From Deltaproteobacteria bacterium (GTDB lineage Bacteria > Desulfobacterota > Binatia > UBA9968 > JAJDTQ01), in NCBI GenBank assembly GCA_028818775.1, contig JAPPNE010000173.1:1-42216 (forward strand): a DNA stretch of 42,216 nucleotides, in the 5' to 3' direction. Positions 1 to 42,216 of the stretch are shown piece after piece. Numbering within the stretch: the first letter of the stretch is position 1; the number at the start of each line of letters is the position of its first letter. A program made the position numbers and the translations under genes. The notes below the pieces were generated by a model, which saw nothing but the letters and a program-made list of their open reading frames with translations, did no database searches and was not told the DNA's origin.

Positions 1-53
1 AAAGGGGACATCTCTGCTTTGTCAAAAGGGGACATTTTGGCTTTGGTTTGACA
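1..53. mobile_element. Probable insertion-sequence terminal repeats (element lies mostly outside the window)
   Basis: Two direct repeats of 21 bases at 1-21 and 25-45 both begin AAAGGGGACAT and end GCTTTG, with a period of 24. They are followed by GGTTTGACA at 45-53. Serial copies of one motif next to a TGTCA-type end fit the terminus of an IS21-like or similar transposon, with the element extending to the left. No transposase is visible. The AT-richer composition of these bases contrasts with the GC-rich sequence that follows. The family assignment is inference. Confidence 0.45.
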
Positions 54-126
54 ACATTTTCCGCCACATAGGCGAAACCGGCTCCACCCCGCCCCTGGAT
101 TCCTCCGGCGGAGACGTTATGAATCG

Positions 127-762
127 TCATTTCGTGGTCGGGGGGCTCGCGAACTTTTTCACGGCGAAGGTGGCGGCGTTGCGCACCCGCGCGTCGGCAT
201 CGTCGGTGGCGGCGCGGGTGAGGGCGTCCAGGGCTTCGGCGCTCACCTCCGTCGCCTTGGCGAGGCTGGTCACCACCGCCACGCGTACCAGCGGCTCGGG
301 GTCGCGCATGGCTTCCAGGAAGGCGGGTGCGCGACCGATGCCCGGCACGCCGGTGTCCGGCCCCTCGTGGATGTCCCGCAGGCAGTACACGGACATGCGC
401 CGCTGGGTGGCCGAGCCGTCGCGTAGAAGCGCTTCAAGGCGCCCTTCCACCTCCGGGTAGCGTTTGCCGAGGTCGGTGAGCAGGAGTTGCGTGGCCCAGC
501 GCAGGTCCTGGTCGCGGTTTCCCAGGCCGTGGGCGAGCACATCAAGGCAGAGGGCGTTCGGACGCGCCACTTGCCCGAGGGCGTAGGCGACGGGCCAACG
601 CGGCGCGGTTCGCAAGCGCCGGTCGAGAGCGTCGGCGACCCGGGGCTCCTCGGCCGCCAGGGCCACCAGTTCCTCGACGGCGCGGCGTACCACTCCCTTG
701 TCGGTTTGCTCCAGCGCTTCGAGCAGCGGCCCCATGCGCTGGTCCAGTGTCGTATCCCCCAT
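127..762 (-). CDS. HEAT-repeat protein
   Basis: The 211-residue protein consists of alpha-helical repeats of about 30-38 residues, for example RRAVEELVALAAEEPRVADAL and VRVAVVTSLAKATEVSAEAL. It lacks a signal peptide, membrane segments and catalytic motifs. HEAT and PBS-lyase-like repeats form curved solenoids that bind other proteins, so a cytoplasmic scaffolding role is likely but the partner is unknown. The end reads VRNAATFAVKKFASPPTTK. The ATG has no clear Shine-Dalgarno; a second in-frame Met nine codons in is an alternative start. It is followed on the same strand side by the glycerophosphodiesterase gene, 51 bases upstream, so the two may be co-transcribed. The family call is good; function is unknown. 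Confidence 0.75.
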   Translation of the reverse strand: MGDTTLDQRMGPLLEALEQTDKGVVRRAVEELVALAAEEPRVADALDRRLRTAPRWPVAYALGQVARPNALCLDVLAHGLGNRDQDLRWATQLLLTDLGKRYPEVEGRLEALLRDGSATQRRMSVYCLRDIHEGPDTGVPGIGRAPAFLEAMRDPEPLVRVAVVTSLAKATEVSAEALDALTRAATDDADARVRNAATFAVKKFASPPTTK

Positions 763-813
763 ACAGCGGTACTATTGCAGTGTCTGGCTAGTGTGCGGGA
801 TGGACGCGGCGTC

Positions 814-1641
814 TTAACGCGCTTCGGATTGACCGATCACGTCGCGCAGGCGGCCCGGGAAGTCCGTGATGATGCCGTCGACCCCCAGGGCCAGGAGCTC
901 GCTCATCTCATCGGCGTCGTTGACGGTCCAGACGTGCACCTCGACGCCCAGGGCATGGGCGGCGGCCAGGGACGCGGACGTGACGAGATCGATGCCCTGG
1001 TGGCGGCGCGGTATCTGGAGCGCCCGGCCGGGAACTTCGGACGGCGGCGCCTGCCCCGACCACAGCGCGGTCATGAGGGAGCGGATCTCGCCGGTGGAGA
1101 AGCCCGTGGCGACGGGCAGGCCGCGCGCCCGGATCACCGCGCGGGCGGAGCGCATGGTGGCGTCATCCTCCGCCGCCACCAGCACCTGGGGCGCCCTGCC
1201 GAACTCCTCGACGAGATCGAACAGCGTCTCCATGGCCGGCCCCGGCAATTCCTTGATCTCCACCGTGGCCCTGACGAGAGGGAACTCCGCGAAGAACTCC
1301 CGCAGGGTGGGGATGCGAATGCCCTGCCCGCGGAAGGGATGCGTCGAGCCGCCGTCGGCCGTGAAGCGGTAGCCGGCGTCGAGCCGCTTGATCTCCTCCA
1401 GGTTCATCTCCCGCACCGCGCCGCTGCCGTCGGTGGTGCGCTCGACGGTCGCGTCGTGGATGATCACGACCTCGCCGTCGCGGGTCGCGTGGACGTCCAT
1501 CTCGAGAAAGGTGGCCGCCTCCTCCAGGGCCCGGCGAAAAGACACCAAGGTGTTTTCCGGCTGGGTGCCGGCGGCGCCGCGATGGCCGGCGATGCGCGGC
1601 GGGGAACCGGAGAAGAATGCGTGCGGCGAGGGATCGGTCAT
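814..1641 (-). CDS. Glycerophosphodiester phosphodiesterase family protein
   Basis: The 275-residue protein starts MTDPSPHAFF and carries the GDPD TIM-barrel signature: HRG at residues 20-22, PENT at 28-31, EMDVH at 47-51 and IHD at 61-63. These supply the expected metal and catalytic residues (His20, Glu47, Asp49, His62). The family hydrolyses glycerophosphodiesters to glycerol 3-phosphate and an alcohol. The C-terminal half keeps the barrel end VHVWTVNDADEM and GVDGIITDFPGRL. No signal peptide is present, so a cytoplasmic location is expected. The frame stays open upstream to 1857, but that extension has no family similarity and would overlap the divergent promoter, so I chose the Met at 1641. 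It is divergent from the acyl-CoA carboxylase operon. Confidence 0.9.
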   Translation of the reverse strand: MTDPSPHAFFSGSPPRIAGHRGAAGTQPENTLVSFRRALEEAATFLEMDVHATRDGEVVIIHDATVERTTDGSGAVREMNLEEIKRLDAGYRFTADGGSTHPFRGQGIRIPTLREFFAEFPLVRATVEIKELPGPAMETLFDLVEEFGRAPQVLVAAEDDATMRSARAVIRARGLPVATGFSTGEIRSLMTALWSGQAPPSEVPGRALQIPRRHQGIDLVTSASLAAAHALGVEVHVWTVNDADEMSELLALGVDGIITDFPGRLRDVIGQSEAR

Positions 1642-1683
1642 GGTTCGGGCGTCTTGTGGAACGGATGGACCGTGGACCGTTCC

Positions 1684-1712
1684 TTGAATTTTCGCCTTGT
1701 GGAATCTATGAT
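1684..1712 (+). promoter_or_regulatory. Sigma70-type promoter for the carboxylase operon
   Basis: TTGAAT at 1684-1689 and TATGAT at 1707-1712 are separated by 17 bases, which is near consensus in a GC-rich background. They face the carboxyltransferase ATG at 1871. The predicted leader is about 150 bases and holds GC-rich inverted stretches but no riboswitch I recognise. Confidence 0.6.
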
Positions 1713-1870
1713 TCCTGGATTCGTTGTCGTCGCGGCCGCGGGCCGCCGGAACCATCGACATTGATAACCGCGGCGACCCTTCCGGGTCAAACAAGCAACC
1801 CGCGGGGGACTGGTGATCCGCCGGACGGGGAACGCCGCAAACCACGGAACCTACCACGCAAAGGACCTAG

Positions 1871-3421
<1,551 letters not shown>

Positions 3422-3444
3422 GGGCCCGGCGGAAGCGTCCGAAC

Positions 3445-4983
3445 ATGTTCAAACGAATCCTGGTGGCCAACCGCGGCGAGATCGCCGTCCGCATCATCCG
3501 GGCGTGCCGCGAGCTGGATATCGAGAGCGTGGCGGTCTACTCCGAGGCGGACCGCGACGCGCTCCACGTCAAGTACGCCGACTTCTCCTATCCGGTGGGT
3601 CCGGCGCCGTCGGCCGAGAGCTACCTGCGCATCGACCGCATCATCGACGCGGCCAGGAAGAGCCGCGCCGAAGCGATCCACCCGGGCTACGGCTTTCTCG
3701 CGGAAAACCCCGCGTTCTCGCGCGCCTGCGACGAAGCCGGCATCGTCTTCCTGGGGCCGGCCCCGGACGTCATCAAGCAGATGGGCGACAAGGTCCACGC
3801 CCGCGCCCTCATGAAGAAGGCCGGCCTGCCGGTGATCCCGGGCTCGGACGACATCCTCAGCTCCGAGGAGGAGGTGCTGGAGACCGCCGAGGCCATCGGC
3901 TACCCGTGCGTGCTCAAGGCCGTGGCCGGGGGCGGCGGCAAGGGGTTGCGGCTGGTGGAATCGAGCGACGAAGTGCGCTCGGCCTTCCGGGCGGTGCGCT
4001 CCGAGGCCGCGTCTTCCTTCGGCGACTCCCGGCTCTACGTGGAGAAGTACCTGGAACGCTGCCGCCACATCGAGGTGCAGCTCCTGGCCGACATCTACGG
4101 CAAGGTGCTGCACCTGTTCACCCGCGAATGCTCCATCCAGCGGCGCCACCAGAAGATCATCGAGGAGTGTCCCGCTCCAAGCATCGACGTGCGCATGCAG
4201 AAGGCCATGGGCAAGACCGCGGCCCAGGGCGCCAAGGCGCTCAAGTACACCGGGGCCGGCACCATGGAGTTCCTGGTGGACCGCCAGAAGAACTTCTACT
4301 TCCTGGAGATGAACACCCGCCTGCAGGTGGAGCACGCCATCACCGAGCGGGTCATGGGCATCGACCTGGTGAAGGCGCAGATCAACGTGGCCGCGGGCAT
4401 GCCGCTGCCCTGGTCCCAGCGCCAGATCCAGGGCGCGGGCCACGCCATCGAGTGCCGCATCTACGCCGAGGACCCCGAGACCGACTTCATGCCCTGCCCG
4501 GGCAAGATCGAGGGGCTGCGCCTGCCCGAGGGCTTCGGCATCCGCAACGACTGCGGCGTGTACGAGGGCGCCGAGATCCCCATCTACTACGACCCCATGA
4601 TCGCCAAGCTCATCGTCTGGGGCGAGGACCGCGCCGAGGCCATCCGGCGCCTCAAGCGCGCCTTGCGCGAGTACCAGGTCCGGGGCGTCAAGACCAACAT
4701 CCCGTTCCATCAATGGATGCTGCGCCATCCGCAGTTCATCGAAGGCGACTTCCATACCGGGTTCGTGGACGAGCAGCGCGGATTCATGCCGCGGGAGGAA
4801 GTCTACCCGGACCGCCACGTGGCGCTGGCATCCGCGGCCATCGTGGCGCTCCACCGGGAGCAGGAACGGGCGCTCCAGATGGTGGAGAAGGGTGCGTCCG
4901 AGCAGTCCGGGTGGCGCGACGTGGGGCGCCGGGAGGCGCTGCGGCTCAAGCCCGACGCGTCCGCCCCGGGACGCGGGTGGTAG
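3445..4983 (+). CDS. accC: Acyl-CoA carboxylase, biotin carboxylase subunit
   Basis: The 512-residue ATP-grasp enzyme begins MFKRILVANRGEIAVRIIRA. The glycine-rich ATP loop AGGGGKGLRLV lies near residue 165. The core motifs HIEVQLLAD, ECSIQRRHQKIIEE, EFLVD and FLEMNTRLQVEHAITE are intact. It carboxylates biotin on the carrier protein using bicarbonate and ATP. Family members without a fused carrier are about 450 residues; the extra C-terminal 50 residues here are helical and charged and may contact the carrier or beta subunit. It sits 23 bases after the carboxyltransferase gene and 4 bases before the carrier gene, in one operon. A longer upstream open frame exists but only overlaps the preceding gene. 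Confidence 0.95.
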   Translation: MFKRILVANRGEIAVRIIRACRELDIESVAVYSEADRDALHVKYADFSYPVGPAPSAESYLRIDRIIDAARKSRAEAIHPGYGFLAENPAFSRACDEAGIVFLGPAPDVIKQMGDKVHARALMKKAGLPVIPGSDDILSSEEEVLETAEAIGYPCVLKAVAGGGGKGLRLVESSDEVRSAFRAVRSEAASSFGDSRLYVEKYLERCRHIEVQLLADIYGKVLHLFTRECSIQRRHQKIIEECPAPSIDVRMQKAMGKTAAQGAKALKYTGAGTMEFLVDRQKNFYFLEMNTRLQVEHAITERVMGIDLVKAQINVAAGMPLPWSQRQIQGAGHAIECRIYAEDPETDFMPCPGKIEGLRLPEGFGIRNDCGVYEGAEIPIYYDPMIAKLIVWGEDRAEAIRRLKRALREYQVRGVKTNIPFHQWMLRHPQFIEGDFHTGFVDEQRGFMPREEVYPDRHVALASAAIVALHREQERALQMVEKGASEQSGWRDVGRREALRLKPDASAPGRGW

Positions 4984-4987
4984 GGCC

Positions 4988-5497
4988 ATGGCGTTCATCG
5001 CAAAGCTCGGCGGCCAGACCTCGGTGGTGCGCATCACCGAGACCGAAAAGTCCATCTACAAGGTGGTGGTGGACGGAAACGAGTTCACGGTGGACGGGCG
5101 GCGCACCGGCCGCAACAACTACTCGCTGCTGATCGACAACCGCTCCTTCGAGGTGGACGTGGACGTGGACGCCATGGAGGACGAGTACCGCGTGCTCCTC
5201 GACGGCCGCACCTACCACATCAGCATGTCCGACGAACGCCAGGTGCGGGTCGGCGGGCGGCAGTCCGGCATCGAGGTGTCCGGCCGCCAGGAGGTCAAGA
5301 TTCCCATGCCCGGCAAGGTCGTCACCGTGCTCGTGAACGAGGGCGACACCGTGGACAAGGGACAGGGCCTGGTGATCGTCGAAGCCATGAAGATGGAAAA
5401 CGAGGTGCGCGCCCCCAGCCCGGGAAAGGTCACGGAGATCCGCGTCAAGACCGACGAGGCGGTGGAAGCCGGGCAGGTGCTGGTGATCGTGGAGTGA
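4988..5497 (+). CDS. Biotin carboxyl carrier protein of the acyl-CoA carboxylase
   Basis: The 169-residue protein has an N-terminal beta-rich region (residues 1-85) and a C-terminal biotinyl domain (about 100-169). The biotin attachment motif EAMKMEN places the modified lysine at residue 135. A second conserved turn, PMPGKV, is at 107-112. It shuttles carboxybiotin between the two preceding subunits. The N-terminal domain resembles the linking domain that joins biotin carboxylase and carrier in fused alpha subunits, so this looks like a split version of a fused alpha chain. The start ATG is 4 bases after the accC stop. A palindromic repeat follows the stop and may help end transcription. Confidence 0.92.
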   Translation: MAFIAKLGGQTSVVRITETEKSIYKVVVDGNEFTVDGRRTGRNNYSLLIDNRSFEVDVDVDAMEDEYRVLLDGRTYHISMSDERQVRVGGRQSGIEVSGRQEVKIPMPGKVVTVLVNEGDTVDKGQGLVIVEAMKMENEVRAPSPGKVTEIRVKTDEAVEAGQVLVIVE

Positions 5498-5520
5498 ACG
5501 CCCCCGCCAAGAACTCCGCT

Positions 5521-5577
5521 CGCCCTGAGCCCTTCGACAAGCTCAGGACAGGCCTTGCGAAGCGAAGTCGAAGGGCG
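5521..5577. repeat. Dispersed palindromic repeat, copy 1
   Basis: The element contains CCTTCGACAAGCTCAGGAC and, further on, GCGAAGTCGAAGGGCG, the two arms of a repeat family also present at 29518-29609. It fills the space between the convergent carrier-protein and tatC genes. A folded transcript would form a GC-rich hairpin from either strand, so it may serve as a bidirectional terminator or mRNA stabiliser. There is no T-run. Confidence 0.8.
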
Positions 5578-5578
5578 C

Positions 5579-6400
5579 CTATTCTTCGTCCCCGTCGTCC
5601 CCTTCCGACATCCCCTCCTCCTTCCGCCTCATGAAATAAACCAGCACGATGGTGAGCCCGTAGAGCGCGGTCAGCGGCAGCGCCAGCAGGATCTGCGAGA
5701 CCACGTCGGGCGGCGTGAGCACGGCGCCCAGCACGACGATGCCGAGCAGGGCGTAGGGGAAATGCCGCATCATCATGCGGTGGTCGATGAGCCCCACCCG
5801 CGCCAGGAACACCCCCACCACCGGCAACTCGAACACGACCCCGAAGGCCAGCATGAGCTTGGCCGAGAATCCCAGGTACTCGCTCACGCGAATGGCCGGA
5901 CGGATGTCCAGTTGCGCGTACTGTTCCAGGAAAAAGCGGTAGCCCACGTCGAAGATGACGATGTAGCAGAAGCCGGCCCCCAGCAGGAAAAACAGCGTGC
6001 CGTAGACCACGAAGGCCCTGGCGTAGCGTTTCTCCTTGCTGTAGAGGCCCGGCGCCACGAATTGCCAGGCGTGCCAAAGGAGCACCGGCAGGGCGACGAA
6101 GACCGCGGCCACGAAGGCCACCTTGAGCTTGGCGAAAAAGGCCTCGGCCACGCCCGTGCCGATGACGGTGAGGCCCGCGGCTTCGAGGCGCAGCAGGGGC
6201 GCGGTCATGAAGGCGATGAGCCAACCCGCCACCGCGTAACAGGCCAGGAAGGCCACGAACACGGCCACGGCGGACCTGATGAGCCGCGAGCGCAGTTCCT
6301 CCAGGTGCGCGGTCAGCGGCATGCTGGCGTCGTCCGACAGCCGCTCCTTCTCTTCCGCGCCGACGCTCTCCTCCGCGCCCGCTCCTTCGTCCGCGTTCAC
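5579..6400 (-). CDS. tatC: Sec-independent (twin-arginine) protein translocase TatC
   Basis: The 273-residue protein has six predicted membrane segments. It carries the TatC signature [17 protein letters not shown] near residue 35, the receptor region for twin-arginine signal peptides, and the C-terminal hallmark [17 protein letters not shown]. It forms the substrate-recognising core of the Tat system in the inner membrane. The GTG start at 6400 overlaps the tatA stop codon by two bases, which supports a coupled tatA-tatC transcript. The first 30 residues are acidic and unlike family members; an alternative start is the internal Met just before PLTAHLEEL. The C-terminus is also acidic. Confidence 0.93.
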
Positions 6401-6669
6401 TCTTTCGTGGGGGGATCGCCCGCTGGAGAAATGGTATTGGCGGGGGCGCCTTCTCCGGACGGCTCGGGTTGCGTGCTCTCGCTCGAAGGGGGCGTCTCGA
6501 TCTCGTCCGCCGCGGTTTGCAGCTCGCGCTTCATGTCGTCGGTGGTGCGGCGAAACTCGGCCAGCCCCCGGCCCAGGGCGCGCGCCATCTCGGGCAGCTT
6601 CTTGGGCCCCAGGACGATCAAGGCCACGGCCAGGATCAAGAGCAGCTCGGGCATTCCGATACCAAACAT
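6397..6669 (-). CDS. tatA: Twin-arginine translocase TatA/TatB-family subunit
   Basis: The 90-residue protein has one N-terminal membrane helix, [20 protein letters not shown], followed by the GPKKLPE hinge and an amphipathic helix [20 protein letters not shown]. The tail is acidic and low in complexity. TatA-type proteins oligomerise with TatC to form the translocation site. The Glu in the first turn (MPEL) and the GP hinge are TatB-like, but the short length fits TatA or a bifunctional form. No second Tat small subunit is visible, so this one may serve both roles. It is transcribed with tatC and divergent from the histone-deacetylase-like gene. Confidence 0.88.
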
Positions 6670-6686
6670 TCCGACTCCCAGAGGGT

Positions 6687-6715
6687 AGGCTAAGGCATTT
6701 GCGGGGGGGAGTCAA
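6687..6715 (-). promoter_or_regulatory. tatA: Candidate promoter for tatA-tatC
   Basis: On the minus strand, TTGACT at 6715-6710 is followed after 17 bases by TAGCCT at 6692-6687. The -10 box is weak (3 of 6). The -35 box sits in the outer arm of the inverted repeat 6710-6758. Confidence 0.4.
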
Positions 6716-6758
6716 AGAGTGCTGCGGACGGCGCGGCGGCGCCGTCCGCGCTTTGACT
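6710..6758. promoter_or_regulatory. Nested inverted repeat between divergent promoters (possible operator)
   Basis: Inner arms GCGGACGGCGC (6724-6734) and GCGCCGTCCGC (6739-6749) are perfect 11-base complements around GGCG. Outer arms AGTCAAAG (6710-6717) and CTTTGACT (6751-6758) are perfect 8-base complements. Each outer arm contains a TTGACT -35 box, one for each direction. The symmetry about a divergent promoter suggests a protein-binding operator; cruciform or attenuating RNA hairpins are alternatives. Confidence 0.6.
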
Positions 6759-6782
6759 CGGTCTGTTGCGTAGTGGTATGTT
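6753..6782 (+). promoter_or_regulatory. Candidate promoter for the deacetylase-like gene
   Basis: TTGACT at 6753-6758 and TATGTT at 6777-6782 are separated by 18 bases. A start of transcription near 6789 would make the message nearly leaderless at the ATG 6793, consistent with the absence of a clear Shine-Dalgarno. Confidence 0.45.
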
Positions 6783-6792
6783 GCCCGTCAAC

Positions 6793-7818
6793 ATGCCCCG
6801 TTCCGCCATCGTCACCGACCCGGTGTTCCTCAAGCACGAACCGGGTCCGTACCACCCCGAGAACCCGCAACGGATCAAGACGCTTCTCGACCTCGCCGCC
6901 GAGGTCACGGGTGGCGGCGACCGCTTCGAGCTGCTGCCCTTGCGCGCGGCGGCGCAGGCGGAACTGGAGCTGTGTCACGGTTCGGACTACATCGACCTTG
7001 TCCGCTCCACTTCCGGGCACAACCGCTTCGCCCTCGACGGCGACACGATCACGTGCCGGGACTCGTTCGGCGTGGCGCTGATGGCGGTGGGCGGGTTCCT
7101 GCAACTGCTGGACGCGGTGGCGGCCTCCGACTACGGCAACGGCTTCACCATGGCGCGGCCGCCGGGGCATCACGCGCTGCGCAACCGCGGCATGGGCTTC
7201 TGCCTGTTCAACACGGTGGCCATCGGCGCCCGCTATCTCCAGGAGAAGCACGGCGCGCGGCGGGTCGCCATCATGGATTGGGACGTGCACCACGGCAACG
7301 GCTCGCAGGACGCGTTCTACGACGATCCCTCCGTGCTGTTCCTGTCGACGCACCAGTATCCGTACTATCCGGGGACGGGCGCCGCGGACGAGGTAGGGAG
7401 CGGCCGGGGAGAAGGCTACACGGTGAACGTGCCGCTGCCCGCGGGCTGCGGCGACGCGGAATACCTGGCGGTCTTCAGGGACATCATCGTCCCGGCCATC
7501 GAGCGCTACGAACCCGACTGGCTGCTCGTGTCGGCCGGGTTCGATTCGCACCGCGACGATCCCCTGGCCGCCATGGGCGTCACCGAGCAGGGCTTCGGGG
7601 TCATGGCCAACGCGCTGCTGGAGCTGGCGCGGAAACACACCGGCGGCAAGATCGCGTTTCTGTTGGAAGGGGGGTACGATCTCGCCGCGCTGCGCAACTC
7701 CGTGGCCACGGTGCTGGAGTGCATGCAGTCGGAGGAAGCCGCCTCCTTCGAGGCGAGCGGAGAGCGCATCGCGACCCGTATCCGCGAGGTGCTTCAAATA
7801 CACGAGCGGTATCGGTAG
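6793..7818 (+). CDS. Histone deacetylase-family deacetylase (HDAC-like amidohydrolase)
   Basis: The 341-residue arginase/deacetylase-fold protein shows the family motifs. These are PPGHHA with the catalytic His pair at 126-127, DWDVHHGNG with zinc ligands Asp164 and His166, AGFDSHRDDP with zinc ligand Asp251, and LEGGYDL with the transition-state Tyr. Bacterial members deacetylate small molecules such as acetylpolyamines or, less often, proteins (acetoin-utilisation type). No signal peptide is present. I chose the Met of MPRSAIVTDPVF, where similarity to the family begins; Mets up to 27 bases upstream are in frame. It precedes the fabF-fabH pair by 23 bases and may share their transcript, though no functional link is evident. 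Confidence 0.88.
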   Translation: MPRSAIVTDPVFLKHEPGPYHPENPQRIKTLLDLAAEVTGGGDRFELLPLRAAAQAELELCHGSDYIDLVRSTSGHNRFALDGDTITCRDSFGVALMAVGGFLQLLDAVAASDYGNGFTMARPPGHHALRNRGMGFCLFNTVAIGARYLQEKHGARRVAIMDWDVHHGNGSQDAFYDDPSVLFLSTHQYPYYPGTGAADEVGSGRGEGYTVNVPLPAGCGDAEYLAVFRDIIVPAIERYEPDWLLVSAGFDSHRDDPLAAMGVTEQGFGVMANALLELARKHTGGKIAFLLEGGYDLAALRNSVATVLECMQSEEAASFEASGERIATRIREVLQIHERYR

Positions 7819-7841
7819 AGCAACGCATCCTGAGAAACACC

Positions 7842-9095
7842 ATGGGAAATCCCAACGGACGCAGAGTTGTCATCACCGGCATGGGCATGTTGACACCCCT
7901 GGGCATCGGCGTGGAGGCCAACTGGGAAGCGGTTCAGGCCGGGCGCTCGGGGATCGGCCCCATCACCCGCATCGAAGGTATCGAGTCCTTCGCGTGCCGC
8001 ATCGGCGGCGAGGTCGACGACTTCAACCCCCTGGACTACATCGACGCCAGGGAGGTCAAGAAGATGGACCTGTTCATGCAGTACGCCATGGCCGCGGCGC
8101 AAATGGCGGTGGAGGACAGCGGGTTCTCCGTCAGCGGCGACGAGGCGTTCCGGGCCGGGTCCATCGTGGGCGTGGGCTTCTGCGGCATCGCCACCATCGA
8201 ACACTACCATGAAGTGTACCTGAAGCAGGGGCCGCGCAAGATATCGCCCTTCTTCATCCCCAAGGTCATCTCCAACCTGGCGCCCGGACAGATCGCCATC
8301 CGCCACGGTCTCAAGGGGGTCAACTGGACTCCGACGTCGGCGTGCGCGTCCGGCAACAACGCCGTGGGCGAGGCCTTCCACCTGATTCGCGAAGGGCGGC
8401 AGGACGCGGTCATCGCCGGCGGCACGGAAGCGGCCACGACTCCCCTGGGGCTGGGCGGGTTCGCCGCCATGAAGGCGCTGTCCACGCGCAACGACGAACC
8501 GGAGAAGGCGAGCCGGCCGTTCGACAAGGACCGGGACGGTTTCGTCATGTCCGAGGGCGCGGGCATGCTGGTGCTGGAGGAGCGCGAACGCGCGCTGCGG
8601 CGCGGCGCGCGGATCTACGCCGAGATGATCGGCTACGGCACCAACGGCGACGCCTACCACATCACCTCCCCCTCTCCCGACGGCGAAGGCGCCGCTCGCT
8701 GCATGGCGCTGACCCTGGAGGACGCCGGCGTCGAAGCGACGGAAGTAGACTACATCAACGCCCACGGCACTTCGACACCGTACAACGACGCCAACGAAAC
8801 CGCCGCCATCAAGACCGTGTTCGGTGAGCACGCCGGCGCGCTCGCCGTCAGCTCCACCAAGTCCATGACCGGCCACCTGCTCGGCGCCGCCGGCGCGGTG
8901 GAGGCCATCTACAGCGTGCTCGCGCTGCACCACGGCATGCTGCCCCCCACCATCAACTACGAGACGCCCGACCCCGACTGCGATCTCGATTACGTACCCA
9001 AACAGCCGCGGGAGGCGGACATTCGGGTCGCCCTTTCCAATTCCTTTGGATTCGGCGGCACCAACGCGTGCATCCTGCTCAGGAAGGCGACATGA
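7842..9095 (+). CDS. fabF: Beta-ketoacyl-ACP synthase II
   Basis: The 417-residue thiolase-fold condensing enzyme has the complete triad: Cys168 in TSACASGNN, His308 in NAHGTSTPYND and His345 in STKSMTGHLLGAAG, with Lys340. It elongates acyl-ACP with malonyl-ACP in fatty acid synthesis. Length and motifs match FabF, and the full KAS II pattern continues to SNSFGFGGTNACILL near the end. The start MGNPNGRRVVITGMG fits family members. The gene overlaps fabH by four bases (ATGA), indicating translational coupling. No acyl carrier protein, fabD or fabG is adjacent, so this pair may be a second, specialised set rather than the main fab operon. Confidence 0.93.
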   Translation: MGNPNGRRVVITGMGMLTPLGIGVEANWEAVQAGRSGIGPITRIEGIESFACRIGGEVDDFNPLDYIDAREVKKMDLFMQYAMAAAQMAVEDSGFSVSGDEAFRAGSIVGVGFCGIATIEHYHEVYLKQGPRKISPFFIPKVISNLAPGQIAIRHGLKGVNWTPTSACASGNNAVGEAFHLIREGRQDAVIAGGTEAATTPLGLGGFAAMKALSTRNDEPEKASRPFDKDRDGFVMSEGAGMLVLEERERALRRGARIYAEMIGYGTNGDAYHITSPSPDGEGAARCMALTLEDAGVEATEVDYINAHGTSTPYNDANETAAIKTVFGEHAGALAVSSTKSMTGHLLGAAGAVEAIYSVLALHHGMLPPTINYETPDPDCDLDYVPKQPREADIRVALSNSFGFGGTNACILLRKAT

Positions 9096-10087
9096 CACAA
9101 ACAGCACCGCGCAGCGTCATACTGGGCACGGGCGCCGCCGTTCCCTCCAAGGTGGTCACCAACAACGACCTGGCCAAGATCGTCGACACCAGCGACGAGT
9201 GGATCACCACCCGCACGGGCATCAGGGAACGGCGGGTGCTGGAGGACAGCAAGGCCACCTCGGACCTGGCGCTGCTCGCCTCGGAGCGGGCGCTGGAGGA
9301 CGCCGGCCTCGACGTCGGGGACCTGGACGCCATCATCGCGGGCACGTGCACGCCGGACTACCAGTTTCCCAGCCTGGGCTGCGTCCTCGAAGCCAAGCTC
9401 GGCGCCAAGGAGGTGTTCTCGTTCGACGTGAACGCGGCCTGCTCGGGCTTTCTCAACGCGCTCTCGGTGGCGGACCTGTTCATCCGCTCCGGGCGCATCG
9501 GCAACGCCCTGGTGGTGGGCAGCGACGTGCTCAGCCGCTACCTCGACTGGCAGGACCGCAGCACGTGCATCCTGTTCGGCGACGCCGCCGGCGCCGCTGT
9601 GCTGGGTCCCGGCGACAACGGCGACCGGGGCATCCTCAGCACCCGGCTCCAGACCGACGGTTCCTACGCCGAGACCCTCTACATCCGCGCCGGGGGCACC
9701 AAGAAGCCGGCCACGCGGGAGACCGTGGAGAACCGCGAGCACTCCATCTACATGAACGGCAAGGAAGTCTTCAAGGTGGCCGTCCGGTCCATGGAAGACA
9801 TCAGCCGGCGAGTGCTGGAGGAGGCCGGCCTGGGCGTGGAGGACGTCTCCCTGGTGGTGCCGCATCAGGCCAACCGCCGGATCATCGCCGCCCTGGCCGC
9901 GCGCCTCGACATCCCCATGGACAGGGTCGTCGTCAACCTGGACAGGTACGGCAACACCTCCGCCGCCTCGGTCCCGGTGGCGCTGGACGAGGTCCGAAGG
10001 GCGGGACGCATCGCCGAAGGCGACATCGTGCTGCTGAACGCCTTCGGCGCCGGCTTCGCCTGGGGCGCCTCCGTGATCCGGTTCTGA
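9092..10087 (+). CDS. fabH: Beta-ketoacyl-ACP synthase III
   Basis: The 331-residue enzyme has the KAS III triad Cys117 (NAACSGF), His258 (VPHQANRRI) and Asn288 (RYGNTSAAS). It begins MTQTAPRSVILGTGAAVPSK and ends LLNAFGAGFAWGASVIRF, both typical. It condenses a starter acyl-CoA with malonyl-ACP to begin fatty acid synthesis. The ATG overlaps the fabF stop, so fabF and fabH are made together. The product is almost certainly a KAS III; whether it uses acetyl-CoA or a branched or other primer cannot be told. Confidence 0.94.
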   Translation: MTQTAPRSVILGTGAAVPSKVVTNNDLAKIVDTSDEWITTRTGIRERRVLEDSKATSDLALLASERALEDAGLDVGDLDAIIAGTCTPDYQFPSLGCVLEAKLGAKEVFSFDVNAACSGFLNALSVADLFIRSGRIGNALVVGSDVLSRYLDWQDRSTCILFGDAAGAAVLGPGDNGDRGILSTRLQTDGSYAETLYIRAGGTKKPATRETVENREHSIYMNGKEVFKVAVRSMEDISRRVLEEAGLGVEDVSLVVPHQANRRIIAALAARLDIPMDRVVVNLDRYGNTSAASVPVALDEVRRAGRIAEGDIVLLNAFGAGFAWGASVIRF

Positions 10088-10124
10088 TGCCCGGGTCGCC
10101 GGCCCACCGACCGCCCTCCCTCAC

Positions 10125-10991
10125 GTGATCCCGGCCGAAGCCTTCGCGCTCGCCTGCGGGTTCTTCACCGCCGTCAACCTGATCTTCCTCAAGAAGGGAT
10201 TGGCCCACGGCAATCCCATCAGCGCCACCGTCCTGTCCCTCGCCATCAACGTGCTGAGCTTCTGGAGCTTCGTCCTGGCGGTGCTGCCGTGGGACGAGAT
10301 CCTCCGGCCCGAGCTGCTGATCTTCGTGCTGGTGGGCCTGATCCAGCCCGGCGGCACGCGCTTCCTCGCCTATCTGAGCGTGGAGAAGGTGGGGGTGGCC
10401 GTCACCGCGCCGCTCCGCGCCACCACGCCGCTCTTCTCCTCGCTCCTGGCCATCGCCGTGCTGGGCGAGCAGCTCACCCCGTCCGTGGGCGCGGGCACCG
10501 CTCTGGTGGTCGGCGGCATCACTCTGCTGAGCCTGAGCGAGGAAAAGACGGGCGGGTGGATGAACGTGCTGGTGGCCCTGCCGCTCCTGAGCGCCTTCGT
10601 CGCCGGCTCCACCCAGGTCATCCGCAAGATCGGCCTGGCCGGCATCAGCCTCCCCATCCTCGGCGCCGCCACCACCACCGGCACCTCACTGGTCGCCATC
10701 GCGGTGTCGCTGACCGTCTCGCGCAACTGGTCCATGGTGCGCTTCCACCGCCGCGCCCTGGGCTACTTCATCCTGGCCGGCTGCTCCGTGACCCTGGGCG
10801 TCGCCAGCATCTTCATGTCCCTGCACCTCTCCGACGTCGTCATCGTCGCCCCGCTGGCAAGTCTGAGCCCGCTCTACAGCCTCGTGCTCTCGGCGGTGTT
10901 CCTGCGGGACGTGGAGGTGATCACGGCGCGCAAGGTGGTGGCCGCGGGGTTGATCGTGGTGGGGGTGGTGCTGATAACGGCCATCCGCTGA
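10125..10991 (+). CDS. EamA/DMT-superfamily transporter
   Basis: The 288-residue hydrophobic protein has about ten predicted membrane helices in two homologous EamA halves of five. The second half begins near LPLLSAFVAGSTQVIRKIG. Typical inter-helix motifs include VGVAVTAPLRATTPLFSSLLAIAVLGEQLT and DVVIVAPLASLSPLYSLVLSAVFLRD. DMT proteins export or import small metabolites across the inner membrane; the substrate is unknown. The start is GTG, giving MIPAEAFALACG, 37 bases after fabH. A Shine-Dalgarno is not obvious. It could be the last gene of the fabF-fabH transcript. Confidence 0.88.
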   Translation: MIPAEAFALACGFFTAVNLIFLKKGLAHGNPISATVLSLAINVLSFWSFVLAVLPWDEILRPELLIFVLVGLIQPGGTRFLAYLSVEKVGVAVTAPLRATTPLFSSLLAIAVLGEQLTPSVGAGTALVVGGITLLSLSEEKTGGWMNVLVALPLLSAFVAGSTQVIRKIGLAGISLPILGAATTTGTSLVAIAVSLTVSRNWSMVRFHRRALGYFILAGCSVTLGVASIFMSLHLSDVVIVAPLASLSPLYSLVLSAVFLRDVEVITARKVVAAGLIVVGVVLITAIR

Positions 10992-11058
10992 AACCACGGG
11001 TCACAGGGTGTTGAAAATCCCCGCGGACCGGGCCACAGTCGCCCCAAAGGAGGCCGAC

Positions 11059-11691
11059 ATGAGAAAGGTATTCAGCGAGCACGTCCCCGCCAACACCGGG
11101 TGGTCCGGGGACCTCAGGGAAGGGCAGATCATCCGCATCATCGCGATGTCGACGGTGGACTTCCTGGTGCTGGACCGGAACAACCTGCGGGAGCGGTTCG
11201 ATCAGGCGCGAACGAAGGTCTACAACGGGAAGATCTTCCTCAGCACCGGCGACAAGCTCATGTCGCGGGACAACCAGCACTTCATGACCATCGTGGAGGA
11301 CACGTTCGCGGAGGGGACGCACGACCTGCAGAAGGGGATGTGCAGCGGGCGCCGGTTCCAGTTGGCGAAGCAGGAGGGGCGGCTCAGGGAATACTACCAC
11401 CGGGACTACCGGGACGACGAGATTCCCGACCACGGCTGCTGGGAGAACCTGTCCGGGGCGCTGGCGCCCTACGACATCGCGCCGGAGGACGTGCCGAGCC
11501 CGTTCAACCTGTTTCAGCACATGATCATCGACGGCAAGACCGGGCTCATGCAGCACACCACGATTCGGCCGGCGGCGCCCACCAATGTGGACATGCGCGC
11601 GGAGCGCGATCTGCTGGCGGCTTTCAGTGCGTGCCCGGACATGCCGGTGGGGGGGAAGCCGGTGGACGTGGAGATTTACGAGGAGGATTGA
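11059..11691 (+). CDS. DUF1989 family protein (urea-carboxylase-associated / carboxyguanidine deiminase-like), paralogue 1
   Basis: The 210-residue protein has the DUF1989 layout: a barrel-like N-terminus, GTHDLQKGMCS at 87-96 (His88, Asp89, Cys95), HGCWENL at 125-131 and DVPSPFNLFQH at 144-154. Some DUF1989 proteins, formerly urea-amidolyase-associated proteins, form carboxyguanidine deiminase in guanidine catabolism. No guanidine carboxylase is present here, so the substrate is open. A strong Shine-Dalgarno AAAGGAGG at 11046-11053 fixes the ATG. A paralogue lies at 22619-23272 on the other strand. The gene converges on pyrE, with a palindromic repeat between them. Confidence 0.82.
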   Translation: MRKVFSEHVPANTGWSGDLREGQIIRIIAMSTVDFLVLDRNNLRERFDQARTKVYNGKIFLSTGDKLMSRDNQHFMTIVEDTFAEGTHDLQKGMCSGRRFQLAKQEGRLREYYHRDYRDDEIPDHGCWENLSGALAPYDIAPEDVPSPFNLFQHMIIDGKTGLMQHTTIRPAAPTNVDMRAERDLLAAFSACPDMPVGGKPVDVEIYEED

Positions 11692-11705
11692 GGGGAGCCC
11701 CTCCT

Positions 11706-11738
11706 CACCCCTGGATTCCCGCTTCCGCGGGAATGACG
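11706..11738 (+). repeat. Dispersed 33-bp repeat with hairpin (ATTCCCGC..GCGGGAAT), copy 1
   Basis: The 33 bases contain the 8-base stem ATTCCCGC/GCGGGAAT (11715-11734, loop TTCC). An identical 33-base copy lies inverted at 36231-36263. It continues into the palindrome GAATGACGTCATTC (11731-11744). Placed between convergent genes, it could work as a bidirectional transcription stop. A truncated copy is at 21368-21380. Confidence 0.85.
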
Positions 11739-11756
11739 TCATTCGGACGAAGGCGT

Positions 11757-12425
11757 CTACTCGAAGCCCATGCGGCGGCCCCAGTTGGACGGGTCCTTGA
11801 GGAAGTCGAGGATCTGGTTGCGGTTTTCCTCGGAGAAGAAGCCGGTGTCTTCGCCGGCGCTGAGGACGTCGTCCCAGTTGGAGAGGGTGTGGAGGCTGAT
11901 GTCGTGGTCGGCGAGGTTCTTCTTGCCCTCGTGCAGGTCGAGGGCGTCGGAGCTGTACTCGAAGACGCAGAGGCAGTGGGTGATGCGGGCTTTCTGGGCG
12001 CGCACGCCGATGTTGAAGCGGAGCTTGCTGAAGCCGTCGGTGACGAGGTCCTCCACCAGGGTCACCCGCTGGCCTTCGTCCAGGACCCCTTCGATCTGGT
12101 TCGTGTGGCCATAGCCCTTGGGGTTCTTGCGGATGTAGATCATGGGCTTGCGCAGGTAGTGGGACATGAAGGCGGCGTAGGGAATGCCGGCGGTCTCTCC
12201 TCCGGCCACCACGTCCATGTTGGCGAGGCCGATGTCACGGCGCGCGATCTGCGCCAGGGCTTCGAGGATCTCGTCCCGCGCCTCCGGAAAGGACAGCAGC
12301 CGGCGGCAGTCGATGTAGACCGGCGAGACCCGGCCCGACACGAACACGAACGGCCGGTCGCTGTACACCTGGATCGACTGCGTGCTCAGCAGCAGCTCGG
12401 CGATTCTCTTTCCGGTCTCTGACAT
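11757..12425 (-). CDS. pyrE: Orotate phosphoribosyltransferase
   Basis: The 222-residue type I phosphoribosyltransferase has the flexible-loop sequence YIRKNPKGYGHTNQIEG and the PRPP-binding motif VTLVEDLVTDGFSK. It should convert orotate plus PRPP to orotidine 5-phosphate in pyrimidine synthesis. The N-terminal FVFVSGRVSPVYIDCRRL matches the orotate-binding hood. The last 40 residues (GEDTGFFSEENRNQIL onward) extend beyond the catalytic fold. RBS GAGGAA lies upstream of the ATG. It is divergent from the M20 amidohydrolase gene; pyrR-like and pyrD-like genes are elsewhere in the window, but the other pyr genes are not. Confidence 0.85.
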   Translation of the reverse strand: MSETGKRIAELLLSTQSIQVYSDRPFVFVSGRVSPVYIDCRRLLSFPEARDEILEALAQIARRDIGLANMDVVAGGETAGIPYAAFMSHYLRKPMIYIRKNPKGYGHTNQIEGVLDEGQRVTLVEDLVTDGFSKLRFNIGVRAQKARITHCLCVFEYSSDALDLHEGKKNLADHDISLHTLSNWDDVLSAGEDTGFFSEENRNQILDFLKDPSNWGRRMGFE

Positions 12426-12460
12426 GGGTGCGGTTCCTCTGGGTGGAATGATTCGACGGC

Positions 12461-12533
12461 GTTTCTCAGGATGAACGGTTGCTGGCTTAACACGGCCCGT
12501 GAACCTTTGCCAGCCGTTGTTTCCGTTCGTCCT
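12461..12533. repeat. Degenerate copy of the CCTGAG/GTCGAAGG repeat in the pyrE/hydrolase divergent region
   Basis: CTCAGGATGAACGGTTGC (12465-12482) matches the left arm of the 29518-29609 element with one difference. CCGTTCGTCCT (12523-12533) matches the start of the right arm. The two can still pair (AGGATGAACGG with CCGTTCGTCCT, one G-T). The outer halves of the element are lost. This could be a decayed insertion that now lies in a promoter region. Confidence 0.45.
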
Positions 12534-12546
12534 TTCCTGTTACGAT
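12517..12546 (+). promoter_or_regulatory. Weak promoter candidate for the M20 amidohydrolase gene
   Basis: TTGTTT at 12517-12522 and TACGAT at 12541-12546 are 18 bases apart. The -10 box is preceded by TGT, giving an extended -10 pattern. The ATG is 30 bases further on. The -35 match is poor. Confidence 0.35.
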
Positions 12547-12575
12547 TTCCCCTCTTCCGACCGTCGGGCAGGCAC

Positions 12576-13835
12576 ATGGAAGTTCCCCAAATCAACAAGG
12601 ACAGGCTTTTGCGCGACCTGAACGCGGTGTCGCGCATCGGCCTGGGCGAGGGCGGTTCGGTCACGCGGCTGGTTTTCTCGGTGCACGAGCTCCGCTCGCG
12701 CCAGTTGCTGGTTCACCTGATGAACCAGGCGGGGCTCGACGTGCGCGTGGATGCGGCGGGGAACATCTTCGGACGGTTTGCGAGTACGCGGGAGGGACCG
12801 GCGGTGCTGGCCGGGTCGCATCTGGATTCCGTCGTGCAGGGCGGGAGGTACGACGGCCCGGTGGGCGTCATCGGCGCGCTCGAAGCGGTGCGCGCCATCA
12901 AGGAGAGCGGCGTGCCGGTGCCGGCGCCGCTGGAGAGCGTGTGCTTCGTGGGCGAGGAGTCCAGCCGTTTCGGGTTCTCGACCCTGGGGAGCAGCCTGGT
13001 GGCCGGAGACGTCACCATGGACGACTTCGCCAACGCGGTGGACGCGGGCGGCAACCGGCTGGAAGACGTGCTTTCGAGCCTGGGCATCTACCGCGAGAAC
13101 CTCGACTCGCTGAAACGCGACCCCGAGACCGTCAAGGCGTACCTCGAGCTTCACATCGAGCAGGGTCCCGTCCTCGAATCGAAGAAGAAGAAGATCGGCG
13201 TGGTCACGGCCATCGCCGCGCCGAGCCGGTTCCGGGTGGTGTTCCGCGGCCAGGCGGACCACAGCGGCACCACCCCCATGGAGATGCGCAAGGACGCGCT
13301 GGTGGCGGCGGGGCACCTGATCACCTACATCGACGAGGTGTGCCGCGAGCACGCGGCGACGGAGAAGGGCCGGGTGGTTGGGACGGTGGGCGCCGTCAAG
13401 GTAGAGCCCGGCGTGATCAACGCCATCCCGGGGCGGGCCGAGATGCAGGTGGACGTGCGCAGCATCACCTCCGGCTCCAAGCGCAAGGTGGCCGGGCTGA
13501 TCAAGAAGCGGGCGCGGCGGATCGCCCGGGAGCGCGGCGTGAAGGTGGACCTCGTGACCATCCGGGAGGAGGAGCCGGTGGCGATGCATCCGGGCGTGAT
13601 CGCGCTCATCCACGCGCTGTGCGAGGAACGCGGCGTCCCCTTCGAGGTGATGCCGTCGGGCGCGGGCCACGACGCCATGCAGATGGCCAAGATCACCCCC
13701 ACGGGCATGATCTTCATCCCCAGCGTGAACGGCGTGAGCCACAACCCCACGGAATGGACCGACCCCGAGGATATCTGTCTCGGGACACAGCTTCTGGTGG
13801 AGGCGCTGCTGCGGGCCGCCCATGCGGAAATCTAA
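12576..13835 (+). CDS. M20-family amidohydrolase (N-carbamoyl-L-amino acid hydrolase / allantoate amidohydrolase type)
   Basis: The 419-residue zinc enzyme keeps the family's metal ligands: GSHLDSV (His82, Asp84), GGRYDGPVGV (Asp93), FVGEESSRFG (Glu127, Glu128), HIEQGP and VNGVSHNPTEW near the C-terminus. The dimerisation lid lies between, with DHSGTTPM. The family cleaves the carbamoyl group from N-carbamoyl amino acids, beta-ureidopropionate or allantoate, releasing ammonia and CO2 or urea-type products. It overlaps the pyrR-like gene by 14 bases. Its position between pyrE and pyrR and before an ABC importer suggests ureide or pyrimidine-derived substrates, but that is inference. The upstream in-frame extension to 12471 would overlap the promoter region and is not family-like. 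Confidence 0.87.
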   Translation: MEVPQINKDRLLRDLNAVSRIGLGEGGSVTRLVFSVHELRSRQLLVHLMNQAGLDVRVDAAGNIFGRFASTREGPAVLAGSHLDSVVQGGRYDGPVGVIGALEAVRAIKESGVPVPAPLESVCFVGEESSRFGFSTLGSSLVAGDVTMDDFANAVDAGGNRLEDVLSSLGIYRENLDSLKRDPETVKAYLELHIEQGPVLESKKKKIGVVTAIAAPSRFRVVFRGQADHSGTTPMEMRKDALVAAGHLITYIDEVCREHAATEKGRVVGTVGAVKVEPGVINAIPGRAEMQVDVRSITSGSKRKVAGLIKKRARRIARERGVKVDLVTIREEEPVAMHPGVIALIHALCEERGVPFEVMPSGAGHDAMQMAKITPTGMIFIPSVNGVSHNPTEWTDPEDICLGTQLLVEALLRAAHAEI

Positions 13836-14367
13836 GCCGAAGAAGACCCCGCGGGTGCTCAGCGCGGCGCAGATCGCGCGGATTCTCGGGGGTTTCGCCA
13901 AGCGCATCGCCGACGAATACGGCGCGGCCGCCTCTCTGGCGTTCATCGGCATCCGCACGCGCGGGCCGACGCTGGCGCGGCGGGTGGCGGACGTGCTGAA
14001 GCAGAAGCACGACCTGCCGGTGGCCGTGGGCGAGCTGGACATCACGCTCTACCGCGACGACCTGAACACGCTCTTGCCGGAAGGGCGCATCGACGCCACC
14101 CATATTCCCTTCGAGGTGAACGACAAAACGCTGATCCTGTTCGACGACGTGCTCCATACCGGGCGCACGGCGCGCGCCGCCGTGGACCACCTCATGGCCC
14201 TGGGGCGGCCCAAGGCCATCTTCCTGGCGGTGCTGGTAGATCGGGGCGGGCGCGAGCTACCCATCGAGGCCCGGCTCGTCGGCAAGCAGGTGGACCTGCG
14301 GAGGGGCGGAGACGTGCGCGTGCGGCTGGCGGAGGTGGACGAGGTGGACGAGGTGGTGGTGGCGTGA
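13822..14367 (+). CDS. pyrR: PyrR-type phosphoribosyltransferase / pyrimidine regulator
   Basis: The 181-residue protein matches PyrR: VLSAAQIARILGGFAKRI at the N-terminus, IGIRTRGPTLARRVAD, the conserved GELDITLYRDDL, and the PRPP motif LILFDDVLHTGRTARAA. PyrR proteins bind pyr mRNA to cause attenuation and often have uracil phosphoribosyltransferase activity. Here the gene overlaps an amidohydrolase gene by 14 bases and is followed by an ABC operon, not by pyrB and pyrC as is usual. A salvage role, making UMP from uracil, is therefore as plausible as regulation. The N-terminal eight residues are Lys-rich. Confidence 0.88.
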   Translation: MRKSKPKKTPRVLSAAQIARILGGFAKRIADEYGAAASLAFIGIRTRGPTLARRVADVLKQKHDLPVAVGELDITLYRDDLNTLLPEGRIDATHIPFEVNDKTLILFDDVLHTGRTARAAVDHLMALGRPKAIFLAVLVDRGGRELPIEARLVGKQVDLRRGGDVRVRLAEVDEVDEVVVA

Positions 14368-14407
14368 AGACAGGAAAAGATGGCGCCCTGGACGCGTCCG
14401 AAACCGC

Positions 14408-14436
14408 TTGACAAGCCGCGGCAATAGCCGTATGAG
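14408..14436 (+). promoter_or_regulatory. Sigma70-type promoter of the ABC importer operon
   Basis: A perfect TTGACA at 14408-14413 is followed after 17 bases by TATGAG (14431-14436). The first permease ATG is at 14496, giving a leader of about 53 bases with no room for a large riboswitch. It is one of the best promoters in the window. Confidence 0.65.
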
Positions 14437-14495
14437 GCAGGGTTTGACCGGAGCAAGGCTTCTGTAGGTCCCGTTTCCGCACCCGTCTGAATTCC

Positions 14496-15323
14496 ATGAG
14501 CAAGACACAAGAGATACCCCTCGAAGAAACCGACGATTCGTTCGCGGCGTCGGTGAAAGCCATCTACAACCGCCATCGCATCGGGATCAACTTCTGCCTG
14601 TCCGTGGTCCTGGCGCTGTTGACCTGGGAGTTCATCGACTTCATCTTCAACGACCCCGACTTCTTCACCGGCCCCGTCGCGGTGGCGGTCGAATTCACCG
14701 TGCTGATCTACGAGCCCCGCTTCTGGGAGCACGTGAGCTACAGCAGCACGGAACTGGTCTACGGCTTCGCCTTGGCCACGTTTCTCGGGGTGGTCATCGG
14801 CGCGGGCGTGGCCTTCAGCCGGACCCTGGACGAGATGTTCTCCCCCATCCTGGTGGGCCTCTACGCGACCCCGCGCTCGGTGGCAGCGCCGCTCTTCATC
14901 ATCTGGCTGGGGTTGGGCATCGCCTCCAAGGTCGGGGTCATCACCCTGGCCTCGGTCTTTCCGGTGATCATCAACACCCAGGCCGGCATCAAGAACGTCC
15001 AGGGCGAGTTCCGCATGCTGGGCCGGGCCTTCAACATCTCGTTCTGGGCGATGCTGACCAAGATCATCGTGCCGGGATCGATGCCGTTCCTGATCGCGGG
15101 GCTGCGGCTGGGCTACTCCCGGTCGGTGGTGACCATCATGGTGGCCGAGCTGTTCGGCGCCGAAGCCGGCATCGGCTACATGATCGACCACGCGACGCAG
15201 ACGTTCCACGTGGCGGAGATGATGGTGGGCATTTCGCTCCTGACCATCATGGGCATCGCCGGCAACGAAGCGCTGAAATTCGTCGAACGCTGGGCCACGC
15301 CCTACCGAAAGACCCTGGTGTAG
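14496..15323 (+). CDS. ABC transporter permease, SsuC/TauC type (1)
   Basis: The 275-residue inner-membrane protein has about six helices and the BPD_transp_1 (MetI-like) fold. The EAA-type coupling loop is around FRMLGRAFNISFWAMLTKIIVPGSMPFLIAGLRLGYSRS. A hydrophilic N-terminus of about 35 residues precedes the first helix. It should form the channel for substrates delivered by the four binding proteins downstream, together with the second permease. No strong Shine-Dalgarno precedes the ATG. Two different permease genes suggest a heterodimeric channel, whereas many SsuC/TauC systems use a homodimer. Confidence 0.9.
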   Translation: MSKTQEIPLEETDDSFAASVKAIYNRHRIGINFCLSVVLALLTWEFIDFIFNDPDFFTGPVAVAVEFTVLIYEPRFWEHVSYSSTELVYGFALATFLGVVIGAGVAFSRTLDEMFSPILVGLYATPRSVAAPLFIIWLGLGIASKVGVITLASVFPVIINTQAGIKNVQGEFRMLGRAFNISFWAMLTKIIVPGSMPFLIAGLRLGYSRSVVTIMVAELFGAEAGIGYMIDHATQTFHVAEMMVGISLLTIMGIAGNEALKFVERWATPYRKTLV

Positions 15324-15347
15324 GTCGAGAGCGCCGGAAGAAAAACC

Positions 15348-16133
15348 ATGGAACTCTTGTCAAGTCTGTATCAGCAACAACGCAGGTGGCTGAACGCCGT
15401 CTTCGGCTTCGGCGTCGTTGCGGCGTTCTGGCAGTTCGCCGACTGGCAGGTCGGCAGCGAGCTGTTCTTCGTGGGTCCGTGGCGGGTCGTCACCTACACA
15501 TACGGCCTGTTCGCCAGCGGCGAGATCCTCGATGACCTCCAGATCAGCGGCATCGAGTTCTTCTGGGGCTACGCCGTGGCAGCGGCCGCCGGCATCGGCT
15601 TCGGCATGGTGTTCGGCGTGAGTCGGGTGTTCCGGGAGTTCTTCGATCCCTGGCTGAGCGCCATCTACGCCACGCCGTCCGTGGCCCTGGCCCCGCTCAT
15701 CATCATCTGGTTCGGCGTGGACCTCACGGCCAAGATCGTCATCGTCCTGATCACCGCGGTGGTCCCCATCGTCCTGAACACCTACACGGGGGTCCTGAGC
15801 GTCGGCAAGGAGTTCCAGACCCTGGCCAACTCGTTCTGCGTTCCCCAACGTCAGATCCTCTACAAGATCCTCATTCCGGGCTCGCTTCCCTACATCGTTA
15901 CAGGATTACGCCTCGGCATATCTCGCGGGATCGTGGGCGTCGTCGTCGGGGAATATTTCGGCGCCTACGCTGGGCTCGGCTATCAGTTGTTCAAGGGACT
16001 CGATACCTTCAACATGCCGCTCATGATGTCGTGCGCGGCCATGCTTGCCGGCACCGGCGTGATCTTCAACCAGGTCATCCTCATTATCGAGCGCCGGATG
16101 GCGCCGTGGCGTGATACCCAACTACAGGAGTAG
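15348..16133 (+). CDS. ABC transporter permease, SsuC/TauC type (2)
   Basis: This 261-residue protein is homologous to the previous one and has the same six-helix layout. Its coupling loop reads EFQTLANSFCVPQRQILYKILIPGSLPYIVTGLRLGISRG. Shared helix motifs include LSAIYATPSVALAPLIIIWFG, which compares with LVGLYATPRSVAAPLFIIWLG in the first permease. It starts 24 bases after permease 1, and the ATPase starts 3 bases after it. It is probably the second half of a heterodimeric channel in the inner membrane. Confidence 0.9.
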   Translation: MELLSSLYQQQRRWLNAVFGFGVVAAFWQFADWQVGSELFFVGPWRVVTYTYGLFASGEILDDLQISGIEFFWGYAVAAAAGIGFGMVFGVSRVFREFFDPWLSAIYATPSVALAPLIIIWFGVDLTAKIVIVLITAVVPIVLNTYTGVLSVGKEFQTLANSFCVPQRQILYKILIPGSLPYIVTGLRLGISRGIVGVVVGEYFGAYAGLGYQLFKGLDTFNMPLMMSCAAMLAGTGVIFNQVILIIERRMAPWRDTQLQE

Positions 16134-16136
16134 TCC

Positions 16137-16928
16137 GTGTCGTCATCCATTCAGGTAGAGCAAGTCCACAAGACTTTCATGAAACCCACCGGGGAGACCG
16201 TCCATGCCGTGGGCGGCATCGACATGGATCTCCGGCCGGGGACGTTCTATTCGTTCGTGGGGCCCAGCGGATGCGGCAAGACGACCATGCTGCACATGAT
16301 CCACGGGCTGCTGCCGCCTACCAGGGGCCGCATACTGCTGGACGGCACGGAGGTCACGGGCCCCACGCCCAACAAGGCGGTGGTGTTTCAGCAGGCGCTC
16401 CTGCTGCCCTGGCGCAACGTCACCGACAACATCAAGTTCGGTCTCGAGAACGACAGCACCAAGAGCACCACGGAGAGGATGGAGATCTGTGACAAGTACA
16501 CGCAGATCGTGGGGTTGCGGGGCTTCGAGAGCCACTATCCGCACGAGCTTTCCGGCGGCATGCAACAGCGGGTGAACCTCGCCCGGGCGCTGGCGGTGAA
16601 CCCCGAAATTCTCCTGATGGATGAGCCCTTCGCATCGCTGGACGCACAGACCCGCCTGCTCATGCAGGAGGAGCTCCAGCGCATGGTGGATTGGAAGAAC
16701 TCCGGGAAGATCGTGATTTTCGTCACCCACGATATCGAGGAAGCCGTCTTCCTTTCCGACATCGTATTCTGCTTCAGCTTCCGCCCCGGGACCATCATGA
16801 AGGAGATCAAGGTTCCCTTCCCGACCCCTCGCACGCTGCGCGTCAAGGAGGAGCCCGAGTTCCTGCAGATCAAGCACGACATCTGGGAGCTGCTTGCGGA
16901 CGAGGCCCGCAAGGCCATGGAGGAATAG
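16137..16928 (+). CDS. ABC transporter ATP-binding protein, SsuB/TauB type
   Basis: The 263-residue ATPase has Walker A GPSGCGKTT at 42-50, the Q-loop VVFQQALLLPWRN, signature LSGGMQQRVNLARAL, Walker B ILLMDEPFASLD and the switch His in VIFVTHDIEEAVF. The LLPWRN and SDIVFCFSFRPGTI elements are typical of the nitrate/sulfonate/taurine importer class. The start is GTG, three bases after the permease stop, preceded by CAGGAG. It energises uptake through the two permeases. Confidence 0.94.
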   Translation: MSSSIQVEQVHKTFMKPTGETVHAVGGIDMDLRPGTFYSFVGPSGCGKTTMLHMIHGLLPPTRGRILLDGTEVTGPTPNKAVVFQQALLLPWRNVTDNIKFGLENDSTKSTTERMEICDKYTQIVGLRGFESHYPHELSGGMQQRVNLARALAVNPEILLMDEPFASLDAQTRLLMQEELQRMVDWKNSGKIVIFVTHDIEEAVFLSDIVFCFSFRPGTIMKEIKVPFPTPRTLRVKEEPEFLQIKHDIWELLADEARKAMEE

Positions 16929-17031
16929 TCGGCCCTCCACCAGGCGACACCCCGCAGACACCGCACCATACCCTGCACACCGGCAACCAAGCGAAGTTCT
17001 GGGCTGAATCTCACATAACGGAGGGAAGCCG

Positions 17032-18054
17032 ATGAAACAGAAACGCATCGCAAGAGGAATCGCCGCGGCCTTGCTGGGGGCAAGCCTGCTGTGCGCCGGC
17101 CACGCGCTGGCCCTGGAGAAGCTCCGCATCCCGGTGGCGCTTCCCAGCTCGACGACCGCGCTGGTGGAGCAGGTAGCCATCTACAAGGGCTGGTTCAAGG
17201 AGATCGGCTACGACGCCGTAGTCTACTCGGTATCGGGCGGCGAGAACGCCGCCGTGCTGGCCCTGGAACGGGGACAGCTCCCCTTCTTCGGCTCGGACGA
17301 CGTCGTTCCCCTGGCCATTCGTCCCAACAGCAACATCCGCGTCGTCGGCACCCTGATGAACACGCTGCCCTACTGGCTCGTGGGGGGCCAGCACGTCAAG
17401 TCCTTCAAGGATCTGCCAAGGCCCGTGAAGGTGGGCATCAGCTCTCCCACCTCGGGCAACGTCTACGTGTCGCTCAAGCTGCTCGAGACCGCCGGCATCA
17501 CGAGAAAGGACGTGCGCCTGGTGAAGGTCGGCGGCTCGTCGGCGCGCCTGGCGGGAGTCAAGGCCGGCAAGATCGACGTGGGCTCGCTGACCTTCGGCAT
17601 GATGCTGCGGGCCAGGGAGGCGAACCTGACGATCCTCGGCGCCGCCAACCAGTTCGTCAAGGAATTTGCCTTCACGCAGCTCGGCATGAACAAGGATTAC
17701 ATCAAGAACAATCCGGACAAGGCCACGGCTATTTTCGGCACCCTGATACGCGGGTGCGCCTACGTGAACGACCCCGCGAACCGTGAAGAGGTGCTGCACG
17801 TCTACGAAAAGGTCATGCGCAACAAGGCGAACCTCGCCAAGCAGATGTACGATATCGAGATCGCTCAGAACAAGCACGTCCCGGACCGTTGCCAAGCCAC
17901 TGAAGCAGGCATCCAGGCGTTCCTGGATTCGGCATTCTGGACCAAGTCCTTGCCGGCGGATACCAAGGTGCCGCCCATGAACGACATCCTGCTGCCCGAG
18001 TTCTACGAGAAGGCTCTGGCCTGGTACAACAACAAGGGCTGGATGAAGAATTAG
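17032..18054 (+). CDS. ABC transporter substrate-binding protein, NMT1/TauA-like, paralogue 1
   Basis: The 340-residue periplasmic protein has a Sec signal peptide with likely cleavage after Ala27 (GHALA). The two-lobe type II binding fold follows. The motifs VSGGENAAVLALERGQLPFF and VGISSPTSGNVYVSLKLLE are identical in all four tandem copies. The mature chain has just two cysteines, Cys242 (RGCAY) and Cys287 (DRCQA), conserved in all four, so a structural disulfide is likely. RBS GGAGGGAAG precedes the ATG. It is closest to paralogue 2, sharing the binding-site segment DDVVPL and the helix GWFKEIGYDA. The NMT1/TauA class covers sulfonates, nitrate, pyrimidine precursors and others, so the ligand is unknown. 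Confidence 0.92.
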   Translation: MKQKRIARGIAAALLGASLLCAGHALALEKLRIPVALPSSTTALVEQVAIYKGWFKEIGYDAVVYSVSGGENAAVLALERGQLPFFGSDDVVPLAIRPNSNIRVVGTLMNTLPYWLVGGQHVKSFKDLPRPVKVGISSPTSGNVYVSLKLLETAGITRKDVRLVKVGGSSARLAGVKAGKIDVGSLTFGMMLRAREANLTILGAANQFVKEFAFTQLGMNKDYIKNNPDKATAIFGTLIRGCAYVNDPANREEVLHVYEKVMRNKANLAKQMYDIEIAQNKHVPDRCQATEAGIQAFLDSAFWTKSLPADTKVPPMNDILLPEFYEKALAWYNNKGWMKN

Positions 18055-18069
18055 CGAAGGAGGAAGGCC

Positions 18070-19092
18070 ATGAGAATTCAACGTATCGCGACAACCCTCG
18101 TCGTCGCCGTGCTGGGCGCCGGCCTTCTTTTTTGCGGCCAGGTCCTGGCCCTGGAGAAGCTCCGCATCCCGGTGGCGTCCCCCAACTCGAGCACCGCGCT
18201 GGTGCAGCAGGTAGGCATCTACAAGGGGTGGTTCAAGGAGATCGGCTACGACGCCGCGGTCTACTCGGTGTCGGGTGGTGAGAACGCCGCCGTGCTGGCC
18301 CTGGAACGGGGTCAGCTCCCCTTCTTCAGCTCGGACGACGTCGTTCCCTTGGTCATTCGTCCCGGCAGCAACATCCGGGTCGTCGGCACCCTGATGAACA
18401 CGCTGCCCTACTGGCTGGTGGGCGGCAAACACGTCAAAACCTACAAGGACCTGCCGCGGCCCGTGAAAGTGGGCATCAGCTCGCCCACCTCGGGCAACGT
18501 CTACGTGTCCCTCAAGCTGCTCGAGACCGCGGGCATCGACAGGAAGGACGTGCGCCTGGTGAAGGTGGGCGGGTCGTCGGCGCGTCTCGCGGGCGTCAAG
18601 GCGGGCAAGATCGACGTGGGCTCGCTGACCTTCGGCAACATGCTGCGCGCCAGGGAAGCGAACCTGACGATCCTTGGCGCCGCCAACCAGTTCGTGAAGG
18701 AATACGCCTTCACGCAACTGGGCATGAACAAGAACTACATCAAGGACAATCCGGAAAAGGCCACGGCCATGTTCGGCACCCTCGTCCGCGGGTGTGCGTA
18801 CATCAACGACCCCGCGAACAGGGAAGAGGTGATGCACGTCCTCACGAAGGTCATGCGCAACAAGCCGAACCTGGCCAAGGAGATGTACGAGATCGAGGTG
18901 GTCCAGAGCAAGCACATCCCGGACCGCTGCCAGGCCACCGAAGCGGGCATCAAGGCATTCCTCGATTCGGCCTTCTGGACCAAGTCCATCGCGGCGGACA
19001 CCAAGGTTCCGCCCATCGACCAGATCCTGTTCCCCGAGTTCTACGAGAAGGGGCTTGCCTGGTACAACGACAAGGGCTGGATGAAAAAGTAG
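18070..19092 (+). CDS. ABC transporter substrate-binding protein, NMT1/TauA-like, paralogue 2
   Basis: The 340-residue tandem copy starts 15 bases after paralogue 1, with RBS GAAGGAGGAAGG. The signal peptide ends near QVLA. It shares DDVVPL, GWFKEIGYDA and the ending FYEKGLAWYNDKGWMKK with copy 1. It keeps both conserved cysteines (RGCAY and DRCQA). Local changes from copy 1 lie in the ligand-lobe region (SSDDVVPLVIRPGS against GSDDVVPLAIRPNS), hinting at a shifted specificity or affinity. No frameshift or decay is visible, so both copies appear functional. Confidence 0.92.
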   Translation: MRIQRIATTLVVAVLGAGLLFCGQVLALEKLRIPVASPNSSTALVQQVGIYKGWFKEIGYDAAVYSVSGGENAAVLALERGQLPFFSSDDVVPLVIRPGSNIRVVGTLMNTLPYWLVGGKHVKTYKDLPRPVKVGISSPTSGNVYVSLKLLETAGIDRKDVRLVKVGGSSARLAGVKAGKIDVGSLTFGNMLRAREANLTILGAANQFVKEYAFTQLGMNKNYIKDNPEKATAMFGTLVRGCAYINDPANREEVMHVLTKVMRNKPNLAKEMYEIEVVQSKHIPDRCQATEAGIKAFLDSAFWTKSIAADTKVPPIDQILFPEFYEKGLAWYNDKGWMKK

Positions 19093-19108
19093 CGAAGGAG
19101 GACTACTC

Positions 19109-20128
19109 ATGAAATCCAAGCACATTGCAAAAGGAATCGCCGCGGTTTTTCTGGGAGCCAGCCTGTTGTGGGGTGGCCCGGTGCTCGCACAGGAGGATCT
19201 CCGCATCCCGGTTGCGATGACCAGCACCACCACCGCGCTGACGGAGCAGGTGGCGATTTACAAGGGTTTCTTCAAAGACATCGGCTACAACGCCAGGGTC
19301 TACTCGGTATCGGGTGGTGAGAACGCCGCCGTCCTCGCCCTGGAACGGGGCCAGCTCCCCTTCTTCGGCTCGGACGACAACATCCCCCTGGCTATTCGAC
19401 CCGGCAGCAACATCCGCGTCATCGGCAGCGAGATGAACGTGTTGCCGTACTGGCTCGTGGCCGGGAAACACGTCAAGTCCTACAAGGACCTGAAGCGGCC
19501 GGTGAAGGTCGGCATCAGCTCTCCCACCTCGGGCAACGTCTACGTGTCCCTCAAGCTGCTCGAGGCGGCCGGCATCCCGCAAAAGGACACCCGGCTGGTC
19601 AAGGTCGGCGGATCGTCGGCGCGGCTGGCGGGCGTCAAGGGCGGCAAGATCGACGTGGGCTCGCTGACTTTCGGCATGATGCTGCGGGCCAAGAAGGCGG
19701 ATCTGTCGATCCTTGGCGCGGCGAACCAGTTCGTCAAGGAATACGCGTTCCTTCAGGTTGCCATGAACAAGAACTACATCAAGGACCAACCGGACAAGGC
19801 CGAGGCCATGTTCGGAACCCTCATCCGTGGGTGTGCGTTCGTCAACGACCCCGCGAACAAGGAAGAGGTGATGCACGTCCTCACGAAGGTCATGCGCAAC
19901 CCCCCGGACATCGCCAAGGAGATGTACGAGATCGAGGTGGCCGGTGGGTCCATCCCCGACCGATGCCAGGCTACCGAGGCGGGCATCAAGGCCTTCATCG
20001 AATCGGCCGTCTGGAGCAAGTCCATCCCGGCGGACACCAAGATTCCGCCGTCCAGGGACATCATGTTCCCCGAGTTCTATGACCGGGCTCTGGCTTGGTA
20101 CAACAACAAGGGCTGGATGAAGAAGTAG
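19109..20128 (+). CDS. ABC transporter substrate-binding protein, NMT1/TauA-like, paralogue 3
   Basis: The 339-residue tandem copy follows paralogue 2 after 16 bases, with RBS GAAGGAGGA. Its signal peptide ends in PVLA. It belongs to a second sub-pair with copy 4: GFFKDIGY and the binding-site segment DDNIPL replace GWFKEIGY and DDVVPL. Both conserved cysteines are present. One residue is missing near AGGSIPDRC relative to the others. A hairpin terminator follows the stop codon, so it probably ends the main operon transcript. Confidence 0.92.
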   Translation: MKSKHIAKGIAAVFLGASLLWGGPVLAQEDLRIPVAMTSTTTALTEQVAIYKGFFKDIGYNARVYSVSGGENAAVLALERGQLPFFGSDDNIPLAIRPGSNIRVIGSEMNVLPYWLVAGKHVKSYKDLKRPVKVGISSPTSGNVYVSLKLLEAAGIPQKDTRLVKVGGSSARLAGVKGGKIDVGSLTFGMMLRAKKADLSILGAANQFVKEYAFLQVAMNKNYIKDQPDKAEAMFGTLIRGCAFVNDPANKEEVMHVLTKVMRNPPDIAKEMYEIEVAGGSIPDRCQATEAGIKAFIESAVWSKSIPADTKIPPSRDIMFPEFYDRALAWYNNKGWMKK

Positions 20129-20158
20129 GATAAAAGGTCAGAGAATAGCTGTTGCAAA

Positions 20159-20208
20159 GAGGGGGATCCCTCTGATGCGTCCCACGACATCGGAAGGTCC
20201 CCCTTTTT
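20159..20208 (+). terminator. Rho-independent terminator after binding-protein paralogue 3
   Basis: The outer stem GGGGGA/TCCCCC (20161-20166 with 20198-20203) and the inner pairing GATG/CATC (20174-20177 with 20188-20191) are followed by TTTTT at 20204-20208. It resembles the hairpin after paralogue 4, so the gene and terminator were probably duplicated together. Confidence 0.7.
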
Positions 20209-20254
20209 GCCTTCATAGGTATGAGAACGGCCGTTAGCAAAAAGGAGAAAACAC

Positions 20255-21277
20255 ATGAGGGCCAAGAGCATTGCAAAGGGAATCACCGCAGCCTTGCTGG
20301 GAGCAAGCCTGCTCTGGAGCGGGCAGACGCTCGCGATGGAGAAGCTCCTGATCCCGGTCGCCCAGACCACCGCCACCACGTCGCTGGTGGAGCAGGTGGC
20401 CATCCACAAGGGTTTCTTCAAGGACATCGGCTACGACGCGAGGGTTTACTCGGTGTCGGGCGGTGAGAATGCCGCGGTCCTCGCGCTGGAGCGGGGTCAA
20501 CTCCCCTTCTTCGGGTCGGACGACAACATCGCGCTGGCCATCCGGCCGGGCAGCAACATCCGCATCGTCGGCACCGAGTTGAACACCCTGCCCTACTGGC
20601 TGGTGGGCGGCAAGAACGTCAAGTCCTACAAGGATCTGCCGCGGCCGGTGAAAGTGGGCATCAGCTCGCCGACGTCCGGCAACGTCTACGTCTCCCTTAA
20701 GCTGCTGGAGAACGCGGGCATCCCGGCAAAGGACGTGCGTCTGGTCAAGGTCGGTGGATCGACCGCGCGTCTGGCGGGGGTCAAGGCCGGCAAGATCGAC
20801 GTAGGCTCGCTCACCTTCGGGAAGATGCTGGCTGCTCGGGACGCGGGATTGACCGTTCTCGGCGCCGCGGAACAGTTCGTCAAGGAATACGCGTTCCTGC
20901 AGCTCGCCATGAACAAGAACTTCATCAAGGACAACCCCAAGAAGGCCACCGCGCTGTTCGGTACGCTCATTCGTGGATGCGCCTTCGTCAACGACCCGGC
21001 GAACGCCGAAGAGGTGCTGCATGTCTACGAGAAGGTGATGCGCAACAAGCCGCACATCGCCAAGAAGATGTACGAGATCGAGATCATGGAAGCCAAGTCC
21101 GTCCCCGATCGCTGCCAGGCAACCCCGGGCGGCATCGAAGCGTACATCGAGTCCGCGTTCTGGACCAAGTCCATCGCCAAGGACACCAAAGTCCCGCCGG
21201 TCGACCAGATCATGTTCCAGGAGTTCTACGACAAGGCCCTGGCTTGGTATAACAACAAGGGCTGGATGAAGAACTAG
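20255..21277 (+). CDS. ABC transporter substrate-binding protein, NMT1/TauA-like, paralogue 4
   Basis: The 340-residue copy is separated from paralogue 3 by 126 bases containing a terminator. It may depend on readthrough or its own promoter; none is obvious. RBS AAAGGAGAA is clear. The signal peptide ends in QTLA. It pairs with copy 3 (GFFKDIGYDA, DDNIALAIRPGS) and keeps the two cysteines (RGCAF and DRCQA). It differs from the others at ATPGGIEAYIESAF near the C-terminus. It could therefore be expressed at a lower level or under other conditions than copies 1-3. Confidence 0.92.
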   Translation: MRAKSIAKGITAALLGASLLWSGQTLAMEKLLIPVAQTTATTSLVEQVAIHKGFFKDIGYDARVYSVSGGENAAVLALERGQLPFFGSDDNIALAIRPGSNIRIVGTELNTLPYWLVGGKNVKSYKDLPRPVKVGISSPTSGNVYVSLKLLENAGIPAKDVRLVKVGGSTARLAGVKAGKIDVGSLTFGKMLAARDAGLTVLGAAEQFVKEYAFLQLAMNKNFIKDNPKKATALFGTLIRGCAFVNDPANAEEVLHVYEKVMRNKPHIAKKMYEIEIMEAKSVPDRCQATPGGIEAYIESAFWTKSIAKDTKVPPVDQIMFQEFYDKALAWYNNKGWMKN

Positions 21278-21309
21278 AACCGGCGGCTCACGCCGTCACC
21301 AAACACGAG

Positions 21310-21356
21310 GAAGGGACCCTTTCGATGTCGCCGGACATCGGGAGGGTCCCTTCTTC
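21310..21356 (+). terminator. Strong hairpin terminator after binding-protein paralogue 4
   Basis: GAAGGGACCCT (21310-21320) pairs perfectly with AGGGTCCCTTC (21343-21353), and CGATGTC (21323-21329) with GACATCG (21334-21340), around the loop GCCG and a TT/GG internal loop. The run after the stem is TTC then G, so the T-tract is poor, but the stem is very stable and lies between convergent genes. Confidence 0.65.
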
Positions 21357-21367
21357 GTTCGTACGAT

Positions 21368-21380
21368 GACGTCATTCCCG
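21368..21380 (-). repeat. Truncated copy of the ATTCCCGC repeat
   Basis: GACGTCATTCCCG matches the terminal part of the repeat at 36231-36263 and the palindromic tail of the copy at 11706-11738. The rest of the element is missing. It lies between the convergent binding-protein and M20 genes. Confidence 0.4.
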
Positions 21381-21396
21381 GGAGGGGAGCCCCGAG

Positions 21397-22593
21397 TCAG
21401 GCGACCAGTTGTAGCGCAGCCGCCGCATAGATCCGCGCCGCCCGGCGCACTTGTTCCAGCGGCACCACCTCGGCGTCGGTGTGGGCGAAGGCCAGGTCGC
21501 CCGGACCGAACATGACCGTCTCGATACCTTTCTCGTTCAAGTAGCCCGCGTCGAGGGCAGCCGGGAAGTAAAGGGGCGGTCCGGCCTCACCTGCCTGCCC
21601 GCGCGCCGCCTCCAGTCCCACCGCCACCTCGCTGCTGGCCGGCACATCCGTGGGATACATGAAGTTTCCCTGGGTCACCTCCACATGCCAAGGCTCCATG
21701 TCCACCAGCGCTCGCGAGATGGCGGCCAACGCCTCCCCGGGCTCCTCGCCCGGCATGAGCCGCCGGTCCAGCGTCAGCCGGCAATGGTCCTGGATGGTGT
21801 GGAGGATGTCGGGACCGCTCTCGATGTGAGTGGCCACCAGGCTCGCCGGACCCAACTCCGGATGGGCGATGCCGTCCACCAGCCCGTCCAGCCGCTCCAG
21901 CACGGCGCGCGCGCCGTCCACCGCGTTGACACCCGCCCACGGCGTGCTGCTGTGGCAGGACTTGCCGCGCACCACCACGTCCACGTCGATGCGGCCCTTG
22001 TTGCCCAGACAGACCCGGTTGGTGGTGCCCAGCCCGACGATGCCGTAACGAGCCGCGAGCCCATCCTCCTCCAGCATGTACCGGGCCGCGTCGTGCCGCC
22101 CGGTCTCCCCGGCGAGGCTCACGGCCAGCGCCAGCGGCCGCGCCAGCTCCAGTCCCGACCGGCACACCGCGGCGGCACCCGCCATCATGGCGGCCAGGGC
22201 GGCCTTTTGCTCACACCCGCCGCGGCCCCAGAGGCACGGCCCTTCCAGTCCGTAGTCCTCGCCCGGAACGATCTTCGCCGAGAACGGCTCGGGCATCGAC
22301 CCCGCCGGGAAGGTCATGGCGTAGCCCATGAAGAGCAGCCCTTCCGCCGCATCGGAACCCGCGCCGCCATACCGCCACAGCAGATTGCCCATGCCGTCGG
22401 TCCGTGGCGCCACGCCGGTGAGCCCTTCGAGCCTGGGCGCCACCACCTCGGCGGCAAACGCCTTCACCGCAGGGTCCGCCTCCATGAGATCGGTGTGCAC
22501 CGACGGCACACGGAGCAAATCGCCGAACAGCGCGTCCAACTCCGAATCGTCGACGTGCGCGCCGGCAATACGAAAGGCCTCCCGTGGTTCCAT
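21397..22593 (-). CDS. M20 peptidase/deacetylase-fold protein with altered metal-site residues
   Basis: The 398-residue protein aligns through the M20 fold (ArgE/DapE/CPG2 group). It retains CHSSTPWAGVNA (His214) in the lid and a C-terminal FAHTDAEV (His371). Key ligand positions differ: the usual GHxD motif reads GYAM (Tyr91, Met93), the GRGxxDMKG motif reads GRGGCEQKAA (Glu128 for Asp), and the catalytic DEExG motif reads AGETG (Gly162 at the general-base Glu). At least two metal or catalytic residues are therefore lost. It may be a pseudo-enzyme, bind a different metal, or act by another mechanism. The start MEPREAFRIAG was chosen because the longer frame has no family similarity. A DUF1989 gene lies 25 bases upstream on the same strand. 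Confidence 0.85.
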   Translation of the reverse strand: MEPREAFRIAGAHVDDSELDALFGDLLRVPSVHTDLMEADPAVKAFAAEVVAPRLEGLTGVAPRTDGMGNLLWRYGGAGSDAAEGLLFMGYAMTFPAGSMPEPFSAKIVPGEDYGLEGPCLWGRGGCEQKAALAAMMAGAAAVCRSGLELARPLALAVSLAGETGRHDAARYMLEEDGLAARYGIVGLGTTNRVCLGNKGRIDVDVVVRGKSCHSSTPWAGVNAVDGARAVLERLDGLVDGIAHPELGPASLVATHIESGPDILHTIQDHCRLTLDRRLMPGEEPGEALAAISRALVDMEPWHVEVTQGNFMYPTDVPASSEVAVGLEAARGQAGEAGPPLYFPAALDAGYLNEKGIETVMFGPGDLAFAHTDAEVVPLEQVRRAARIYAAAALQLVA

Positions 22594-22618
22594 GTTCTGT
22601 GGTCTCCCGGCCCGGTCC

Positions 22619-23272
22619 CTACTCGTTCCTCGCCTCGAATACCTCCACCCGGATCGCCTGCCCCCGGCCCGATTCCGGACAGGCGCTGACCGCCACCAGG
22701 CAGTCCATCTCCGCGCGGAAGTCCACGTGCGCCTCGTCCTTGGGGCGCACGAAGGTATCGAAGATGGCCCCCGTGTCCGGGTCGAAGCGCATGGTCTGGA
22801 AGATGTTGAACGGGCTCGGGATATCCACCGGGGCAATGTCCCACGGACGCACCGCCTCGGACAGGTTCTCGTAACACCCGTGGGTGGGGATGTCCTCGGG
22901 GCGCTTGGGATTGGGGTCCACCCCCTCGATGAAGTTCCGCTGAGCCAGTCCCGCCGCCACCAGCTCGAAACGCTTGCGGCTGCACATGCCCTTCTGCAGG
23001 TCGTGCCGCCCTTCCTCGAACGTGTCCGCCACGATGGTCAGCAGCGGGTTGTTGAGCTTGGACAAGAGCTGGTCGCCCGTACTGATAAAGAGCTTGGCCT
23101 GATTGGTCTTGGTGCGGGCCTGGTCGAAACGTTCCGTCAGGTCATGCAGGTTGAAGGCCACGAAATCCACCACCGACCGCCCCGCCACCCGCAAACACTG
23201 CCCCTTCTTCACCGTAAAGGCGCACCCCGAGTTCTTCGGTACGGTCACGCTGCTGAGCAGTTTGTTCGACAT
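22619..23272 (-). CDS. DUF1989 family protein (urea-carboxylase-associated / carboxyguanidine deiminase-like), paralogue 2
   Basis: The 217-residue protein is homologous over its length to the protein at 11059-11691. It has GRHDLQKGMCS against GTHDLQKGMCS, HGCYENLSEAV against HGCWENLSGAL, and DIPSPFNIFQ against DVPSPFNLFQ. The His, Asp and Cys of the family are kept. In guanidine users, two DUF1989 subunits are encoded side by side and form a heteromeric deiminase; here the two genes are 11 kb apart on opposite strands. The M20-like gene follows it 25 bases on, probably in one transcript. It is divergent from the di-iron/ETF cluster. Confidence 0.82.
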   Translation of the reverse strand: MSNKLLSSVTVPKNSGCAFTVKKGQCLRVAGRSVVDFVAFNLHDLTERFDQARTKTNQAKLFISTGDQLLSKLNNPLLTIVADTFEEGRHDLQKGMCSRKRFELVAAGLAQRNFIEGVDPNPKRPEDIPTHGCYENLSEAVRPWDIAPVDIPSPFNIFQTMRFDPDTGAIFDTFVRPKDEAHVDFRAEMDCLVAVSACPESGRGQAIRVEVFEARNE

Positions 23273-23388
23273 GGTTCAAGCCTTGTCGCGAGGTTGAAAA
23301 GCGCCTTGCGTCCCCGGCGTCGCGCTTGCGTTGAACGGAGGCTTCTGCTAACCCGAATTCAGTTGCAAAGTCAAAAGGGAGAGACCCC

Positions 23389-24105
23389 ATGTTCACCGAT
23401 AAGGTCGAGTTCAAGGACTTCGAGAAGATGGATCCGGAGTACCAGGATCTGCTCAAACGAGTGCTCGCGATCCAGTGCGACTGCGAGATCGGCGGGCCGC
23501 ACCTCTATCTCGAGGACATGCTGCCCAAGGCGCCGACCAAGCTCTACCAGCTCGTTGTGGCGCGCACCGCGGCCGAGGAGGTGGACCACTACCGCAAGAT
23601 GGCCCGTCTGGCCGGCGACATCGGTGAGGACGTGTCGTACGTCCTGAGCTGGCCGAACCAGAAGCGCTACGTGGAAGCTTTCCGCGGCAAGATCACCACC
23701 TGGGAGGACTTCGCCGTCTTCGGCTTCCTGATCGACCGGGTGGGCCGCTTCCAGCTCGAAGAGTTCGAGGACTGCAGCTACACGCCTCTTGCCGAGATCC
23801 TTCCCACCATGGAGTTGGAAGAGTCGGCTCACATCTCGTTCGGCACGAACCTGACGCGGGAGATGGCCGAGAAGGGCGACGAGTCCAAAGAGCGCGTCCA
23901 GAAGGCGATCAACTACTGGTACGTCAAGGGACTGGACATGTTCGGCAAGTCGGATTCCCGGCGCTCGGAGCGGTACCGTCATTGGGGCCTCAAGCGCCGC
24001 ACCAACCGCCAGCAGCGCGCGGAGTACACGGCCGAGATCAACGCGCTCATCGAAGACATGGGCCTCGAGATCCCCGACCCCAACGAAGGCCGGCTCTACA
24101 CCTGA
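23389..24105 (+). CDS. PaaA/PaaC-like ferritin-fold di-iron protein
   Basis: The 238-residue mostly helical protein has two ExxH motifs: AEEVDHYRK (Glu64, His67) and LEESAHISF (Glu145, His148). Further acidic residues at CEIGGPHL (Glu33) and QLEEFED could complete a four-helix di-iron site. The pattern fits the phenylacetic acid catabolic protein family (PaaA and PaaC of phenylacetyl-CoA epoxidase). None of the other Paa subunits are present. It is instead followed by a 62-residue protein and the two ETF subunits, so electrons may come through ETF rather than a PaaE-type reductase. RBS AAAGGGAGAG precedes the ATG. The substrate is unknown. Confidence 0.8.
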   Translation: MFTDKVEFKDFEKMDPEYQDLLKRVLAIQCDCEIGGPHLYLEDMLPKAPTKLYQLVVARTAAEEVDHYRKMARLAGDIGEDVSYVLSWPNQKRYVEAFRGKITTWEDFAVFGFLIDRVGRFQLEEFEDCSYTPLAEILPTMELEESAHISFGTNLTREMAEKGDESKERVQKAINYWYVKGLDMFGKSDSRRSERYRHWGLKRRTNRQQRAEYTAEINALIEDMGLEIPDPNEGRLYT

Positions 24106-24119
24106 GGCAAGTTAGAGAA

Positions 24120-24308
24120 ATGGTACAAGCACCCAATACCGTCGAGTTGGACGAACACCTGAAGGCATGCATCACCGCGGTCCACGGGGCCGTCAACCGG
24201 GCAATACCCAACGTGAAGGACGACAAGATCGTGGATCAGGCCCTCCAGGACTGCCAGGAGGTCCTGGACATGGTGATGGAGGGCAAGGTGTCCGAGTGGC
24301 TGGAGTAG
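24120..24308 (+). CDS. Small 62-residue conserved-looking protein between the di-iron protein and ETF
   Basis: The acidic, helical protein begins MVQAPNTVELDEHLKACITA and ends MVMEGKVSEWLE, with predicted helices at about 10-28 and 33-52. It lies 14 bases after the di-iron gene and 13 before the etfB start, fully inside the operon. Its size and position recall small effector or coupling subunits of di-iron oxygenases, but I do not recognise the sequence. Expression is supported by its tight packing only. Confidence 0.65.
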   Translation: MVQAPNTVELDEHLKACITAVHGAVNRAIPNVKDDKIVDQALQDCQEVLDMVMEGKVSEWLE

Positions 24309-24321
24309 GAGGTTCGTACCC

Positions 24322-25101
24322 TTGGACATCGTGGTCTGCGGCAAGATCATCCCCGCCAGCACCGTCACCATCGAGATCGATCCGGCCACGAAGCGGATGA
24401 TCCGCAAGGGTGTGGCCCACGAACTGGACCCGGCCGCGGCCAGCGCCGTGGAGGAAGCCCTGCGGCTGATGGAGAAGGTGGGCGGCACGGTCACTCTGGT
24501 GACCATGGGATTCAACGAGATCACCATCGGCGTCCGCACCGCGCTGGCCATGGGCGCCACCTCGGCGGTGCACATCTTCGACGACGCGATGGCGGGGTCG
24601 GACACCCTGGCGACGGCCAAGGCCCTGGCTGCCGCCATCCGCAAGAATCCCTTCGACCTCATCATCTGCGGCACCGAGAGCAGCGACAGCTATTCCGGCA
24701 TCGTGCCCGGCCAGATCGCGTGGCTGCTGGGAGTCCCGCCGGTGACCTTCGCCAACGAGATGAGCGTGGAGGGGAACACCCTTACGGTGAAGCGCCAGAG
24801 CGAGGCCGGTTACGACGTGGTGGAGGCCGACCTGCCAGCGCTGGTGACGGTCACCAGCGGCATCAACGAGCCCCGCTATCCGCAGCTCAGGGGCATCATG
24901 GCGGCCAAGCGGAAAGAGATCGTGCAGTACTCCGCGGCGGACCTGGGGCTTGCGGCCGACGACGTGGGCGAGGCGGGTGCGCGGGAGAGGGTGCTGGAGG
25001 TGGGCAGGCCGGCGCAGCGCGAGGCGGGCGAGGTGGTGGAGGACGAGGGCGAAGGGGGCAAGCGCATCGCCGATTTCCTGGCCGAGTCCAAGGTCATCTA
25101 G
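24322..25101 (+). CDS. etfB: Electron transfer flavoprotein beta subunit
   Basis: The 259-residue protein begins MDIVVCGKIIPASTVTIEID and has the ETF-beta signature region DLIICGTESSDSYSGIVPGQIAWLLG, followed by the conserved loop INEPRYPQLRGIMAAKRK. It binds AMP or FAD and pairs with EtfA. The start codon is TTG with AGGAGG nine bases upstream, a good spacing that decides the start. A C-terminal acidic stretch, near GEVVEDEGEGG, is longer than usual. It is placed in an operon with EtfA and the di-iron protein. Confidence 0.92.
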   Translation: MDIVVCGKIIPASTVTIEIDPATKRMIRKGVAHELDPAAASAVEEALRLMEKVGGTVTLVTMGFNEITIGVRTALAMGATSAVHIFDDAMAGSDTLATAKALAAAIRKNPFDLIICGTESSDSYSGIVPGQIAWLLGVPPVTFANEMSVEGNTLTVKRQSEAGYDVVEADLPALVTVTSGINEPRYPQLRGIMAAKRKEIVQYSAADLGLAADDVGEAGARERVLEVGRPAQREAGEVVEDEGEGGKRIADFLAESKVI

Positions 25102-25114
25102 CAAGGTCTTCCGG

Positions 25115-26077
25115 ATGTCCGACGTGATTTGGGTCTATGGCGAGGTGGTGGACGACGCCGTCACCTCGACGACGCTGGAGATGGTGACCAAGGCGGCCGC
25201 CGTGGGCACCGCCGAGGCGATCCTGCTGGGTCCGGCGCCGGACAACGCGGTGGAACTGCTGGGCGAGCACGGAGCGAGCAAGGTCTACCGCTCCCCCGAC
25301 CCGGTGTTCCGCGACTACCTGACCCTGCCCGCCGCCACGGTGGTGGAGTCCTTGATCCGGCAGCACAAGCCCGCCATGGTCCTGTTCGCGTCGAGCTACG
25401 GCGGCCGCGACGTGGCCGCGGCCCTGAGCGCCAGCCTCGACTGCGGCGCCATTACCGACGTGGCGGACTTCACCCTCACCGACGGGACGGTGGAGGCCAA
25501 GATCCCCGCCCTGGGCGCGAGCTACTGGAACACCGCCACGCTGGTGCACGACGACGTGAAGCTCCTGCTGGTGCGGCCCAAGTCCTTCGAGCCCGCCCCG
25601 AACCCCAAGACCCCGGTAGTCGAAGAGGTGGCGGCCCCGGCCGATGCCGAACTGTGCAAGATCCGGCTCAAGGAAAAGGTCGTCGCCAAGGCCGAGGGGC
25701 CTCAACTCGACGGCGCCAGCGTCGTCGTCGCCGGCGGCCGCGGACTTGCCGGAGCCGAGAACTTCGACATGCTGCGGGAGCTGGCGGAACTGCTGGGCGG
25801 GGCCGTGGGCGCCACCCGCGCCGTGGTGGACTCGGGCTGGGTGCCCTACTCGCTCCAGATCGGCCAGACCGGCAAGACCGTCAAGCCCGATCTGTACATC
25901 GCCTGCGGCATCTCCGGCGCCGTGCAGCATCTCGCCGGCATGAAGGACTCCAAGCTCATCGTCGCGGTCAACAAGGATTCCGAAGCCCCCATCTTCCAGA
26001 TGTGCGACCTGGGCATCGTGGGCGACGTCTTCAAGGTGGTGCCGCAGTTGATCGAGGAGATCAAGGCGCGCAAATAG
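25115..26077 (+). CDS. etfA: Electron transfer flavoprotein alpha subunit
   Basis: The 320-residue protein has an N-terminal ETF domain and the C-terminal FAD-binding domain hallmark [18 protein letters not shown], then [30 protein letters not shown] and [20 protein letters not shown]. With EtfB it accepts electrons from flavin dehydrogenases and normally passes them to ETF-quinone oxidoreductase. Neither a dehydrogenase nor the oxidoreductase is nearby; the neighbouring redox protein is the di-iron protein. The gene lies 13 bases after etfB. The operon ends in a terminator at 26155-26194. Confidence 0.94.
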
Positions 26078-26094
26078 GCGCGAGCGTCAACCTC

Positions 26095-26124
26095 TTGACA
26101 CGACAACCCATTTCGTAGTACATA
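26095..26124 (+). promoter_or_regulatory. Candidate promoter just upstream of the etfA terminator
   Basis: A perfect TTGACA (26095-26100) is followed at 18 bases by TACATA in an AT-richer patch. A transcript from here would meet the terminator after about 64 bases, so it would give a short RNA or an attenuated leader for the gene at 26414. Confidence 0.4.
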
Positions 26125-26154
26125 CCGGTCGTTCTGCTGACGCACCAGCCAGTC

Positions 26155-26194
26155 CCCTCGGGATTGAGCCGCTACCGGCCCCCGAGGGTTTTTT
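26155..26194 (+). terminator. Rho-independent terminator after etfA
   Basis: CCCTCGGG (26155-26162) pairs with CCCGAGGG (26181-26188) and is followed directly by TTTTTT (26189-26194). It is 78 bases past the etfA stop and is the clearest intrinsic terminator in the window. Confidence 0.88.
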
Positions 26195-26413
26195 GCATCC
26201 GCGTTCTTCCCTCTCGACGTTGCCCGCTGGTCGCCTCATCAGGTGGCACGAAACCGTCGACGAGAACGTTGACCCTCGACGATTCCGTCGACCGGGAACG
26301 TCCACGGCATTCGGGAAACGGCCGAATTTCAAGGCCTTATCGAGGCGTGGCCCAGTGGCACGAGGTTTGCGTCCACAGAACGACAGAATCATCCTTCGAA
26401 TGAGGAACCCACG
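26195..26413. other. Gene-free stretch with paired direct repeats
   Basis: The spacer between the etfA terminator and the small gene at 26414 has no convincing ORF. It holds two direct repeats: CCGTCGAC plus GAACGT (26254-26269) and again at 26285-26301, 31 bases apart. GTGGCACGA also occurs twice. The spacing of about three helical turns would suit a pair of binding sites on one DNA face. No regulator is encoded nearby. Confidence 0.4.
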
Positions 26414-26638
26414 ATGCAATCACTCACGCTCCTGGATGTCATCAACGCGGTCGGCGAGCACGCCAAGACCCCCGACGAACTGAAGGCCGTCGTCACCCAC
26501 CTCGTCAACAGCGGCAAGGTCAAGCTGCGCGGCGAATTCGCCGGCTGCAAGATCGAGTTCGGCCCGGTTCCCATGCTCGGAACCGCCGTCGCCTCCCAGA
26601 CCACGCTGCCCCAGCAGGCGCTGGACCAGGCGGGCTGA
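26414..26638 (+). CDS. Small hypothetical protein, 74 residues
   Basis: The protein begins MQSLTLLDVINAVGEHAKTP, with a helix-turn-helix-like layout (residues 5-40: DVINAVGEHAKTPDELKAVV, then HLVNSGKVKLRGEF) that resembles small winged-helix folds, though I cannot confirm this. RBS GAGGAA lies 7-12 bases before the ATG. Its upstream region holds paired direct repeats and a terminator. Codon use matches neighbours. No function can be assigned. Confidence 0.6.
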   Translation: MQSLTLLDVINAVGEHAKTPDELKAVVTHLVNSGKVKLRGEFAGCKIEFGPVPMLGTAVASQTTLPQQALDQAG

Positions 26639-26783
26639 GAAAACGGCTGTCATCATTCGGCACGTCCTGTATTCCCAGCAGTTCGACCGCTCGATCCTTG
26701 GTGGGCTGTTCCGCCGGGCGGACGGGTTCCGCCGGCGTATGGCGGTTTCATCCGAAAAGCTCGCTCTGACCCAGATCCCGTAG

Positions 26784-27872
26784 ATGCTCTACGAGACGCT
26801 GCTTGCGCCCCTGCTGTTCCGGATCGATGCCGAGACCGCGCACAATGGGGCGTTGAGCCTCCTGCGTCAAGCGAACACGCGGCCATGGATACAGGCCGTG
26901 CTGGCCGGCCGCGACCACCCGCCGGACCCCCGACTCGACCAGACCCTGTGCGGCATGCATTTCCGCAACCCCATCGGCCTGGCCGCGGGGTTCGACAAGA
27001 ACGGCATCGCCGCGCCCGCGCTCGCGGCCCTGGGCTTCGGCTTCATTACGGTCGGGTCGGTGACCCCCGGCCGCGGTCAACCCGGCAACCCGCGGCCGCG
27101 CCTGTTCCGCGACGTTCCCAACCGGGCGCTGTGGAACCGTCTCGGATTCAACAATCGCGGCGCGGACACCCTGGCCGAGGTGTTGGAAGCCCAGCCACGC
27201 CCGTCCGTACCCCTGGGCATCAGCCTCGGCAAGGCTCGGGAAACGCCCATCGACGACGCCTTCAAGGACTATGCCTATTCGATGGAGAAGCTGTATCCGT
27301 ACGCGGACTTCTTCGAACTCTGCATCAGCTCGCCCAACACCCAGCACCTGCGGGAACTTCAAGAAGGCAGCCGGTTGGAGAACCTGCTTGGCAGCTTGGT
27401 GAAAAAAGCCGGCGATCTCGCACGGTCCGCCGGAATGGCGCGGCGCAAGCCGCTCTGGCCCAAGTTCGCGCCGGACATGCCGCCCATCCTTCGGGACATC
27501 GCGCTGGCCAAGTGCCGGGAGTTGCTGGATCCCGAAATCGATGCCGTCATCATCGGCAACACCACCATAGACCCCGACTTCAACCCGGACCCGTCCAAGG
27601 GCGGCTACAGCGGCCCACCGCTCTTCCCCAAGGCGCTGGACCAAGTCCGCGGCGCGGCCGCCGCCCTCGCCGGCCGCCTCACCCTCGTGGGCAACGGCGG
27701 CATCTTCAACGGCGGCGACGCCTACACCATGATGAAGACGAGCGGCTGCGCCCTCGTCCAGGTACACAGCGCCTTCCCGTACCGCGGCCCGCGGGTCGCC
27801 CGCAGGCTGGTGGAAGAACTCCTGAGCGCCATGGACCAGCATGGGGTAGGGCGCATCTCGCAGATTGCGTGA
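26784..27872 (+). CDS. pyrD: Dihydroorotate dehydrogenase, class 2-type, divergent
   Basis: The 362-residue FMN-binding barrel has a class 2 N-terminal helix (MLYETLLAPLLFRIDAETAH) for membrane association. Motifs include GLAAGFDKNG, GSVTPGRGQPGNPRPRLFRD, CISSPNTQHLRELQ and PKFAPDMP with the FMN-contacting Lys227. The catalytic Ser183 is kept, but the Asn that begins the usual NISSPNT is Cys180. GNGGI replaces GVGGI and GYSGPPLF replaces GLSGRPL. It probably oxidises dihydroorotate with quinone reduction, but the changes could mean another substrate. The ATG has no strong Shine-Dalgarno. It converges on comM. Confidence 0.83.
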   Translation: MLYETLLAPLLFRIDAETAHNGALSLLRQANTRPWIQAVLAGRDHPPDPRLDQTLCGMHFRNPIGLAAGFDKNGIAAPALAALGFGFITVGSVTPGRGQPGNPRPRLFRDVPNRALWNRLGFNNRGADTLAEVLEAQPRPSVPLGISLGKARETPIDDAFKDYAYSMEKLYPYADFFELCISSPNTQHLRELQEGSRLENLLGSLVKKAGDLARSAGMARRKPLWPKFAPDMPPILRDIALAKCRELLDPEIDAVIIGNTTIDPDFNPDPSKGGYSGPPLFPKALDQVRGAAAALAGRLTLVGNGGIFNGGDAYTMMKTSGCALVQVHSAFPYRGPRVARRLVEELLSAMDQHGVGRISQIA

Positions 27873-27945
27873 TCCGCTCGCCGGGTCTCAGTCATGCGGG
27901 TTCCGTCGTGCCAAGCGAGACCGTTCGGACGGTCAAAAATGCCAC

Positions 27946-29472
27946 TTACACCAGCGGCCGGTCCAGGCTGCGGTATTGGATGGCCTCGGCGATGTGCGCG
28001 GATTGGATGGCTTCGGCGCCGGCGAGGTCGGCGATGGTGCGGCCGACCTTGAGGATGCGCACGTAGGCGCGGGCGCTCAGGCCGAGGCGGTTGATGGCGT
28101 TCTCCAGGAGTTGCTCGCCCGACGGGTCCACGCGGCAATATTGCCGGACGTCGCGCGCGCTCATGCGCGCGTTGGCGTGGATCCCGCTCTCTCCGAAGCG
28201 CTCCACCTGGACTCTCCGGGCCTGGTTGACGCGCTCGCGCACCGCCTCGGAGGGCTCGCCCGGCGCTTTCGAGGCTAGTGCCTCGTAGGCCACGGCCGGC
28301 ACCTCCACCTGGATGTCGATTCGGTCGAGCAATGGCCCTGAAACCCGCGAGCGGTACCGGGCGATCTGCATGGGCGTGCAACGGCACTCCTTCTGGGGGT
28401 CGGCGAAGAAGCCGCAGGGACACGGGTTCATGGCGGCCACGAGCATGAAGCTCGCCGGGTAGTCGACGGAGCCGGCGGCACGCGCCACGGTGATGCGGCC
28501 GTCCTCCAGGGGCTGGCGCAGGACCTCCAGGACGTGGCGGCGGAACTCCGGGGCCTCGTCGAGGAAGAGCACGCCGTTGTGCGCCAGCGAGGCCTCGCCG
28601 GGCTTGGGCACGGAGCCGCCGCCCACGAGCCCCGCGTCGGAGATGGTGTGGTGCGGCGCGCGGAACGGGCGCACGGCCACGAGCGCGCGCCCGTCGAGGA
28701 CGCCGGCCACGCTGTGGATCTTGGTGGTCTCCAGGGCCTCCGGCAGAGTCAGGTCCGGCAGGATGGTGGCGAGCCGCTTGGCGAGCATGGTCTTGCCGGA
28801 CCCCGGAGGACCCATCAGCAGGACGTTGTGGCTCCCCGCGGCCGCCACCTCCAGCGCGCGCTTGACGTGGGGCTGGCCGCGCACGTCGCTCAGGTCGGCG
28901 TCGTGCACCGCGTGGCTGTGGAACAGCCGCGCCAAGTCCACGCGCGTGGGCTCGACCTCCCGCTCCCCGTTCAGGAAATCCACCACCTCGGCCAGACTCT
29001 CCACTCCGTAGACGTCGATGTCCTGCACGACCGCGGCCTCGGCGCTGTTGGCGCGGGGCAGGATCAGACCCGCGAGGCCCTCGCGCTTCACCGCGGCGGC
29101 GATGGGCAACGCGCCGCGCACCGGCTTGACGGCGCCGTCCAGCGACAGTTCGCCCACCATCAGGCACTCGCCGAGGCGGGAGGAAACCACGACGCCTTGG
29201 GCAGCGGCGACACCCACGGCCATGGGAAGGTCGTAGCCCGATCCTTCCTTGCGGACATCCGCCGGCGCCAGGTTCACGGTGATGCGCTGGTACGGGTACG
29301 GGTAGCCGCAGTTCCGCAACGCAGCGCGGACGCGCACCTTGCTCTCGCGCACGGCGCCCTCCGGCCGGCCCACCGTGGCCAGTTCGGGCAGCCCTGAAGC
29401 GATGTCCACCTCCACCGCCACTCTGATGGCGTCGATCCCGAGGAGCGCCGCGCCGTAAATCCTTGAAAACAT
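27946..29472 (-). CDS. comM: ComM/YifB-family AAA+ ATPase (Mg-chelatase-like)
   Basis: The 508-residue protein has an N-terminal S5/Lon-type domain (1-180), then an AAA+ core with Walker A GPPGSGKT at 221-228 and Walker B LFLDEAPEF. A Cys cluster NPCPCGFFADPQKECRC is followed by the C-terminal Mg-chelatase domain. ComM acts as a hexameric DNA branch-migration helicase in natural transformation and recombination. No competence genes are adjacent. It is divergent from guaB, with a 38-bp inverted repeat and a leader in between. Confidence 0.93.
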   Translation of the reverse strand: MFSRIYGAALLGIDAIRVAVEVDIASGLPELATVGRPEGAVRESKVRVRAALRNCGYPYPYQRITVNLAPADVRKEGSGYDLPMAVGVAAAQGVVVSSRLGECLMVGELSLDGAVKPVRGALPIAAAVKREGLAGLILPRANSAEAAVVQDIDVYGVESLAEVVDFLNGEREVEPTRVDLARLFHSHAVHDADLSDVRGQPHVKRALEVAAAGSHNVLLMGPPGSGKTMLAKRLATILPDLTLPEALETTKIHSVAGVLDGRALVAVRPFRAPHHTISDAGLVGGGSVPKPGEASLAHNGVLFLDEAPEFRRHVLEVLRQPLEDGRITVARAAGSVDYPASFMLVAAMNPCPCGFFADPQKECRCTPMQIARYRSRVSGPLLDRIDIQVEVPAVAYEALASKAPGEPSEAVRERVNQARRVQVERFGESGIHANARMSARDVRQYCRVDPSGEQLLENAINRLGLSARAYVRILKVGRTIADLAGAEAIQSAHIAEAIQYRSLDRPLV

Positions 29473-29517
29473 CGTCTATGAACATGTTCGGTACGTCTCG
29501 CGGGAACTTAAGGAGAT

Positions 29518-29609
29518 GTCCTTCGACTTCGCTTCGCTACGCTCAGGACGAACGGTTGCAGGGGCCATTACCCGTTCGTCCTGAGCGTAGCGAAGCGAAG
29601 TCGAAGGAC
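29518..29609. repeat. Perfect 38-bp inverted repeat (dispersed palindromic repeat, copy 2)
   Basis: Arms 29518-29555 and 29572-29609 are perfectly complementary over 38 bases around a 16-base loop. The right arm starts CCGTTCGTCCTGAGCGTAGC and the element ends GTCGAAGGAC. It is the full-length form of the repeat family also seen in part at 5521-5577. It lies between the divergent comM and guaB genes. The perfect arms suggest recent insertion, gene conversion or selection for the hairpin. Confidence 0.95.
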
Positions 29610-29655
29610 GCGAATCAAAACTTGCCAGGAAAGGCGAATCTTGCTAGGAGAAAAC

Positions 29656-29745
29656 ATGGAGATGAGCCAAGCGAAATCCACGGGAAGCCCAGGCGGAAGT
29701 CTGGGCTTTTTTTGTACCGTTTTCGTACCGTCCGGACCGAGGTGA
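29656..29745 (+). CDS. Candidate 29-residue leader peptide upstream of guaB
   Basis: ATG at 29656 follows a good Shine-Dalgarno (TAGGAG, six bases away). The peptide begins [14 protein letters not shown] and ends at a TGA at 29743-29745, three bases before the guaB ATG. A terminator hairpin lies wholly inside it, so translation would compete with hairpin formation. It is not rich in one amino acid, and no regulatory codon is apparent. It could be chance. Confidence 0.4.
29686..29713 (+). terminator. guaB: Intrinsic terminator in the guaB leader
   Basis: AGCCCAG (29686-29692) pairs with CTGGGCT (29701-29707), and T continues through 29713. The nearest gene to the left is on the minus strand and runs away from it. 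The terminator must therefore act on transcripts heading into guaB, which fits premature termination (attenuation). Confidence 0.75.
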
Positions 29746-29748
29746 AGG

Positions 29749-31215
29749 ATGCTCGACCAGGAGATCTTGCCCGTAGGACTCACGTTCGACGACGTGCTGC
29801 TGGTGCCCGCGGAATCGTCGATCCTGCCGCGGGACGCGGACGTTTCGACACGCTTGACCGAACGGATCCGGCTCAACATCCCGCTCCTGAGCGCCGCCAT
29901 GGACACGGTGACCGAGGCGCGCACGGCCATCGCCATGGCCCAGGAGGGCGGCATGGGCTTCATCCACCGCAACATGCCGCCCGCGGACCAAGCCAGGGAG
30001 GTGGAGAAGGTCAAGAAGTTCGAGAGCGGCATGATCCTGGACCCGGTGACCGTGAACCCGCACCAGAAGATCGCCGAGGCGCGCGAGCTGATGGACCGGC
30101 ACGGCATCTCGGGCCTGCCGGTGACGCTGGGCGGGCGGCTGGTGGGCATCCTGACCAACCGTGACCTGCGCTTCGAGAAGAACCTGGAGCGCTGCGTCGA
30201 CGAGCTGATGACCAAGGAGAACCTGGTCACCGTGCAGGACGGCGTCGACCTCGACGAGGCCCAGGAGCTGTTGCACCAGCACCGCATCGAGAAGCTCCTG
30301 GTGGTGGACGATCACTTTCGCCTGAAGGGGCTGATCACGGTCAAGGACATCGAGAAGAAGACCCGCCATCCCATGGCCTGCAAGGACGACCGCGGGCAAC
30401 TGCGGGTGGGCGCCGCCGTGGGCGTGGGCCCGGACCGGGAGGAGCGGGTGGAGGCGCTGGTGCGGTCGGGCGTCGACGTGATCGCGGTGGACACGGCCCA
30501 CGGCCACTCCAGCAAGGTGCTGGACGCGGTGGCGCAAATCCGCCGCGACTATCCCGAGCTGGAGCTCATCGCCGGAAACGTGGCTACGGCCCATGGGACC
30601 CAGGCGCTCATCGACGCCGGGGCCAACGGCGTCAAGGTAGGCGTCGGCCCGGGCTCCATCTGCACAACCCGGGTGGTATCCGGGGTCGGGGTCCCGCAGC
30701 TTAGCGCCATCGCCGACTGCGCCCGGGTGGGCGCCCGAACCGGCGTTCCACTGGTTTCGGACGGCGGCATCAAGTACTCCGGCGACATCACCAAGGCGCT
30801 GGCGGCGGGCGCCGGCTCGGTGATGATCGGCACGCTGTTCGGAGGTTGCGAGGAAAGTCCGGGCGAAACCGTGCTCTACCAGGGCCGCACCTACAAGGTC
30901 TACCGCGGCATGGGTTCCATCGGCGCCATGCGGGAAGGCAGCAGGGACCGCTACGCCCAGGACGACATCGAAGACGAAGTGAAGCTCGTGCCCGAGGGGG
31001 TCGAGGGCCAGGTGCCCTACCGCGGCACTCTGGCGGCCAACGTCTACCAGCTCATCGGCGGCGTCCGCGCCGGCATGGGCTACGTCGGCTGCACCAGCAT
31101 CGACGAGTTGCAAACCAAGGCCCGCTTCATGCAGGTCACCGCCGCCGGGCTTACCGAAGGCCACGTCCACGACGTCTTCATCACCAACGAAGCGCCCAAC
31201 TACCGCAGAGAATGA
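29749..31215 (+). CDS. guaB: Inosine-5-monophosphate dehydrogenase
   Basis: The 488-residue TIM-barrel enzyme has two CBS domains inserted at about 90-200. The catalytic Cys305 sits in GPGSICTTR, with the NAD/IMP loops VDTAHGHS and [16 protein letters not shown]. It oxidises IMP to XMP, the first committed step to GMP. RBS AGGTGAAGG lies just before the ATG, overlapping the stop of a putative leader ORF. The guaA start overlaps its stop (ATGA), so the two enzymes of GMP synthesis are coupled. The upstream terminator suggests control of transcription entry. Confidence 0.97.
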
Positions 31216-32744
31216 TCGTCATTCTGGATTTCGGGTCGCAGTACACCCAACTGATCGCGCGCCGCGTGCGTGAAGCCCGCGTCTACTGCGAGATCCACCC
31301 TTTTAATGCTCCGGTGGAACGGCTGGCGCGCCTTGAGCCCGCCGGCGTCATCCTGTCCGGCGGACCCGCCAGCGTCTACAGCCGTGGCGCCCCCACGGTC
31401 GGACCGGAGCTGTTCCGGCTGCCCGTGCCCTTCCTCGGCATCTGCTACGGCATGGGCATCATCAACCAGGCCATGGGGGGCGGCGTGGCGGAAGCCACGG
31501 AACGCGAGTACGGACTCGCCGACCTCCAGGTCGACGACCGCGCCGACCTGTTCGCCGGGATCGAGCCCGGCGACGGCCACAGCGTGTGGATGAGCCACGG
31601 CGACCGGATGACCTCCCTGCCCGACGGCTGGTCGGTCATCGCCCACACCGCCAATTCCCCCATTGCCGCCTTCGCTGACGGCCGGCGGCGTTTCTACGGC
31701 CTCCAGTTTCATCCCGAGGTGGCGCACACCCAAAACGGCCGGACCATCCTGGAGAACTTCCTGTTCCGCGTCTGCCGCTGCGCCGCCGACTGGGACATGG
31801 AGCACTTCGCCACGGCCGCGGTCGAGAAGATCCGCCAGCAGGTGGGCGACGGCCGCGTGCTGTGCGGGCTGAGCGGCGGGGTCGACTCGTCGGTGGCCGC
31901 CACCCTGGTGCACCGCGCCGTCGGCGACCGGCTGGTGTGCGTCTTCGTCAACAACGGGCTCCTGCGCCAGGGCGAGGCGGAAGCCGTGTCCGGAGTCATG
32001 GGCGAGCGGTTCGGCGCGGGTTTCCGCTACGTGGATGCGTCCCGGCGCTTCCTCGATGTGCTGGAAGGAGTGGAGGACCCGGAGGAGAAGCGCAAGCGCA
32101 TCGGCAACCTCTTCATCCGCGTGTTCGAGGACGAGACCCGCAAGCTCGGCGACTTTCCCTTCCTGTGCCAGGGGACCCTCTATCCCGACGTCATCGAGTC
32201 CGTGCCCAACGCCGGCCCGTCCGCCCTCATCAAGAGCCATCACAACGTCGGCGGACTTCCGAAGAGCATGAACTTCGAGCTGGTGGAGCCCCTGCGGGAG
32301 CTCTTCAAGGACGAAGTCCGCGAGCTGGGGCGCGAACTGGGCCTGCCGGACAAGTGGATTCACCGGCAGCCGTTCCCCGGGCCGGGTCTGGCCATCCGCA
32401 TCCTCGGCGACGTCAACGAAGAGCGGCTCAGCCTCCTGCGCGCCGCCGACGCCATCGTGGTGGAGGAAGTCCGCAACGCCGGCCTGTACGAACGCATCTG
32501 GCAGTCCTTCGCCGTCCTCCTGCCCATCCGCACCGTGGGCGTCATGGGCGACGAGCGCACCTACGAGAACGTGGCAGCGGTAAGGGCCGTGGAAAGCCAG
32601 GACGGCATGACCGCGGACTGGGTCACGCTCCCTCCGGAGCTCCTGGGCCGCATTTCCAACCGCATCATCAACGAGGTGCGCGGCATCAACCGGGTGGTCT
32701 ACGACGTCTCGTCCAAGCCCCCCGCCACCATCGAATGGGAATGA
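31212..32744 (+). CDS. guaA: GMP synthase (glutamine-hydrolysing)
   Basis: The 510-residue protein has an N-terminal glutaminase domain with Cys78 (GICYGMG) and the His167/Glu169 pair (FHPEV), then the ATP-pyrophosphatase loop SGGVDSS at 221-227. The dimerisation domain ends in the family-typical PPATIEWE. It aminates XMP to GMP using glutamine. The usual GICYGMQ reads GMG here, a small departure next to the active Cys. The ATG overlaps guaB by four bases, and its own stop overlaps the dnaE start. Confidence 0.97.
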
Positions 32745-35700
32745 GCAACTTCGTACACCTTCACTGCCACACCCAGTACAGCCTGCTGGACGGCGCCAAC
32801 AAGATCGCCCCGCTGATCGAGCGGGCCAAGAGCCTGGGGCAGCCGGCCATCGCCATGACCGACCACGGCAACATGTTCGGCGCGGTGGAGTTCTACCGGG
32901 AGGCGGTGGCGGCCGGCATCAAGCCGATCCTCGGCTGCGAGGTCTACGTGGCTCCGGGCAGCCGCTACGAGCGCCAGGGGGTCGACCGCGGCAACAGGGA
33001 ACACAACCACCACCTGATCCTGCTGGCCATGAACGAAGAGGGCTACCGCAACCTCTGCCGGCTGGTCACCCGTGGTTTCACAGAGGGATTCTACTACAAG
33101 CCGCGGGTCGACAAGGAGCTCCTCCGCGAGTTCAACGCCGGGATCATCGCCCTGAGCGGATGCCTGAGCGGCGAGATGGCCAAGGCCCTTACCCTGGGGT
33201 CCATGGACCAGGCCAGAAAGGTGGCGGAGGACTACCGGGCCATCTTCGACGACCGCTACTACCTCGAGGCACAGGACAACAAGCTGCCGCTGCAGGAGAA
33301 GGTCAACGCCGGCATCATCGAGCTGGGAAAAGAACTGTCGCTGCCCATCGTCGCCACCAACGACTGCCACTACCTCGATCCCGAGGACGCCCACGCCCAC
33401 GACATCCTTCTGTGCATCCAGACCGGCAAGGGGCACAACGACCCCAACCGGATGAAGATGGACACCGAGGAGCTGTTCCTCAAGTCCACCGACCAGATGC
33501 TGGACGGGTTCGCGCACCTGCCGGAGGCGGTGGACCAGAGCGTGGCCATCGCCGAACGCTGCGACGTGGAGCTCGAGTTCGGCAAGTACCACTTCCCGAA
33601 CTACGAGGCGCCCAACGCCGAGAGTCTCGACGACTACCTGGACCTGCGCGCCCGGCAGGGGCTCGACGAACGGCTCCGGGACGCCGGGGACGTGGACCGC
33701 GACGCCTACCGGGAACGGCTCGAATACGAACTGGGCGTCATCAAGAGCATGCAGTTCCCGGGCTACTTCCTGATCGTGGCGGACTTCATCAACTACGCCA
33801 AGGACGAGGGCATTCCGGTGGGGCCGGGACGCGGCTCGGCGGCGGGAAGCCTGGTGGCCTACGCGCTGCGCATCACCGACCTGGACCCGATCCTCCACAA
33901 CCTGCTGTTCGAGCGCTTCCTCAACCCGGAGCGGCGCTCCATGCCGGACATCGACGTGGACTTCTGCATCCGCGGCCGGGACCGGGTCATCCAGTACGTC
34001 AAGGACAAGTACGGCGCCGACAAGGTGGCGCAGATCACCACCTTCGGGACCCTCAAGGCCAAGGCCGCCATCCGCGACGTGGGACGGGCCGTCGGACTGT
34101 CGTTCGCCGAGACCGACGCCATCGCCAAGCTCGTGCCCGCTTCCCGGCAGGGATTCGACTGCTCGCTCACCGACGCCCTCAAGCAGGAACCGCGCCTGAA
34201 CCAGCTCGCGGACGAAGACCCGCGCGTGGCCAGCCTCCTCAACCACGCCCTGCGCCTGGAGGGCCTCACCCGGCACTCTTCCACCCACGCCGCCGGCGTC
34301 GTCATCTCCAACCGCCCGCTGGTGGACTACCTGCCCCTCTACATGGACCGGGACGGCGGCATCGTCACCCAGTACGACATGTCGAGCGTGGAGAAGATCG
34401 GCCTGGTCAAGTTCGACTTCCTGGGGCTCAAGACCCTGACCCTCATCCACGACTGCCTGGAGCTGGTGCGGGAGAGCCGCGGGAGCGCGCCCGACATCAA
34501 CGCCGTGTCCCTGGACGACCCGGAGACCTATCGCCTGCTGGGCAGCGGCAACACCACCGGCATCTTCCAGTTGGAAAGCACGGGCATCCGCGAGATGACC
34601 GTGCGCATCAAGCCCAACTGCTTCGAGGACCTCGTGGCCATCCTTGCTCTCTACCGGCCGGGGCCCCTCGACAGCGGCATGGCCGAGGAATTCATCAAGC
34701 GCAAGAGCGGCAAGGAGAAGGTTTCCTATCTGCACCCGGAACTGACGTCCATCCTGAAGGACACGTACGGAGTGATCGTGTACCAGGAGCAGGTCATGCA
34801 GATCGCCCAGACCATGGCCCGCTACAGCCTGGGAGAAGCCGATATCCTGCGCCGCGCCATGGGCAAGAAGGACCCCGTGGAGATGGCCAGCCAGCGGCAG
34901 CGGTTCATCGAAGGGGCGCGCGAGAACGGCATCCGCGAGGATCACGCCACCGCCATCTTCGACCAGATGGAGACCTTCGCCCGCTACGGCTTCAACCGGT
35001 CCCACTCCGCCGCGTATGCGCTGGTCTCCTACCAGACGGCCTGGCTCAAGACCCACTACCCGGTGGAGTTCATGGCGGCGTTGATGAGCTCGGAAATGGG
35101 CGACACCGACAAGGTGATCAAGAACCTGGCCGAGTGCCGCGAGCAAGGCGTCGAGGTGCTGCCGCCGGACGTGAACGAGGGTGGCGCGCGCTTCACCGTG
35201 GTGGGCGAGCGCATCCGCTTCGGCCTCTCCGCGGTCAAGAACGTCGGCGAAAGGGCCGTGGAAGGCATCCGGGAGACCCGCGAACGTACCGGACCGTTCA
35301 AGTCGCTGTTCGACTTCTGCCGGCGCGTGGACCTTAAGGTAGTCAACCGCCGCGTGGTGGAGAGCCTCGTCAAGTGCGGCGCCTTCGATTCCACCGGCGT
35401 CTACCGCGCGCGCCTCATGGCCGCGCTGGACGATGCCCTTAAGACCGGCCAGTCGTCCCAGCGGGACCGGGACAGCTCGCAGTTCGGCATGTTCGACCTG
35501 CTGGAGGCCCCGGCCGCGGACTCGATGGACGCCTACGAATCGGTGGAGGAATGGACCGGCGGACAGCTCCTGGCCTTCGAGAAGGAGACCTTGGGATTCT
35601 ACATCACCGGGCATCCGCTGGACCGCTTCGAGGAGTCCCTGAAACGGCTCCAGGTGCTGCCCGCCAACCAGGTGCGCGGCCACGCCAACGGCGAGGTCGC

Positions 35701-36205
35701 CATGGTGGGAGTGGTGACCGCCCTCAAGCTCAAGAACACCAAGAAGGGCGAGCGCTACGCCAACTTCAACCTGGAGGACAAGACCGGGTTCGTGGACACC
35801 ATCGCGTGGCCGGACACGTACCGGCAGGCGTCGGAAACCATCGGCCGCGACGATCCGGTGCGCATCAACGGCCGGCTCGACGTCGGCGAGGAGCGCGTCA
35901 CCCTCATCGCCAACGACATCCTCTCGCTGGAGGATGCGTGCGCCCAGGCCATCCCGGCGCCGTCGCGGACGATGCCGCGCGAGGTGCACTTCTTCCTGGA
36001 GGAGGTAAGCCGCCAGGAACTGCACGCGTTCCGCGACCTCATCGTCCAGGAGCAGGGACCCGCCTCGGTCTATCTCCACATGACCAACGCGGCCCGGGAG
36101 ACCAAGGTGGTCGGCCCCGCCGACTTCCGCATCAATCCGTCGCGAACGCTGCTGGATAACGTATACCGGAGATTCGGCGCCCGCATCCGGGCGAGGACCG
36201 GGTGA
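32741..36205 (+). CDS. dnaE: DNA polymerase III subunit alpha
   Basis: The 1154-residue replicative polymerase has an N-terminal PHP domain ([15 protein letters not shown]), a polymerase palm with PDIDVDFC carrying the catalytic Asp403 and Asp405, [14 protein letters not shown], a helix-hairpin-helix region and a C-terminal OB fold ([18 protein letters not shown]). It starts MSNFVHLHC with ATG overlapping the guaA TGA; a second ATG two codons earlier is possible. DnaE is the essential chromosome replicase. Coupling to GMP synthesis genes is unusual. The long open frame to the left is a shadow of guaA. Confidence 0.97.
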
Positions 36206-36230
36206 CCCATGTCGAGCGGGTCTCTCGGCA

Positions 36231-36284
36231 CGTCATTCCCGCGGAAGCGGGAATCCAGGGGTGGGGAGTTGGCGGGAATGACGG
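36231..36284 (-). repeat. Dispersed 33-bp repeat with hairpin, copy 2 (plus partial third unit)
   Basis: 36231-36263 is the exact reverse complement of 11706-11738, including the stem ATTCCCGC/GCGGGAAT (36235-36254). A further GGCGGGAATGACG at 36271-36283 repeats one arm. It fills the dnaE-hflX spacer and, if read in frame with hflX, would encode the string VIPAEAGIQ often seen as a false N-terminal extension. Confidence 0.85.
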
Positions 36285-36297
36285 AGGGAGCACGGGG

Positions 36298-37593
36298 ATG
36301 ATCGACGGAGTCAACGGCCAATGGCACCCTTCGGACGCTGAGACCGAGCGCGCGGTGCTGGTGGGGGTGGAGACGCCGCTTTCCACCACGGACGTGGCGC
36401 TGGAAGACAGCCTCGAAGAGCTGCGCAGCCTGGCCGGCAGCGCGGGCGCCCGGGTCATCGAGGTGTTCAGCCAGCATTCGGGGAGAGTGCGCAGCGCCAC
36501 CTTGCTGGGGGCGGGCAAGGTGGAAGAGGTCCGCGCATTCGTGGACGAGCACCATCCCGACCTCGTCATCGTCGACAACGACCTCACCCCGGCGCAGCAA
36601 CGGAACCTGGAAACCGCCCTGAACCTCCGGGTCGTGGACCGCACCCAGCTCATCCTGGACATCTTCGCCCAGCGCGCCCAGAGCCGCGAGGGCAAGCTGC
36701 AGGTGGAGCTGGCGCAGCTCGAGTACCTGCTGCCCCGGCTCACCCGCCTGTGGTCGCACCTGTCCCGGCTCGGGGGCGGCATCGGCACGCGCGGACCGGG
36801 CGAGACGCAGCTCGAGGTGGACCGCCGGCGCATCCGCGAGCGCATCCGCCGGCTCAAGCGGCGGCTCGAGGGCGTCGCCAACACCCGCGCGCTGCAGCGC
36901 AAGGAGCGCGAATCCATCCCCTACCCCACGGTGGCGCTGGTGGGCTACACCAACTCCGGCAAGTCCACGCTGATGAACCACCTGACCCAGGCGGGGGTGC
37001 TCGCCGAGGACAAGCTCTTCGCCACCCTCGACCCGCGCACGCGCGCGCTGCGCCTGCCCAACGGCGAACGGGTCATGCTGGTGGACACCGTAGGCTTCAT
37101 CAACAAGATTCCCCACGCGCTGGTGGACGCGTTCAAGGCGACGCTGGAAGAGGTGCACCAAGCGGACCTGCTGCTGTGCGTGATGGACCCCACGAGCCCC
37201 CTCGCCGACCAGCAGCTCGCCATCGTCGACTCGGTGCTCGAGGACATCGGCGCGGCCGAGATCCCCCGGCTCATCGTGCCCAACAAGATCGACGTCGCCG
37301 AACGCGTACCCGTCTACCCCGCCGGCGGCCACGAGGGCGTGTGTCCGATCTCGGCCCGGACCGGTGCCGGCGTCGAGCGCCTGTTGGAGGCCATCGGCCG
37401 GGTGCTGGACCGAGGCAAGCAGCAAATCCGGCTCACCCTGCCCCAGTCCGAGAGCGCCATCATCCCCTTTCTCAGGGCACGCGGGCGGATCCTCGCCGAG
37501 GAATACGGCGAGCGCGACGTGCGCATCACCGCGCTGGTGAGCGCCAAGGTCTCGGGACAGCTCAAGAAACTCGCCGCGGCTTGGCGGGATTGA
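36298..37593 (+). CDS. hflX: Ribosome-associated GTPase HflX
   Basis: The 431-residue GTPase has an N-terminal HflX subdomain (GAGKVEEVRAFVDEH), the glycine-rich linker SRLGGGIGTRGPGETQLE, and a G domain with G1 GYTNSGKST at 216-224, DTVGF and NKID. HflX splits 70S ribosomes, notably after heat or antibiotic stress. I set the start at 36298 with GGAGGG nine bases upstream. The frame opens 96 bases earlier, but that part is translated repeat. The TTGACA of the tRNA promoter overlaps the stop codon. Confidence 0.95.
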   Translation: MIDGVNGQWHPSDAETERAVLVGVETPLSTTDVALEDSLEELRSLAGSAGARVIEVFSQHSGRVRSATLLGAGKVEEVRAFVDEHHPDLVIVDNDLTPAQQRNLETALNLRVVDRTQLILDIFAQRAQSREGKLQVELAQLEYLLPRLTRLWSHLSRLGGGIGTRGPGETQLEVDRRRIRERIRRLKRRLEGVANTRALQRKERESIPYPTVALVGYTNSGKSTLMNHLTQAGVLAEDKLFATLDPRTRALRLPNGERVMLVDTVGFINKIPHALVDAFKATLEEVHQADLLLCVMDPTSPLADQQLAIVDSVLEDIGAAEIPRLIVPNKIDVAERVPVYPAGGHEGVCPISARTGAGVERLLEAIGRVLDRGKQQIRLTLPQSESAIIPFLRARGRILAEEYGERDVRITALVSAKVSGQLKKLAAAWRD

Positions 37594-37619
37594 CAGAAAC
37601 CCCATTACTTTGGTAATAA
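37590..37619 (+). promoter_or_regulatory. Promoter for tRNA-Val
   Basis: TTGACA (37590-37595) overlaps the hflX stop. The -10 region TAATAA (37614-37619), preceded by TGG, lies 18 bases away in an AT-rich patch. Transcription would begin about 20 bases before the tRNA. Confidence 0.6.
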
Positions 37620-37645
37620 AATCAGACCTTTGCGGAGGTGCATCG

Positions 37646-37720
37646 AGGCACGTAGCTCAGTGGGAGAGCGCTTCCTTGACGCGGAAGAGGTCGGCGGTTC
37701 AATCCCGCCCGTGCCTACCA
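37646..37720 (+). tRNA. tRNA-Val (anticodon GAC)
   Basis: The cloverleaf is complete. The acceptor stem is AGGCACG with CGTGCCT, the D stem GCTC/GAGC, and the anticodon stem CTTCC/GGAAG with loop TTGACGC (anticodon GAC at 37678-37680). The T stem is GGCGG/CCGCC with loop TTCAATC. CCA is encoded at 37718-37720. It decodes GUC and GUU valine codons. It stands alone between hflX and thrS. Confidence 0.95.
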
Positions 37721-37817
37721 TCCCATTCCTTGGCTGTCCACTCCCTGCACCGGCACTTACCAGCCGTTTTCCGCGAGCCAGACGACTTCGGTCCATACAG
37801 TTAAACAGGCCACCGGC

Positions 37818-39731
37818 ATGGAGAAGATTCAGGTCAATGTACCGGGGGGTGAAACCCTCCAGGTCAGCGCGGGCACGCACGCCGGCAAAGTCGGCGACAT
37901 GCCCTCGGGCAGGCGCATCGTCGCGGCAAGCGTCGACGGCAGGGCCGTGGACCTTGCCCGGCCCCTGGCGCAAAGCTGCGACGTCCAATGGATCGCTCTG
38001 GACAGTCCCGAGGGCACCGACATCCTGCGCCACTCCACGGCGCATCTCATGGCCCAAGCGGTCCAGAGCCTGTTTCCCGGCACCCAGGTGACCATCGGCC
38101 CCACCACCCGGGACGGTTTCTACTACGACTTCAAGCGCGACAAGCCGTTCACGCCCGAAGAGCTGGAGAAGATCGAGGAACGGATGCGCGAACTGGCCGG
38201 GCAGGACCTGTCCATCGCGCGCGAGGAGGTGCCACGGGACGAGGCCATCGAACTGTTCCGTCAAATGGGCGAGGACTACAAGGTGGAGATCATCTCGGAC
38301 ATCCCCGACGAGACCGTATCGCTCTACCGCCAAGGCGACTGGGTCGACCTGTGCCGCGGCCCCCACTTGCCCAGCACCGGCTTCATCCAGGCTTTCAAGC
38401 TCACCTCGGTGGCCGGCGCCTACTGGCGCGGCGACGAGCGGAACGAGATGCTCCAGCGCATCTACGGCACCTCGTTCCCCACCCGCAAGCAGTTGAAGGA
38501 GCATCTGGCGCTCCTGGAGGAGGCGCGCAAGCGCGACCACCGCAAGCTCGGCAAGGAGCTGGACCTGTTCAGCTTCCACCCTGCGGCACCGGCGAGCCCG
38601 TTCTTCCATCCCAAGGGCGCCTTCGTCTACAACGCCCTGGTGGAGTACATGCGCAGCCTCTACCAGCGTTACGGCTACCAGGAGGTGATCACGCCGCAGA
38701 TCTTCGACGCGGGCCTGTGGCACCGCTCCGGCCACTACGAGCACTACAAGGACAACATGTACTTCACCCACATCGACGAGCGCGAGTTCGGGGTGAAGCC
38801 CATGAACTGTCCGAGCCACACGTTCATCTACGCGTCGAAGAAGCGCTCGTACCGCGACCTGCCCATCCGGCTGGCCGACTTCGGACGTCTGCACCGCTAC
38901 GAGAAATCCGGCGTCACCGCCGGACTGACGCGGGTGCGCAGCTTCTCGCAGGACGACGCCCACATCTTCTGTACCCCGGGACAGATCGAGGGCGAGATCG
39001 CCGCGCTGCTTGACATGCTCCGCGAGGTATATCATAGGTTCAACTTCCAGGATCTGGAGGTCTACCTCTCCACCAGGCCCGACCAGTATCTGGGCGCCCT
39101 GGAGACCTGGGAGCGTGCCGAGGCGGCATTGGCCGCATCGCTGGAGACGCGGAACCTAGCCTATGAGATCAGCAAGGGCGATGGCGCCTTCTATGGCCCG
39201 AAGATCGACTTCGTCGTCAAGGACGCGATGAAGCGCGGCTGGCAGCTCGGCACGGTCCAGCTCGACTTCTCCATGCCGGAACGGTTCGACCTCGGCTTCG
39301 TCTCGGCCTCCGGGACGGACGAACGGCCCGTGATGATCCACCGGGCCATTCTCGGCTCCATCGAACGCTTCATGGCCGTGTTGATCGAGCACACCGGCGG
39401 CGCGTTCCCGCTGTGGCTGGCGCCGGAGCAGGCGCGCATCGTCACGGTGACGGATCAGCAGCAGCCGTACGCCGCCGACGTGTGCGGCCGTCTACGGGAC
39501 AAGGGCTGGCGCGTGGAGCTGGATGAGCGCAACGAGAAGCTGGGGTTCAAGATTCGCGAGGCCCAGGTGGCCAAGATCCCCTACGCGCTCGTCATCGGCG
39601 ACAAGGAAGTGCAGAACGGCACGCTGTCGGCGCGGAAACGGGGCGGCGAAAACCTTCCGGCGATGCCGGTGGAGGCCTTCGCCGAGCGGCTCCGGGAAGA
39701 GCTGCACCGGGAGACGGAGCCGGTCCAGTGA
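37818..39731 (+). CDS. thrS: Threonyl-tRNA synthetase
   Basis: The 637-residue class II synthetase has a TGS domain (1-63), an editing domain with HSTAHLMAQAV and YYDF, the catalytic core (zinc Cys in MKPMNCPSH, motif 2 DFGRLHRYEKSG, QDDAHIF) and an anticodon-binding domain near the end. It charges tRNA-Thr in the cytoplasm. A 97-base space separates it from the upstream tRNA gene; I saw no T-box motif there. It is followed 34 bases later by infC, the widespread thrS-infC-rpmI-rplT-pheS order. Confidence 0.97.
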   Translation: MEKIQVNVPGGETLQVSAGTHAGKVGDMPSGRRIVAASVDGRAVDLARPLAQSCDVQWIALDSPEGTDILRHSTAHLMAQAVQSLFPGTQVTIGPTTRDGFYYDFKRDKPFTPEELEKIEERMRELAGQDLSIAREEVPRDEAIELFRQMGEDYKVEIISDIPDETVSLYRQGDWVDLCRGPHLPSTGFIQAFKLTSVAGAYWRGDERNEMLQRIYGTSFPTRKQLKEHLALLEEARKRDHRKLGKELDLFSFHPAAPASPFFHPKGAFVYNALVEYMRSLYQRYGYQEVITPQIFDAGLWHRSGHYEHYKDNMYFTHIDEREFGVKPMNCPSHTFIYASKKRSYRDLPIRLADFGRLHRYEKSGVTAGLTRVRSFSQDDAHIFCTPGQIEGEIAALLDMLREVYHRFNFQDLEVYLSTRPDQYLGALETWERAEAALAASLETRNLAYEISKGDGAFYGPKIDFVVKDAMKRGWQLGTVQLDFSMPERFDLGFVSASGTDERPVMIHRAILGSIERFMAVLIEHTGGAFPLWLAPEQARIVTVTDQQQPYAADVCGRLRDKGWRVELDERNEKLGFKIREAQVAKIPYALVIGDKEVQNGTLSARKRGGENLPAMPVEAFAERLREELHRETEPVQ

Positions 39732-39765
39732 ATGTGTGTGTGCATAGTCATTCAGGAGGTGCTTT

Positions 39766-40281
39766 ATAGCGCGGCCTACGAGAATCAACCAGCAGATCCG
39801 GGCACGCGAGGTTCGCGTCATCGACGACGACAGCGCACAACTCGGGGTCATGCCGTTGCACGAAGCCTTGGGCATCGCGGAGCAACGGGAGCTGGACTTG
39901 GTGGAGGTGGCACCGGACGCACAGCCTCCGGTCTGCCGCCTGATGGACTACGGGAAGTTCCGCTACCTGCAGAAGAAGAAGACGCAGGAAGCGAAACGCA
40001 ACGCCACCTTTGTCGCCGTCAAGGAAGTCAAGATGGGAGCCCGGACGAACTCGCACGACCTGGAGTTCAAGGTGCGCAACATACGGCGCTTCCTGGAACG
40101 GGGACAGCGGGTCAAGGTGTCGGTCTTCTTCCGTGGCCGCGAGATCACACACCCGGAGTTGGGCCGGGCGATGCTCAACGGGGTCTTCGACGAGGTTCAG
40201 GACATGGCCAAGCTCGACGTGTCGCCCAAGCTCGAGGGGCGCAGCATGGCCATGCTGTTGACGCCGAAGACGAGCGCATGA
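39766..40281 (+). CDS. infC: Translation initiation factor IF-3, with AUA start codon
   Basis: The 171-residue protein carries the family-typical N-terminus [20 protein letters not shown], the linker KFRYLQKKK and the C-terminal domain. It controls start-site fidelity and binds the 30S subunit. The first ATG (39850) would remove 28 conserved residues. Upstream, the only well-placed codon is ATA at 39766, with a perfect AGGAGG at 39754-39759 and six bases spacing; the frame is closed by TAG at 39745. infC genes typically use rare starts such as AUU, AUC or AUA, which lets IF-3 repress its own synthesis. Confidence in the gene is very high, and in the start high. Confidence 0.95.
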
Positions 40282-40318
40282 CCCAACACGAAAATCGAAC
40301 GGGACGGAGAAACCAGGG

Positions 40319-40516
40319 ATGCCGAAGATAAAGACAAACAGGGGGGCCGCGAAGAGATTCAAGGTCAGCAAGAGCGGCAAGATCATGCGACGGCGTGGCT
40401 TCAAGAGCCATATCCTGTCCACCAAGAGCCGCAAGCGGAAACGCCGCCTGAGACAGGCCGCTTCGGTGTCGAGCTACGAAACCACGAGCATGCGGCGCCT
40501 CATTCCCTATCTGTAG
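40319..40516 (+). CDS. rpmI: 50S ribosomal protein L35
   Basis: The 65-residue basic protein starts [20 protein letters not shown] and ends MRRLIPYL, matching the family along its whole length. It is a small component of the large ribosomal subunit. It lies 37 bases after infC in the standard infC-rpmI-rplT order. In several bacteria L20 represses this operon, but no L20-binding structure was confirmed here. Confidence 0.97.
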
Positions 40517-40645
40517 TAGCGACTCGCTCTCGGGGTACGGCAAGGCACCGGAATCCACAGACAAACCATTCGTTGAGACGAGGCGCACGCGTGCGGCTGC
40601 TGCCCGCCGGCGCCTCCGTTGACGTTCGTTCAAGGAGCACACGCG

Positions 40646-41104
40646 ATGCCCAGAGTCAAAGGCGGACCGGCCTCACGCCGTCGCCGCAAAAAGATCATGA
40701 AGCTGGCCAAGGGTTACGTCGGCGGCCGCCGGCGGCTCTACCGCGTCGCCAGGGAAACCGTCGAGCGCGGGCTGGCCTACGCCTACCGGGACCGCCGGGT
40801 GCGCAAACGCGTATTCCGCGGCCTGTGGAACATTCGCATCAGCGCCGGGGCGCGGGTCAACGGACTGTCCTACAGCCGGCTGATCCACGGCCTCAAGCTC
40901 GCCGGGGTGGCGCTGGACCGGAAGATCCTGGCGGACCTCGCGGCCACCGACGCGCACCTGTTCGACCAGCTTGCCCAGCGCGCGAAGCTTGCCCTCGACC
41001 CGAATCGGGAAGGTGCTCCCGACGTTCGGGAACCCGACCCTGAGCCGGAGTCCGCGGAGGAAGCGGCCGCCGACTCCGATACAGGGGAGGCTCCCGAAGC
41101 CTGA
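40646..41104 (+). CDS. rplT: 50S ribosomal protein L20, with acidic C-terminal extension
   Basis: The 152-residue protein has the L20 core [21 protein letters not shown] through [26 protein letters not shown]. The family is normally about 117-120 residues. The last 30 or so residues are rich in Glu, Pro, Asp and Ala (ending [10 protein letters not shown]), an uncommon tail. RBS AAGGAG is present. The 129-base gap after rpmI is unusually long for this operon and could hold the L20 autoregulatory site. Confidence 0.95.
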
Positions 41105-41119
41105 CACCCTGACTCCGCG

Positions 41120-42151
41120 ATGATCGAGATACTGGAAAAGCTCCACGAGGAAGTGACCGGGCGCCTTGGGCACTGCGCGTCGGAACAGGACGTGGAGCAG
41201 ATTCGCGTCGACTACCTCGGCCGCAAGGGCGGCAAGCTGACCGCGCTGCTGCGCGGCCTGCGGGAGCTTCCGGCCGAGGAACGGCCGAGCGCCGGCGCCG
41301 AGTTGAACCGGCGCCGGGGGGAAGTCGAGACCCTGCTCGAAACGCGGCTCGCCGAGTTGCGCCGCCAGCGGGAGAGCACGCGCGAGGGTGGGCCCCGGCT
41401 CGACGTGACCTTGCCGGGCAACCGCCTGGAGCGTGGCCGGGTCCACCCCTTGACCCGGGTGACGGATGAGATCATCGACGTTTTCACCGGCATGGGGTTC
41501 GAGATCGCGCGGGGGCCGGACGTGGAGGACGACTACCACAACTTCGAAGCCCTCAACATTCCCAGAGACCACCCGGCGCGGGACATGCAGGACACCTTTT
41601 TCGTGTCGGAGAACCACGTGCTCCGCACCCACACCTCGCCGGTGCAGATCCGCGTCATGGAGACGCGCCGTCCGCCGCTCCAGATCATCGCGCCCGGAGC
41701 CGTCTACCGCCACGACGACGACGCCACCCATTCGCCCGTGTTCCACCAGGTGGAAGGCTTCATGGTGGACCGGCACATCACCTTCGGCGACCTCAAGGGC
41801 GTGCTCACCCACTTCCTGGAGGAGATCTTCGAAGGGGACGTGCGCGTACGCTTCCGTCCGAGCTTCTTCCCGTTCACCGAACCCAGCGCCGAAGTGGACA
41901 TCGGCTGCATCCTGTGCCGCGGCGTCGAGGACTCCTGCCGCGTGTGCCGCGGCTCGGGCTGGCTGGAGATCCTGGGGTCGGGGATGATCGATCCCAACGT
42001 CTTCGACTTCGTCGGCTACGACACCGAAGCCTACTCGGGCTTTGCCTTCGGCATGGGAGTGGAGCGCATCGCCATGCTGAAGTACGGCATGGACGACATC
42101 CGCCTGTTCTTCCAGAACGACATCCGCTTTCTGAGACAGTTCCCGCTGTAG
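41120..42151 (+). CDS. pheS: Phenylalanyl-tRNA synthetase alpha subunit
   Basis: The 343-residue class II synthetase has an N-terminal coiled coil (1-90), motif regions HPLTRVTDEIIDVFTGMGF, DTFFVSENHVLRTHTSP and FGMGVERIAMLKYGMDDIR. A CxxC-x6-CxxC element (Cys263, 266, 273, 276) lies near the end, as in many bacterial PheS. It charges tRNA-Phe with PheT. pheT is expected next but does not start within the 65 remaining bases. The ATG lacks a clear Shine-Dalgarno, 15 bases after rplT. Confidence 0.96.
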   Translation: MIEILEKLHEEVTGRLGHCASEQDVEQIRVDYLGRKGGKLTALLRGLRELPAEERPSAGAELNRRRGEVETLLETRLAELRRQRESTREGGPRLDVTLPGNRLERGRVHPLTRVTDEIIDVFTGMGFEIARGPDVEDDYHNFEALNIPRDHPARDMQDTFFVSENHVLRTHTSPVQIRVMETRRPPLQIIAPGAVYRHDDDATHSPVFHQVEGFMVDRHITFGDLKGVLTHFLEEIFEGDVRVRFRPSFFPFTEPSAEVDIGCILCRGVEDSCRVCRGSGWLEILGSGMIDPNVFDFVGYDTEAYSGFAFGMGVERIAMLKYGMDDIRLFFQNDIRFLRQFPL

Positions 42152-42183
42152 GAGCCCCCATTTAGTGTGGTGTCTGGTTAATT

Positions 42184-42208
42184 CGCAGCATAATCTGCGG
42201 GTCTTTTT
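42184..42208 (+). terminator. Possible weak terminator after pheS
   Basis: CGCAG (42184-42188) pairs with CTGCG (42195-42199) around CATAAT, followed by GGTCTTTTT. The five-base stem is short. The last 65 bases are AT-richer than the rest and might instead be the edge of another element. Confidence 0.3.
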
Positions 42209-42216
42209 CGCCGTCG

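Follow-up and report, generated by a model that had tools for sequence, protein, structure and literature searches.

Type I ABC importers of the TauABC/SsuABC/NrtABCD group have one substrate-binding protein (SBP) per core of permeases and ATPase. The stretch of DNA analysed here (the window, 42,216 nucleotides) encodes an importer whose SBPs, permeases and ATPase all belong to the families of that group, but with four SBP genes in tandem behind one core. This raises the question of how the four copies arose, why they were kept and what they bind. The window makes up one contig in a draft genome of 4.1 Mb (G000; completeness 97.5%), and most of its relatives that have named records are MAGs of Candidatus Binatia.

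One transporter core and four binding proteins

The core consists of permease 1 (14496..15323, + strand; PF00528 and NCBIfam, TauC/SsuC/SaoP-like), permease 2 (15348..16133, +; PF00528) and an ATPase (16137..16928, +; PF00005 and NCBIfam, TauB/NrtCD-like); the best NCBIfam relatives of the three proteins are Tau, Ssu, Nrt and Sao transporters. Downstream lie SBP1 (17032..18054), SBP2 (18070..19092), SBP3 (19109..20128) and SBP4 (20255..21277), all on the + strand. They are four complete, head-to-tail open reading frames of 339–340 amino acids; none contains an internal stop, their N-termini resemble signal peptides, and each matches the Pfam family NMT1 (PF09084) above its cut-off. Together with the permease and ATPase context, these matches confirm the observation of an earlier note on this DNA, namely that four intact, full-length NMT1-type SBPs follow two permeases and one ATPase; the long identical blocks it described are likewise present in all four. 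SBP1 and SBP2 share 84% of their amino acids and the remaining pairs 76–78%, with SBP4 equally distant from SBP3 and SBP1 (77.9% each). Identity at third codon positions is 62–77%. A genome search for further close copies found none, either for the SBPs or for permease 2, whose best relative beyond the locus is 38% identical. Since a single core lies upstream and the genome holds no second close core or SBP, the four proteins would share this core.

Two hairpins are predicted in the RNA of the array, both on the + strand. The first (20162..20207; −30.4 kcal/mol, z −5.0) occupies the gap between SBP3 and SBP4 and recurs at this position in all eight loci examined. In two relatives (L009 and L011) its sequence diverges strongly with the pairing kept, and 9 of its 19 pairs are doubly changed in at least one of the eight loci. 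It may terminate part of the transcripts or stabilise the mRNA, separating SBP4 from the other genes and staging its expression. A dispersed repeat is ruled out as its origin, the core pattern occurring once in the genome. The second hairpin (21305..21358; −47.8 kcal/mol, z −8.7) ends the array. It resembles the first in sequence, is more stable, carries a T-rich tail in most relatives and is likely an intrinsic terminator. An Rfam scan of the window returned a single tRNA, and neither a riboswitch nor a PyrR element.

Ortholog groups, selection and turnover

The gene order is kept across the genus: an OPRT gene (− strand), an amidohydrolase, PyrR, two permeases, the ATPase, the SBPs and, again on the − strand, an M20-family hydrolase and a DUF1989 protein. 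Looking for the same layout in related genomes, as the earlier note had proposed, recovers the layout but not the copy number: the arrays hold three SBPs in L009, L010, L011 and L012 and two in L013, and four in the window only, among the genomes examined. Both L012 and L013 (contig OY282432, 4.09 Mb) are chromosome-length assemblies. A class-wide search finds the SBP family in the genus and, elsewhere in the order, in three genomes; of 395 genomes sampled across the phylum the source genome alone has it, a search of viral contigs for relatives gave none, and plasmid relatives are 24–27% identical with no useful context. The three genomes outside the genus, which serve as outgroups and belong to two other families of the order, carry a single such SBP each; in the two fully readable loci it precedes the permeases.

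In the protein tree the four SBPs of the window group with copies from other species. SBP1 joins copy 1 of L009 (ortholog group A), SBP2 the first copies of L010, L011 and L012 (group B), SBP3 the group C copies of L010 to L013, and SBP4 the last copy of every array examined (group D). Forcing the four window proteins to be monophyletic is rejected (p-AU 1e-105). At least three duplications, the number that four copies imply, are therefore older than the split of these species; the earlier note had counted at least two. Of its two proposed sub-pairs, SBP1 with SBP2 forms a well-supported clade (94/93), whereas SBP3 with SBP4 does not (72/55). The DDNI motif of SBP3 and SBP4 occurs in the outgroups too, so their sharing it reflects a retained ancestral state.

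Two sources of the identical blocks were considered and ruled out: recent duplication by the rejected monophyly, and gene conversion by the nearest neighbours of individual blocks, which are copies of other species. In blocks of 34 codons the nearest neighbour is almost always the same-group copy of another species, with few exceptions to the group, so that the identical stretches do not stem mainly from conversion within a genome.

The orthologs are under purifying selection (dN/dS 0.09–0.32) and the groups have been retained as separate lineages; dS between the paralogs of the window (0.35–0.74) mostly exceeds that between orthologs (0.16–0.42). Across the relatives the array has lost copies as well as gained them. 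L013 contains a 119-bp SBP stub (L013:9882-10000) ahead of its two remaining copies, made of the first ~19 and last ~13 codons with ~900 bp gone, and the start of the stub is nearest to the SBP2 of L012 (46 of 57 bases). The SBP4 ortholog of L011 (L011:12179-13201) has one in-frame TAG and otherwise low dN/dS; it may be a recent pseudogene or contain a sequencing error. Slot 2 of the L009 array (copy 2, L009:6895-7914) is occupied by a fifth, long-branched and fast-evolving SBP type, ~71–73% identical to SBP1 and SBP2, whose grouping with SBP2 is rejected (p-AU 0.02). The contention that gene decay is not behind the array is upheld by the window with its four intact copies, but fails in these relatives with their stub and stop codon.

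Such turnover is what would be expected if duplication had supplied more receptor and the copies had since been born and lost with little functional difference. The range of two to four copies between close species, the SBP2 remnant in L013, the TAG in L011 and the fast-evolving type in L009 all fit this reading. Against it, groups A to D remain separate across species at low dN/dS, 30 positions are constant within the ortholog groups and different between them, and block by block the nearest relative is hardly ever the other copy in the same genome. We regard dosage followed by drift as improbable.

We further note that two tracts of the window, 15168-16306 (1139 nt) and 19280-19701 (422 nt), are 100% identical to L011:8146-9284 and L011:11211-11632, within flanks that are mostly 82–94% identical; they may stem from recent exchange between species or from a chimeric assembly. 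A chimera could in principle also account for the fourth copy, by fusing a group A copy from one species with a B-C-D array from a second, and this mosaicism would agree with it, as would the finding that A and B are adjacent in this MAG alone. The A-B junction, however, has a tidy intergenic sequence of its own, unlike that before B in the other species, and the identical tracts do not lie at this junction. Every copy is intact, and arrays of two and three copies exist in chromosome-length assemblies (L013 and L012). A chimeric origin is accordingly very improbable.

The ligand pocket and the probable sharing of one core

An AlphaFold2 model (18 rows) reached pLDDT 36 and pTM 0.25 and was set aside as unusable; the pocket was therefore mapped by profile alignment. 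The ligand contacts of E. coli TauA, namely Gln30, Gly61, Gly79, Glu106, Thr132 and Asp205 with Trp176, Leu204, Ser32, Ser60 and Ser131 (PMC6906117), were transferred with hhalign (99.6% probability, 19% identity), as were those of X. citri SsuA (PMC3839906); over a gap in the alignment at the strand-1 loop, residues were assigned manually. Both of the long blocks shared by all four proteins correspond to the main pocket loops, with the equivalents of Gly61 and Thr132.

Among SBP1–4, 102 positions of the mature proteins vary. By chance, 4.6 of them would be expected among the 14 mapped positions, and 5 are observed; padding each site by one gives 28 positions, with 9.2 expected and 7 observed. 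Differences do not cluster at the pocket, and the claim that they gather near the ligand cleft is not borne out. The alignment and mapping on TauA that had been proposed as a check does, on the other hand, reveal pocket sites fixed by ortholog group. At or next to the pocket these are positions 37 (L/S/M/Q in SBP1–4), 38 (P/P/T/T), 190 (M/N/M/K) and 215 (T/T/L/L), the last being the equivalent of TauA Asp205, and the segment 91-93, which reads VVP, VVP, NIP and NIA. Of the sites that vary, 16 lie no more than three residues from the pocket and 8 of these are group-fixed, compared with 22 of 86 elsewhere (one-sided p 0.051, post hoc). As the test was devised after the data had been seen, a tendency of varying pocket sites to be fixed by group is only suggested. 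That single positions can matter is exemplified by Asp205 of TauA, which is Gly in SsuA, a change of the kind that can alter specificity (PMC6906117).

We moderately favour the explanation that one type I core is served by four anciently duplicated SBPs, kept by selection, with tuned preferences for small nitrogen substrates. Tandem duplication before the species of the genus diverged would have produced the four proteins, and selection would then have retained each as an ortholog group of its own. All four would offer the same docking surface to the two permeases and a common pocket anchor, formed by the invariant GGEN, DD and SPTSGN loops. Their ligand preferences or affinities would diverge through a few pocket positions: 37-40 in the loop that follows strand 1, 91-93, 190 and 215. 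The substrates would be small ureide, N-carbamoyl or pyrimidine-type compounds, which the amidohydrolase encoded alongside would cleave in the cytoplasm.

The arrangement as such, several paralogous SBPs beside one core, is known and is well preserved here: the locus has at least two paralogous SBPs next to a single core, in lineages held apart under selection. In E. coli, HisJ and ArgT (70% identical) share HisQMP2 and differ in ligand preference, and ArtJ and ArtI are paralogous SBPs of ArtQMP2, using or thought to use one core (PMC6640053). In both, as here, the paralogous SBP genes stand beside one permease–ATPase core, but there are two SBPs of another family with amino-acid ligands in place of four of the NMT1/SsuA type. 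Up to five paralogous SBPs (AmiA, AliA, AliB, AliC and AliD) serve the Ami permease of S. pneumoniae (PMC11192437); these are peptide-binding lipoproteins of the SBP_bac_5 family with locus tags far apart, whereas the NMT1 proteins of the window form one array. Unusual are the number of SBPs per array, the genus-wide receptor lineages, and the gain and loss of receptors between species.

Synechococcus WH8102 offers a different precedent, with three PstS homologs that bind one ligand, phosphate, at ~10-fold different affinities (PMC10846223). Like the SBPs described here they are several conserved paralogs per lineage, of another family. By analogy, the four SBPs could bind the same ligand and differ in affinity or timing, SBP4 being expressed separately or less behind its hairpin. 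The main pocket loops, identical in all four proteins, also fit a single ligand, and the conserved hairpin parts SBP3 from SBP4 in every locus examined. Residue 37, by contrast, has four group-fixed states, position 190 three (M/N/K) and 215 two, and changes of this kind can alter specificity. A common ligand for all four is possible but somewhat unlikely.

If the receptors do differ in ligand, they constitute a natural series in which specificity changes while the fit to the transporter is kept: few pocket positions separate four lineages of 76–84% identity, and the orthologs in related species serve as replicates.

Candidate substrates

A sulfonate ligand is unlikely, judged from the residues predicted to line the pocket. 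The TauA contacts Gln30, Glu106, Thr132 and Asp205 correspond to A36 with L/S/M/Q37, L112, S141 and T/L215, so that the contacts to the sulfonate and amine groups are lost and the pocket lacks the contact residues of a TauA/SsuA sulfonate binder. An invariant Asp89-Asp90 pair occupies the anion-binding loop, and the SsuA_fam profile gives 22 bits (cut-off 163).

The neighbouring genes point elsewhere. Upstream of the importer and on its strand lie a Zn-dependent amidohydrolase of the hydantoinase/carbamoylase family (12471..13835, +; allantoate or N-carbamoyl amino acid hydrolase type; NF006771 456 bits, cut-off 399, and TIGR01879 above cut-off) and a PyrR-type phosphoribosyltransferase/regulator (13822..14367, +; NF003549 173 bits, cut-off 138), the two genes overlapping by 14 bases. 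The nearest solved chain of the amidohydrolase is 3n5f, an N-carbamoyl-L-amino acid hydrolase (E 2.6e-88). Convergent with the array is the M20-family hydrolase (21397..22608, −; ArgE/DapE/YgeY-like by NCBIfam), a 60% relative of which adjoins the single-SBP transporter of another genome, G118. From the amidohydrolase, PyrR and this M20 relative we tentatively propose, with less than even confidence, that the substrates are ureides, N-carbamoyl compounds or pyrimidine-related compounds. The OPRT gene was considered as a pointer to a pyrimidine, a role weakened by its being the genome's only PyrE: it may be a housekeeping gene and says little on the substrate. A search of the literature on Binatota and sponge transporters and on pyrimidine transport by NMT1 proteins yielded nothing usable.

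One pump probably takes up several related nitrogen compounds through the four receptors; differing ligands would point to scavenging of several such compounds in an uncultured group. More speculative, and rather doubtful, is a genus-wide receptor cassette, in which SBP modules (five ortholog groups, two to four copies) are gained, lost and possibly exchanged downstream of a fixed core, the hairpin insulates the last, always present receptor, and species differ in the nitrogen compounds they scavenge.

Two further observations concern the neighbourhood. The DUF1989 protein (22619-23272) has urea-amidolyase-associated relatives, yet scores 80 bits against a curated cut-off of 285. In genome G116, two tandem OPRT-like genes, 46% and 71% identical to the PyrE of the window, lie beside a single-SBP importer (L040:4063-5515).
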